Shown: piece by piece, positions 1 through 64,000 of the stretch
How positions within the stretch are numbered: position 1 is the stretch's first letter
Layout: each line of letters begins with the position of its first letter
DNA from: Aplectana chamaeleonis
Lineage: Eukaryota; Nematoda; Chromadorea; Rhabditida; Cosmocercidae
Assembly: GCA_029168955.1 (NCBI GenBank)
Contig: JAPDOI010000175.1
Span: forward strand, 310,001-374,000
Reading direction: 5' to 3'
Length of the DNA stretch: 64,000 nucleotides
Program-made: the position numbers and the translations under genes
The notes under the pieces: model-generated
Told to the model about the DNA's origin: nothing
The model's input: only the letters and a program-made list of their open reading frames with translations
Databases searched by the model: none

Positions 1-516
1 CTGAATCGATAAGTGCCCGTCCTCATTAGTTTCAAAGTTTATTGTTCTGCAAGCTTGGTCATCTGGCCAGATTCTACAAGGTACGGGTGATTCATAATTT
101 CAAAGCTGATCTACCTATGCATGTTTCCACAATTTTCTTTTCCACAAAATTGAAATATCCATAATTTCAACACCGTGTTTGACAGACTTGGGCTTTCGTA
201 AAATTTTCATGATAAGTTTTTCACTTTTTTAGTGTTGACTCCACGAATCATTTCAATTTTTTTATTCTTGTGATGCTTTTGAAATGTTTGTTTCAAATAT
301 CCTACTGCCACAAAATGGATATTTGGAAGAGCATATTCAATGTCCGATAAAATATTGACATTACACAATGGAACCATTCTGTTCATTCAAGAGATGATCA
401 TGCGCCCACAAAAGTATTTCGTCTTCTGCTGAGATTTCAATAATTTGTGGTGGAATAGGAATTTCTTAATTCTGCAGGATTTCGCAGTTTTCGAACAATT
501 AATCAAATATGGGCGT
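1..516. other. AT-rich stretch, nothing recognised
   Basis: No coding signal, RNA gene or clear repeat was recognised here. Short open frames lack any family motif. Confidence 0.5.
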
Positions 517-652
517 TGGTCGTAATGTGTCCCAACCGCGAAAAGGGCGGGGCAGGAGCGGAGGGCTGTGATTGGCGGTTGCAGGTGTATCTTCCGATCG
601 CGGCCCTTCGCTCTTCCCCACCCTTTTGGCAGTTTGGACACATCACGACCAC
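517..652. repeat. Fold-back hairpin element
   Basis: The left arm (about 517-565, reading GGTCGTAATGTGTCCCAACC onward) is the imperfect reverse complement of the right arm (about 601-652, ending TTTGGACACATCACGACC). The two are separated by about 35 bp. TCAAATAT lies near both outer edges. It is most likely a small MITE of unknown superfamily. Confidence 0.6.
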
Positions 653-1746
653 TACAGTCAAATATTCATTTGGAACAGCTCATCCAATTAAATCATAAAA
701 ACACAACCTTCGAAAAATTCTTCTCTTTTGAAGCTACGAAAATCAAAAAATCAGAGAAAAACGCCATTGCATTGAAAAATCTAGGCTCGATATGGTATGA
801 ACGAGAGACGAAATGGAGCCAGGGAGAACGCAGAATATTGGACGAAATATGAAAACAGCCGTAATATGTATTGAAGTACAGCCTCTCTCGCTCATATGGG
901 CCCGGGCGGAGCTAGCAGCGGAGCGGTCAAGGCAAAATAGAACAGTGACAAGGAAAATTGGACATGATAAACCCGAAAAGCCTTACTTAGACAAACTGAA
1001 AATGAGGAAGAGAAGGTCTAAGTTGAACCCAAATGATTCAATTTGCAATTCTAGGCAATTCGTTAGGGCCAAGTTGCTGATTGAGCTCCCTTGCTGGGTA
1101 AATAGTATCGGATACCCGACTCCTTCAGCCGGTTATCGAATACTCCCATATATACCACGAAAACTGGAGTTTATTTTTTTATAAATCGCAAAGATTTACC
1201 CCGCGGAGTAAATTATACCCTAAAACCACGGTTTTATCGTTGATGAATCCGGCCCCTGGAAGCGTGCCACAAAATTGACTACACCCACAATGACCCCAAA
1301 ACAGATTTTCATCATTTTTAACTTTTAGAGCCACCATAACCAAACCTAGGTGATACCAAATTTGAAAACTGATAGCAGGTTTCTGAATCGCATTCAAAGG
1401 AACTCTTTTGAGTGAATATCACAGGAGCAGTGGTGGCGAAGTGATATATCCACTTGACAATTATTTCAGACAGTTTTTCGTTTGATCAAAAGAGTTCCAT
1501 GAGCAGAAAATCTGTAAACTGTAAAGGTGAAATTGAAGTTTGTGACAAAATAATTTTCGATGTTTTTCTGCATTCGGAGACCTCGTCGTCGACATTTTCT
1601 GAGTTTTCTGAATGTGGAATTAGTGCCATAGTTGTTTTCCATGTTTTTTTTTACGGTCGCATCAACATTCTATGAAGAAGTGTTAGTGATCGGCCACACA
1701 GCCGTTTTCAGGTGGACAAAACATTCAATGAGCGCGATTCAGAGCC
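653..1746. other. Non-coding stretch with a dispersed repeat at 905-990
   Basis: Around 905-990 the sequence (GGTCAAGGCAAAATA followed by GATAAACCCG and AAGCCTT) recurs in diverged form at about 49065-49135. This marks an old dispersed repeat. Nothing else was recognised. Confidence 0.4.
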
Positions 1747-1750
1747 TTAA

Positions 1751-2211
1751 AGACAGTGTTCCCAATAGAAGTCGTTTTTCGGTTTTTCCGCCTATCTTGA
1801 AAACGGTCCCATGTTGATTTCAATGATGTCCCTGGAATCGTACAATATCCCCTGGAAACGAAGTTCTGGTTCCTCGAAAATTCAGCTAGGAAAGCATTGT
1901 GGACGAGTTGTCCGAGGCTTGTAACTCCCGTTTTTTGCGGACGATGTGTGGGAGCTGACGTAATACAGAGAGACGCTGAGAATGAAGGGAAGAACAGAGC
2001 TCTTTATCGGAAACCATCGCTCACCTAAGCAATTCAAGGCTACTGTTATACAACATGTGCGGAGTGGCCAAATGGGCTGGCTGGCCCACGAGATTTTCAC
2101 CCACTTACCGGCCGTTTTTCGTCGCACTTCCGTTCTTGATCTTCTTAAAGGCACCCGAAGCTTACGTTTTAGCCTAAAAACCGTGCAACTTTTTCTTCGT
2201 GAACACTACCT
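1751..2211. mobile_element. TTAA-flanked MITE (AGRCAGTG termini)
   Basis: The element begins TTAA|AGACAGTGTTC and ends GTGAACACTACCT|TTAA, so its termini are inverted copies of the window's main MITE terminus. Its left interior matches the copies at 8699, 29588 and 62108. Its right interior matches the inverse of the copy at 11421, so it may be a chimera of two subfamilies. No transposase is encoded. Confidence 0.75.
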
Positions 2212-2740
2212 TTAAGTTTCGTCAGTGATGTCAGCTGGCCGACATTGTTTGATAGTAGACAAAAAATCGGAAGTGATTTCTAGCTAGAACTCTGCATTTG
2301 AGACTCAACTTAAGTCATAATTTTGTTAGTAGTAACTAAAATTTCCACCTTTGAGAAACTACGGAATTTTTTTACTAACCCTAGCACCCATTTAGTTGGC
2401 TCTGAAGCCCCAGAATATGTAGTTGGCCTTCGCTGTTTCTGCTGGTTGCACTGAATTTCTATGTTTACTTTTTTTCTCTTGAGAAGTCTCCTAATCTAGT
2501 GTTTCTAACTCGGTATCGCTTCTATCTTGGAGACTATTTATTGTTTCTGAAGATTGGGTCTTGCGAGTTATCGTTTTTTGAAGACGTTTGTCGTATTCAA
2601 TTTCATTGTTTTTTGGGGAGCGCGGAGAATTCAGGTAAAATGCTTCCATTATAATAATCAATTGAAATGGTTAATCAACGAAAAGAACAACGATTGGGAG
2701 TTGCGAGCCAAAATGAATGGAGAAACTATATTTTTTACCA
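2212..2740. other. Non-coding, nothing recognised
   Basis: No family-level coding motif or structured repeat was seen in this AT-rich stretch. Confidence 0.4.
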
Positions 2741-2749
2741 TTTCGGGTA

Positions 2750-3177
2750 AAGTTTGAAGCCTCAACCTTCTTGCCTTTTGATGGTGGACGAGCCCACTCC
2801 ATATCATCGATGGCATCGATGATCTCTAATATCAAGAACATCAGCTGTCTTAGAATTGGAATTCAATCAATGAACATTACTCATCTAGTCAAAAACATTG
2901 ACCAAAGTGCTTGCATTCATTATTCAATTGTTTTTCTCAGGTAAATTTGCATTTATTTCTTCCTCTTAATGTCGATTATTTTTGACTGCTCGGCATAAGA
3001 CTGCGATCTTTTTGGGCGGCGCTGCGCATATGTACACGAACTGGCATCTTTAGGCCTTAGAAACTCTAATTCTAGCCACTTTTTTTACCGCGTTGCCTTC
3101 ATGGTTTTTCAGCTGTTTTCGATCTAAGCTGATCTTTGTAGTTTTTTTTATAACGTTTTTCATCGTGACCACTGCCT
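2750..3177. mobile_element. MITE, subfamily with GATGGTGGACGAGCC interior
   Basis: The interior (TTTTGATGGTGGACGAGCC, then ATCATCGATGGCATCGATGA) is shared with the elements ending at 7950 and 47229. The right end reads CATCGTGACCACTGCCT, the common terminus of the TTAA-flanked family. The left end is not clear, so this copy may be 5' truncated. Confidence 0.65.
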
Positions 3178-4011
3178 TTGAGTCAACTGAAAATAGAGAA
3201 TTACAAGAAAATTAGAAGCGGCCGGAGTTTAACACATAAAAAAAAACATTCTGCTGACATGTTGTGGTTAGTCTGAGTAAGGTCCATTAATGAGTCCCTG
3301 TGGAACATCTGATTCTTGCTCTCTTACATGGATCTCGATCAAGTTTCGAGGCTTTCTCGAAGATATGACGGCTAATGGATCATCAGCAAGCATAGCGATA
3401 ATTTGAATTGGATCCCGAACCTGTTCAACGACAAGGGATAGAGCGAAAGACTTCCGTAAACGAGAATACAGGATTACGCAATAGAGATCCGATTATATCA
3501 TATATCTAATTATTCAGTGAATGTATGTAATCCAAGTAATCCTGAAGATGTTATAACAGTGCATTACGCGTTGCAAAGTTTTTCTGGAAACTCTCCGTTA
3601 GTTAGGCTTGTTTCGTGGATTCCAAGGAGAATCCGGCTTTCGCTGAAACGGGTAAACTCTAAAAACTTCACCCGACTAGCGATGAAAACTGGTGCGCAAA
3701 AACGTGACATGCGACCGACAATGAGTAGCGCCGGTCTAGCCGAACAGCGAGAGTCCTATCGGGCTTCGATCGAAAATGTTGGAATGACGAAAAATCAAAT
3801 CACGGACAGCACCGGAACAAGATTTTTGCAAATCGCTCCATTATGAGAGATGAAAGTGTACTATGTTGTGGTGAGTGCATAGTAGCGAAGTACTTTTGAT
3901 GTCGGAAGATCATAGCCCTTCAGGCGGTTCCCGAGAGTGTTATTGACAATGGTCAGTAGTTAGTTTTTGGGAAAGTGGATTTAAGGCTTCATTCGCGCGG
4001 TGAAGCACATA
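3178..4011. other. Non-coding, nothing recognised
   Basis: An open frame of 109 codons lies at 3517-3846 on the plus strand but has no recognisable domain and no clear splice context. No confident feature is present. Confidence 0.35.
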
Positions 4012-4528
4012 CAGTTTACCGCAATGTTGAAAGGTGATGGTGCGGTTGCGGTCCACACACTAACATTACGTTGGAAAACCTGGAGTTTTGCCAGATTTCG
4101 TCATCGATCGACAACCCAGCTGAAATTCTGGGTGAGTTCCGTTTTTCTTTTTTTTCGCGCTTGTTTCTGCTTTATTTTTGTTTCTGACTGTTTTGATATT
4201 TCAAATAGAGGCTTTTCTCAGTGCGTGAGAAGATTTGCCGTTTTTTTTTTCAATATAAAGTAAAATTTTGAAAAAAAAACTACCAAGCCCGAAGAAATGA
4301 CAAAATCCTCTCACGCACTAACAAAAGACACTATTCGCCAAATTAAAAGGGTCAGACACAAAAATGAAACAGAAACAAGCAAGAAAAAAAGAAGAAAAAA
4401 CGCCTAACCCAGAACATCAGCTGTGCTATCGATCGATGGCGAAATCTGGTGAAGCAGCAGGTTTTCCACCGTAGTGTTAGTGTGCCGACCGCAACCGCAC
4501 CGTCACCTTTTAACAATGCGGTAAACTG
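4012..4528. mobile_element. TA-flanked full-length fold-back element
   Basis: The ends are CAGTTTACCGCAATGTT and AACAATGCGGTAAACTG, flanked by TA on both sides. Arms of about 130 bp pair well. The central part is also roughly inverted: TTTTTCGCGCTTGTTTCTGC-like on the left and its complement near 4370-4400. The TA target site suggests a Tc1/mariner-type MITE. A shorter relative lies at 31145-31374. Confidence 0.75.
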
Positions 4529-5084
4529 TACGTTTCCGTCTTATCCTCAATATCCCATGGTTGAACAGAGTCAAGTTATGATAAGATACTCCTGTCCTTC
4601 AGCCTCATAAGTGATTCAAATGTATATTGCAAGAGGCTGCAGAAGTTCAGAAATCTGGCTTTTCTGGTAAAGTTTCCAAAAAATCTGTGGTAAAAATGAA
4701 AACTCTCATTCTAGCCAGGATTTCTTCTTCGAAGTGAGCATTCGGTGCTTAGCGCCTTCGTGAGACCTGAAATGGTGGGCTTACCAGCCCAAACCAACAG
4801 AGGCGCCCATACCCTTCTAATTTCAAGTCAGGTTAGTTTGAAAATGAGGATAAGTGAAGACTGAGGACTCAATGTTGACATCGATAATACGATAACTGCC
4901 TAAAGGCTCTCCGCTGCCTGAAAAAGGTAAGTCGTCTGCCCTTCAGGTCAAGGAAGATGCGTGCGACGACAGGCGCAAGCGATCTAATCCTGAATTCCCT
5001 TCTAGTTGTAGGGACCCTAAAAGTGGCAGATCAAGGTCAGGTTTGAAATCTGAAATTCTCGCATAACTGTGAAGTAGACCCACC
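4529..5084. other. Non-coding, nothing recognised
   Basis: No supported gene or repeat structure was seen between the fold-back element and the mariner pair. Confidence 0.35.
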
Positions 5085-5461
5085 CTATATAATACGTTTC
5101 AGGATTTTTTACGACTTTGAATAAAAAACATTTATTTCAAAAACAAACAAGGCTCACCCAACAAAATAATTTCCATCACATTCAAGGATCCTTCGCCACC
5201 GATTGGGCAGATCATGAGTTCCCGAAGTGTAAAACTCTGGCTGTTTCGAGTCGAAGTATTCTTCTAAGGCCATTTCGACTTCGTCAACGTTACTGAACTC
5301 TTTTCCAACCAGAAAGTGCTGCATCGAGCGGAACAGACGGCAGTCGGAATGGGCAAGATCAGGGCTATGCGGAGGGTAAGGAAAAACTTCCCAGCCCAGG
5401 TCCTGCAGTTTCTGTCGGGTTGTCTGAGATATGTGTGGCCGAGCATTGTCGAAGAGAAGGC
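5085..5461 (-). pseudogene. Mariner transposase 3' half (left arm)
   Basis: Read on the minus strand, an open frame ending at 5154 gives the C-terminal catalytic half of a mariner-family transposase. It contains FDNARPH (second catalytic Asp) and SPDLAHSD (third Asp) with exactly 34 residues between the two aspartates, the D34D spacing of mariner. It ends RRILECDGNYFVG. The N-terminal half, including the first catalytic Asp and the DNA-binding domain, is missing, so the protein cannot be functional. Beyond the stop, the 3' UTR runs toward 5085, where the terminal inverted repeat is eroded. The arm is joined head to head with a second, partly different mariner half. Confidence 0.85.
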
Positions 5462-5797
5462 GAACAGAAACTGCTGAACCTGGGCTGGGAAGTTCTTCCT
5501 CACCATCCATATAGCCCAGATCTCGCCCCTTCCAAATACCATATGTTCCGCTCTATGCAACCTTCCTGGATAGAACACAGCTCACTAACCATGACGAAAT
5601 CAAAATGGCCTTAAAAGAATACTTCGACTCGGAACAGCCACACTTCTACGCGTCGGGAATTCATCTGCCCAAGCGGTGGCGAAGGGTCCTTGAATGTGAT
5701 GGAAAATATTTTGTTGGGTGAGCCTTGCCTGTTTTTGAAATAAATGTTTTTTATTCAAAGTCGTGAAAGGTCCGGAAACTTTTGCATCAACCTAATA
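5462..5797 (+). pseudogene. Mariner transposase 3' half (right arm)
   Basis: This is the plus-strand counterpart of the preceding arm. LGWEVLPHHPYSPDLAP is followed by SK, where the family has SD, so the third catalytic Asp is replaced by Lys. The frame is then interrupted, and the terminal segment resumes as EYFDSEQPHFY to the stop near 5721. The mariner terminal inverted repeat is well preserved at about 5772-5795 (ending TTTGCATCAACCTAA) and is followed by TA at 5796-5797, the expected target dinucleotide. It is a dead copy. Divergence from the left arm shows the two halves came from different copies, or diverged long after duplication. Confidence 0.85.
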
Positions 5798-7402
5798 GCA
5801 TAATAAAGGGATTCCTCGCCACCCAGAGCAACCGTTCAATAAACCGATACAGCGCGTATTCAAACGCCACTGTCAACTATTTTCAACCTCGGTTTTCTCC
5901 ACAAGTTGTGGCTGTCAAAGGTCTCGAAGAATTTTTACGGAGCTTAAAAGCACAGCGCAACCTCAGCATTGTTTTTCAGTTTTTCAGCTTACGTTGGAGA
6001 GAATTTTATGCCGATCGCATTGATGTTTCCTATTTTTGTCTTGAGCTTTTCAAAACCTGCTCCCAACTTGAATCAATTCCAGTAAACTTTATTTGTGAGA
6101 AATTTACATCTAGTCACGCAAATCGCAAAATACAAATCAACACAAATGAGAAATATTCGGATTTTTTCTACAAAAAAACGAAAATCTGTTTTCGCGTACT
6201 TCATGGACTTTCCCGCTGGCTGGCATTCCACGCACCCTGCAGCTGCAGATCCTCTCTGAGGGACACGGTAGAGTCCCATCAATGTCATCGTTTTTAATGT
6301 CATGGGGATCTTAAAAAGACGTTTCGAATCCGTCTCTTTTCCCCAATGCTTTCAATTTTAATCGCGTCGGCGACCATTTAGCTGACGCGGCATGCGGTAG
6401 CCATAAAAATCAGCATGAAAGCGACCAGTTCAATTCGAGACATCCTCAGCGGCCCACTTTTTTCTCCTCACCTCACTTCGACGCCGTTGCATTTCAGCGC
6501 GCTTTTTTCTCTCGCTTCGCCCCGCTGTGTAGCGAGAATCGTCAAGGTCGTGGGTCGAGTTCTCAGAAGTTGAATAATTACCGATGCGACTACTGTGAGG
6601 GCGGATAATTCCCCATCCGCGACAAAACGAGACCGTGTTAAACGGGAGTTCATTAGCCAAACCAGTCCAATTCGAACCACATAGGGAAACCTCTCGAACT
6701 GCCAATTTTGCTAGAGAAAGTGAAACTGATCCGGAGACATGACCCCTGCCTTAATTTCACTTCAGGATCTGAACTCTGCCGGAAAGATGAAGCAGAGTTG
6801 AAAACAGGCGAAGGATTGCTAATAGTTCACACAATTAGTATTTATCACATAACGCTGAAAATTTCACTAACTAGGATTGAATTTTGAAAAATAGTTCCTT
6901 TCAAAGTTCGGCAAATCTCCTTAATGCAAATGGGTAGATCAGAAGCGGCCAAGAAATTATTTTTTTAGATTGCAAAAATTGAAACATTTCCAGCCCAAAA
7001 CTCTGTCTAGGGAGGTAGTTTGGAACGCTAAACACGAAAATAAGACCCATTTTCAGTTTCTCTAAGATTACTATTTACAGTAACCTACCATAATCTTCCG
7101 GAAAACTGAAAATGGACCATATATTCGCTCTCGGGGTTTCTCCTATTCAGAAATCCCTAATGCGAGGATGAGGAATAGTTTATTGAGACTGGTCAGTTTA
7201 GAATCACGTCGTAAAGTGAGAGATGTTTGCATGGTATTCAAATTGACATCCAGAGTCGTGAAAGTTGATTTTTCAGCGTTCTTCACTCTGTCGAAATCAC
7301 GGACACGAGGCGATTCCGCAAAAATTTCGTATCTTAAACCAAGATCGAACATTAGAGCCTTTAGTTTCACTTGTCGAGCGGGCTCCGCATACTTCGCCTT
7401 AA
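5798..7402. other. No recognised gene
   Basis: A 171-codon plus-strand frame (5782-6297) begins inside the mariner terminus and shows no domain; it is probably fortuitous. A minus-strand frame at 7143-7480 follows an acceptor-like TTTCTTATAG at about 7481-7490 and reads smoothly, but it crosses the left end of the MITE at 7403 and matches no family I know. Confidence 0.3.
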
Positions 7403-7950
7403 AGGCAGTGGTCGCGATCAAATATGCTTGTCGTCTTTTTCTCTCCAAATCCTTTCCTGGGTCTCGAGTAGTAGGACCTATAAGAAAAAATCGCGAAAAA
7501 ACCACTGTTTTGGGCCGAATTTGAAACCTGAACTTTCTTGTCTTTTGATGGTGGACGAGCCCTCTCCACATCATCGGCATCGATGACCTCTTATATCAAG
7601 AACATCAGCTAGCTTGAAATTGAATGTCAATCAATGAACCTTCGAATTTATGTACACATCTAGCCAAAAACATTGACTGAAGTGATGCTTTCATTATTCA
7701 ACTGTTTTTATTCGTTGAATTTGCATTTATTTCGTCCTCTGAATGTCGATGATTTTTGACTGCTCGGCATGAGACTGCGATCTGTTTCGTCATCGCTGTG
7801 CACGTGTGCACGAACTAGCTTCTTTGGGCCCTAGAAACTCTATTTGTAGACCGTTTTTCACCGCGCTACCTTCTTAGTTTTTCAGCTGTTTTTGATCTAG
7901 GCTGATTTTTGTAGTTTTTTGGATAACGTTTTTCATCGTGACCACTGCCT
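7403..7950. mobile_element. TTAA-flanked MITE, GATGGTGGACGAGCC subfamily
   Basis: The element begins TTAA|AGGCAGTGGTCGCGATC and ends CATCGTGACCACTGCCT|TTAA. It is about 548 bp, with its interior shared with 2750-3177 and 46797-47229. It is the most complete copy of this subfamily in the window. No transposase is present. Confidence 0.8.
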
Positions 7951-7954
7951 TTAA

Positions 7955-8698
7955 GACGTGGAGTACAACCTATCCCTCCCTTTTTAGCACAGTTCAAGCG
8001 TTTCGCGAAGACCAAAATTCTTTTTGAATAAGATTGCGGTTGACAGTATTATTATTTTTTTCTCTCTCTAGTTATCTCACGTTTGTCTTTAACAACGTAA
8101 TAAATTATTATTATTATTATATTCGTGTTCAGTGCCCCAAATAATCCCCCCCTGTGAGCAAAATTTTGGCTGAAAATGTCGAAAATTCAGAACCCCCCAG
8201 AAAATTTGTCGTTTCTGAATAACCCACTATAAATTGGCGGCTCGAAATTTTTTCGAATATTCTAGCGTTCGAATACCTCGGAATTTCAAATTTTCGATTA
8301 ATCGAGTTTTCGACTAACGCGGGTTTTCGAATTTTCGAATAATCGTGTAATGGAATGACTCGATGTCGCTTGTTTCAGTCGATACTAAGACTCGATGACC
8401 CGACTCGGCATGTGTATAGCGCTACCCGGTGCACGGAAAAGAATTGATAAGCTTTGAATTGTTTCTTTTCACTCTCCCACAACATTCAACATACCGTTTT
8501 TTGAAACCCCAATATGCGCTGGGATTAGTTCCTAATGAGATATTGCATGCTCACTTAGAAAAACGTTTGGCTGCCCCCGATGTTAAAGTCCTGACCGGTT
8601 GATGATGAAACTTTTGTGAGCCTAATGACTGATGGTGTTACACGACAATCCAAGGCGCATTACAGGCTCCTCACAGGTTTCAGTGAAAGACTATTTAA
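7955..8698. other. Non-coding with AT-rich TTCGAA-type repeats
   Basis: A TTATTATTATTAT run lies near 8103-8122. Degenerate TTCGAATA/TTTTCGA words at about 8245-8345 belong to the TTCGAATATTCGA repeat theme seen in longer arrays at 23150 and 28915. Confidence 0.5.
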
Positions 8699-9182
8699 AG
8701 GCAGTGTTCACGATGAAAATCGTTTTTCTGTTTTTCCACCTATCTTGAAAAGCGCCCCATGCTGATTCTAATGATGTCTCTGAAGTCGTTCGAGACCTTT
8801 TGGGAACGGAGTTATGGTCCCTCAAAAATTGAGCTAAGGAAAATGGTGGACGAGTTGTCCGAGACTTGTAACTTCCGTCTTTTGCAGCCGATCTATGCGA
8901 GCTGACCTGAGTGAAGAGAGAAGTTGAGAATGAAGGGAAGAACGGGGCTAATGATTGGAAATCATCGCTCATCTGACGATCCGAGCATTCATTTGTTCAC
9001 GTGGGTGGGCGTGTGATGCGCTTTCGGGGTTTGCCTTGCGCTCGAAGTGGCAACTTCGGGCTCTTTTGAAGCTTTTCCTGGCTTGTTTTCATGCGTTCTT
9101 TCGACGTCAGCGATACAGTATGCCCCTACACTACCCATTCCTAGTGGAAACTGAAACACATTTTTTATCGTGAACACTGCCT
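8699..9182. mobile_element. TTAA-flanked MITE, main subfamily
   Basis: It begins TTAA|AGGCAGTGTTCACGATG and ends CGTGAACACTGCCT, and is about 484 bp. The interior (ATGGTGGACGAGTTGTCC, TTCCGTCTTTTGCAGCC) is shared with the elements at 29588, 45582 and 62108, and with 9187 in inverted orientation. It is joined to the next MITE through a single TTAA at 9183-9186. Confidence 0.88.
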
Positions 9183-9186
9183 TTAA

Positions 9187-9668
9187 AGGCAGTGTCCACG
9201 ATAAAAACCATGTGTTTTTTGGTGGAGATCGGCAGCTGCGGGGCCTAGCGCCACCCTAACGTTGAAAACACCAAGAAAAATGAGCTCGGAACGGTCCCCT
9301 ACGGGCCCAAAGTTGGACACCCGTCAGCTCGTCACCCCCAGATGCACTTTCCACGCCCACTGACGTGAATAAATGAATGCTCGAGATTGTGAGATAAGCG
9401 ATAGTTTCCGATCAAAAGCCTCGTTCTTCCCTTCCTTCCCAACTTCTCTCTTTACTCAGGTCAGCTCGCATACATCGGCTGCAAAAGACGGAAGTTACAA
9501 GCCCCCGACATTTCGTCCACCATGTTGCCTTTGCTCAATCTTTGAGGGACCATAACTCCGTTCCCAGAAGATCTCGTACGATTCCAAAAACATCATTGGA
9601 ATCAGCAGGGGACCGTCTTCAAGATAGGCGAAAAAGCAGAAAAACGATTCTTGTCGTGAACACTGCCT
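9187..9668. mobile_element. TTAA-flanked MITE, abutting and inverted relative
   Basis: It begins AGGCAGTGTCCACGATA immediately after the shared TTAA and ends CGTGAACACTGCCT|TTAA (669-672). The right part is the inverse of the main subfamily interior (CTTCCGTCTTTTGC as GCAAAAGACGGAAG). The left part differs, so the element mixes two interiors. Confidence 0.85.
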
Positions 9669-10018
9669 TTAAGGTCGGTCACATACGATCCAGTAAAGGA
9701 CTCCCTTCGTATCCTCTTCAAGTTGTTAGCCCATAGGACATGGTACACCTACAGAAAAACTCCAGGCGAAGCTACCTACATGATCACGATCGCACGAAGG
9801 GAAGTGACAGGCACAGTCATGCCAATTCTGTTCCCAATAACAGATTGATGAGCTGCTAGCGACAGTTTGCGCGGTTTGCAGTTCAGAGAAGGGAGCGCAG
9901 AGTGTTGCGTAGGCAAAACAATGAGACATTCGAAGATCGTTTCAGTGATCACATACAGTCGTCACGGATCGCAGTGAAGCTTGGCTCCTCTTTGACGGTG
10001 TAGTTTGCGTTGGCTTAA
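9669..10018. other. Non-coding, nothing recognised
   Basis: This is a spacer between two MITEs with no gene signal. Confidence 0.35.
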
Positions 10019-10458
10019 AGGCAGGGTTCTCGATAAAATCAATTGTTGTGATACCCCCGTGGAATGGTAGATCTGGCCATCACAAAAGTGAAAATAAGTA
10101 AAAAATTGGAGAAAAAACGCTCAGGAACGAGTTATTGCTTGGTGTCCTCCCGCTCCCAATTATCGAAATTTGTGTAGAACCCTGTTTTGTTAACTTATTT
10201 TGCTTTTAAAGTAATATCTGAGCATTTTTGGAGACTATTGACCACTTTAACACCAAATTAAAAGTCGGACAAGCAAGAATTATTGAAAATCTTATTAATT
10301 AGAGGGCCGGCCGATACCGGTAATTAGCCGTTATACTTTGTTTCCGAACGTTTTTCCCGCGAATTTCAGGGGTTTTTGACTTATTTTTACTTTTGTGATG
10401 AAGAAATCTACATTTTCATGAGAGAGCTCAAAAGTCGTTTTTATCGCAAACAATGCCT
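10019..10458. mobile_element. TTAA-flanked MITE, GGCCGGCC subfamily
   Basis: It begins TTAA|AGGCAGGGTTCTCGATA and ends TTATCGCAAACAATGCCT. The interior carries AATTAGAGGGCCGGCCGA and CTCAGGAACGAGTTATTGC. The inverted copy of the same interior lies at 14845-15262. Confidence 0.75.
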
Positions 10459-11420
10459 TTATACACGGTGCATATTCAATTGGCACGGCCTTCTATGAAG
10501 TTATTTTAGCACAATCCCATTATTCGGACTTCGGAGGTAAGGAAAATTCCACCTCAACTCTGTTCAGCGTTTTTGGGGTATCTGAGAATAGATATGGAGT
10601 CAGTGCCCGATTCTCAGAAAATTACGGTAGGTATACGGCGGCAGAGTCAGGCAGACCGTTGTCTCGAAGTTACGTCCCTCTTCCTCGGCGATCGAAAATT
10701 TTGAGAAATAATGAATCTTCATGCTTCTCCCATATAGAAGAAATTTTTCGACAATTTCAAGACTGAAAATTTCTAAACAAAAAAGAGAGACATTTTTGTG
10801 GCTGTTACTTTATTTTTCCGATTTTGTTGTGAACACCACTACCCTCCTTACCCTAATGAAGAGCCTCATGGAGTAATTGTCATTTTAGACCAGAATGCTC
10901 AGCGCTCGTTGTCCAGTAGGAGAACAGCCGCTTGACCCTGTACCGTAATCTGGTCAGCTTGACTGAAATTTTATGTAAACGGTTCTTTGGGGTGTTGGTC
11001 ATGAATCCATCGCCCGTTAACCGATTTTCTATCGTAGCCAAGCGTCAGCAAACCCACCGAACGGTAGCCAAGCGTCGGCAAACCCACCGTAACCTACCAT
11101 GATTCTCCTCAAATCGAAAAAATAGGGGCTTTATGATTATCTCAAAGAACCCTTTAAGCCAAATTCAAATCATCGACCTAACATGTAGTACGCGCCGTGA
11201 TTCTCTTAGAAACCAGAAACAGACCTCATATCCGTGTTGAGCGCTCTAATTAACCCGCTTTAAGCACTATTCGAGCGAAAATTAGACCTTTTAAGTCTAA
11301 AAACGGAAAAGGGCCGTCGTTTTTTTCGGACATCTAATTTTGGCAGTTCCTCAAAATTGTGGATAAGCCAGGAAGTAGGTTATGACGCAAGTTTACATTC
11401 TTGGCAAACAAATCATGTAA
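10459..11420. other. Non-coding, one local duplication
   Basis: A short tandem duplication (GTAGCCAAGCGTC-GCAAACCCACCG, twice) lies at about 11034-11092. Nothing else was recognised. Confidence 0.4.
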
Positions 11421-11966
11421 ATGCAGTGTTCACGATGAAGAAGTTGTGCGCTCTTTTGGCGGAAAAGTAAGCTTTGGATCTCTCTTAGAAGAGTAAGAAC
11501 GGAAGTACAACGGAAAACGGCCAGGAAGTGGATGGAAATTTCGTGGTCCAGCCAACCCATTGGGTCACCCCGCCCAAGTCCTGCATCCCTTTCACCAGGG
11601 GGGCAGAGACCGAGTTTTTGAAAACCTTTTATCGCAAAAGATTCTAACATACAAGAAGCATGTGCACTTACTTATCTTATTCTTTAATAGCTTTTGGTTT
11701 AAGAAACAGAAAACAAAGAAGTCACTCATCTAAAAATTTTGAAGCTCAAAAAATTTGCGAGGCTTGGTTTGACGTTTTGTATGCAGTGCACAAAGAACAC
11801 CAGCAGGCGTAAACAAATCTTTGATAGATTTTTTCAGACCGTTTTTTTCATTCTCTAATATTCGAGAGTATCATGGGGACTTGGCCTTATCATCAACTAT
11901 TTCGCAAGCTTGCCTACTCAAAAACACAGAGAATTAGAATACGGGTTTTTATCATGAACACAGCCT
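11421..11966. mobile_element. MITE, GTTTGGYGTTTTG subfamily
   Basis: It begins ATGCAGTGTTCACGATG and ends ATCATGAACACAGCCT|TTAG. The interior (CATGTGCACTTA, GCAGTGCACAAAGAACACCAGCAGG) is repeated in direct orientation at about 12625-13045, a second, 5'-truncated copy. Confidence 0.7.
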
Positions 11967-11995
11967 TTAGCTATCTAACGTTTGTAAAACAAGTT

Positions 11996-12367
11996 TTATT
12001 GTTCGATCACCGTTTTCATCTCCTTCCGAATTTTCACGTACCCAAACGAGGATCCCGTAAAACTTTCCCCCCATACCATAATACACCCCGGTGTGTCTTT
12101 GTCGGAGGGTGTATTATACCTGAATAGGGTGATATTCCAATCCGATGTGTCAAGACGGGAGGTGAATTTGAGGCCAAGTCGCGATTTGCTACCCTGCCGT
12201 AGATTGCGCCATTTGCGTGCGCCAGGGGGTTGAGAAGGTCTTTGACGGGATCGACCTCGTTGATCCTCATCCTCCCCCACGTAAGGACACAGTGAAAGCG
12301 TGCACCACAACTTCAACGAAGAATTTCCTTCAGGTTTAAACCATTGACTTGAGCGAATCAAAGGCAA
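11996..12367 (-). pseudogene. Possible Tc1-like transposase fragment
   Basis: A 123-codon minus-strand frame ends with a segment reading PGCIMVWGESF, then GYVKIRKEM. This resembles the MVWG...G...I..M block that precedes the last catalytic residue in Tc1-type transposases. No DDE residues or helix-turn-helix can be placed, and the rest of the frame is Arg-rich and unlike a transposase. I regard it as a possible decayed fragment; a chance frame is a real alternative. Confidence 0.25.
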
Positions 12368-12624
12368 TATTTACGCTGAAAATCGTTAGCTATTGTGGCG
12401 AAAAATATCCTAAGTATTTTTGACTGCTAGAAGACTTCTATCGAAGAAAAAAGTTTTTTTGAACATCGGTTCATATGTTTCATGATGTTTTATCGAATCT
12501 GCCTCAAGCAGCGCATCGAATGAATAAATGGATAATTAAAGAAAATTTGTGAAGAGAATTCTGTTGAATGAATTTCTCAGTGAGGGCGGAAGTACGACGA
12601 GAAAGATTTCGAAAATTTCTAATA

Positions 12625-13045
12625 CCCAAGCATGTGCATTTAATCATCTTATTTTTGAAGAGTTTTCGGTGCACCAAACAGAAAACAAAGTCTTTTAACT
12701 AAGATTTTCCCAGCTCAAAACTATTTGCGACGTTTGGTTTGGCGTTTTGCCCGCAGTGCACAAAACACACCAACAGGAGTGAATAAATATTAAGGAGTTT
12801 TCAAACAGTTTTTTCTCCGATATTGGAGAGTTTTATGGAGACTTTCCTCTCTTATCCTTCACTTCGTGAATTATTCTTCTACATCTCATTGATCCTTCTA
12901 CGAATTTTATCATTCTATTACTGTTTAAAAAACATACAATTCAGAAACGGAACCAAAAAGAGAGTGTTTTTCCTTAATTGCCTACTCAAACACATAAAAA
13001 ACTAGAAGACGATTTCTTGATTTCTTTATGGTGAACACTGTCTCT
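12625..13045. mobile_element. MITE copy, 5' truncated
   Basis: This is a direct repeat of 11640-11966: AAGCATGTGCATTTA, TTTGGTTTGGCGTTTTGC, GCAGTGCACAAAACACACC. It ends ATGGTGAACACTGTCT, a degraded MITE terminus. Confidence 0.65.
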
Positions 13046-14844
13046 AACATAGCGAGCCGATGGGTCCTAGTGGAAGTGTAGGTGCTCGTTCGCCATTGGC
13101 TACTGATAAGATACATAAGAGGTACAGTACTCTGCGCTAACCAATAGAAGGCTGATCGATTTTGCACATGCGTAAAACAAAGAAATGAAGATGAAAAGAA
13201 AAAGAGGAGAAGAAAAATAGTTTCTTCTTAATCCACTGTAACTGTCAGCGGAGAAATTAGTAAGATTTGAAATGTATCATCTTTAACCACCGATCCTCCC
13301 AAGTCCGGACATTTTTTTCCAGATGAAAGGAGATGTACGAGCGGAACGAAATGTATATGTATGATCTTAACTGCTCGTATGTATGTAGGCTATTATACGG
13401 CGCTATTCCCATCGAATAATGACGGATTCAAGGACGTTAGTGAAGACTGAAGCTGAAGTGAAAGCCGGCAAATTTATGAATTTGTTAGGGAAAAAAAGCG
13501 TTAGTGACTGAAAACTACTCAGGAATTTCAGTGATTTTTGTATAGTACGCTGGAGCTTTCAATTTTTTCCTTCCATGAGAAGTTAATCTACTATGAAATT
13601 ACTTCGAAATTCTCCAAAAAAGTCACCGTACTCGGCTTACAATATAAATAGTCGAAAAATTTTCTGTGGATTTTTCAAACTTAAAAGCCCGTGACGGTTC
13701 ATTACAGATTCTAAGAGAAAATTCAGCTTGACGAAGGAAATATAGTAGCACTGTGAAGACACCAAGAAAAAAGTGGAGTACTACTGCCGAAAATCAAGAG
13801 TTCCTGTCTAATAAGTTTTCACAATCACTCCCGAAAAAGCCAAATGAGTATCATCGTTGAGAGTGGATATTTCAGAATTTCCAGAACAAGTGAATTGCAG
13901 GAATGAGGCTTCTAAATTTTTGCCAACCGACCTCATAAGTTCAGTTTTTCTCTAATGTATCAATAGCGTCGAAAAATGTTTCCTGTCTAATTCAAATGAT
14001 TATTCAGGGGAGTCTATTAGATTTCTTGAATATTTATTCAATCGGGAATCTATCAGATTTCTTGAAAAAAACTATTCGGTTCCCTTGATTTTCAAAACGA
14101 TTAGAGAAGAAAATGATAGCGATTCCGATTATCGCTATCGGAAATCGAATAAATTCTGAAAAACCGACTAACTCGATTCCCCTAATGAACCATGTATTTG
14201 AAAAAAAAAACGAAGAATTCAAATTCCCGAATGAACAGAATATTCGGAAGACAATACACATGCTACGAATTTTATGAAGACAAAAACAATAAAATACCAA
14301 TAAAAAGCAAATGTTGGGCATTTTCACAGTAGAAAACAAATAACAACAGTCTCAATTGGAATATCCCTGAAAAGGCGGGGGGTTACAAGGGGAGGACAGA
14401 TACAGTCACCTAAGTGTTTATCACCTTAGTGCGATTTGGTACCCTCTTCATGAAGTACATAGTTGGCGTTGGTGCGAACTACACTAATTTCACTGTTTTT
14501 CCCCGTAAATGCAGTTCAGCATTGCAGTGTACGCTAAGGTATGTTTACACATTGTGCTGAGTTGATCGCAAAACGCTTGGCTCCGAGAGTGAGAACATTG
14601 CCGGGGCTTCGGTGGTGCAGTGCGAAAAAGGACTCGCCCGGAAAGGAGATATGCTGGTTCAATCTCGCCTGGAAACAAGCTTTCCACTATCAACTCTGTA
14701 GAAAACGGTCGAGAGGGAACCAAAACGGATAGTGAGATCTGTGCCGACAGTGTTAAATCCGAACAGAGTTGTTATTTACCTCCTTATTTTTTACCGCAAT
14801 CTGCGGGCGGTGAGGACAGACTCTGCGCCAATCATCTTACATGA
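13046..14844. other. No recognised gene
   Basis: Scattered short frames occur without motifs. A tRNA-like pairing of A-box and B-box words at about 14605-14680 was examined and not accepted. Confidence 0.35.
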
Positions 14845-15262
14845 AAGGCAGTGTTCGCGATAAAAACGATTTTTGAGCTCTCTTCATTAGAAGGTAGATT
14901 TGGTCATTAAAAAGTGAAAATAAGCGAAAAAACTTCAAAATTTGTTGGAAAAACGGTCAAAAACGTGGTAATGGCTAATTACAGATGTCGGCCGGCCCCT
15001 AATTAACGAGATTTTCATTAATGTTTGTTTACCCGCCTTTCATTCTGCTTTCAAAGTAGTCAGTAGTCTCTAAAACTGCTCAAAAATTACTTCAGAAGCA
15101 AAAAAAGCAAAAAAAAGTTGACAAAACAGGCTTTTACGCAGATCCCGATAATTGGTTGCAGGAGGACACCAAGCCATAACTTGTTCCTGAGCGTTTTTTC
15201 TTCATTTTTTACTTATTTTCACTTTTATGGTGGCCATATCTAGCTTTCCATGAGGACTGCAT
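14845..15262. mobile_element. MITE, GGCCGGCC subfamily, inverted copy
   Basis: The left terminus reads AGGCAGTGTTCGCGATAAAAACG. The interior is the reverse complement of 10019-10458 (TCGGCCGGCCCCTAATTAA, CAAGCCATAACTTGTTCCTGAGCG). The right terminus is not recognisable, so the copy is probably truncated. Confidence 0.7.
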
Positions 15263-16318
15263 ACCTATTCTACAGTTAGGAACAGGTTAACGAAAAACTG
15301 CGATGACACGAAATTCTATGCTCCTTTGCCGGTTCCCTGTACATTTTCATAGACATTCATCCAATTGGACCGATATGTTTGCGCTACTTGAGTGTGAAGT
15401 GCTAAGAGAGAATATGAATGTTCGCCCCTAAAAAACAAATGAGTGCAAATACACGTTTGCGGCTTCATAATCACAGAAAGCGCAGCCTTCTTCATTGAAG
15501 GATTTGGAGGATACTGTTAGGCAAAATGTATTGTTACTAATGTCTATGTGGTGACGCTAATATCGCCCAGATGGCCTAACAGGTCGACAAAAGCAACTAT
15601 TAGAAAAGACGGCGTCTACCGCGAAAAAAAAAACACTGGGTGCAAGTTTTTTAATGAGTGAACCATTGAAATATTGAAAAATAGCTTTATACTCAATATA
15701 ATGAAACAATAACCCAAAAACGAGTTTTAGAAATTTCTATTGAATGAATTTTGACGAATCAATTATACATACTCGGAGATTCCCATTGATTGTAATCTCC
15801 GAAATAACAAGATGGATAGATTTTTATTCAGATTTCCATGTTTCATTATCTCAAATAGACGAATGCCCCCGGAAAATCCTTTCCTATTTGACTTGAATGA
15901 TTGCTCGGGTATTAATTTCAATAATAACTCGATTTCTTAGATGAATATGTATTTGGGATTCTTAGTAGTCCATAAAAAGTATCCAACCAAATAACTCAAT
16001 AAAAAACAAGTACTTCGAACTCCTGAGTGCATCAAACATTTGGAAAGCGGATAGCCTAAGACACCGGATTAATTGAGAATTCAAATAAAGTGAATATATG
16101 AATTATCCAAATATTAGAATAGTTGTACAAGCAAAGACATCATTCGAATATTATTTGAACACAGCCTCAATTCTCGCGTCCACAGTCATAATGGTTTTTG
16201 GATTCTTGGAAGAAAAATGTTAATGGAAATGAAGGTCTGCAGACAAAAGCCTTAGTTCCGCAAGAAAAAAGAACGGACCAACTCTGTAGACACATACAGT
16301 CACACTTCTGTGCTTTAA
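15263..16318. other. AT-rich, nothing recognised
   Basis: No gene, RNA or structured repeat was identified. Confidence 0.35.
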
Positions 16319-16799
16319 AGCCAGTGTTCACGATGATTTTCGTCCCGGAGATTTTCACAAAAATGCGTTGGCCTCCAAGTGTTGCCAAAATTACAAATAA
16401 ACGGCGAGAAACGCATTAAAACGTCGTATTTCAGTGACATTAATCTATAACATGGACTAGTTGTCCGGTTGGATGAACATGTTCATGGTGGTTGTCACAG
16501 GTGGAAAAATGGGTCAATCGAAAATATAGGAATATTTAATGCAAAGCAGGATTAGTTAGGGCCCTATGGGAAGAAAGGAGCAATAGAGAGTTGAGTTATC
16601 GCAAAGGACGGGTCCACAAAAGATTTCATTGTCACAACGAACACTTCCTGTGATACCTGAGAGACGGGGTGATACTTAAGGATTTCGTGTACTTCTGATG
16701 CGTTTTTCTCGATTTCGATGTCATTTTAGTTCTACCCGGGGGCCACTTAATCAATATAGCGAATGATTTCAAAATTGAAGATTATCGTGAACACTGCCT
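16319..16799. mobile_element. TTAA-flanked MITE, GGACTAGTTGTCC subfamily
   Basis: It begins TTAA|AGCCAGTGTTCACGATG and ends TTATCGTGAACACTGCCT|TTAA, about 481 bp. The interior (AAATGCGTTGGCCTCCAAGTG, TTTCAGTGACATTA, GGACTAGTTGTCCG) recurs at 38425-38800. Confidence 0.8.
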
Positions 16800-17078
16800 T
16801 TAAGGCGGTCACCTTCATCTTGACATAGATCGATGTGGGTGAAAAACCAATTGAAAATCTGCGGAAAGTGTGAGTTACAGTAATTTCGGTTTCCCGGATA
16901 GCCACGGTAAGACAACTGCAATCAAAACATGAAAGTAACGGAAGTAATATTCTATGTCATACGAGGTTTACAGTGGGGAAGCTGAAACATTCGAGACCGG
17001 TCTTGGAAATTGAGAAAAGCGAAGACTTTAAATGAGAGCCAAATGATGGTAAAAAAATTTTACAATGCTTTCTGCTTA

Positions 17079-17215
17079 ACGTCGGCATGGATCCTTGTGG
17101 TACTTTGCGTTCCCATTGAAAGTTGAAGCAAGCTCGGTGCGCCTATGTTATAGCATATGACACCGAAACCTTCAATGGGGAACGGAAAGTGTCATTAGGA
17201 CTCACGCCAACTGTA
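17079..17215. repeat. Diverged hairpin related to 51208-51352
   Basis: CGTCGGCATGGATCC, CTCGGTGCGCCTATGTTA and CACCGAAACCTTCAATG parallel the better-preserved TA-flanked hairpin at 51208-51352. Pairing of the arms here is partial. Confidence 0.55.
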
Positions 17216-20200
17216 TGTACAATACCGCTGATGTCCAAGGGAAAAAATGGGCGAAATTGTCAAAGTGGGCAACAAAAGCGTCTTTCGGACACAACTCGCC
17301 ACAAAGTGCTCTGTTTCCAATTTCAAATGGACCAAAATGTTCATCGTGCCACAATCTATCCAACCATATGAGATAAGTTCGTATTTTACTAATAGAAACG
17401 CTTTCCAAGATAGAGTTAGAATAAATATGATGATGATTCCACAAATAATGAACCTTTTCGGCTGAAAACAACCGCGTGCGATCTCTAGTATTGTCAAAAT
17501 AAAAATATATATTACCTTGAAAAATAATGTGCCTCCCCAATTTGGTGGAATAATTTTTTTTCATGATTGACTGGATCACGACATGTTTTACATTTTGGCG
17601 TTTTCACAATTCAAAAAAAGCACTTTGAAGCGAGTTGCGGTCGGAAGACTCTTTGGTTGCCCACTTTTGCGATTTCGTCTATTTTTTCCCTTAGATAGCG
17701 GCAGTATTGTACGTAGGTGCCTCATAAGTTTGGGTTAAAAAAGGGTCTTGTTTCCAGTGTCAATCCATGCATCAAAGGTCTTGCGTTATGGCGCAATCAG
17801 TCAAAGGTCATTCAAAGGCAATCTGGGGAAAAGCCGTTTCTATTGCCACCTCTGCTATCTTACATTTCAAATAGAGATAGTTTCACTACTGGGATAACCA
17901 GCTCAAGGTGACATAAATTACTGCGGGTCTGTAATCCGCAGATGAGATAAAAAAAACTCCCGTATTCGTTATAGAAAATTGCAGAGATCCATGATACCCA
18001 GGAAATATATTTATTAAAACCTACAAGAACAACCAAGAAGGATAACACTTCAATAGTTTGTTCACTAGTCACAGTACTGAACGCCTAACTAAAGTGAAGG
18101 CTACAATATTGAATTATACTTGGTTGCTGCAACCAGAAATGTACTTGCAGAGTAAATCAAGTAAGTCATAGGAGGTAAGAACGAACCTTTTTCGCATGAA
18201 TGAACTAGTGTCGTGAGGCTAGACAGTAACACAATAGTTGTAAACCATAGGCCAATAGGGCCCAGCCGACGTGGGTCGGTCATTTGAGCGAAGGAGCGGA
18301 GAGCGGCGGTGGCGATGACAACGGCTAGTCACGCCTCCACCTTGAACACGCGCCACCACGGACGACCGGTCGTGGAAGCCTGGATATGGCGGCTGGAGCA
18401 ATGAGCAGAGTGTGGCCTTAAAAAGCATATTTGGTTAGGTCTCAAATTTAGGGTTTTCTGTAGAATGCAGATAAGATGGGCTGGCTAACTTGTGCGAAGA
18501 GGTAGGATGATTGTAAACTAACTTTTTTTCTCCTACTTTATCATTCTCCACAGATCCTGCCCAAACCAATCAGGTCGCGAGCGCAGATGCTCTGTCTTGC
18601 TAGAATAGTAATTCTCTATCACAAGCAAATCACTGCATTCTCTGGAGTTCTGCTTGCTCAGAAGAAGAGCTCCGTCTGCTGATCGCCCAATTGACAGGAA
18701 CACTCCTTAGGACCGTTTAGGTTGAATTTGGGCTTATAGGAAAACCTTATGATAACACGAAATTCTCATTAAAATGCTCATGGTCAAGAAATACTGCCTA
18801 CGTGAAGCCATACCGTCGCCATGTTCTTCATTGTATATTAGAGGCCATGTTGCTTTGTTAGATTCTGTAGCGCAAGGAGTAGATCGGAGTCCACAACCAA
18901 CGCTGTTCTGTTCTGATAGTTGCTTCTGATCCGGAAGCTAAAAATGAGCTTGATCCTAAGTGGAAACTAATCGACAGTTATTACAAGCTTCCCATGCGAA
19001 CGACAGTTTCTGTCTCCCACACTACGCCTAGATTTACAAAAAGTTTTTGGCAGCCAAAGTGTTGAATACGAGGACTCTTGCGCTCAAAGAGCTCAGTGGT
19101 AGGCGTAGGGTTGCCAAAATTCTGACAGTACTCTGTCTTATGTATGTGATGACAAGCGTGGCTCATTCTTGTAACGGGAGACGAAGGCAACTATTTATCC
19201 ACTCACACTTTAGCGTCCTAGCATCTGAAAACTCTTCGTGTGTCACATAGTAACCCATATCTGTTAATCACTCGAAGCGTTAGGTAGCGGAATCAGTAGG
19301 AATCCCTTCTTGAAGATAACGTAACCATGAGTTTGACTAGCTCATGCATCGGTACAAAATCGACGTGTAGTTCCATCAACATAAATGGAAGCCGGTTGTT
19401 CTACGGGAAGGTTGAGTTGAACATTCAGTCCCTGGATTAACTTAGAGAGCAATATAAGCTTCTTCTACTCGATACGTTAGTCAAAATAAAAGGAGAACCC
19501 ATCAGCATTTCTCTGCAGTATGTTCTTCTTCTCCTACAACTTCTTCCATTAGAAGCTTGCCCAACAAGCGTCAGAATTCAACAGTCTGTTTCCTGCTTGC
19601 TCATTGTTACCGTTGAAGGAAGCTGCGCAATAGGGAAGCCGGTGAAATCAACAAGTTTCGGGTGGGTAGCTCTGGTAACAGAGACATTATTAAAGACCAG
19701 ATAAGTTGTCCTAATTACGACATTCTTGTTGCGTACCTGGAACTGGGTGTGTGGTCGTAGCAGGCTTCCAACCTGGTTATTGGCTTTTCGATGCTGCTTT
19801 TCCTTGTTCCAATGCCTCGGGTATCTGTCGAAAATGTCGTGATCAAAATGGATGATGTGACAAGAACATTCGACGCTTTTTCAAATCACTTTTTATTCAT
19901 GGCAACGAACGTTCGATGACCTTGACTGACAAAAGAAGGTCATTTCGGTCATGTATGCAATAGAATTGAGTACACTCGGAATGGATCGCATTGATTCTCT
20001 GTGCTCCTGATTATGCTCTGACGCAAACTCTGTGCACGTATGTTATATCAAATGCCCACAGAGTTTGCGTCAACACCAAGCGATGAACGCAAAATATCAG
20101 TACGGTCTGTGCCGACACTGGTGGCTCGGCCATAACCGCCATCGTTTACTGAGATTGTTCAACGACTTGGGACGCACTCAAACACGAATATTCCGCGCGT

Positions 20201-20990
20201 TTGTGCCCAGATCCAACGAAGAGTTTCCTGTTTTTCCAGCAACGCTTGTAAATTCATACTCACACAGAATGTGTATGAAGGTTACAGGCACAGTTTACTT
20301 GTTCACGACAGGCTTCGTCCTTAGGAATTCAACAGAAGGCAACTGTGATAGCCATCGGGAGCGGAACACTATCCAAAGAGTGGGACCAACCATGCTCTTG
20401 AGGTCGTAAAAACTACTTAGAAGAGTGTTCCAGCGTTCTGATTGATGTGGATTCCTGTCCTTGTCATCATCGCCGACACGGCTTTCCCAAGCCAAATTTT
20501 GACCTGAGCCCATCAGTAGTGGTTTTATTATTGTAAAAGACAATGGATCTGTGAAAAGGTTGTTGATAACAATCGAGAATCTTCTTCAGACGAAAGGCTG
20601 ACAAATGCATAGTCCCTTGAATAAAAAAAACAATGTTAATGATAAAGGGCAAAGCGATCAACAAGCCGGGTCTGCATTGATGGCAACTTCTGGGACCCGC
20701 AACCGAAACTGCACTATTCTGAGCATTTTTATTACTTTGAAAGAAGAATGGTTCCGTTTTTTTCTCTTTCTGTTTTGTTTCCGACGAGTATCTCAATTGC
20801 TTTGAGGAGAAGACTCAAGAAAAGAGTTTCTTGTGAACAGTGCCTTCGATTTGATCGTATCGCCAACCTTGGGGTTAACTTCAATTTCTTGTGGCGCTTT
20901 GTCATGATTTCGAGAACTTTTCTCTAGTCTGGGTATTCAAAATTACTCCTATTGAAATTAGAGCTTCCGAAAGTGTTCATCTTAGCTTGT
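17216..20990. other. No recognised gene
   Basis: Several frames of 60-125 codons occur on both strands (for example 17202-17579 minus and 20032-20409 plus). None shows a domain, signal peptide or coherent exon structure that I can defend. A lone TTCTTGTGAACAGTGCC word near 20828 is a MITE-end relic. Confidence 0.35.
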
Positions 20991-21145
20991 TATGCAATTC
21001 TATGTACTATGTTATGTTATGCAATGCAGTGTTATGTTGCTAATGTTATGCAATGTTGTAATGTAATGCGATGTGATGTAATTTATGTAATGTAATGCAT
21101 TCATGTCAATGTAATGTTATGTTATGCCATGTAATGTAATATATT
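20990..21145. repeat. Low-complexity ATGTTATGCAATG repeat
   Basis: Degenerate tandem words of the type TGTTATGCAATG and TAATGTAATG run through this segment. It is a decayed microsatellite without coding content. Confidence 0.7.
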
Positions 21146-22590
21146 GTTGTGTAACGACCAGCCATCTAATGCTATATTACTTCTCTGTCTCCTATTTTGC
21201 TGTGCTATTCCATTTAATGCTTATTGTGCTATGGTATGCTATTTCATTATACCTCCTGTAAAGTGAAAATTCAATGTAGTTTACGTAATGTTTTGTTGCT
21301 TTGTAACATAATGGTATGGCATGTCATGCAGTCTGTTCTTACGATGTGTTGTGCAAAGTCCGGTGCAAAGTCATAGGCTCCTCAGTGACCATGAATGGGA
21401 GACCTGCCGAGGGCCTTGACAGATTTGCTTCTGTTGGCCACAATTCTTTTCACTTTGTTCTTCATTTGTGTGGCGACATTATAGGAGAGAAGTTGGATAC
21501 TCATATCATATAGTGTAAGGAAAAATAGCGTAGGATGGATGCCAAGAAATTACATAAAAAGTGAGTAGCAGTATAAAATCATTTTCTTACAACTAGACAG
21601 ATCCTCCCTCAGACGGGTCTCTGGGAATGGACGATGCCTTTCAGATCCGCACTATCATGCAGTGTTGCCCAGACGCCCACAACTGTGCTGTTTCGGCCAT
21701 AATCGCACAGAGACAGATGTAGATTATTGGAGACGAACGCGCACCACCTTTTCCTCACCACGAACCGTAACAGCGATCATGAGGCACTGCCGATCGCGTG
21801 AGAAGTTATATCCTCCCGAACACGGTTCAAACAGAGATATCACCTTCCTCATTAAGAGTGGAGAACAGACCCCGAGTGGTCTGTAAATTGTTGAGGTGTA
21901 CAAACTACTTGGAGGTCTGTTCTCCACTCGTCGGTAAGAAACACTATCAGTTTATTACACGTTTTTTAGCGGTAATTAAGGGTAAAGTGTTAGAGAAATG
22001 ACCGAAACGTGTGTGACGAAACAGAGGAAAACGCTGCAGGAGGCAGACGAAAAAACCCGTCAGTGTAGGTATCCATCCCAATCATTGTCGAACTAGCGTT
22101 AAAGCAGGTAACTGAACGTTGACGGCGCCTGAGTCCTCAAAGGAAATGTTGGAAGTCAGTATCGTTTCTGAAAATGCACCTTTCCTCTCGCTGGCGCCCC
22201 GATGAGCATAAATGAAGAATGTAGGACAACACATTACGTTTCATAACCAATACAAAGCACTAGCTATGAACAAGACAGAAAAACAATTCTAGAACTAGAA
22301 ACGATAATTGTCAAACATTTCCACGTTACAAGGTTTCATCGGGTATCCTGAATGGTCCATCGAGTTCGAAATCCATTTTCTCCTTGAAGTGGCCCCTTTA
22401 ACTCAAGAAGTCTCCGTTTCCTCCGATGTTGCTTTGCTTCCTTTTGTAGACCACATTTCTGCGGCACGAATTTGCACGCATTTGCCACAGATCTCGAAAG
22501 ATTAGTGTCCTAGTTGCTGTACTTAGTTCCTCCAAAACAGCTTCGAGCCGCCAGTGGGTGACAGAACGGGATCCTCGGCATAGACGAATT
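21146..22590. other. No recognised gene
   Basis: GAGGTCTGTTCTCCACTC at 21910-21927 is nearly the reverse complement of GAGTGGAGAACAGACC at 21857-21872, a small hairpin. No coding family was recognised. Confidence 0.35.
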
Positions 22591-22627
22591 GCCCATCAAA
22601 GAAAAAGGTTCGATCGACGGGGTGCAC

Positions 22628-22802
22628 TTACTAGCTGATGCGAATATGGATGCTTGTTAAGGTAGAAGGTGTCGCATTCGCGAACCATCTTCGTCGAGAT
22701 TCGCAATCTCGCAATCGCGACACTCCCCAACAAAACGAAATCCCATTGGGCGTAAGCCTTGGCGTACAGAAGAACTGCAAGGCCAGCTGCCGCTTTTGTC
22801 AC
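22628..22802 (-). CDS. Candidate first exon with signal-peptide-like start
   Basis: On the minus strand an ATG at 22802 opens a frame starting MTKAAAGLAVLLYAKAYAQ. This has a basic n-region, a hydrophobic core and a small-residue end, as in a secretory signal. The frame continues through VRECDTFYLNKHPYSHQL to a strong donor, CTA|GTAAGTG, at about 22628. I cannot find the next exon and no family is recognised. A chance combination of an open frame and a donor is quite possible. Confidence 0.25.
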
Positions 22803-23139
22803 GAGTCTTTGAGGTGAGTTAGTACATGTTTCACAGAGAATATATTTACGGGAGCTTCACTAGCGAGTTGAAACTGGAATATTGAAGCTGCTCTCATCCC
22901 ACATCCTACGAGTAATGCTTTTCAAATGGTGATAAGTGGATCAGATCGGTTCCATGGAGCATAACTTTTTTACAGGGTTGATCATATGTAAGCTGATCAT
23001 CTTACACCTTGTGAAGTTCTCAAGTGTGCGTGCCGGGTGGTCCATTCATAGCGATGATTTTTGCCCGTTCGCGTATGGTGAACGATGTCATTGTGGCACG
23101 ATTGAGGGGCAGGTGCTCTCTACTATACTTTTACATTTT

Positions 23140-23425
23140 CAGATTTTTTTCGAATATTCGACTTTTCGAATAATTCGGGATTTTCAACATTTCGAATATT
23201 CGATTTTTCGAATAAATCGTGAATTTGAACTTTTCGAATATTCGGCTTTTCGAATAATTCGAGATTTTGAACTTTTCGAATATTCGACTTTTCGAATAAT
23301 TCGATTTTGAACTTTTCGAATATTCGACTTTTCGAATAATTCGATTTTGAACTTTTCGAATATTCGATTTTTCGAATAATTCGGGATTTTGAACTTTTCG
23401 AATATTCGACTTTTCGAATAAAAAG
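23140..23425. repeat. TTCGAATATTCGA minisatellite array
   Basis: About seven tandem units of 39-42 bp occur, with core words TTCGAATATTCGACTTTTCG, AATAATTCG and GATTTTGAACTT. The cores are palindromic. The array keeps a frame open on both strands, giving Phe/Glu/Tyr-rich conceptual repeats that are almost certainly not protein. Similar arrays occur at 28912-29155, 56362-56480 and 56953-57075. Confidence 0.85.
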
Positions 23426-23814
23426 TCGACTTTTTCAATCGACTGTCGAATAATTTTTCGAATTTTTCCATTCGAGTTTTGGAGTAATACAAAAATGTCA
23501 TCGCCACTATTTTCCAGAGAAAAGCCATATTGCTTCAGCTAGCATTATCTATCTTTTTTTGGATTGAACCAAACTGTCGAATAGGGAAGCAAACAAACTA
23601 CTCACGAGACGGTTGTCAATGTCTGAAAATATACGAATTATGTAGATAACTGCTTCTCATTATTTAATTCCGATAGGAAGTGAGTACAAAACAATAACTC
23701 GGGCGTCGGTTCCACAACTAGACTAATAAAACCCACCGCCGCTGCCGTCTTAGTGGCCGAATAGACTTCGCCTCTGAAAGGCGCTGCAGCATGCAATGGA
23801 ATAGAGTTGATCAT

Positions 23815-24245
23815 GCGGCACCGTACGATCGATTCCCCTCCTTTAAATGCTGCCGCGTATTTCCACGGCGGGAGTCTATTCGGCGCGTGACGCGCTGGAA
23901 GCGCGGCGGACTATTAAAGTTCTCCGCGCGCCGTGCCGCGCCTCTAGCGCCGCCATAGTAGCACCGCCCGAACCGCCATGGCGGTTCGGCCATATCAATC
24001 AATTTTCTTCTCAGTTCAGGTACAATCTAACATCAAGAATTGCGAGACTATCCTACGGTGCCGTATACGCTAGTACAAGCGAGAAATTTCTGTGTATGTC
24101 ACAGTTAACGCCCAACTTTAACCCCCACCGCCCTGCCGATGCCGCCGGAGATTTCAGTTGTTCCTCGCGCGTCCCGTGCGTGCTGCGCGGTGAAAACTTT
24201 CATAGTCCACCGCTCGTGCAACGCTTAGGCCTAGTGCATACTTCG
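23815..24245. mobile_element. GC-rich element, CATAGTCCACCGC family
   Basis: The interior words (ACTTTCATAGTCCACCGC, GCCGCCATAGT, CGAACCGCCATGGCGGTTCG palindrome, TGTGTATGTCACAGTTAA) match the elements at 30077-30463 and 52590-53005, here in the opposite orientation. Ends are not sharply defined. Base composition is far more GC-rich than the surroundings. Confidence 0.6.
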
Positions 24246-25079
24246 TCACGGGGTCGCCGCGACAGAGTCCTCAACGACGTGAACGGTCATCGGCCGGTCG
24301 CCTTGCAAATGGAGTTGACGCAATATTTCGTCCACTACCAAATGCACACATTATATTCTTGACAAAGATCTTCTATCAATAATAGGGTCTAATGTTCTGT
24401 AATCTAAGAGCGGTTCATTTGTGGATGCTTAACACGGAGCTGGACTTTGCTTTCGTCCTGCCCCCTTTTTAACTGATTACGCTGTGTGTGAGGTGATTTT
24501 GTTCAATTTTAGATTCGACTGAAATCGTGGCGCGCGCGAAGCGCGCACTTAGATTTGGCTTTGATTCCTTACCGCGCGCAACCCGCACAGAGAGTCCACC
24601 CACTCACACTGAAGTTAGGAAAATGAGAAGTATACCATTGAAACCGCCCTACAAAGTTAGGTATGTTAGCAATTTTTCATCCCGATAGACCCCCCCCCAT
24701 CCAAACTAAAAATGTGACCCCCTAACGTGGGCGTCAAGTCCAACGCGGTCGCCGAAGCCTTCGGAGCGGCTCTTGTCAGCTCCGGCGGCTTCGGGTCCGT
24801 GACTGAGCAGAAGACGTCTCAATCCTTCTGGCGCGTGATTTGACTTTGAATATTTATATTGCGCTTGCCAAATCTTTTTTTCTACAATTTCACATTATTC
24901 AAAAGATTTCGATAATCGCTAAATCCAATGAGAGAATTTTCACAACGATTCATGACTTTGTTCACCGCAAATTCTATCCTCAACATTTTCACAACATTTC
25001 GAGAAACCGTTGATCACTGTATTCATTTAAAGGACTTCACAATATTTCAATGATTTCTTTGATCGCCAAATCTAATTTA
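24246..25079. other. Non-coding, nothing recognised
   Basis: A GC-rich patch (GTGGCGCGCGCGAAGCGCGCAC) lies near 24527-24548, and repeated CACAAC/TTTC words occur at 24880-25060. No gene is supported. Confidence 0.35.
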
Positions 25080-25696
25080 CGATTCTATCCAAAAGGGGTC
25101 TTCCAAGCGAAAGAGGTTTGGTGCGCGCCAGAAACGTTCCAACAAAAAGGGAACAATAGGAAAGTGTAGTGAGAAGAGTGTACAAAAAGTGAACAATATT
25201 TTCTCCAAGCGATATTCTCGGTCGACTCTCCTATACAGCGAAAACAGACCGTTGCGGTATTCTACTCGGAAGTACTTTGTAGTTACAAAAATAATTCCGA
25301 TCATGCGAGAACCGGTAAAAATATGCATGAATTTGTATCTGATAGTTTTAATTCATTGAAAGAGATGATGTCAAACTGGCCAGAGCAGACGGTTAGCTCC
25401 AGCTCTTGGGAAAAATGAAACAATTGAAATACATTATAAAGCAAGAGTATTTCCATATAATCTCGTGAACGAATAAAAGTCCTTTTTTTGAAAACCATTA
25501 TGTTCTTCCTCGTAAAATACCCCAACGGTTTGTTTTCGCTGTATAGAAGAGTCGACCGAGAATATCGCTTGGAGAAAATATGGTTCACATTTTGTACACT
25601 CTCCTCACTTCACTTTTCTATTGTTCCCTCTTTGTTGGAACGTTTCTGGCGCGCACCAAACCTCTTTCGCTTGGAAGACCCTTTTTGGATAGAATT
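25080..25696. repeat. Inverted repeat with 185-bp arms
   Basis: The left arm (about 25080-25266: TCTATCCAAAAGGGGTCTTC ... TCTCGGTCGACTCTCC ... GACCGTTGCGG) pairs with the right arm (about 25513-25696: CCCCAACGGTTTG ... GAGTCGACCGAGA ... GAAGACCC). About 245 bp of loop lies between. It could be a fold-back transposon or an inverted duplication. Confidence 0.75.
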
Positions 25697-26183
25697 GTTC
25701 ACTTTTTCCGAATATTAAGCAGTAATATCCCTCAAAAATATGCAACACTTATCAACCTTTTTGGACTGATACGATAATCAGTAAGCAATCAACAGACGAT
25801 TATAAGTTGCTATCGGCACAAAATTCTCACCGTAAAGAAAATTCATGACAACCAATTGATCAAGAGTAGGGTATAGAAGAAATTGAGAGCGGTGTGTTTT
25901 CATTCTCACACCGTCTTTCTCTGGAGGTGAGCGGCTGAAGCTGAACAGACTAGGGATTAGGGAAACAGCCTCACCGGTTATAAAGATATCACGATATCTG
26001 GGCCTAAACATGGAAAACTCTGGCAAAATTTTGCTACACTTTCGTGAGAATTGTGTGCCGATGGCTTATTATCAACTTGTGCAATCAACTTGTGAAGCAC
26101 ACAACAAATGAAGCGCAACTCTCATTTCGCGGCAACACGCACATATTACATGAACCGCTCTGCACTTTCCACAACGTCTTGAA

Positions 26184-26319
26184 GACGTCATTTGAAGCTC
26201 GAAGCACTTTTCAGGACGTCCCGATGACGTCATCAGAAGCCCGAAGCTTTTTTCTCGATGACGTCATCAGAAGCCCGAGGCTTCTTTCACGACGTCCCTA
26301 TGACGTCATCTGAATCCCG
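26184..26319. repeat. Tandem TGACGTCA-containing repeat
   Basis: Perfect TGACGTCA palindromes lie at 26225-26232, 26259-26266 and 26301-26308, with an AGACGTCA variant at about 26184. They are embedded in diverged 34-42-bp units reading TGACGTCATCAGAAGCCCG. The octamer equals the CREB/ATF site, but here it may simply be part of a minisatellite. Confidence 0.7.
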
Positions 26320-27903
26320 ATTGACCTAGAAATCGATTACTGACCAGCCTACATACCTCCTACCAACTTACCTGCCTGCCCAATTGATCGCCTGCTATCA
26401 TTGGCAGTGGCTACTCCTGACTCAGAAGTTTCAACCCTAGTTACATGTTTTTCTTAGTAACATGCATTGAAGGGCACAACTAACTTACTTAAAGGCAACG
26501 TACACGATAAATTGTTGATGTTCAGTTTCTTACAGATTATGATAGGTCAAGAGCTTGCTGTGACAGCAGCGTCAGGGAAAACTGCAGAAAAAGACGAGAA
26601 GGCGCTTTTTTTTAACCCTTGCTCTTTGCCGGCTGTTTGCGTGCCCTTCAATGTATGTATGTTACTGAGGAAAACATGTAACTAGGGTTGAAACTTCTGA
26701 GGAGTTCCATTAGCAGTGAATGGAAAGCGTGACGGCCTACGGCCCACGGCACACACCATGAATTTTTCTTAAGCTTTAGGGCTCACAACTTTGTTATTTG
26801 TGAACCGATTTGGCCCAAATTTTGAAAGTTGGTGTGTTTTCGCCCCACTCACGTATACCCGGAAGGGAATCTGCAAGAAATTTGTTTGAATGGTTTTATA
26901 AACTACTTTATAAAATTGTAAGTGATCACAAGGCCTAGGCAAAACCAAACCTCTCCAGCCGCTTCGCGACTGGAGCGGTACAATTTCACCACATTTGAAA
27001 AAATTTATCGACCGCCAAATCCATCAAAAGGAATTTCACAACATTTTTATGAATACCGAATCTTTGACCTTTTCCGCGGAGCCTAACCCTTTTAAAATTC
27101 TATCTATGCAGAGTTCCAAGGCACTGATCACTTATAAGATACTTCTTTCAATATGAGATAGTCATGTAAGGTGGCTGAGTGGCGTTTTATACACCGAAAA
27201 AAATTTGCCATCCATGAAAAATCTCGAGCCGATGGTGACTTACATAGTGATCAACACGCAAAAGACTCATTCTGTGCAATGTTGCATCACCATAAATCCA
27301 GAACATTTACCTACCGATGAAGTTATTCGTTTCGGCGTGGCCTTCCCAACCTTTTAAAAATCGTCCAAGAAATCTCATATTTGGGTTGACTGCCCAAATT
27401 AACCCTGGCAGCAGTCCCGAGTGGAAAATTTTAACTGAATTTGAAAATGTGGAATAGCGCTAGTTTTTGTGAAATTCAATGTCATTTTTCCATTTTCGTG
27501 ATTTTTATTCTCAAAATAGAGCGTCTCTATATGAATATCAATGCGAACGTCATTTGGAGAAGGAATAGTGTGCATTTCATTTAAAAAAATCATGAAAAAG
27601 AAATTTTGAAATGATCGAAATCATGAAGAAATCCATGGTAGTATTCAGGAAAATGAAAACCTTCGAGTAGAAGATGGTCGTTACATAAAAATATCTGAAA
27701 TGAACATATTAGTGCCTCCCAGGCCGGATTTCTGTCACTTGCGTCGCGATGTCGTAGTGCAGTGCACGACGACGTGACACACCATCCAGCTGGCGCTAAA
27801 CAGCGCGCACGTTGTGAAAAGTGTAGATTGTCCGCGACACAGCCACGACACCGTCGCGTATAGCAGCTCCCACTAGATTCGTCGCGCGCGACGACTGTCA
27901 GTG
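26320..27903. other. No recognised gene; one MITE-end relic
   Basis: TTAAAGGCAACGTACACGATA at about 26488-26508 resembles a MITE left end without a matching right end. From 27735 to 27903 the sequence is GC-rich and dyad-like (GTCGTAGTGCAGTGCACGACGAC). It resumes after the element at 28618, which suggests that the TIR element was inserted into it. Confidence 0.45.
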
Positions 27904-28617
27904 CTACTCAGAAAAATGAAAACAACTTACTTGTAACATAGTTGCCGAAAACAAGTTACTTGTTACATATCTGGGCCGATGTAAATTACTTGCGACTCCA
28001 TTCAGGTCATTTTAAGTTACATGTAACATATCGGCGGGATACTGCGTGTGGTACGCTTCCGATATGTTACATGTAACTTAAATGACTTGAGCTGAGTCGC
28101 AAGTAACTTACATCAGCTTAGATGTGTTAAAAGTAACTTGTTTTCGGTTTCTGAGAGTATACTGCGTCCGGTGCGCCTCCGATATGTCACATGTAACTTA
28201 AATGGCACAGTATAAGTCGCAAGTAACTTAATTCGGGCAAAAGATATTCCCAAAATTGATTTACGACGCACTGGCGGGGTCAGGCTTACGACTGGCGTTG
28301 CTGTTGGTTCAATTACCCAAGTTTGAGGTACTTGACCCAAACACCAGCAGGGAAGGCCCTGCACAGAATTTTTTTGCGTAGTGTGTGGTCTGGGGCGCGC
28401 ACTTTGCGTCGCGTGTCGTCTGCATTACGTCATGTCCACCCATAGTGAAAATTCAAATGCAAGTTACATGTAACATAAGTGTAACTTACATGTAATTTAA
28501 ATTTAAGTTACATGTAATATAAATGAGTGTTACATGTAATATAAATGTAAGCTACTTGAGACATTCAAGTAAGTTACATTTATATTACAAGTAACTTGTT
28601 TTGATTTTTCTGAGTAG
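27904..28617. mobile_element. TIR element carrying an SL RNA gene
   Basis: The outer ends are inverted repeats of about 37 bp: CTACTCAGAAAAATGAAAAC on the left and GTTTTGATTTTTCTGAGTAG on the right. Both can be read as TA followed or preceded by CTCAG/CTGAG, consistent with a TA target site. Subterminal zones (27940-28220 and 28455-28595) are packed with TTACATGTAA and GTTACTTGT words in both orientations. The centre (about 28225-28440) has a different composition and holds the SL1-like RNA gene. No transposase is present, so the element is non-autonomous. Confidence 0.7.
28306..28408 (+). ncRNA. SL1: SL1-like spliced leader RNA gene
   Basis: Positions 28306-28327 form a 22-nt leader exon that matches the canonical nematode SL1 sequence at all but its fifth base (C instead of T). 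It reads GGTTCAATTACCC, then AAGTTTGAG, and is followed directly by the splice donor GTA. The donor region can fold as CAAGT/ACTTG around TTGAGGT. Downstream lie a perfect hairpin GCAGGG-AAGG-CCCTGC (28347-28362), a single-stranded Sm-type site AATTTTTTTG (28367-28376) and a third stem between about 28377 and 28408. Length (about 103 nt) and order match known SL RNAs, which donate the leader to pre-mRNAs in the nucleus as an Sm snRNP. It lies singly inside a TIR element rather than beside a visible 5S rRNA gene. The promoter element was not identified, so expression is unproven. Confidence 0.85.
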
Positions 28618-28911
28618 GCGCGATTGAGTGCTGCGCTGGGCGCGGCGGTATGTATCAGTCCCTACACCGCAGCACCGTCGTTGCGACGCAAGTATGCACT
28701 AGGCCTTACGGTAAGGACTGAAAGATTCCTTAGTCGCTTGCCACATGAGTGAGTCATCATTGATAATTTCGCTCTGCCTTGATTTCGAAAAACACCTACG
28801 ATTTGCGACAGTGTGCATCCTTGGCGCGCGAACTGCTCTTGGGTCCATGGAATGTTCTTGAAAAAAATTCATTCGGTAAATTCGACTATCGAATTCATTC
28901 GAATGTTTTCA

Positions 28912-29155
28912 TAGATTTTCGAATATTCGATTTTTCGAATAATTCGGGATTTTAAACTTTTCGAATATTCGGTTTTTCGAATAATTCGGGATTTTGAACT
29001 TTTCGAATATTCGACTTTGCGAATAATTGCGAATTTTGAAGTTTTCGAATATTCGAGTTTTCGAATAATTCGAGATTTTGAACATTTCGAATATTCGACT
29101 TCTCGAATAATTCGGGAATTCGCCTTTTTCGAATATTCGACTTTTCGAATAACTC
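28912..29155. repeat. TTCGAATATTCGA minisatellite array
   Basis: About six units occur of the same 39-42-bp family as 23140-23425 (TTTTCGAATATTCGA, AATAATTCGGGATTTTGAAC). Open frames on both strands are a by-product of the unit length. Confidence 0.85.
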
Positions 29156-29587
29156 GAAGTCGACTTTTTCAGTCGAATGACTTTTCGAGTCATTCGATTC
29201 GGTCAAAGTATACTCTCTACGCAGCGAGAGTTTTCTAGCGGCGCGCGTCGCTGAAATCGCTTCATCGGTAGAGCGCGTTTACCATAAGTTCCTGGCTAAC
29301 CAAGGAATTTTTAGATTGTTATTGTTCCTCTCATGACTTTTTGAAGCCGTGGAAGCTTCCTCACAAAAGTACTGGTCTAAACCACTTCGAAAATTTTAGC
29401 CCTGGACGGTACGGTGTTACTCGTCGGAGTGAGTTTTGTGCTCATGAGTTGACCACGTTTGAAAGAATGAAAGGCAGAGTTCCGGGCGGGTCGAACCAGT
29501 AATTTCGTGAGAAAGCTTCCCCAGCTTCAAAGAATCATGAAAGGAACTACAAAAATCGACAAATGCCGTGGATTGCCAGGAACTTAA
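29156..29587. other. Non-coding, nothing recognised
   Basis: An A-box-like ATCGGTAGAGCGCG near 29264-29277 has no correctly spaced B box. No other feature was seen. Confidence 0.35.
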
Positions 29588-30072
29588 AGGCAGTGTTCAC
29601 GATGAAAATCGTTTTTCTGTTTTCCAGCCTATTTTGAAAACGGCCCCTTGCTGATTCCAATGATGTCTCTGAAATCGTACAAGACCTTCTGGGAACCATG
29701 TTATGGTCCCTCAAAGATTGAGCTATGGAAAAATGGTGGACGAGTTGTCCGAGGCTTGTAACTTCCGTCTTTTGCAGCCAATCTATGCGAGCTGACCTGA
29801 GTAAAGAGAGAAGCTGAGAATGAAGGGAAGAACGGGGCTCATGATTGTAAATCATCGCTCATCTCACGATCTCGAGCATTCATTTGTTCATGTCGGTGGG
29901 CGTGTGATGCGCTTTTGGGGTTTTCAATGCGCTCGAAGTTGCAACTTCGAACTCTTTTGGGGCTCTTCCTGGCTCGTTTTCATGCATTCTTTCGACGTTA
30001 ACGTTACAGAGTGTCCCTCCACTATCCAATCCTAGTGGAATTTCAAAAACTTTTTTCATCGTGAACACTGCC
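29588..30072. mobile_element. TTAA-flanked MITE, main subfamily
   Basis: It begins TTAA|AGGCAGTGTTCACGATG and ends CATCGTGAACACTGCC|TTAA, about 485 bp, and is very similar throughout to 62108-62592 and to 8699-9182. The right-hand TTAA (30073-30076) is shared with the next element. Confidence 0.88.
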
Positions 30073-30076
30073 TTAA

Positions 30077-30463
30077 AGGCATCTTTCATAGTCCTCACCG
30101 CAAGCGCGGGACGAGCGGTGGACTATGAAACCTTTCACCACGCGGCACACGTGGGACGAGCGGGAAGCCACTATGAAATCTCCGGCGGCACCGTCATGGC
30201 GGTGTGAGTAAAAGTCGGGCCTTAACTGTGACATGCACAGAAATTCCTGGCTTGCAATTGCATACGCGGTAACGCAGGATAGTCCCAGAATTATTTATGT
30301 TGGAGTGGACTCAAATCGAAAAGCTAGTATTGATTGAAACGGTAAAACCGCCACAGCGGTTTGGGCGGCACCGCTATGGCGGTGCTGGTAAATTTCATAG
30401 TCCACCGCCCTTCCCGCGCGTCACGCGCGTGCCACTCTTGCGGTGAAGACTATGAATGACGCC
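30077..30463. mobile_element. GC-rich element, CATAGTCCACCGC family
   Basis: It begins AGGCATCTTTCATAGTCCTC directly after the TTAA of the preceding MITE and ends GACTATGAATGACGCCT, an inverted copy. The interior contains CACCGCTATGGCGGTG palindromes and TTATGTTGGAGTGGACTCA, shared with 52590-53005. Confidence 0.72.
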
Positions 30464-30883
30464 TAAGGTAAACGCACAATACCGATGAAGTGATTTCCGC
30501 TGCGCGCGCCGCCTGGAAACTCTCGCTGTGTAGAGTGTACCTGACCCAATTTAGGCACTCTTCAGTCGAGGGCTCGTACGCTTGCGTAGATGTGGTAAAG
30601 CCTCGTAAAGAATTACTTCTATGTCGTCATTAAGACTCACAAGTCTTTCATAGTTGCGGAATAATACAATGATGTATAATGAACCAAACTGCTTATCACC
30701 TAAATATTGTACATGAAAATTCCCAGAAAACTGGATAAAGATACAAAAAATAGCCTCGTCCAAGGATGGAATGGAGGTAGTGATTACGGAATAGTTCACC
30801 CCTTCGGAATGCTGTAGACAACTCATGGAAATTCTAGAGTAAGTGCTATCTTCAGGCATTCGCGGAAGAAATCAAATGCGACT

Positions 30884-31110
30884 TCCTTCCAAACAGGGCG
30901 CCGGGAGTTTGGCGTTAGTAGCAGAGGTGATACTAATCAAACAAGAGAATTCATCGAGACCCATGTGGCCACCGGCCCTTATTGTCCACCGTAAAACTTT
31001 AAAAGACGGCTCAATAAGATCTCCAAAGGTTAAACGGCCAGGAACAAAATTTTGGACCGCTCCTCCAACCAACTGTTACCTCTGGAAGTTTCGGCTGATG
31101 ATGTAAACTC
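30884..31110 (+). pseudogene. BEL/Pao retrotransposon pol C-terminal fragment
   Basis: The plus-strand frame reads AEVILIKQENSSRPMW, then DGSIRSPKVKRPG. After a one-base slip near 31046-31053 it continues in another frame as LDRSSNQLLPLEV. This is the signature of the small domain after integrase in BEL/Pao elements (a VxLI...W...DGxxR...R...LxPLE pattern, DUF5641-like). RT, RNase H and integrase are absent upstream, so it is a short relic. A hairpin MITE lies 35 bp downstream. Confidence rests on motif order, not on an alignment. Confidence 0.65.
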
Positions 31111-31144
31111 GGCCACGATCACGAAACAGGCTACCGCAGCAATA

Positions 31145-31374
31145 CAGTTGACCGCAATGTTAAAAGGACATGGTGCGGTTGCGTATCGCACTGAAACTAC
31201 GGTAGAATCTGGCACTTTGCCAGATTTCGTCATTGATCAACCGTTGTCTCTCTGCTCACGAGAATACCAGCTGTGCCGCCGATCGATGACGAAATCTGGC
31301 AAAGTGCCAGGTTCTACCGTAGTTTTAGTGCGATACGCAACCGCACCATGTCCTTTTAACATTGCGGTCAACTA
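31145..31374. mobile_element. TA-flanked hairpin MITE
   Basis: It is a near-perfect fold-back of about 230 bp: CAGTTGACCGCAATGTTAAA on the left, TTTAACATTGCGGTCAACT on the right, flanked by TA. The arms include GGTGCGGTTGCGTATCGCAC and ATCTGGCAAAGTGCCAG. It is a relative of 4012-4528. Confidence 0.85.
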
Positions 31375-31798
31375 TAAGTATTCAGCCAGCGAAGGCAACT
31401 CAAAGCAGGTAAGGTGAATTTTTAATTCATATACATTTTGTTAGAACAAAGCCCCTTTTCTAACATTGTAGTTTACTCTATTCAATTGCAAAAATGCTGG
31501 ATAGTCATTGGAACTGCTTGCAATGACTACACACAATTCAAGTAGTTAACAAATCAGAAAACCCAGAACAAAAAATTATTGCAATAATCCATCATTTCCA
31601 ATTGAATTCATTTTTTTCCGTATTTCGTCACTAATCTATGTGTTCTACTAATCAACCACCTACTCTATCTAAATTAACAAACACAATGAAAAAGAACCTG
31701 AAAGAAGCACAAAAACATAAGAAGTGTGAAATACCGTTCGCGGCATGGGTTGATGATTTCAGCAGTGGTGGTCCCGCAGTGATACTCTGCGGGGGGGG
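31375..31798. other. Non-coding spacer
   Basis: No gene signal is present. A run of G residues lies at about 31791-31799. Confidence 0.35.
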
Positions 31799-32062
31799 GA
31801 GAAGAGGCACTCCGATGTGGGCGGGGCCGTAGAGCACATGGCGCGCGCAACTTCTCGTGGACACTTTCTCGTGGATAAGGGAAACGAATAGGAGAAATAG
31901 TGATCATCTGGGCGACAGCAGAGACGAAATCGAGTAATAGTAAAGCTAATAATTCTAGGAATATCCAAGAAAAACGCATCGCAATGCAAAAGGGACTCGT
32001 TCGCGAGAAGGTGCGCGCACCATGCGCTCTCAAGCCCCTCCTATATCAGAGTGCCTCTTCGG
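31799..32062. repeat. Imperfect fold-back repeat
   Basis: GAAGAGGCACTC ... CGCGCGCAACTTCTCGTGG on the left pairs imperfectly with CGCGAGAAGGTGCGCGC ... GAGTGCCTCTTC on the right. About 130 bp lies between the arms. Confidence 0.65.
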
Positions 32063-32243
32063 GCGCACCCAAACCCTGCACGTCTTAGGGTAAATTCTCT
32101 TTATAAGCTTTCCATTAATAAATGATTATAAGATTTCGGTGCCCTCTGTGTAGAGGCGAAGCAGTTTTACGAGGAATTTCGTGCCTACTTTCAGGTCTTT
32201 TTTTAGTTTAAAAATATTTTTTTCTTTTTTTGTTTGTTTGTTC

Positions 32244-32394
32244 GGTTCTAATTTAGATCGTTTGCTGGGAGGGTGTTACCCGCCCGCTTTATCACCGCTG
32301 ACCTATCACAGGAGCAGCGAAGGCTGACGTGATTGGCTAACGGCGAGAAAATGGGCGGATAGTCTACTCCCAGCAAGAGATCTAAATCAGTACC
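32244..32394. repeat. Hairpin element
   Basis: GGTTCTAATTTAGATC and GCTGGGAG on the left pair with CTCCCAGC and GATCTAAATCAGTACC on the right, with a further inner inverted repeat around CCGCCC/GGGCGG. A small MITE is likely. Confidence 0.65.
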
Positions 32395-33115
32395 GTTTGT
32401 TCTTCGGGATCTGCATAGAAACTGGCTTCTCAGACAGTTTAATTTTTTTAAACCCTGAGTTTCTAAAAAAATCGTCGATTTTTTGTGCGTTGAGAGCGTC
32501 CGTTTGTATTAAACTCTCCATCGCGGAATCGAGCGTTTGTGTCGTCGATAAGCTACCAATATGTCGGTTGTCATTCGGCGACGCGCTGTACATACATGTT
32601 AATCACCACATGTTAATAATTGTTCTCACTCATTACCTTCTTGTTTTTTGACCTCTCCCTATTTTTGAGAGGAAGAGAGCCGACAAAACCCACCAGACAC
32701 TGAGGAGAAAAAGAATTTCACTCAAAGGTGAGAAGTGAAGAAATCCTCCGTTAAACGTCGTAATTCTCACGACTCAAATCGCGAGCGAATCTGCTATCTC
32801 CGTCTGTCATGCGCTCTCTCGCTGTCTCTAGCCATCGCTCCGCACCAGCGCGCGTAGAATCCTTGAGAACTCCGCGCCTTAATGAGAGTAGCGGGGAGAG
32901 GGGTAAAGGAAAGTATTGAACGGCGGTCAATCACCCCTCGGTGGCGCGCCCCACTGTCAGACACGCGGCGCAGGGTGGGGCGCGCGGCTCATCTCGGACC
33001 CCTGCCATGCCGATCGCCGCGTGCCGTGCCACCTTTTTGGGGTTGCGGTGGGGGGTCTATGTGCTTCTCTCCTTGTCATTTTTTCAAGTCCTCTCTCTCT
33101 CTTTTCCACCATTAA
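32395..33115. other. No recognised gene
   Basis: Three overlapping short plus-strand frames at 32882-33180 run through a GC-rich segment without a recognisable domain. Confidence 0.35.
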
Positions 33116-33611
33116 AGGCAGCAGACACGCTCGAAAAAGTTGTTGAGATAACTACGTTTCTGAAGTCGCATGGCTCCTAGTAGACTGCTCACCCCGTTGG
33201 AAGCGTCAAAAATGAGTCAAAACTACTTAATTTCAGCAACGCAAATCGAAAAATTTCTGCAACCCCGCCCCCGAACTTCTGCAACACCGCCCCAAAATAC
33301 AAACTCGTCCAGATCGATAGTACTAGTGCGGTCACTTTGGCTGGTTTTTGATGCTTCCAACAAGGTGAACGTTCCAGTACAGGCTGTAAAAGTATATCGG
33401 CTTCCCTATCTCAACCGTTCTGTTGCTAATATTCGCTGTTTCAACCGCGCGCCGTAAAACTCGTCCACTTTCACCTGATAACAGAATAACCGTTATTCCT
33501 CTATTCGCACACAGTTTTCGTCCGTTTTTTCGTCAGTTCCCAGTACAACCAGCTCCAAACCATTGATTTATGTCATAAAATCGATACCATTTTTGGGCGT
33601 GTCTGCTGCCT
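33116..33611. mobile_element. TTAA-flanked MITE, second family (CACGCTCG)
   Basis: It begins TTAA|AGGCAGCAGACACGCTCG and ends GGGCGTGTCTGCTGCCT|TTAA, about 496 bp. Subterminal AAAGTTGTTGAGATAACTA recurs in the copy at 55619 and, inverted, in right-end fragments near 58455-58496 and 61745-61790. It shares the AGGCAG terminus and TTAA site with the first family but otherwise differs. Confidence 0.8.
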
Positions 33612-33765
33612 TTAAATTGCCAGAGTAGTTGGAACTCGATTTAAATACCCAAGCCTGAGGATCGTGTTCGAGCCGAGGGACCAAGAAGAGGTGCCAGGAG
33701 GACATTCAATCATCGCGAGTGTTCATAATATTCTAAAAGTTGAGCCTTTAGCGCGGAAAACCTAA

Positions 33766-34240
33766 ATCAATGTTCGCTCTGCTAATAGGTAGCACACGAC
33801 ACCCTGAATGTGTGGGCTTAAAAAAGTGTTTGCTTAACCCAATCGTTTTCGCAGAAATCGTCCTTAAAGTGACCACCTTCGTTGATTTTTGGCGCCTCGG
33901 GGCATCCCTTTTTAATAGTTTCCATTCCGAAATCAAACATCCAAACCAATGTTCATTTTGCTAATGGGTATCATAGGGACTTCGAACGTATACAGATGTT
34001 CAAGAAAATGGTTGCTTCTCTCAACCGTTTTCGCCAAATTTCCTCTTAGGGGGCCCCTTCTCAGTTTTTTTCGGCACCTTGGGGCATCTGTTCATTATAA
34101 AGTTGTCGTTTCGAGCTCACGAAACAATGTTCCTTTTGCTAATAGGTATTACAGGCCAGTTAAAATGTGTAAGTTCTAGAGTTGAGTTAAAATACCCGAC
34201 AGTTCTCGCAAAAATTTCTCTCGGAATAGAACAGATTTTA
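33766..34240. repeat. Diverged tandem repeat, about 180-bp unit
   Basis: AATGTTC...TGCTAATRGG recurs at 33766, 33949 and 34125 (spacing 183 and 176). The units also share CGTTTTCGC and CGGGGCATC/TTGGGGCATC words. Two and a half to three units are visible. Confidence 0.7.
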
Positions 34241-36132
34241 ATGCTTAGGAGGCCTCCGGTAATGATGCAATTTCAAATAAAATTTCTTTTTTCTTTTTTT
34301 TTTCTGAATTTCTTACTGCCACCCTTATGTTTTGCTTCTTAGTATCCTTTTTTCATGTGTGTACACCCGCGTTGAATTTTACTTCTCCCAACTCACCGAC
34401 ACTACCCTTCCCTATTTATCCCATGGATTAGTGTTATGTTCCTATGCGTTGTGATCCAGAGTCCTTTAATGTGACAAAGGCTTTCGTGAATAACATTTTT
34501 GGATTCAGGATAGAGATCTGAACCCATTCAGCTCCCCCGGAGTGCGCCGCAGATCATCATCAGCATGCACTCTGCAACACGAGGTATGTAATTCAACTCT
34601 CTGGTAGAAGCATTTTTCAAGGTGAGTTTGTGCTAATAGATTTGAGTTTTTTTAGAACATGATATCACTTCGCAGCTTTGCCATCTATGTGTTTTCCTAT
34701 GCGTTTCTGGTTTTCAACTGGGAATCAGGGCTTACAATTAGCACAGAATGTGATGCACGAAAACCTTGGTCAGACCCTCCCCTTAACACCACCTAGATTC
34801 ATAAGTTTTTTTTTAGGTCATTTAGTGAAGAACACGCTTTCTAAACATTTATTCAGAGCTGATTTTCATGATTTGCTTAGACCGCCGTTCTTGGATGCGT
34901 TGCGCCCCCTGATTTGGAATAGCTCACACTTTTTGACTATATTTATAAATATAGACCCGACTGAATTTCATTCTGAAATAAGGGTACAAAACTTGCGAAT
35001 TCATGCAATTTTTGAGGGGTAATAACTTCTCTAGCCGGGTGTTTTTAGCGATTCCAAAATTTCCTTTTTCGGTTGTACTGTGCCTTTAACTGAGAGCTTC
35101 TTGTGTAGTCCACGGTTGTGTTTCCTCGTCAGAGTGTTGCGAGTGCAGGAGCGGTAAAACTTTCGGTGGAGAAGTTTGACAAATCCAGGATTTCAAGCAG
35201 CGTGTTTGGTAAGAGGAAGCCGATTGGACATGAGGCCGGTCATTAAACATTCGCTTTACGAACCTCATGTTGCGTAATACATTTGCCTGGGTCTCCGAAA
35301 ACCGCTAGTTTGCAGGCTATGAAAAAGGTCTGGGGAGTTCCAGGATGTAGGCTAAACAATCAAAACGTGATATGTTCTCCGAATTAGTCAAACAGCCAGG
35401 TCCATTCAGACGAAGAACGGTCCGTTTCTCTATGGGAAACGATGCACAATTGCGAGGTACTTTGTCGAAAAAAGTCAGACAGCTTACTCGAGGTTGGACG
35501 CGTAATTGGTAGATAGGAGAACTACTGGAAACTTAGAGGCAGTGTCGACGATAGAACAGTCTTCGAGCTTTCACCGGAAGTTTAAAGGTTTGAGGCCCAT
35601 CGTAAAAGCAATGTCTGAAAAACGGCTAAGAACTCGAGAGGATTTTGGGCGGCCCAAAAGTTTAATATGGAAAGCACGCCACGCTCACTTCACTCAACGG
35701 ATATTGATTGAGGAAAACAGCTGAGCAATCGACTTCAAGAAAAAAATCATTGCACAAATGTTCAGATTGTTCAAGCCAGGGATGATGGATTTGACCAGTA
35801 ATTTGATAAGCGGGTGTTTCCTTGATGTCTACTACCCTGTTGCTTACTTTGATCGGTTGCCGCTAAAGTGAGTAGCTGATGGTCGCGCTTTATTTTTGGG
35901 GCAAACTTAGTGCGTGCCATTGTCTACTCACTATACTCAGGCCAGAAAAAATCTACTAGATTTCCAAAAAATTTTGCTACTTTACTAGCAAAATCTACCA
36001 GAAAACGGATACAGATTAACCGAAATTTACACGTAAAATTTCCGTAATTTTTCGGAATTCTACTAGAATTTGCCATAAATCTGCAATATTTCGGTCTGCG
36101 GATTTCTGTCGTTTTTTTGCCGAAAATCGTTG
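34241..36132. other. No recognised gene; partial MITE end
   Basis: TTAG|AGGCAGTGTCGACGATA at 35533-35552 is a MITE left end, and TGTGCCTTTAA at about 35080-35090 is an isolated right end. A 114-codon frame at 34678-35022 shows no domain. Confidence 0.4.
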
Positions 36133-36469
36133 GTAATTTGGCGAACCGTACTTTTTTCGACCAGTATGACTTGCAACGAGGGCGAGTTGAACGCACGCGC
36201 CAGTGCCTTTTTTCGTCAGTTTGCTATTCCTGTCTCGCTTTTGAGTATTTTTTTACTGGAGCTGAGCTATTTGTATACATATTTGAATTGACGCACATGC
36301 TTTTTTTAGCATGAGAACAAATAGCCTCAGTTTAAAAGAATTACTCAAAAACGAGATAAAGACAGCAGTTCGACGAAAAAAGGCGCTGGCGCGTGTGTTC
36401 AACTCGCCCTCGTGATAGGATAGCCGGTTGCAAGTCATACTGGTCGAAAAAAGTACGTTTCGCCAGATT
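36133..36469. repeat. Long hairpin element
   Basis: The left arm GGCGAACCGTACTTTTTTCG ... GAGGGCGAGTTGAACGC pairs with the right arm GTTCAACTCGCCCTCG ... CGAAAAAAGTACGTTTCGCC. The inner parts also pair (CTCGCTTTTGAGTA/TACTCAAAAACGAG). Confidence 0.8.
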
Positions 36470-36810
36470 GCCAGACTAAATCCCCACATGCAGCAACCAA
36501 AGTAGAATGAACATTTATCCTGATAATTAAATAACAACAGGTGAACAGATGCATACTATAGATAGATAAATGAATACTAGTGTGCCGTGCGTTTTTTTCC
36601 TTCGTACCGTGCCCGCTGAGCGTGCTTTCGACGCTCGTAGTCGCTGAAAGTGCACAATGTTAGTCATTAATCCCCATATAAAATTTCTATGAAAAGAGTA
36701 TAGCAAGTGTTACGGTCCGAGGACTGACATGCACATCTCAGGCTCCAAACTAATAATTAAATAATTAATGATAATTAATCATTCCATAGTAATAAAGGAG
36801 AGTGGTGTCC

Positions 36811-37181
36811 GTCCGTCCGTCTGTCTGGTCTGTCTGTCCGTCTGTCTGTCCGTCCGTTCGTCTGTTCGTCTGTCTGTCGTCCGTCTGTCTGTCTGTTCGT
36901 CTGTCCGTCTGTTCGTCTGTTCGTTCGTCTGTTCATCTGTCTGTCCGTCCGTCTGTCTGTCTGTCTGTTCGTCCGTCTGTCTGTTCGTTCGTCCGTCTGT
37001 CTGTCTGTTCGTCTGTCTGTCTGTCTGTCGTCTGTTCGTCTGTCGTTCGTCTGTCTGTCTGTTCTGTTCGTCCGTCTGTCTGTCGTCCGTCTGTTCGTCA
37101 TCCGTCTGTCTGTTCGTCTGTCTGTCTGTCTGTCTGTCCGTCTGTCTGTCGTTCGTCCGTCCGTCCGTCTGTCTGTCTGTC

Positions 37182-37212
<31 letters not shown>

Positions 37213-37350
37213 CTGTCTGTCTGTTCCGTTCGTCCGTCCGTCCGTCCGTCCGTCCGTCCGTCCGTCCATCCGTCCGTCCATCCGTCCGTCCGTCCTTCCG
37301 TCAGTCAGTCAGTCAGTCAGTCAGTCAATCAGTCAGTCAGTCAGTCCGTC
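36811..37350. repeat. GTCT/GTCC/GTCA tetranucleotide microsatellite
   Basis: About 540 bp of GTCT, GTCC and GTTC-type tetramers end in a pure GTCA run (about 37303-37350). The apparent 256-, 201- and 168-codon open frames here (Ser/Val/Cys or Asp/Arg/Thr repeats) are artefacts of the repeat. Confidence 0.95.
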
Positions 37351-37394
37351 AGTTTACGGTGTGCATTCTGTAATTGCAGACTTTTCTGTTTTAC

Positions 37395-37685
37395 AAGGGC
37401 CCGAAACAATCAAACGGGACGTCGTAGAAAGTCAGCGGGACCGAACGGGAGTGCGCCGGACGCCGTAGGAAGTGTACGGAACCCTTTTAGGAGTGCGCCG
37501 AACGCCATAGAAAGTGTGCGGGATCCATGTAAGAGCGCCGGACGCAATAGAAAGTGCACGGAACCCACTTAGGAGTGCGCCGAACGCCATAGAAAGTGTG
37601 CGCGACCTCAGGGGTAGTGCTCTGGACGCCGTAGAAAGTGTGCGGGACCCAAGTGGAAGTGCGTAGGGCGCCGTAGAAAGAGGAA
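37395..37685 (-). repeat. 42-bp minisatellite, short inverted array
   Basis: About seven diverged units occur with GTGCGGGACCCA, GGGAGTGCGCCG and ACGCC.TAGAAAGTG. Read on the opposite strand they match the 42-bp units of the larger array at 39898-40870. The array starts about 45 bp after the microsatellite. Confidence 0.85.
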
Positions 37686-38424
37686 TGTCTTTGAAACGAG
37701 CTCGAGAACGCTTACCTACTGTATTTGCCGCACTTCGGATTTATTTTGTGTGCGTGCACAACTGAATTTGATTTATTGCTTTTCTCGGTATAATTTGCCG
37801 CTGTCTGCCTTTGTCTGTGTCCACATGTGCGGCAGGCAATCTTTATGTCTACAACAAAATGTATTGGGACAAAATAATTTTTGAGCCGATTCTATATATG
37901 CAAAGACAACTTGATAATTTCCGCCGGAGGCGGAAATTCGGCAGCAATAATTCATCAAACAGAGATATATCTTAATTTGGCTTCATTCTGCAGAAAAAAA
38001 GATAGTCTGAATTGCGGTTGAATTTGGGCGTGGGCCGAGAGAAAGCTGACCGCCCGGGCTCTTTCTAGTAGATTCCATATTCTATCACAAGCGTTTTATC
38101 AACATATGTCAAGTAAGGCAGTGATTATCTCAACGTTTGGTGATATTGTGATTTCATGAAACAAGTGTTGAAATTTTACCGATTTGCTTCACATTCCCGC
38201 ACTGCGGTATCGGCCGACCGATGTCGCAGTGCGATGCAATCATTGACACGACGTCGGAGCAAGTTATGACGGGTCAAGACGTGTTGGTTTCGCCGTACAT
38301 TTTGTACTGAAGAGGCGGAACTGGCGGTTGTTCACCGCAGATTCCCTCGCACTGCAGCACTCTTATAACGTGCCATAATCGTCCGGCAGACTGTGAAAGG
38401 CTTGGAAGACACAGTCCAACGTCA
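37686..38424. other. Non-coding, nothing recognised
   Basis: No gene signal. Short dyads such as AATTTCCGCCGG...GGCGGAAATT are present near 37917-37935. Confidence 0.35.
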
Positions 38425-38800
38425 GAGGCAGTGTTCACGATGATTTTCGTTCCCGAGTTCTCCACTCCAAACAATGCGTTGGCAACCAAGTGTTACCAGA
38501 ATTACGAAAAAACGGCGGGAAACGCACTCGGAAAACGCACTTAAACGTCTTATTTCAGTGACATTATTCCCTGGCCTGGACTAGTTGTCCGATTGGATGA
38601 AACATGTTACCGTAGGTTGCCACCGGTGAAGAATGGGGCTAATCGAAAATGGGGGAATATTTTAGGCATAACAGTATTAGTTAGGGTCCGAAAGAGAGAG
38701 AGCAGAGCAACAGTAAGTAGAGAATTGCAAAAAACGGGTCCACAAGAGATTTCATTGTCACAACGAAAAGTTCCACTGAGAGTAAAAAGGTGAGGTTAGA
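38425..38800. mobile_element. MITE, GGACTAGTTGTCC subfamily, partial
   Basis: It begins AGGCAGTGTTCACGATGATT, and its interior (ACAATGCGTTGGCAACCAAGTG, GGACTAGTTGTCCG, AGATTTCATTGTCACAACGAA) parallels 16319-16660. No right terminus was found, so the element is truncated. Confidence 0.7.
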
Positions 38801-39897
38801 GTGAATCCCCATTCATAGCTGGTCGCTTCGACTTGAAGTCGAAGCGATCAACGATACTGCCGCGATCTGAAATAGCTTCGTGCCGCGATTTCAAATCGCT
38901 CGGGCGGAAGTAATTTCGCGTGAATTAGACGGACCATTGCAGACCAAGCCGCGGGAATGAAAAAAAGCTTTTTTTCTCGGCATTCCTACTTATTTTTTCA
39001 CATTGTTGCCCTTATCTCTTAGATTAAAGAGTTTTGCACAGTTTTCAAAGAAAAAATGGTTCAAAAAGACGATTAGGTGGTCTTTGCTTGAGCAGCAACG
39101 TAAAACTAAAGCTAAAATTTCTAGTTGTTAGAAGCCGGCTTGAAATGTAATTTTTTGTTAGCCTCTTTACGTTTTATCGATAAATACTAGTTTTCCCCTT
39201 TCACATGCCGTATTGTATACGGCAGAACTGTGACGTCTGCAACTTCGCGCCACATACGCAAGGTTGTGACGAAAGATCGCGGACTAGTCGCTTCGACTAG
39301 ACGAGAACACCTACCTGGCCCATTGGGAAAGTAGTGATGAAATGAAATGGATTCGGCAAATAGCTTACTCTCATTCCATTTGATATTGGCTGATAAAACA
39401 AGTTTGATCAAGCTTCGGCAGATAAGAACTTATTTTCATCCTCTTCCTTCACCTCGATAGTGTATCGTCCACTCCTTGCGTAGTCGCCTCACTGCAAGAC
39501 CGCCCGCAGCACGCTCGCTCGCTTGCCACTTCATCCGTTGATCTTGCACGTGTCCATCGATGGCGCGGCATGCGAGCTGGCTACGTGTATAGGCTAATGC
39601 GCACGGAGTTCCCTATACGTTTCCGAGATATTCCGCTCTGATTCCACTGAAAACTTGCCGGTAACCTATCCGCCTATCGGCAAGCTGCGCAAGGAGTGCG
39701 CCGACTAGGTTCCCAGGGGAAGATAAGATTAGTCCACCTAGCACATATACCTTTTTGCTTCGGAAAGCTTCCAATAAACCGCTATGCAGCAGTTCGCAGT
39801 GTCTGCGGTCATGCAGGCAATCATCTTGCCACGAACTTATATAACAACGTGTACTTGTAACATTTAAATTAACCCTCTGTACACTCCTGATTGGGTT
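38801..39897. other. No recognised gene
   Basis: A small dyad GCTTCGACTTGAAGTCGAAGC lies at about 38825-38845. No coding family was seen. Confidence 0.35.
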
Positions 39898-40870
39898 CCG
39901 CACACTTTTCCCGGCGCTTGGCGCATTCCCAGATGGGTACCGTCCACTTTGCCATGCGCTCTGTGCCCTCCCAGTTGTGCCCTTTTCTCCTTCTCCGACA
40001 CTCTGCCCACTCACAGTCTGGTCCCGCACACTTTTCCCGGCACTTGGCGCATTCCCAGTAGGGTCCAACACACTTTTCCCGGCGCTCGGCGCACTCCAAG
40101 TTGGGTCCAACACTTTTTTCTCGGCGCTCGGCGCACTCCCAGTTGGGTCCAACACATTTTTCCCGGCGCTCGGCGCACTCCCAGTTGGGTCCAACACACA
40201 AATCTCTGCGCTTGGCGCACTCCCAATCGAGTCCCGCACACGTACTCTGGCGATCTGCTCACTTCTACTTGGGTCCCACACACTTACTCCGGCGTTTGGC
40301 GCATTCCCAGTTGGGTCCCATCAACTTTTATCGGCGCTCTGCGGACTCCCAGTTGGGTCCAACACTTTTTTCCCGGCGCTCGGCGCACTCCCAGTTGGGT
40401 CCCACACACTTTTCTCGGCGCTCGGCGCACTCCTAGTTGAGCCCCACACACTTTTCTCGGCGTTCGGCGCACTCCCAGTTGGGTCCCAAACACTTTTCCC
40501 GGCGCTCGGCGCACTCCCAGTTGGGTCCCACACACTTTTCCCGGCGCTTGGCGCACTCCCAGTTGGGTCCCGTACCCTTTCGCCGGCGCTCTGCGGACTC
40601 CCAGTTGGGTCCAACACTTTTTTTCCGGCGCTCGGCGCACTCTCAGTAGGGTCCCACACACTTTTCTCGGCGCTCGGCGCACTCCTAGTTGGGTCCCACA
40701 CACTTTTCTCGGCGCTCGGCGCACTCCCAGTTTTGTCCAGCGCACTTTTCCCGGCGATCTGCTCACTCCGAGTTGTGTCCCGCACACGTACTCCGACATT
40801 TGGCGCATTTCCAGACGGGTGGCGCCCACTTTCCCTGGCGCTCTACTCACAGCTGGGTCTCCCCACACAC
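39898..40870 (+). repeat. 42-bp minisatellite, about 23 units
   Basis: The units read CACTTTTCCCGGCGCTCGGC, then GCACTCCCAGTTGGGTCC and CACA. Each is 42 bp, exactly 14 codons, so several frames on both strands stay open (up to 349 codons, for example repeats of PALGALPVGSNTFF). Because all frames are equally open and the unit is a multiple of three, I treat this as non-coding. Variants include units with CTCTGCGGAC and GATCTGCTCAC. Confidence 0.93.
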
Positions 40871-41214
40871 CCCTTTCCGTCCTGCACACAACGCAATAAT
40901 CTGTGTTTGGAAGGAGGTGATTTTTGGAGAATCAGGACAATTAGGAGAGATTTTCCACTATTTCGCGTAAAAAATGATTTCACTGAAAATGGCTTGAATT
41001 CTGACCGAATACCAGTGATTAGATGATTTTTAGTAAATTTTTGTAGTAAAGAATGAGCAGAAAAAAGGGCATCAGAACTTAGTGGTAATGCATTGGTAAT
41101 GCGGTGGTAAACGGACGCATTTACCATTAGGTAGAGGAAAAACGTTGATAAAACAGCAAAACTCACCCGGCCTGAGTATTTGTTCTGAGTCGAATAATGG
41201 GATGAACATTTGAC

Positions 41215-41380
41215 TTTTTTCAGTCGGATAAGAAAGCGACTTTTAATTCGAAAAGTCGAACATTCGAAAAAGTGTGGTATCTGACTACAGTCGAAAAGAC
41301 AAATATTCGAAAGACTGCTATGTCCGACTGGAGTCGGAAAGTCGGATTTTCGAAATTAATTTCCTTTGGAGCAGGTATAG
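41215..41380. repeat. AT-rich TTCGAAA-type degenerate repeat
   Basis: TCGAAAAGTCGAACATTCGAA, ATTCGAAAGACTG and GAGTCGGAAAGTCGG words recall the TTCGAATATTCGA arrays but are more diverged. Confidence 0.5.
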
Positions 41381-41554
41381 TACTCTCGAAGTACATCGGG
41401 TTCAAAACACATGTGTATCGTCCTCAAGAAGGAAACCGCGCTCAGCAATCGAGGGCGAAATCATCCGATCAATTGCCACCCTCCGTTTCCCGCCAAGCAG
41501 CGTCGCGGCTCCCCCCCCCCATTCAGTGATTGACGATAATTTGATTAGGCGCTA

Positions 41555-41905
41555 AAAGCGCGGCACGCGCGTGACGCGCTGGCGTGGCGTTTGTGTATGA
41601 CTGACCCGACACCTCGCCAGCGCGGCACGCGAGTGACGCCCGCTCCGCCATGGCGGCGATGACCGTAACGGCTTTTTAACCATTTTCACTACTAAATCAT
41701 CATAAATTTCATTCCGTTTTTCGATAATTGATTCCATTACTATCCTTTGCTTTGGTGGTGGTGAAATCCTTTACCGAATTTGGTTGTTTGGAAAAGTTAG
41801 GCCCGCTTTTTCCGCTCCGCTTAGGCGTTGCCGCTGGAGTATTCATAGTCTCCGCAAGCGCGGCACGCGGGTTGCGCGCTTGGAAAGTATTCTTACAGGA
41901 GGCCG
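41555..41905. mobile_element. GC-rich element, diverged CATAGTC family copy
   Basis: GCGCGGCACGCGCGTGACGCG near 41568, GCCATGGCGGCGATGACC near 41647 and CATAGTCTCCGCAAGCGCGGC near 41846 match terminal and internal words of 30077-30463. The copy is diverged, with no clear ends. Confidence 0.45.
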
Positions 41906-43738
41906 CTACGCTGCTTGGCAGAAAAATTTGCGAGCGTAGAAAACGAAGGGAAGGCGACTATTGATCGAATGATCTCGCGCACGATTGCTGAGCGGGGCTC
42001 TCTACTTGAGAGACGATGCGAGATTCCTTGCCTCATCAGCTAATCGTACGAGCTTTTCTTTCGCTTTTGAACGACCGCAAGATGGCGGAGGCTATCCGCT
42101 GCTGTCATTTTCCGCCATGAATGCAACAGAAACTTTAAGAACAGAAGTTTACCTAAAGCCTTTCCAAATGATTCTGTCCTCGCGGTCGGCGTGCGTGTAA
42201 TGCGGCAGCTACGAAGCCTTTCCACGGGTGCAAACTGGTCAACTATTCTATATCTAATGTTCCTGATAATAAAAGGAGATGTCCTAAAAATACCTCCGAG
42301 ACGGCCGCTAAATACGCACGCCGACAGCGTGGGCGGACACTCACCCCACGAACATTAGCAATCATAGCATTTGGAGATTGAGAACAGTCGGAACAAGGGC
42401 TGAGAAGTGACAACAACTTGAAAAATTCAATAGAAACTCATACGACCAGTTGATGAGGCTAGGGGGCTCGTCCGAACCCGATGTGCGTGGAGCGTGAGTC
42501 CGCAACGCCACTCACTAAGTTTTGCTCAAAGCAGGGGAACCCAAAGCTTACGTTTACTCAAAAAAAAAAAACAACTTTTCTTCCCTTTCCGGTTAAAACT
42601 CGGGGGCTACTTTCTCAAGTGGATACTGAATCTGAGCAGTAAAGTTACGTAGTGTGCTTTGTGAAGCTCTGTAAGACTCAAAGGCTTAAGGCTACCACCA
42701 GCTTTTCTTGTGGATGTACGATGACTTGAGGTTTGGGGGCGAACGACCTTATGAACTAGTCAATAGTTGAAGGAGAAGCTGGATAAGCAGGTTTGTGGAG
42801 TGGCTTTCTAGAGAAGGTGAAAGTATCTATTTCCGTTGAGTCAACAATTGCTGAGGTGAGTCGGAGAAAAACAGGGGAATATGCTAGCTTCACAGTTGTG
42901 ACTGGAAATATGTAGCTGTATATTTTTCAATGTTTGAGATTACCCTTGTTCCTGAGGAAGAAACAACATGCTTGACCAGTGAATATTTCTTAAATTATAA
43001 AAGAAACAGGTATTTTGACAGAGCAATTATCTCAGGCGTTGCTTAATGCTTTTCTAGAAGTCGTGCCGTCACGGTACTCGAACATGCCATCCCAAAAAAT
43101 TCCTGTGTTTCTTTGGTTATAGGATGCAGAACCATACTCAGTTTTGGTACAGTCGCCCATCGCGGAGCGCAGAATCGAAGATAGCCTTCCTGTCTTTGCC
43201 GTACGTGAATAATTGCAGACGGAGGCTAATGACCTTAGTCTAAAAATCGATTCGCCAACGTTATCACATGCAGTCGACTTGAATCGCAGTGTCGGTTATG
43301 GTTTCAGCAACATTTATTGGCTTCATTGCACATGGGCACGCGCGACTTGAACCATATGAGTAGAATGATATCAATTTGATGGCTAACAATCTATTCATAA
43401 TCTGTCACAGACATATGGTCTGTGTATTTTAAGCAGGAAGCCGCGCGACGCTGTTCGGAGGAAAAATGTGCACCTGGAAAAACGAAAGGAAGATGACTGT
43501 CGATTGCAGTAGTTTCACGCCCGGTTGCTGAGCGCGGCTTCATATTCAAGAGATTCGGACGATGCATACATACATATGTACATATCTCACAGGTTGAGGA
43601 ATAAGTCAACGCACATTTCAATTGGAGGTTGCTCATCAAACTCCGACACGTTGCGGAGCTTTCGAAACGAAATCATTTGTTCCACAACACAACCTGTTGT
43701 CATTCTCTGAGCCGAATTGCGCTCTACGATTACAGAAC
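41906..43738. other. No recognised gene
   Basis: GCACCTGGAAAAACGAAAGGAAGATGACTGTCGATTG near 43470 resembles 41937-41963 (AGAAAACGAAGGGAAGGCGACTATTGATCG), a diverged dispersed repeat that includes TGCTGAGCG.GGCT downstream of both. No coding family was recognised. Confidence 0.4.
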
Positions 43739-43852
43739 ACGGCTGTTGCATCACGCGACACTATGATAATCGTGATGTAAGAAAGGTGAATCGTGCCGGG
43801 ATCAAGTGGTCCCAGCACGATTATCATCCTATTGCGTGACGCAACAGCCGTT
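43739..43852. repeat. Hairpin element
   Basis: ACGGCTGTTGCATCACGCGA and TATGATAATCGTG on the left pair with CACGATTATCAT and TTGCGTGACGCAACAGCCGT on the right. Confidence 0.75.
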
Positions 43853-45121
43853 GCCCGCGAATGCGGACCGGAATTTTGTTTGTGGCAGCACTTTATCGAC
43901 CGAAAACAAATGGGGAAAATGATTCTGTTCGGAAAATTTAATCACACTGCCTTGTAACGCAAAAAATAGCTTTTTGAATGACCTATAAAGTGAATAACAA
44001 GTCGCTGAAGATTCTGAAATCCCTTTGCCAACGACGACGACTTCAGAGCCTGGCCATAGCACTTTCAACATCCTGTAGAGCATTCTTTGGAGGAATGACA
44101 CCGATAAATTGGTAGAGAGGTGTAGACAGGTATAAAAAACAATCCAGAGTACTTATTTGATCGAAATTTTGGCATATCTCTAATTTTTATCTTTACATGC
44201 TTCTATTCAAAAGCATGAGAACTTTTTTCCCCTAAGATTTGTGCAGTGAACTCCGAAAATTTTGGAGAATAGAGTGTTGGATAGGCAACTGTCCGCTGCA
44301 CGAGAGAAGGTAGTTGGAGTTCCTGATGAAATCCGTTTTTCATTATACATATTTCGGGAATTGTGTACATTGTAAAAAAGAACTCACTGCTTGACCTCCA
44401 GTTTGTCGATCCGAAATTCGATAATTTTCAAGAAGAATCCGACTAGGCCATCTTGTAGAGCAAATAGGTTCTTTAGAACGGTCTGCAACACGTCACCAAA
44501 ACTTAAAAAAATTCGGTACGATCTAATTGAGAAAATCCTAGGGACTTATTCCAAAACTAAACAGTAACACAGAAACTACCTGAGAAGATAATCTGAGTTC
44601 CGCAGTTGTTCCGCTATTGCATTTCTGAACCACAAACTGGTTTTGATGCTTTGATGTGTGAGAACCGGAATGCAGGTGCTCGATCTTTACGTGAAATCTC
44701 GATCGTTTTCTCGACAACACGCGGATTTCGGGGCGGAGAAGCGAAAAACTATCGCTTTGATGGAGCGCAGCGGGAAAATCGAATTAAGTTCCTTTCATCT
44801 TTCCCTGCTTATGTTTGCAAAGGGATTTGAAACATGGTCTTCCTGGGTGGTGGTGCTGAAAGAACGACCATGCGCTAAGAAAATAAAAGTAACTACATCG
44901 AATACAGGCCTGCGAGGGGAGTTACTATTTGAAATATTAACTCTACGGTATCTACACCGGTAGTAGAGTGTGCAGTCAGATTAACTTGATTGACGTTTTA
45001 CAGATGGTCTGTTGGCACTAGAGGTCATGATGGTCTGTAGAAAATCCCTCATGAAGACGAATATAATTTCCCACCCAAACTTCCACAAGAGTATCTTTCG
45101 TTGAGGAAAAGGAATCTTAAA
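43853..45121. other. No recognised gene
   Basis: No supported coding or RNA feature was seen. Short frames at 44606-44963 carry no motif. Confidence 0.35.
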
Positions 45122-45577
45122 GGCAGTGTCGAGGATAAATCTCGTTCTCAAGGTTTCAGTGTAACACACTAAATTGGCAGATGCTGGAGGGGATAGGGTC
45201 GAGGAAACCAGCGAAAACGGGCCAGGAATCAACGAAAACGACTTTGGAAGTTATTCCGTTGCGCCTGTTTATCCCGGTCCGCCCCCCAATCGGACGAGCC
45301 TGTAACGCCGCGCACGTTCTCGATGGCGAATTGCCAAGCAAATCTGCAGCGTCCAGCCTGATCGATTCGCGCGCATTTCGCTATTAACGCCTGCTTGCTG
45401 AGCGTTTGCGGAAACTAGCCGGGCCAGCAAGCTCGCCCGCGCCCTGAAAGTAGAAACCGTTATTTTGGCTTGTTCTTAACGTTTTTCTTCGTTTTTAATC
45501 ACTATTAGTTGCCAGGCGACCAAACAACACGATCTTTGGGTCGAACTCGGGTGTGATATTCATCGTGAACACTGCCT
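45122..45577. mobile_element. TTAA-flanked MITE, GGGATAG subfamily
   Basis: It begins TTAA|AGGCAGTGTCGAGGATA and ends CATCGTGAACACTGCCT, followed by a single TTAA (45578-45581) shared with the next element. The interior resembles the partial copy at 56053. Confidence 0.82.
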
Positions 45578-45581
45578 TTAA

Positions 45582-46072
45582 AGACAGTGTTCAAGAGAAA
45601 AATCCCTTTTCTGTTTTTTTGCCTTTCTTGAAAACGGTCCCACTCCGATTCCAATGGTGTCTCTGGAATCGTACAAGACCTTCTGGAAACGGAGTTATGG
45701 TCCCTCAAAAATTGAGCAAGGGAAAATGGTGGACGAGTTGTCCAAGGCTTGTAACTTCCGTCTTTTGCAGCCAATGTGTGCGAGCTGACCTGAGTAAAAA
45801 GAGAAGTTGAGAATGAAGGGAAGAACGGGGCTTTTGATCGGAAACCATCGCTCAACTCACGATTTCGGGTGTTCCTTTGTTCACGTCGAGGGGCGGAAAA
45901 AGGCCGGACTTACCCAAATCGGCGGGGTTTGCCCACTTTTCTAAGCCGTCTGCGGTATCCGGGTAGCTTTCCGTCCCGTTTCTTCGACATTGTTCTTTGT
46001 TCTGCTTCCGAGAGCTAAGAGAAGCGTTTGACATGGAAAAATCGTGGATGAAGCTTATCGTGAACAGTGCCT
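45582..46072. mobile_element. TTAA-flanked MITE, main subfamily
   Basis: It begins AGACAGTGTTCAAGAGA after the shared TTAA and ends TTATCGTGAACAGTGCCT|TTAA. The left two-thirds match 8699-9182 closely; the right third differs. Confidence 0.85.
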
Positions 46073-46796
46073 TTAAATATACTGAATTGAACTTTGGTGC
46101 TACCTTAGGATCAAGAAGTTGTCGCTTTTGAGTTGACGAACTACGAGTTGTTGTCAGGTGATCTTAGGCCACAGGGTACCCCATATCATATCTACATGCA
46201 TGCGACCGACTCTTCCTTCGGCGTCCTTTGAGAATCCTTGGGCTCGGACCAAGCCGCAGACCCTATCTCCTCGAAATAACTTTGAACATCTTTGGAAGGT
46301 ACAACACCCGCGCCCAGTTTTGTAAAAACGGTGAATAGTTGGCAAAGTTGGCGAGAAAAAGTTTGTGACCTTTTTGAACAAAGGCTTTTTGGATTTTGAA
46401 AACACTGTCATATTCCCAGCTCAAGTTCCTACCTGAGAATAATCTTTGTGAACTGAAGTTTCCTTGAATCGGTTCTATTTTGATTGAACTTGATTTTGCT
46501 GTCGTTTCTCAAAAACGTCGCGAGCGGCAAGTGCGGGTAAACATTGGGTATTAATTGTACAAGTAATAGAAAAGCAACCTCTATGTTTTCTTCGTGAATT
46601 AGATGCAAGTGGGACAATCTCGAGATTAGTTCAGGTAGCATTTTCGAACACATTTCATATAACGTTCTGGGGTTTTCTCAACACAAGTCCGACTTTTCAG
46701 TTCTCCGAGCGTGTTTTGAGCGGGATTTTCAAAATTCTAGCTGCGAGAATCTCAAAATTGTCCCACCTCCATCTCATTCATAAAGAAAAACTTGTT
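46073..46796. other. Non-coding, nothing recognised
   Basis: No gene or structured repeat was recognised. Confidence 0.35.
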
Positions 46797-47229
46797 GAAC
46801 CTGAACTTTCCTGTTTTTTTTTATGGTGTACGAGCCAACTCCACATCATCGGCATCGATGACCTCCTATAGCAAGAACATCAGCTGGCTTGAAATTGAAT
46901 TTCAATCAATGAACCTTTGGATTTATGTGCACATCTAGTCAAAAACATTGACTGGAGTGCTTACTTTCATTGCTATACTGTTTTAATTAGGTAAAATTGC
47001 ATTTATTCCTCTGAATGTCGATGATATTTGACTGTTCGGCATGAGACTGCGATCTCTGAGACCGATCTGAGGCGCTGTGCACGTGTGCACGAACTGGCTT
47101 GTTTGGACCCTAGAAACTCCAATTCTAGCCCGTTTCTCACCGCGCTACCTTCATAGTTTTTTCAGCTGTTTTTGATCTAAGCTGGTTTTTGTATGTTTTC
47201 GATAAATTTTTTCGTCTTGACCACTGCCC
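46797..47229. mobile_element. MITE, GATGGTGGACGAGCC subfamily
   Basis: The interior matches 7403-7950 (CACATCATCGGCATCGATGA, ATGAGACTGCGATCT, CGTGTGCACGAACTGGC). The right end reads TTGACCACTGCCC|TTAA. The left end is unclear. Confidence 0.7.
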
Positions 47230-47724
47230 TTAAGGAACGGCCGCGAAATTAATTTTATTCAAAAACAAAGCTATTCCAAAGGCATCGTACGTGCTGGAAA
47301 CCAGTCACCGTTTTTTTTTTTGGGGGGGGGGGGTTTGGATCACTGGTTGGGCTCCCCTCAGAACGTAGACAGAGTTTGTTGGGATGTTTCCCGTTTCTAC
47401 AAAACTTAGCAAAGGTAATATACTTTATTCGTCCGATGTTAATGTGCGGTACCGGAACCTGTTTATCATGAACATGGAAGTATAGCGCATTTCTTTACAA
47501 AAGGGCCACCCCTGAAAACATATTTTTTGAACAAACGAAAACTTCAATCCATTCGCTGTTATGATTTTCGGATTCTACGTCCAAAACAATAACGTATTAC
47601 ATGTTTGTGGTTTTACACCTCAATTTGGTGATTAACATCTACATATTTTGGTTGTGCAAAAATTATGACAACCCTGACCTCTGGAGGCTTCCCACGTTGC
47701 CCAGAGGAATCGTGGTGTTGCTCA
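47230..47724. other. Non-coding with a poly-G run
   Basis: T and G homopolymer runs lie at about 47311-47333. Nothing else was seen. Confidence 0.4.
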
Positions 47725-47948
47725 GGGCTGGGATTCATGAACGCACTGGGTCCCAGCAGGGTTTGGTTTGGCTAGCCGCCCCAGCTGGGACCAAACCGAA
47801 CCAAACCACCACCTTGGAGGTGTGGTTACATGAGACCCATGCGTAGCCCAGTCCTGACCAAACCTAGCGATGATGAATAGCTGGTTTGCGAACGTTTCCA
47901 ACCAAACCCTGCTGGGACCCCCGGTTCAGCGTTCATGAATCCCAGCCC
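47725..47948. repeat. Hairpin element
   Basis: GGGCTGGGATTCATGAACGC and GGTCCCAGCAGGGTTTGGTT on the left pair with AACCAAACCCTGCTGGGACC and GCGTTCATGAATCCCAGCCC on the right. Inner segments also pair (GGTTTGGTTTGG.. with CCGAACCAAACC). Confidence 0.85.
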
Positions 47949-48539
47949 AGGCCTACTCCGAGAAACGTTTCTAGTGGAGAAGGTTTGATTTTGGTCCAAA
48001 TTCCCTGAATTGTGACCTTCGTCTTCGATAACCCAAGAAAACGGGGGATCAGGGGCGTAAATGATGCTGGCAGCGATTTCGCAGTAATATTGGACAGGAT
48101 TGGAGACAAATCTGAACGCGGGCAGAGTTACTGCTTTACTCGTCTATAAACACTTCTGTGATGGTCATATAATTTGAATAGTGACATTGCTTTGCTGGAT
48201 GGCACTGTCTTCTCGAGCTGGAAGAGCCGGATTAGATTGCAGTTGTGTTTGTAGTGTTGTCAGGTAGTCAGCTATGTTCATACTTCTTCACAAGAATGCC
48301 ATCCTCAGTGTGGTGTCGCAAGAGAAAGCGCGCCTTACCACTGCACTTCATTCCCCAACGTTGCGCCGAGGTCGTCGGAAAACTCACACCCGTCCCGACA
48401 TTTTCACCCACCTAAAACTTCGCAACAAGCCGAGTTCCCTCTCCCCTTTCCAAATCAAGGGGGAGCAAATTGCCAGGAGGATTGATAATCTTCATAAAAT
48501 TGGATTTACAGCTCGCCTTGTTTTGCATATATAGAGTTA

Positions 48540-48772
48540 CAGTTCAACTCCGCATTGCCGTTCAGTCCGGAAAATGCACGCTTATTGCGAAAGAGTGCTG
48601 CGGCGCGGTTGCGAGTATTCTCAGACAGAGGTGTGGGATCACCCGGACACCAGGGGCAAAACCGCCCAGGTGATCCCACATCCCTGTCTGAGGATACTCG
48701 CAACCGCGCCGCAGCACACTTCTGCTATCAGCGTGCACTTTGCGGACTGAACGGCAATGCGGAGTTGAGCTG
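48540..48772. mobile_element. TA-flanked hairpin MITE
   Basis: TA|CAGTTCAACTCCGCATTGCCG on the left and CGGCAATGCGGAGTTGAGCTG|TA on the right are inverted. The inner arms CGGCGCGGTTGCGAGTAT and GGTGTGGGATCACC pair with their complements. The element is a nearly perfect 233-bp fold-back. Confidence 0.88.
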
Positions 48773-49414
48773 TACCTAATAACGCGGCGGGTGTGAAAAC
48801 TCAACCGTCGTAGCACTTATTTTCACCACCTGACAACCCTATCTAGAATAGGGTAAAATCATCCAACCTTTTTAGACTTCTGGCTAAGTAAAACTAGCAA
48901 ATTCGAACCATGCTGGTGTCCTTGTAAACACCGATGGAACGTTGAATGCATCACTGCGTTATGAACCTAAGTGACAGCCATGGGCGGCTTCAAGGCATGA
49001 CCGGTATGTCTCTAATTCACGTAAAGCCTGCCTCGCTCGGATGAATCATGGCATAGCTATCATCGGAGCAGTCGGTCATGGCAAAATATAAATGATAAGG
49101 AGGTTTTGACACGATAAACCCCGTAAGCCTTTTTTTGACCCGCTATGGAGCGGTTGTTTCTCTCTTTCTACCATTTTATTTTCTCAATAACAACTGCTCG
49201 ACTTTTATGATCAGCTGTCATAGCATTGCGGCTTCCACATCTAGGGGTTGACTATACTAGCACACCGCTAGAGTGCACCTTATAGAAGAAATTTTATTTG
49301 AATGGACATTCACATTAACAAAAGAGTGATGTCAGCGTGGAATCGAAATCGGAAGCAGTGTTAGAACAGCCTTTCAAAATTATTGTTATATTTTGTTATC
49401 GAAACAGAATTCAG
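48773..49414. other. Non-coding; dispersed repeat at 49065-49135
   Basis: GGTCATGGCAAAATA and ACGATAAACCCCGTAAGCCTT recur from about 905-990. No gene is seen before the CAP gene's stop codon. Confidence 0.45.
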
Positions 49415-51172
49415 CTACCAATAGCAGAGTCCAACGTCTAACGTGCAGTTCTCCGGGCCAGGTGGACACTCGGAGCAAGTCTTTCCGATCCGGTAGATAG
49501 GCGCACCGGGTATGTTGACCCTGAGGAGCAAATAAGCACACAGTGAAGAAGAATTCGCTGCATTGAGTAGTTGCACATCCAATTTCCTTGTTGTTTCCCC
49601 AGATCATCTATAAGTTAACTAATCTTGTTAGTAGAGTCACAGTACTCATCTAACTGAAGCAGTGGGAAGCGAGTAAACAAATACATCTCGGCTGGTCTCT
49701 AGAAGAGCTTGACGGGCAGCGGATTCGTCGTGTAGTCCAGAATACAGTGTACACGGAGGTACATGCCACATAATATGGTCTATTTACCAAGTTTAGCCTA
49801 GTGCATGAGACTAGGCGAAGACCCGACCATAGCTACGGCCAAGCTATATTCGTAGATAGGGGCTCTCTACGCACAGAGGGAGGAGTTGTCCCGCTTTTGC
49901 AGCTCGACACGTTACGCTACTCTATTTAAGCGAAGTGGTTCCAAGTGGAATTAGAGCCGCGAGAAGCGAGACAACTCCTCCCTCGGTGAGTAGAGAGCTC
50001 CTGTATCCGACATTTGCTACACCACCGGTAAGGGCGTTTCAAGATATACCACCATAATTTACTAGGCCAAAGTTTCCGGAAGACTCCAAGTGCACAGAAT
50101 TTGGTCCAATTACACCGTCGAAAGAAATTGTTATGGCTGGCGGACCAAGAAGTGATCTGGGAGAAAGAGTCCGTGGCGAGAATGCCGATGACCACCCAAG
50201 TAGGTGAGGTATTTTGAGGTAAAACAGACGCTGAGAGTTAAAATACATAAACAGTATGGATTCCGGGAAATTTCCGCTTAGATCTTGTAAAATGTGTCAA
50301 CCTTTTACAAGGTTTCAACGATTTTTTTTCTTCCATTCTGTTTATATTCTCATGAAGACTGCAATTTTCGCTGCAAGAACCGGTCCACAATTGGTTGTTC
50401 GGGGTTTTCGTTATCCTGAACGCAGTGATAATGTTGTCAGAATTAAATCGAAAATGGAGCTGGCAATAATGAGAACTGGGGTGCTCTGCGATTTCGTTCA
50501 ACCTTATAACAGGAGAAGGAACCAGTCTAGACTGCGCGAGTTTAATCTTTGCATCTTATGTTTCTAATTCGCGTAATTGACACTTTCAAACCTTGGAAAA
50601 CGTTCTCCTTTTTTGAGGGAAGTACTCCATGAAGACCATATAGGAAGGCGCTCCAAATTGGGCCAAGTCGGCCTTCCAAGTAGCAATCGCCTCAATGGTA
50701 AGCATAATAATCTCCTTGAATAGGACAACGGCGCAGGGCTAGACCTACAGTGATCATTGCTTCGTAGGTGTCGGTCGCCATGATTTCAAGTTTGTGAACG
50801 TTTTCTTTCCATCCAGCTCTAATTCCTGCTGGAGAGCTTCCTCCAGAGCAGGTTTTTGAAAAACGGTAAGCGTATGACTCTGCCCAGAAGTTCCATTTCT
50901 CGAACAATATTCTTGATATTCTTGCATTTGAGCTATGTCATTTGAGCTATGGCATTACCAAAAAGTACATAAGCGAGGCAGATGGCGCTGTCTGATTTTT
51001 GTAATATCCATTTTTCGCATGGCCAGTAGCGACATGAGATCTGCAACAAATATCTTTTTGTGAACTTCGCAAGATTTACTATTGGCGATCGTCGACCTCA
51101 TGTTGTTGTGCATATCCAAAGCAGTTTTCCTCCAATGGTTGGGAAATGCGCTGCTTGGGCAGTGTGTGAATG
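49415..51172 (-). CDS. CAP-domain (SCP/TAPS, ASP-like) secreted protein, partial, probably damaged
   Basis: Minus-strand exons assemble into a CAP-superfamily protein. Segment 51172-50955, after acceptor TATTACAG, reads HWRKTALDMHNNMRSTIA, the N-terminal CAP helix. Segment 50930-50749 has WAESYAYRFSKTCSGGSS and GWKENVHKLE, the central motifs, and a GTAGGT donor. After a 58-bp intron, 50690-50592 reads ATWKADLAQFG. After a long intron, 49607-49415 begins MIWGNNKEIGCATTQC, continues TVCLFAPQG, and ends GAPIYRIGKTCSEC with a cysteine-rich tail and stop. A one-base shift near 49513-49520 separates those last two blocks. The joint near 50955-50930, the usual HFTQ exon and the signal peptide were not found. 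CAP proteins are secreted and strongly expanded in hookworms. This is either a pseudogene or an allele with a sequence error. Confidence 0.72.
49608..50591 (-). other. Long intron of the CAP gene
   Basis: The segment between the GTTTGA donor at 50591 and the TTATAG acceptor at 49608 holds a hairpin element (49857-50003) and two minus-strand open frames (50039-50248 and 50238-50501) of unknown meaning. A LTHFT stretch in the second frame recalls the missing CAP HFTQ motif, but it lacks a usable donor. Confidence 0.4.
49857..50003. repeat. Hairpin element inside the CAP gene intron
   Basis: GGGGCTCTCTAC and GAGGGAGGAGTTGTC on the left pair with GACAACTCCTCCCTC and GTAGAGAGCTCC on the right, with TA near both ends. 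Confidence 0.75.
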
Positions 51173-51207
51173 CTGTAATAGTAGTGAATATCAAGTTCTA
51201 CCACATA

Positions 51208-51352
51208 ACATCGGCATGGATCGTGAAGAGACTTTGCGTATACTGTTGAAGGTTGGCACGAACTCGGTGCACCTATGTTACAGCATATGGCACCGATTTT
51301 GCGCCAACCTTCAACAATGAACGCGAAGTCTCTTGACGATCCATGCCGACGT
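51208..51352. mobile_element. TA-flanked hairpin MITE upstream of the CAP exon
   Basis: TA|ACATCGGCATGGATCG and CGATCCATGCCGACGT|TA are the ends. The arms AGAGACTTTGCGT and TTGAAGGTTGGC pair with ACGCGAAGTCTCT-like and GCCAACCTTCAA segments. It begins 36 bp upstream of the first visible CAP exon and so would lie in its preceding intron. A diverged relative is at 17079. Confidence 0.82.
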
Positions 51353-52589
51353 TATATGCAAATGCTTGAAACTGAGTTCATCATCCAGGTCGGGAGCGTT
51401 CGTCGCAAAGGAAGAAAACTTTGAATGACAGCCACTGAGCTTTTGATAGCAACTGTAGGTGTATTCATAAAACTTTAAGAGGCCTCCGGGGAAGTACAGT
51501 GTAAACTCGACGTACTCGTCGGAAAGACATGAAGCTTCCTGGCCACTGAGCGAGTGGACGGAGAGGGTTGTGGCTGCATGCTAGTACGTGCGTGGTAGCC
51601 GCATGTTAGTACTGAAGTGCAGCTAGCACTCTCCCCGTTCACCCGTTCAATAGAGGCCGGCTTTACTATGCACGTCGAAATGTGTTGATAGTGGAGCTGA
51701 GGAACTGCAGCTCCCAGCTGAAGGGCTCCTCTGCACCTCTGTAGGCAGGTACGCACACCTGCCTCTGCTCTCGAAGAAGGAGAGGAAGACCTGTTGTTTC
51801 GATCGAGAGACACAATGTTCGTAATCGAACGGTGTGAGAGGACGATCATGCCCCTTTAAGGCTGGGATCATACTTCCGGCCACCAGCGACAGCGACAGCG
51901 CACATCAGGCATATCGAATTTCGCTGGATATGGATGGTAAGCAATGCGTCGCATCGCCCGTTGCTGAAACGATGATCCCGGCTTAAAGGTGTCCACGATC
52001 AAAACAGACCGGATTTTCAACTTAAATCGAGAGGTCTAGGATTCATTGCATCAATAATGCTGAAATAAAGGCTACCGATAGAAGTGTACAACTGAAAACC
52101 CTAATCTGAGAAGGCACCCGATCATCACAAGGGGTAAGTTTCGATAAACGGGGGGGGGATTACAACCTACTGGGCTTACGTTGTTATTTTGATCAGTTTT
52201 TTAGTTGTTTACAGAACGGTTGCGGTGGAAAGGAGTGATCGTGGCGTGAGCGGAACACAAGAGCTTAGGGCTGTATAGTGCTCTTCTGTGCTTGTTCGTA
52301 GCCATTTTTTCGTTTTTTTTTCAATATTGCTGGTGAAACAGGTCTTGGATTGGTGGAGTTCCGGTGAAAACTTGAAGACTGGTTTTACCGTGGACATTGG
52401 TTTTAGGTTTCGTGAATTCCGCCACTGATTAACTTCTGCGTTTCTCACTAGCTACGGTTATCGTCTGCACTTTGCAGTAGCTACTAGCCAATTGCAGTCG
52501 CTACTGGCTAATCCTCTATTCGTCCGCAGACTCAACTTGGTAGACAGTTCTTAAGAAATTCTGTGTACGATGCTAGTCTGTTATACATC
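51353..52589. other. No recognised gene; one MITE-like left end
   Basis: TTAAAGGTGTCCACGATC at about 51984-52001 is a decayed MITE end. A signal-peptide exon for the CAP gene would be expected upstream of 51352 on the minus strand, but I could not identify one. Confidence 0.35.
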
Positions 52590-53005
52590 TTTCATCGTTC
52601 TAACCGCTCGGCGAGCGCTTGACGCGCGGGATAAGCAGTTGGCTATAAACTTTTCACCCTCTGCACGCGCGGGAAACAACTATGGAATCCATTGCGGCAC
52701 CGCCAGGACCGTCGGGCTAAAGTTGGGCATCAACTGTGTCATTAACATAATTTCTTGGCTTTCTTTTGCGCACGGTAGCGAAGGATAGTCCCAGAAGTAT
52801 TTATGCCAGAATTATTTATGTTGAAGTGGACTCATACTGAGAAGCGAGAATTTATTAAAATGATGAAAGCGCCCTGGCGGCTTCGGCGGTGCCGCTATCG
52901 CGGTGCTAGATTAGCTGCACGCGCGTCCCGCGCTTCTCACTTCCAGTGAGAACTTTCATTGTCCACCGCGCGTGCCGCGCTTGCGCTGAGGACTATGAAA
53001 TATGC
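52590..53005. mobile_element. GC-rich element, CATAGTCCACCGC family
   Basis: It shares GCACACGGTAGCG.AGGATAGTCCCAGAA, TTATTTATGTTGAAGTGGAC and TGTCCACCGCGCGTGCCGCG-type words with 30077-30463 in the same orientation, and ends GAGGACTATGAAATATGC. Ends are imprecise. Confidence 0.65.
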
Positions 53006-54131
53006 TGTGCTGCGATTAGTGCTGCGATCCTATCGCTAGCGCCGCTAACCAACTCAGACGTAAACACGGATGACAGCCTCGCCACTACCCATGTATAGGG
53101 TGAGTGACGTTAAGGAAGAAGGAGAATTCCCTCAATCAAAATTTCCCTTCCGTCAAGAAGCACCAAGGCTGGCAGACCACGCCAGGTTGGTGAGCCTAGT
53201 GTCTCCTACGAACCTACGCTCCCGAGGGGCGATATGATACTCACGTGCTCGATTGAAGTTAGCAGCAATAATAGGTGTTGTAGTCTGATTTTTCGCAAAC
53301 ATAGATGTGCTGTGGAGCAGAAGGAATAGAAACTGAAGTTCAAGATTTTTTAGTCAAACAAACGAGTATTTGAGGACACAGTCCAACCACTGAGCCAGTA
53401 GCAATCCCCCGAAATGTGGCAACTACCGGCTGTCACTGTGTGGTGACTGTGTCAATCACTGATCGACTATCAATGTGGACACGCCGGCATAGAAATGCGC
53501 ACGCAGCGCAGAAGTTAATGACAGTTGTTATCAAACACCTGCTAGCAGTGAGCGTTCTTTTGTTAGGTGGCTTACTGCAAGAAACGGGCGGTGATTTTGT
53601 TCACCGCTGCAGAGGGAAGAGAAATAGCGCGCGATAAAACAGAGGTTCGCTCAATACCGCGGACATGGGGTTGTGCACGTCCAGCTTCTCGAGGAAAGTG
53701 CGCTCCAAGAAAAGGCAGTGGAGCGCTGCAAGTCCCTTGCGAACCGACCAGGCTGCTGTCTACTTATCACACCAGCACAGCACGGTGGCCACTCTAGTTG
53801 TCTACGGGGGCAAATAAGGATTTGACCCGCCGGCTGGCAGTCATACAGCTTCAATTTTTCAGAAGTTTTTGTGGCCATATTCAACCATTTTCAGATTTGT
53901 TTCGAATAATTGCTCCCTCCAAGTAGAATCGGATTTGCTAAGGAAACCATCCAAGAAGAACAGCTGCGAAGTAGTTTTGTTCTAGAGAAAAGGCATAAAG
54001 CTTACGTGATACGCGTGTACTAGTTACTAATTTCTGCATAAATTTTGATCTGAGTGCGGTTTTTGTCTTAACTTCGTTTTCCTCTTCTAGGAACTAGTTC
54101 ACTACTTTCTGTGTAGGCTGGGAAGAAGAAA
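53006..54131. other. No recognised gene
   Basis: Open frames at 53416-53797 lack motifs. No RNA gene was seen. Confidence 0.35.
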
Positions 54132-55434
54132 TCAGGTAAAACTAGTTGTCCAGAATCGGTCAACAATCGAGAAGTTGTCCAGAAAGTTCATAGAAGGTGT
54201 CGAGAATTCTGAGATTCGCAGTATTTGTCAAGAATTGCGGCCGATTTGTTCAGAATTCCAGAGAAAGTTGTCGAGAATTCGGGGGAACGAGTGTTTGCCG
54301 AGAATTCGGACAAAGTTCTCGACAACTCCTTCCGAAATTGAGAATGTGTTTCGAGTATATCGAAAATTTCCCAAAAATTCAGGTCATCACTTCAGAACCC
54401 TCTTTACACCACATTCTTCAAATGTTTCGACTGCTGTTTTTGTTCTTTTCTTTCCGTGTGAGTCCTCTGTGGTTTTTTTTCTTTTTTTTCTTCATTCTTC
54501 TAGCTGGTTATCAATTATAATGTATTTCACGAATTTCTTGAATATCAGACTCGTCTTTTTGGGAATTTTCATCTTTTCAAATTACCGAACATACCAAAAC
54601 ATGGGATTTTTAAGATAGTGAATTTTGAAAGTTTTCGAGCGTTCAAGTACTGATCTTTTTTTCGATGATCGGTAGTAGCAGTAGTCGGATTTAAAATTTA
54701 TTATTCGAGAAGTTACTCGAGAAGTATCAGAACAACGTTCGAAACTAGGATTGAGAATTCGAATAAATCTCGATAGATTCAGTCCTGACCGGAATTTGCA
54801 ACTCTAACCTTGCATAGGTTGCTTAGCATTATATTGATGTACAATATGTGGACATCCGGGGTTCCACACCTGCAGCCAGCGGTTTGGCCACTGGCTTCAG
54901 GTGTGGACCCGCCGGAAGTCGACAATTTTGAAAACTACGAGCCATGAGGGTAGGATAATTGAGTCCAGAGTGGTCGATTCATTTTCTACTCGAACTTTCA
55001 CCGTCTTAGAGTAATTCCGAAGGCCACTACACTGATAGCGCACTTGAGCTGGGCAAGGCTAATAGCAGCCCATGTTGAAAGATTTTATAGACCCACAGCA
55101 TATACGACGCACAGTTTGCCTCTGCCGAAGTCGATAAAGGGACTCACTTAGAGGGGTGAAACTATCTCCGTGGGCTTCACCGACCGTTGTAATCAACGGT
55201 TGGGCAGGAGCCCCAATTTTTGGTAAGTAGATACAGTTGTACTTGTGTATAACTGTGTGCTAACTGTGAGAACCGGGCAAGGAGTTGTCGTGAATTGGTC
55301 GAGAAGGGGTCGGGCATTGTCGAGAACTGGGCGAAAAGTTGTCCAGAATTCTTTAGGGTCTGCGAAAGTTGTCCTGCATTCGTACGCCTGCAGGACAACT
55401 TTTCTTCCAATTCTCGACAACTAGTTTTACCTGA
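54132..55434. mobile_element. 1.3-kb TIR element with subterminal repeats
   Basis: The ends are TCAGGTAAAACTAGTTGTCC and GACAACTAGTTTTACCTGA, an inverted repeat of about 25 bp. About 200 bp inside each end carries many copies of a GTTGTCSAGAATTC motif, direct on the left and mixed on the right. The centre is AT-rich and has no transposase; the 147-codon frame at 54175 arises from the repeats. A target duplication is not clear (GAA may flank both ends). Confidence 0.7.
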
Positions 55435-55618
55435 GAACGATGAAACAGACTCAGGAAAAAAATTACTTTCCGATTAAAAAATCCTTTGAACCTTTTGGTT
55501 CACCTTGTGCAGAAAAATCACAAATTTTTCTTCTCGACAATTATACAACGAAGTATTGCGTATCGTGGTCTCTGTGATAAGTGTCCATCCAACAAGAAAT
55601 TCTCAAAATCGTCTTTAA

Positions 55619-56048
55619 AGGCAGCATGCACGCTCGTAAAAGTGGTTGAGATAACTATGGAAATAGAATGGTATGGCTTAGAACACAACGCCTACGCATT
55701 TCGAAGCGTCAAAAACGACTCTACGCTACACGAGTGAGAAGTTGGCCCCACCCCTGTATTTCTCCGCTCCCTATAATTGCGTCCTCCTCTCAAACGGGGC
55801 TGGGCCATTCCCACGACCAGCGATGCTTGTGGGTGGTACGATAAATAAAATAAGTAATTCACATACATCGACGAGAACGGCTCAACACCCCTGTTTTGGA
55901 GGAGGGCGCAAATACAGGGAGTGGAGAAATAGAGAGACAGCATCATGGGCCGTTTTTGACACTTCAAAATGCACAGCGTTGTGTTCTGAGCTAGACCATT
56001 CTATTTTCGTAGTAACCTCAATCACGTTTGCTGGCGTGTATGCTGCCT
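55619..56048. mobile_element. TTAA-flanked MITE, second family (CACGCTCG)
   Basis: It begins TTAA|AGGCAGCATGCACGCTCG and ends GCTGGCGTGTATGCTGCCT, followed by TTAG, which also forms the left flank of the next element. Subterminal GGTTGAGATAACTATGG links it to 33116-33611. Confidence 0.8.
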
Positions 56049-56052
56049 TTAG

Positions 56053-56300
56053 AGGCAGTGTTCACGATGAACTTTATTCGCGTGTTTTAATATTGAAACG
56101 TTGTGCTGTCAGGAGATGGGTGGGATAGCGTCGAAAGAAGCACGAAGAGCAGGCCTGAAATAGCCAAAAATGGATAGGAAGTGGCCAGTCCGGAAAGCCA
56201 ACGCACCCAAGAGAAGCCAGGCCGCTCTTCTTGCTACGAGATTCCGAAGGCGTGGACGTTTTTGGTGGCGAGTTGAAAAAGACAGCCGCTCCACCTATTT
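56053..56300. mobile_element. MITE left part, first family
   Basis: It begins AGGCAGTGTTCACGATGAAC directly after the TTAG at the end of the preceding MITE. The interior resembles 45122-45577 in its GGGATAG.GTCGA segment. The right end was not found. Confidence 0.65.
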
Positions 56301-56361
56301 TGATCAATATTAGGGGCAATCACGGCCACCTCCACAGGCGCCTGGCTGCGCACTAGAGTGT

Positions 56362-56480
56362 TGTCCGAATATTCGTTCATTCGAATAATATTCGAATAAT
56401 TCGAATATTTGAATATTCAAAGAAGTGGAATATTCGTTTATTCGAATATTCAAATATTCAGCATGAATAATTTGAATATT
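56362..56480. repeat. TTCGAATATTCGA-type AT-rich repeat
   Basis: Repeated ATTCGAATAAT, TTGAATATTC and ATTCGTTTATTCGAATATTC words form near-palindromic AT-rich DNA preceded by GAGTGTTGTCCGAATATTCG. A second copy of the same opening (GAGTGTTGCCCAAATATTCG) starts at 56942. Confidence 0.7.
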
Positions 56481-56941
56481 CGACAAGATCGCGCTCCATT
56501 TTGCCCTGATTCTACATTTCAAACATCTTAGCGTAAAGACTCCTCATTTCTCACAATTCTTCAGTACCTTATTAATTTATAGTTATAGCGAGTATGTACA
56601 ATATATTAAACTGCTCGCAAGATTTTGTCAAAACGCTAGAAATGCTTATTAAACCTTTAGTGATAGAGAAAAGTTTACATTTCGAGCGACGCATAAGTAT
56701 AGCAACACTTGAGGAGCATGAAAGTGTCTCGCAAAAACGGCCACATTGTATTCATGCGTATTTTTATGGAAGTGGTTCAAGCTGATGCTATTCGTCCACT
56801 ATCCCGGTGGACTTCACCTGAATTCTTAGGCTGACAAAAGATTTTAGTTGTCAATAGGGTGCAGTTTATGAGACGACAACTTACCAACCTGTTGTCGACG
56901 CCCCAGTTTGCCTGAGTGGATTGAATGGGATGTACGCAATA
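56481..56941. other. Non-coding, nothing recognised
   Basis: A 63-codon plus-strand frame at 56594-56785 has no motif. Confidence 0.3.
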
Positions 56942-57100
56942 GAGTGTTGCCCAAATATTCGTTTATTCGAATAATTCGGATATTCAAAGAAGTGGGATAT
57001 TCGGGTTATTCGAATAATCGGATATTCAAAGAAGTGGATTATTCGAATTATTCGTTTACTCAAATATTCAAAAAAATTATTCGTTTCAACACTCTACTGC
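56942..57100. repeat. TTCGAATATTCGA-type AT-rich repeat
   Basis: Three or so units of TATTCAAAGAAGTGG.TATTCG occur with TTCGAATAATTCG. The segment is bounded by GAGTGTTGC on the left and CAACACTC on the right, a short inverted pair. Confidence 0.7.
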
Positions 57101-57237
57101 GCACTCCATCGTTGTCCTCTCCTTTCTTTGGTTTTGGCTAACTTTATTTCTGAAGTTGCTCCTGAGAAATTCAACCATTCATTTGTTTGTTTCATAATTC
57201 ATGATGGCAATTTCAGCTGATGAGGGGTCCGCGTTGT

Positions 57238-57362
57238 TGTACGGAGAAAATGTCCGAGCCTGGCAGGGAGAAAATGTTCGCGCATCACGTGCAGAGAAAA
57301 TGTGCGCGTGAGGGGAGAAAATGTCCGCGAGGGGAGAGGAAATGTCCACGAGAATGTCCGCA
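57238..57362 (+). repeat. GGAGAAAATGTCCGCG minisatellite
   Basis: Six or seven irregularly spaced copies of GAGAAAATGTCCGCG or variants occur within 125 bp. It could be a short decayed minisatellite. Confidence 0.75.
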
Positions 57363-57412
57363 ACAGAGGGAGCCTTCAGAAAGTTCGAAACGTTGGTGAA
57401 GATGAAGAATTC

Positions 57413-57790
57413 TTATTTATATCTATTTATATTCTTATTTATATGTCTTGATGTTCCAATGTGATTAAAAAATTCATTTATTTGTCTCTCATTTAATAGT
57501 TTACAGTATGTGACGCCTTCTTCTATTTCTCTTTCCTTAATTTCCTTGGGCATCTTTTCTCGGCTTAGCGAGTCAGACATGTCTGGCAGACATCTCAAAG
57601 TCTTGTTAGAGATCTGCATATCTATCGGCAGCTTAAGCTTTAGCTGTCATTCCATAAATTTTTTGAGCATTTTTAATTTCTCGATATCCCGCAAAATCCC
57701 TAGCTCATGATCTTCTCATATCTATTTCATACTCTACAGCGTCTGTGGCTTTCGGTCTCTTTGGTCTCTTCAGATGGAATTATACCATCT
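57413..57790 (-). pseudogene. Unrecognised protein-coding remnant
   Basis: On the minus strand a charged, protein-like frame runs through ELGILRDIEKLKMLKKFME, meets one TGA, then continues as LPIDMQISNKTLRCLPD, SREKMPKEIKEREIEEG and NERQINEFFNHIG to a stop near 57413. Upstream, EYEIDMR lies in another frame. The composition (Lys/Glu/Ile-rich, no low-complexity repeat) is more protein-like than other frames here, but I recognise no family. Confidence 0.28.
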
Positions 57791-57880
57791 TGAAACTCTC
57801 AAATCTGTGCATGCTTGAAATTGTTTTAAAACCTCAATTTTGCATCAATAGAGAGCAGCGTTTGACCTAGAACAACAAGG

Positions 57881-58452
57881 ATAGATAGGTCCGCACGGCC
57901 CGTACTATGTCGTCAACGACGTTTGAAGCGCTGAAAACTGTCCAGGATGACAATATTTGACAATGTTTGAGCAATCATGCCTTCCACGCCCGTATTTTCA
58001 CACCCCTTCGAGTAACAGAATGAGAATCGATACTTGAGAAAACATGTGATAACTTAGAATGATAGCACTATGAAAAGGGAGTGCAGTAGAGAAAAAACTC
58101 GATTTACCTCAATATAACATGTTTGTGCACTGATAAAATCCTCCATTTCAAGAGATCAGCCAAAGCAGAGCGGCATTCTCGGAAGTGGACGAGAGTCAAT
58201 AGGTATGCAGACATGTTATACTCAAGTAAACCAAGCTGTTTCTCTCGTGCACTCCCATTTGATAGTGCTATCACTCTCGATTATCACACGTTTTCACAAG
58301 TATCGATTCTCATTCTGTTACACGAAGGGGTGGGAAAATACGGGCGTGGACGGCAAGATTGCTCAAACATTGTCAAATATTGTCATCCTGGACAGTTTTC
58401 AGCGCTTCAAACGTCGTTGACGACATAGTACGGGCCGTGCGGACCTATCTAT
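57881..58452. repeat. Long palindrome, 205-bp arms
   Basis: The left arm starts ATAGATAGGTCCGCACGG and includes GTCGTCAACGACGTTTGAAG and AGAATGAGAATCGATACTTG. The right arm carries the complements in reverse order and ends GGACCTATCTAT. The arms run to about 58086 and from about 58241, with a 155-bp loop. It is immediately followed by a CACGCTCG-family MITE right end (58455-58496). Confidence 0.88.
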
Positions 58453-59480
58453 GCTGTTATCTCGACTATGCTTGCGAGCGTGTATGCTGCCTTTAGTACC
58501 AGCAGTGATGTGGCGTGAAGTTGTTTCTGCAGTAAGATCTTGATTTAGACATTCAGGGTCGTGTGTAGGTGTTAGCGGTAGATGAGCAGGAGAGTGTTCA
58601 TGTGGAGACGCCGAGTCCTGTAGAGGTGATTGCGGAAGAGAAGCAGCAGGATCTACATCCGGAAAACGTTGAGGCGAGTCCAATAAATGGTAGTCATCAT
58701 CGTCTGGCCGATTGTCGTCGTTGGGACAACTCGTTCACGAGTTGACCTCATATGTGGATCGTTGGAGATTCGCTAGCGTTTGGAGTTTCCGGGCTTTGTT
58801 CTGTCATAGTAAGACTGCTCACAAAGGATTTACACATCGATAAGGATTGCCCTTGAGCAGGGAAGCGGGTTAAAGGGATGTCGAAACCTTTTTAACGTGC
58901 CCCTGTGTCATACGCCGCAGTCTCTCTAGAGGCAATTTTTTCTGCATTGCAATTGTTCACAATGGATATAGGGAATGATATGCCACGCTTTAGCAGAAAT
59001 TCACGCTTGGTCATTCCCATCGATTTCGGATTTGTCGTTATAGAGGCCACGCTTACCGGTTTCAAATTCTTCGAGGAAACTGGACCTTTTTACAAAATCC
59101 TTTTTATCTGTATCGGTAGGGAGATGAAGCAGCATAGAAAGTATCTGCGATAAAGAAGTGTCCCTTGCAGTGGTCGGTTGAAGGAAAGTCTGCATTCCTG
59201 CTTGCCCTTTTGGCCTTCCAGGACCTGTTCATTTATTCCATTTCATTCGCCCTTCAGTAAGCGATCACAAAGAAGCAAATTTTTTAGCCAACTTAATATA
59301 TGCTATTTCTAGCTTTTCGACCTCAGCGAGAATGTTAAGCGAGTTCGAGAGGCGGAATAGTTGGCTTATCTCAACATCATGAGTGTAACTTTTCAAACCT
59401 GACATACGTGAAAAAAGTGACTAGGCGAGTTTTCCGGCTTGGGCTGGTGCAGTGCTTATTTGGAAGGGGATCACAAGAAA
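58453..59480. other. MITE right end, otherwise nothing recognised
   Basis: TTATCTCGACTATGCTTGCG, GCGTGTATGCTGCCT and TTAG (to 58497) form the right end of a CACGCTCG-family MITE. No gene is supported in the rest. Confidence 0.4.
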
Positions 59481-59740
59481 AATTTACTGCCCAAGTTCCA
59501 GGTAGATTCCCATTAGGGCCGAGATCAGCCGGATAGCCGAAGCATACCTGGTGCCGCTAAGCGATTAATCGATATTACTTGAAAAAAAAAGTTCACAAAA
59601 AAAAGTTACTGCCTGAGTGCCAGGTCGATTGGTCCCGTTGAAGCCGAGAACGAGACTTCGTGAGTTCCATGTGCAAATCCTATGTATCGATCAGCCGGGT
59701 AGCCGTGGTATGCGTGGTGCCGCAAGGCGTGAAATATTGT
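59481..59740 (+). repeat. Diverged tandem duplication
   Basis: TTACTGCCCAAGTTCCAGG and GATCAGCCGGATAGCCG...TGGTGCCGCTAAGCG recur as TTACTGCCTGAGTGCCAGG and GATCAGCCGGGTAGCCG...TGGTGCCGCAAGGCG about 120-150 bp later. It could be a SINE pair; no RNA polymerase III boxes were confirmed. Confidence 0.55.
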
Positions 59741-59787
59741 CAGGTTAAAATGCGATCTACCCACTTGCCCTGTCCTCTATGTCCTCA

Positions 59788-61197
59788 TAAAAAACTCACA
59801 AACTTCCGCAAGACGGGTTATCCAGTGCCGAACCATCTTGTTTCAAAGTTCGACCCATAGTAAGTAACGTGGGTGGACCTACTGATAGGGTTTCTTGGTT
59901 TCTAAACTTGGTTCTCGTCCAATTATTCAAATTCTTTCCTGCTCACCTTCCTAATACTAATTCATTCCTACAAAAATTGCGGGACGCAACACTGGAGGAA
60001 GAGTACGTTATGGAGTCCTTTGATGTAACATCTCTGTACACCAACGTCTCTAACGAAGGTGCTCTGCAAGCTGTTTTTGAAATCCTTACCCAGCATCAGG
60101 CTAACATAAACTTGTTTGGGCTCACCATTTCACAAATCATGTATCTACTGGATAGCTGTCTAAAATGTAACATTTTCAGATGGTCTGGGAACTACTACAA
60201 ACAGGTCAGAGGGCTGGCGATGGGTCAGCGTCTTGCCCCAGTACTCGCTGTGGCATTTATGTCGAAGATTGAGGAGCCCGTACTGGGTCGCAGGCCGCTT
60301 ATCTACTGCAGGTACATTGACGACTGCTTTATTGTGTGTTCTACTCAATTAGAGATGGACACTTGTTTCGAATTGCTCAATCAGCAATCCGAAAACATAA
60401 AGTTAACTCGTGAAGTACCTACAGATAGTTGGCTCTCTTTCCTGAACGTTCAGGTTCAACTTTCCTGAGGGTTAGTAAAAACTAGGTGGTACAGGAAACC
60501 AACAAATAAAAACATCATAATTCATTTTACCTCGGCCCACCCATCCAAAACCAAGCATGCAGTTGTTGGCAATATGTTTCGTACTGCCCTTGCAGTCTCT
60601 TCGGATAGCGAGCAGAAGAGTGTTTCTGCAAATCTAGCCCGCCGCATAGCATTCGAGAACGGTTATCCATCGATAGATGGCCGCCATACGGGACGCGCAC
60701 GGCGGACCGCCCTCTCAGATGTTCACGAGGAAGAAAGGACGAAAGTAGCGTTCCGCGCTCCTTTCGTCTCGGACCACCTCACTTCAGCGATCAGGGCCTG
60801 TATCCGTAGGGCTGATCTTCAAGAAATGGTCTCCGTTGTCGAAATCCCTCCTGCCAACTTTAGGGGGCGATTAGTTCGCAATCGCTTGTATGACCGGGTC
60901 TGCCTTACTCCCTCCTGTGTAATTTGCCCATTTGGTAAGGAGGGTGACTGCATGGCCTCTGGAGTGGTATATCGCATAAATTGTCGTCTGTGTGGGGAAG
61001 ATTTTATAGGGGAGACTGGGAGACCACTATGTGTCAGGATTAAGGAGCACATGGACGGACTGAACAAGTCCAAATTGTCTACTCCGCTTGGGGAACACAG
61101 GGTGCGCAGTCACGACAACAATTGCATTTCAGTTGCTGTTACGATCTTGGCACGTGAAAGCGAAATCTCAGCGCGCAGAACTCTTGAAGCCTTTTGA
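59788..61197 (+). pseudogene. Penelope-like element: RT plus GIY-YIG, 5' truncated
   Basis: The frame opens after TAA at 59788 with KTHKLPQDG and VRPIVSNVGGPT, typical of a Penelope-like reverse transcriptase fingers region. Then come FDVTSLYTNV (motif A), GLAMGQRLAPVLAVAF (motif B), YCRYIDDCFIV (motif C with the catalytic DD) and FLNVQV. A single in-frame TGA at 60466-60468 interrupts the protein. The same frame resumes as TRWYRKPTNKN and SAHPSKTKHAVVGNMFRTAL and runs to 61197. The C-terminal part has spaced cysteines (CLTPSCVICPFGKEGDC) and a GIY-YIG-type nuclease core, VYRINC...FIGETGRPLCVRIKEH. The part before KTHK is missing. Such elements copy RNA and insert using the nuclease. It is recent in appearance but not functional as it stands. 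Confidence 0.9.
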
Positions 61198-61610
61198 TTG
61201 CCGCAAAAACACCCAAAATAAACCGAAAGGACGAATGTGTCGCGGTGACCCAGGAGTTGGCGCCGTACGTTGACCTCTGCGGATTCTGACCAGCCGGTCA
61301 TAATCTGAGGGCGGGTCTGAGCGTGGGCGGTCCCAGGTCTTCGAGGGTGATTCTTAGGGTTCTTACTAGTCAGTCGCCTAACAACTTCCACCCAAGGCTG
61401 TCGGACCTCTTGATCCCCTTCAAAGGTTGGTATAATCTGTGACTTACGTTCTTTTGGTTCACTTCCGTGTGAATCCTTCTCTGTAGAATGAAATGGGGTT
61501 TGGGAGGGTAGTTTCTTGGATCTTAATTCGGTTTTTCCAGGCTCCGAAGAAGGCGAAAATCGCCGAAACGTCAGCCAAATAAAGAGGTTTTTTTTAACAA
61601 TCTTGGTCTC
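61198..61610 (+). mobile_element. Penelope-like element 3' region
   Basis: This is the likely 3' UTR of the element. It ends with a hammerhead-like stem-loop (61542-61578) and a short AATAAAG plus T-run. No coding frame is present. Confidence 0.55.
61542..61578 (+). ncRNA. Hammerhead-ribozyme-like motif, probably decayed
   Basis: CCGAAGA, then a stem GGCGA-AAA-TCGCC, then GAAAC and GTC reproduce the order of a hammerhead core (CUGANGA, stem II, GAAA, cleavage triplet). The second core base is C instead of U. Penelope-like elements are known to carry hammerhead motifs in their terminal regions. Activity is unlikely with the changed base, and the complete three-stem fold was not verified. Confidence 0.5.
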
Positions 61611-62107
61611 GCTTCAACCACCGAATACCACAAGGAGAAAGGATGATTTGGTGACTCAATACGGTTCAAATACGGTCATTTTAACTCGTTTTTGACGCTT
61701 GCAACTTAGTGAGGGCTCTTCTAGGGCCTGCACGAACCCACTAATCTAGTTATCTCGACAACTTTTGCGAGCGTGCCTGCTGCTTTTAAAGAGGCAGCCA
61801 TGCAACATCGTCATTTGAAGGAATCGAAAATTCATTTCCTCCGCAAGAAATCGGTTGGTGGATCTTCCATGACTTCTCATTGAAGAACCGAATAGTTAGT
61901 TCATTTCTATCACCAAGGCTTAATTAAGTGAAGTTCATGGCATACCCTTTTGCGCGGTAATCACCAGGTTCAACTTGTGAGCTCCGCAAACTGAGAGAAC
62001 AAGATCATTCCTTCGTATGTCCTCATACTACGTCTCTGATTTGAGCCTTCAGCAATCCATAAAAAGCCCTGCATACGACCCATCATCACTGAAGCTCCAT
62101 CGCTTAA
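61611..62107. other. MITE right end, otherwise nothing recognised
   Basis: TTATCTCGACAACTTTTGCG, GCGTGCCTGCTGC and TTTTAAAG at about 61748-61790 form the right end of a CACGCTCG-family MITE. No gene signal is present. Confidence 0.4.
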
Positions 62108-62592
62108 AGGCAGTGTTCACGATGAAAATGGTTTCTCTGTTTTTCCGCCTATCTTGAAAACGGCCCCATGCTGATCCCAATGATGTCTCTGAAATCGTAC
62201 AAGACCTTCTGGGAACAGAGTTGTAGTCCCTAAAGATTGAGCTATGGAAACATGGTGGACGAGTTGTCCGAGGCTTGTAACTTCCGTCTTTTGCAGCCGA
62301 TCTATACGAGCTGACCTGAGTAAATAGAGAAGCTGAGAATGAAGGGAAGAACGGGGCTAATGATTGAAAATCATCGCTCATCTCACGATCTCGAGCACTC
62401 ATTTGTTCACGTCGGTGGGCGTGTGATGCGCTTTATGGTTTTCAATGCGCTCGAAGTTGCAACTTCGGGCTCTTTTGGGGCTCTTCCTGGCTCGTTTTCA
62501 TGCGTTCTTTCGACGTTTACGTTACAGAGTGTCCCTCCACTACCCAATCCTGCTGTAAATTTCGAAAACTTTTTTCATCGTGAACACTGCCT
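62108..62592. mobile_element. TTAA-flanked MITE, main subfamily
   Basis: It begins TTAA|AGGCAGTGTTCACGATG and ends CATCGTGAACACTGCCT|TTAA, 485 bp. It is nearly identical in layout to 29588-30072, indicating recent amplification. It lies against the downstream end of the hAT-like fragment. Confidence 0.88.
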
Positions 62593-62596
62593 TTAA

Positions 62597-63190
62597 GAGT
62601 GAGACCAGGCGACTTATAAAGAAACTCCATGAGGTCATCGAGAGACCAGGCTGCTGTGCCCAGGGGGTCAGTCCAACCAAATTCTCTCGTAAGGCATGTA
62701 AGATGTCTTCTCCAGATTCACTTTCGACTTCTACGAGGGCGAGATGAAAGGTCATGGGACGATTGACGGGAGATACAGTTCTCAGCAAAAGACAATCCAT
62801 TTCACTACATTACCTGTGGTACGACATGTTAGAAGTGAGATGAGCAAGTCGTTATCGATGACATATTCGAGGAGATCATATTTCATATTAATGGCGAACT
62901 GCTTGATCATACGTGTAGCACTTCTTGCGTCGTAATGAGCTTCTGGAGCAATCGCTCCCGTCTTCATTGTTGCTATAAGGAGCGGAAATTGTTTGGCAAA
63001 AGAAAGTCCCTCCTTGTGTATGCTGTAGCAGTTGATGTAATTGTTGCTCCTGTTGCTTTCTTCAGTTCGATGTTCTGGTGGTCCAAGAACCTAAAGTGGA
63101 TAACTTTGTGCTGGCCACGCAAATCATGCCGCCTGAGATTTTGTCGCCACATCTTCATGCCTGCTCTGGCACTGGGGAGCTCCTAGCCCA
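62597..63190 (-). pseudogene. hAT-like (DUF4371/KIAA1586-type) transposase fragment
   Basis: Three minus-strand frames read in order. The first has RQNLRRHDLRGQHKVI, resembling the end of a zinc finger with an LxxH...H pattern. The second runs from YSIHKEGLSFAKQFPLL through GAIAPEAHYDARSATRMI and FAINMKYDLLEYVIDNDLLI to SLLTCRTTG, ending at a CACAG|GTAATG donor-like site. The third, EVESESGEDILHALRENLVG, matches the gEDIl..L...L pattern that follows in hAT-related domesticated and transposon proteins. The catalytic residues and C-terminal dimerisation region are missing where the MITE begins. It is either a truncated hAT-like element or a broken derived gene. Assignment is by motif impression only. 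Confidence 0.4.
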
Positions 63191-63731
63191 CAAGTAAACC
63201 GCTCCGAGCGCTCGGACAACTGGGCTCCGAGCCCCAAATCGTGATAGTCGCGGTACTGGCGTGCCACTGTCGCGGAATATATGCGCTTTTCCCGAGGTAT
63301 CGACGGGTTATTCCCACGGTATCGACGCGGTTTCGTCGCGGTGTGGGCTCTGTCTTGTCCTGCTATTTTCACAGTGCCGGAGCGGTTTTGTCTTGCTATT
63401 ACCACTTTGTTGACGTGCTACTATCGCGCTACTGCAGTGGTATTTACGTGCTAAGCTCGCGTCTTTGGCGCACTATTGTCGTGCTATAGACGCGTCGCTG
63501 TAGCGATATTGAGTTATAGTCTTAGCGGTATACACCAACTATTGACCTGGGATTGCACAGCTGTTCACCAGATTCGACCGCTGTTCACCATGTAATTTAC
63601 CTATGGCCGTATTCATGAAACTACGGGAGCCTTCGGGGAAGGTCCAAAGTTCACACGCAGCATACATCGGCTGGTTCTCAAAACCATTCCTGGAGGTTCC
63701 CATAGTTTACAAGAACGATTATAGTCTACCA
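63191..63731. other. Degenerate CGCGGTA-type repeats
   Basis: At 63240-63520 words such as GTCGCGGTA, GGTATCGACG and TGCTATCGCG recur irregularly, which keeps minus- and plus-strand frames open. No gene is supported. Confidence 0.45.
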
Positions 63732-63823
63732 GTTTCGTCTCACACCGCTTCGCGGTGTTCAACGAAACTAGATTTCGCGCCGCTTCGCGGCGCTCGCACA
63801 TGCACTCACGCCGCTGGGCGGCG
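63732..63823. repeat. Cluster of three GC hairpins
   Basis: CACCGC-TTC-GCGGTG (63743-63757), GCGCCGC-TTC-GCGGCGC (63777-63793) and CGCCGC-TGG-GCGGCG (63809-63823) follow at 32-36 bp spacing. The first is enclosed by AGTTTCGT/ACGAAACT. A structured repeat is evident; its role is unknown. Confidence 0.75.
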
Positions 63824-64000
63824 TTCAATTTCCACCCATCATGAAGACCGCGACTTTGTTAAAGATCTTTGCAGCTCGGTAGAAGTGAGCGTCTTTTCTC
63901 CAATCATCGCCATTAGAGGTGATGTTTCGCCATAATCGACCGCTGCAACTGGTGTTCTGTCAAAATGTAAAGTTTTTAAGTACTGTCTCGGAGTTTGCCT

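Follow-up and report, generated by a model that had tools for sequence, protein, structure and literature searches.

SL RNA gene cargo on two families of non-autonomous DNA transposons, amplified at two levels, in the nematode Aplectana chamaeleonis

Results

The stretch of DNA analysed here, called the window, comprises 64,000 nucleotides of contig JAPDOI010000175.1 of Aplectana chamaeleonis. It contains an SL RNA gene-like core within a foldback element that has terminal inverted repeats (TIRs), and this element is itself nested in a larger, hAT-like one (Table 1).

Table 1. Position of the SL RNA gene-like core, the TIR element that carries it and the host element, in window coordinates.
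Feature	Position	Strand	Remark
Host hAT-like element, 6.09 kb	23124..29212	+	ends TATACTTT...AAAGTATA
Left 8-bp target duplication of host element	23116..23123	n/a	CTCTCTAC
Right 8-bp target duplication of host element	29213..29220	n/a	CTCTCTAC
Family 1 SL-carrying TIR element, foldback arms	27907..28614	+	708 bp, CTCAG...CTGAG
Left TIR of family 1 element	27907..27940	+	complementarity and end-pattern scan
Right TIR of family 1 element	28581..28614	-	complementarity and end-pattern scan
Left target duplication TA of family 1 element	27905..27906	n/a	sequence and duplications of the family
Right target duplication TA of family 1 element	28615..28616	n/a	sequence and duplications of the family
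Two 72-nt direct repeats in left arm	28039..28230	+	82% alike, spaced 120 nt
Upstream promoter-like element TACGACGCACT	28262..28272	+	44 nt before SL; same as in 5S-linked SL1 gene L124 (-45)
Spliced-leader exon GGTTCAATTACCCAAGTTTGAG	28306..28327	+	SL1 with T5C
SL RNA-like gene	28306..28405	+	SL, donor GT, stem II, Sm-like site, stem III
Stem II	28347..28362	+	drawn fold
Sm-like site AATTTTTTTG	28367..28376	+	drawn fold
Stem III	28380..28403	+	drawn fold

The first-pass annotation of this DNA had noticed an SL gene between matching inverted ends, and this observation is confirmed. The 37-nt arms at 27904-27940 and 28581-28617 are 92% complementary, and within the window a 22-nt end pattern, with up to three mismatches allowed, is found at these two places only (mean of 100 shuffles, 0.00). 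The unit had been given as 714 bp flanked by TA; the inverted ends stand, but the true unit is the 708 bp from CTCAG to CTGAG. Its foldback arms are made of AAGTTACATGTAAC-type repeats around a core of about 200 bp. The description of this core as compositionally distinct is true in relation to the arms (GC 0.52 as compared to 0.39 and 0.24), but not in relation to the outer flanks, 0.58 and 0.52. The longest stop-free frame inside the element is 103 aa. It has inverted ends, many copies and, wherever these lie in unrelated sequence, a duplication of constant length, and it is without a transposase of its own, which are the properties of a MITE, or non-autonomous TIR element. We refer to it and its relatives as family 1.

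The window also holds other repeats and mobile sequences. A stop at 60466-60468 divides the stretch 59791-61194 into an RVT_1 reverse-transcriptase frame and a second frame with relatives named GIY-YIG; the best named relatives of this second frame (60469-61194) are found in Ancylostoma, Nippostrongylus, Heligmosomoides, Haemonchus and Necator, and we take the whole to be Penelope-like. A weak DDE_3 match on the minus strand at 5157-5552 (E 0.0025, below the cut-off) is possibly the remnant of a transposase. A dispersed repeat of about 495 bp, 88–93% identical, is located at 8695-9191, 29583-30078 and 62103-62597, with partial copies at 1746-2026, 9336-9676 and 45578-45895. GC-rich 42-bp tandem arrays lie at 39891-40787 and 37448-37680, and the long reading frames in these are probably due to chance.

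The SL of the element, together with the GT that follows, is the only exact 3' part of SL1 within the window. As in an SL1 RNA gene, a 22-nt SL is followed by a GT donor, with T5C as the single substitution. In Rfam there were no matches in the window at the gathering threshold; on the core the SL1 model recognised stem-loop I only, at 20 bits (E 0.23) as compared to a gathering score of 75. A fold with three stems can be drawn for the window copy, with stem I over the SL (one mismatch) followed by stem II, the Sm-like site and stem III. The predicted energy is -27.4 kcal/mol for the drawn fold and -33.0 kcal/mol for the fold of minimum energy; in the latter stems II and III are retained along with a version of stem I, and the Sm-like stretch is paired as well. 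Changing the folded length changes the predicted fold of the core.

Copies of the element were sought in the assembly, 1.04 Gb in 2087 contigs. With the window copy as query the best 40 of 3765 first-look candidates were scored, and with a diverged copy (L047) the best 40 of 4074; unscored candidates were not counted as copies. All scored candidates were near full length in both searches, two places being common to them, and they represent at least 78 distinct places, with the window included and one copy split. The 39 other copies from the first search were fetched, as were 20 of the 38 that only the second had given. Among the 39, 34 share the flanks of the window (L040 and L044 partly) and five have unrelated flanks, which with the 20 from the second search gives 25 independent copies, all with the unit CTCAG...CTGAG or a near variant of it.

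A direct repeat of 2 bp borders 21 of these 25 copies and one of 3 bp borders none; the duplications are TT (7), TA (7), AA (2), TG (2), AG, AT and CA (1 each), and the copies L045, L062, L063 and L067 are without one. When the right ends were re-dealt 10000 times, the mean was 6.3 matches and the maximum 14, as compared to the 21 observed. None of the 300 pairs of copies has a 12-mer in common in the flanks, on either side. The suggestion that the element has moved and spreads its SL core was borne out by these 25 copies, and it is well supported that this has happened many times. Of the expectation that copies would be found at several loci with TA duplications, the loci and the 2-bp duplication hold, but the duplication is not specific for TA. 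Since 14 of the 21 duplications are not TA, an assignment to Tc1/mariner, which duplicates TA only, was dropped. One ungapped paralogous match (49/65) in L053 across the junction of L076 is a weak candidate for an empty site, and two other matches spanning a junction fall within the query's own locus.

Ends that occur only once, or other copies that lack the SL gene, would have counted against the reading of the first-pass annotation. The outcome was the opposite: complete copies that include the SL region were found in large numbers, and the SL-like stretch is present in all 59 aligned copies (L044, in which the right part is missing, was omitted from the alignments). The mean difference is 2.1% between the nested copies, those with the flanks of the window, and 7.5% between the dispersed ones, so the nested amplification is probably the younger. 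The copy closest to the nested lineage, L035 (3.2%), is nevertheless located elsewhere and has its own duplication. The nested lineage is also better formed at the Sm-like site and in stems II and III; in the dispersed copies these stems are weaker, and GAATTTT of the window copy is replaced by GCATTTT in most of them. At one place (L103, G000:C1:5168200-5170500) the SL core is tandemly expanded within a family 1 element, with five exact copies of the SL with T5C, mostly about 370 bp apart.

The shared flanks are those of the host element in which the window copy is nested, and the spread of this host has amplified the SL element a second time, as seen in 34 of the 39 other best-matching copies. 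The window and 12 copies fetched with long flanks all have perfect 8-bp duplications of the host (13/13), with T at position 2 in 13/13 and A at position 7 in 12/13. Target duplications of 8 bp of the form nTnnnnAn are characteristic of the hAT superfamily, and in this respect the element at 23124-29212 is hAT-like. The host occurs in two forms, one of 6.1 kb (8/13, the window included) and one of about 3.7 kb (5/13), and in both the nested SL element occupies one and the same position. A comparison showed that the short form has only window 26900-29212 in common with the 6.09-kb element. The duplications are shared with hAT elements, but a Pfam search of six selected reading frames, three from the host element of the window and three from short-form copies, found no domain and no transposase. 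Tandem arrays of a 42-bp TTCGAA-rich unit (23147-23421 and 28916-29156) are situated inside both host ends, in the same orientation.

Genome-wide, the exact SL with T5C (C-type) followed by GT occurs 1582 times (755 + 827) and the canonical SL1 followed by GT 749 times (368 + 381); the reversed-pattern controls both gave 0. The C-type SL not followed by G was matched 137 times, a count compatible both with use of the variant on mRNAs and with no such use. The places sampled were among the 100 that head each list, which runs contig by contig, and are thus not a random sample; they were assigned to families by eye, so the family shares are rough. With this reservation, the 19 C-type places divide into eight of family 1 (one of which, L106, is altered upstream), ten of a second family and one of neither (L113), and the 23 canonical places into two, seven and 14. 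The idea that transposons explain the dispersed SL copies thus applies to most of the sampled C-type places (18/19), but not to most of the canonical ones. Judged from its sequence, family 2 is a second TIR family with the same cargo. Its ends are CTCTGAGAGTTTTG...CAAAACTCTCAGAG, with a single mismatch in L082; its foldback arms consist of GCCGCGAAATA repeats, and an SL with the GTAC-rich start of an intron part occupies the centre. Duplications of 2 bp, TA and AA, were seen by eye in both of the two copies that were seen whole.

For the origin of the core we looked for true SL1 genes in the assembly. In a profile search with RF00198, 50 of 256011 candidates were scored; there were three matches among these best 50, and none was above the cut-off. 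Two of the matches were cut out (L123 and L124); both are SL1 genes, and each is followed at about 290 bp by a 5S rRNA gene. In L124 TACGACGCACT is found 45 nt before the SL, and in L123 the agreement at this position is 9/11 letters, which 56 of 4000 shuffles reached. Both the window copy and the consensus of family 1 match the L124 motif at 11/11 nt, 44 nt before the SL, a result that was reached by 0 of 4000 shuffles. One comparison of the two families used copies with exact SL and GT only, 21 of family 1 and 16 of family 2, with L090 and L106 omitted for their altered upstream sequence. An upstream element at a fixed distance is a property of SL1 RNA genes, and its position and conservation suggest that the motif is a proximal promoter element of the snRNA type. 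For family 2 the upstream likeness to L124 is weak (reached by 542/4000 shuffles at 11 nt and 133/4000 at 14 nt).

GTACTT directly after the SL is common to the element and the true SL1 gene. Beyond it, the intron part has no significant likeness to true SL1 RNA in a shuffle test: of 2000 shuffles, 162 reached the score of the window copy, 675 that of family 1 and 969 that of family 2. Homology of the intron body was dropped on this ground. The promoter-like element, the SL and the donor match a real SL gene, which implies that parts of such a gene sit in the transposon.

Discussion

That two families of non-autonomous DNA transposons carry SL RNA gene cargo, with amplification at two levels, is a real and unusual finding. 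We consider it highly probable that a non-autonomous DNA transposon captured parts of an SL1 RNA gene and dispersed them, and that a hAT-like host then amplified them again.

The first-pass annotation knew of no described case of an SL-carrying transposon. The open-access literature that was searched, outside which most subscription papers lie, agrees with this: neither an SL RNA gene on a DNA transposon nor the letters of the C-type SL were found in it. The available text of PMC9071541, PMC6362198 and PMC7593179 has nothing on such a transposon. Searches with the SL and end patterns in a collection of viral contigs, and with the SL pattern in one of genome contigs, gave no matches.

Some known systems are nevertheless similar in part. 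According to the available text of PMC3169594, the Tm1 Mutator/Foldback elements of root-knot nematodes have composite, internally repeated inverted ends, and one Tm1 group has a non-protein motif, a histone hairpin, between the arms. Both Tm1 and family 1 are thus nematode elements with internally repeated inverted ends and room for non-protein cargo, but Tm1 has other ends, duplications of 8-10 bp (mostly 9 bp), a predicted Mutator-like transposase, and a cargo that is not an SL RNA gene (PMC3169594). The core resembles the nematode 5S-linked SL1 genes, as described in the accessible part of PMC1657053, in its SL, donor and upstream element; those genes, however, adjoin 5S rRNA, whereas the core is enclosed by transposon ends and occurs at dispersed places. 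In flatworms, the sections available of PMC12582326 describe partial leaders associated with mobile elements, which were discarded from the SL-RNA set of that study. SL sequence is spread by mobile DNA there as well, but those leaders were attributed to retroelements (PMC12582326), and here it is a DNA transposon with a promoter-like element and a gene core.

Could the cargo genes be functional and kept, with the elements as a main source of SL RNA, or as a specialised source of a variant one? We find this possible although unlikely. The window copy can be folded, in the prediction, into three stems around the Sm-like site, but this site is degraded in the dispersed copies. An exact SL with GT is retained in 36 of the 59 copies (24/34 nested, 12/25 dispersed), the consensus SL exon and donor are identical between nested and dispersed copies, and the same cargo is found in two families. 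Shared substitutions in the dispersed copies are less frequent in SL+GT, at 0.017 per cell, than in the 60 nt upstream (0.062) and the rest of the RNA (0.051), but in the nested copies they are not (0.012 as compared to 0.002-0.009 elsewhere). When the 59 copies were examined for selection acting on the SL once inserted, the rate of singleton substitutions in SL+GT was not significantly lower than elsewhere (p 0.26 nested, 1.0 dispersed). Ordinary 5S-linked SL1 genes are also present in the genome. These patterns fit with copies that are passengers, decaying after insertion, some of which may be transcribed.

Another explanation is that a MITE caught the retrocopy of a trans-spliced mRNA, so that the SL of the element would be an mRNA 5' end and not part of an SL RNA gene. 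Such retrocopies do seem to exist in this genome, and in dinoflagellates copies of SL-tagged mRNAs are reportedly attributed to retroposition. At 14 of the canonical places (L085-L088, L092-L096, L098-L102) SL1 is joined to unrelated downstream sequence. Two of these, L100 and L102, are identical at 171/172 nt from the SL onward, through a 5' leader and an ATG frame, with unrelated sequence upstream, and look like retrocopies of one mRNA; the remaining 12, like them in neither family among the 23 sampled, are presumed to be of the same kind. If so, retrocopying would spread SL sequence by a route of its own. A retrocopy would, however, be without the promoter of the SL RNA, and the element has TACGACGCACT at -44, much like L124, while the 14 presumed retrocopies reach at most 7/11 of it. 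The SL of the element is moreover followed by the donor GT and a stretch that is able to pair back on the SL. An origin from an mRNA copy was rejected on the upstream element and is very improbable; derivation of the core from an SL RNA gene is well supported by these comparisons. That all copies instead stem from one segmental or satellite duplication, as the shared flanks of most best matches and the tandem amplification in L103 might suggest, is hardly credible at all, since those flanks are themselves a TIR element with perfect 8-bp duplications and the 25 other copies lie in unrelated flanks, 21 of them with a 2-bp duplication.

Capture by a transposon would then have proceeded as follows. 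A short MITE or foldback transposon would have taken up, at the DNA level, an SL1 RNA gene, including the upstream promoter element, the donor and the start of the intron part. A transposase acting in trans would recognise ends of the CTC[A/T]GA type and move the element with a 2-bp target duplication, and every move would deposit another copy of the SL RNA gene. One copy would have landed in the hAT-like element, and the mobility of this host would have multiplied it a second time. Single copies would decay after insertion, most of them probably being SL RNA pseudogenes by now, and young intact copies may still be transcribed and yield a variant spliced leader with T5C. A more far-reaching view is that, on a large scale, SL cores with their promoter are carried by two or more TIR families whose ends are related; these families would feed the genome with dispersed and variant SL genes, perhaps exploit the SL promoter or trans-splicing themselves, and compete with 5S linkage as a source of SL diversity. 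This we regard as speculative and rather doubtful.

To our knowledge, the dispersal of SL RNA genes and the gain of new leader sequences have not been explained. A DNA transposon that carries an SL gene with a promoter-like element offers a direct and testable mechanism. Another consequence is that transposon cargo and retrocopies can inflate the number of SL genes counted in nematode assemblies.
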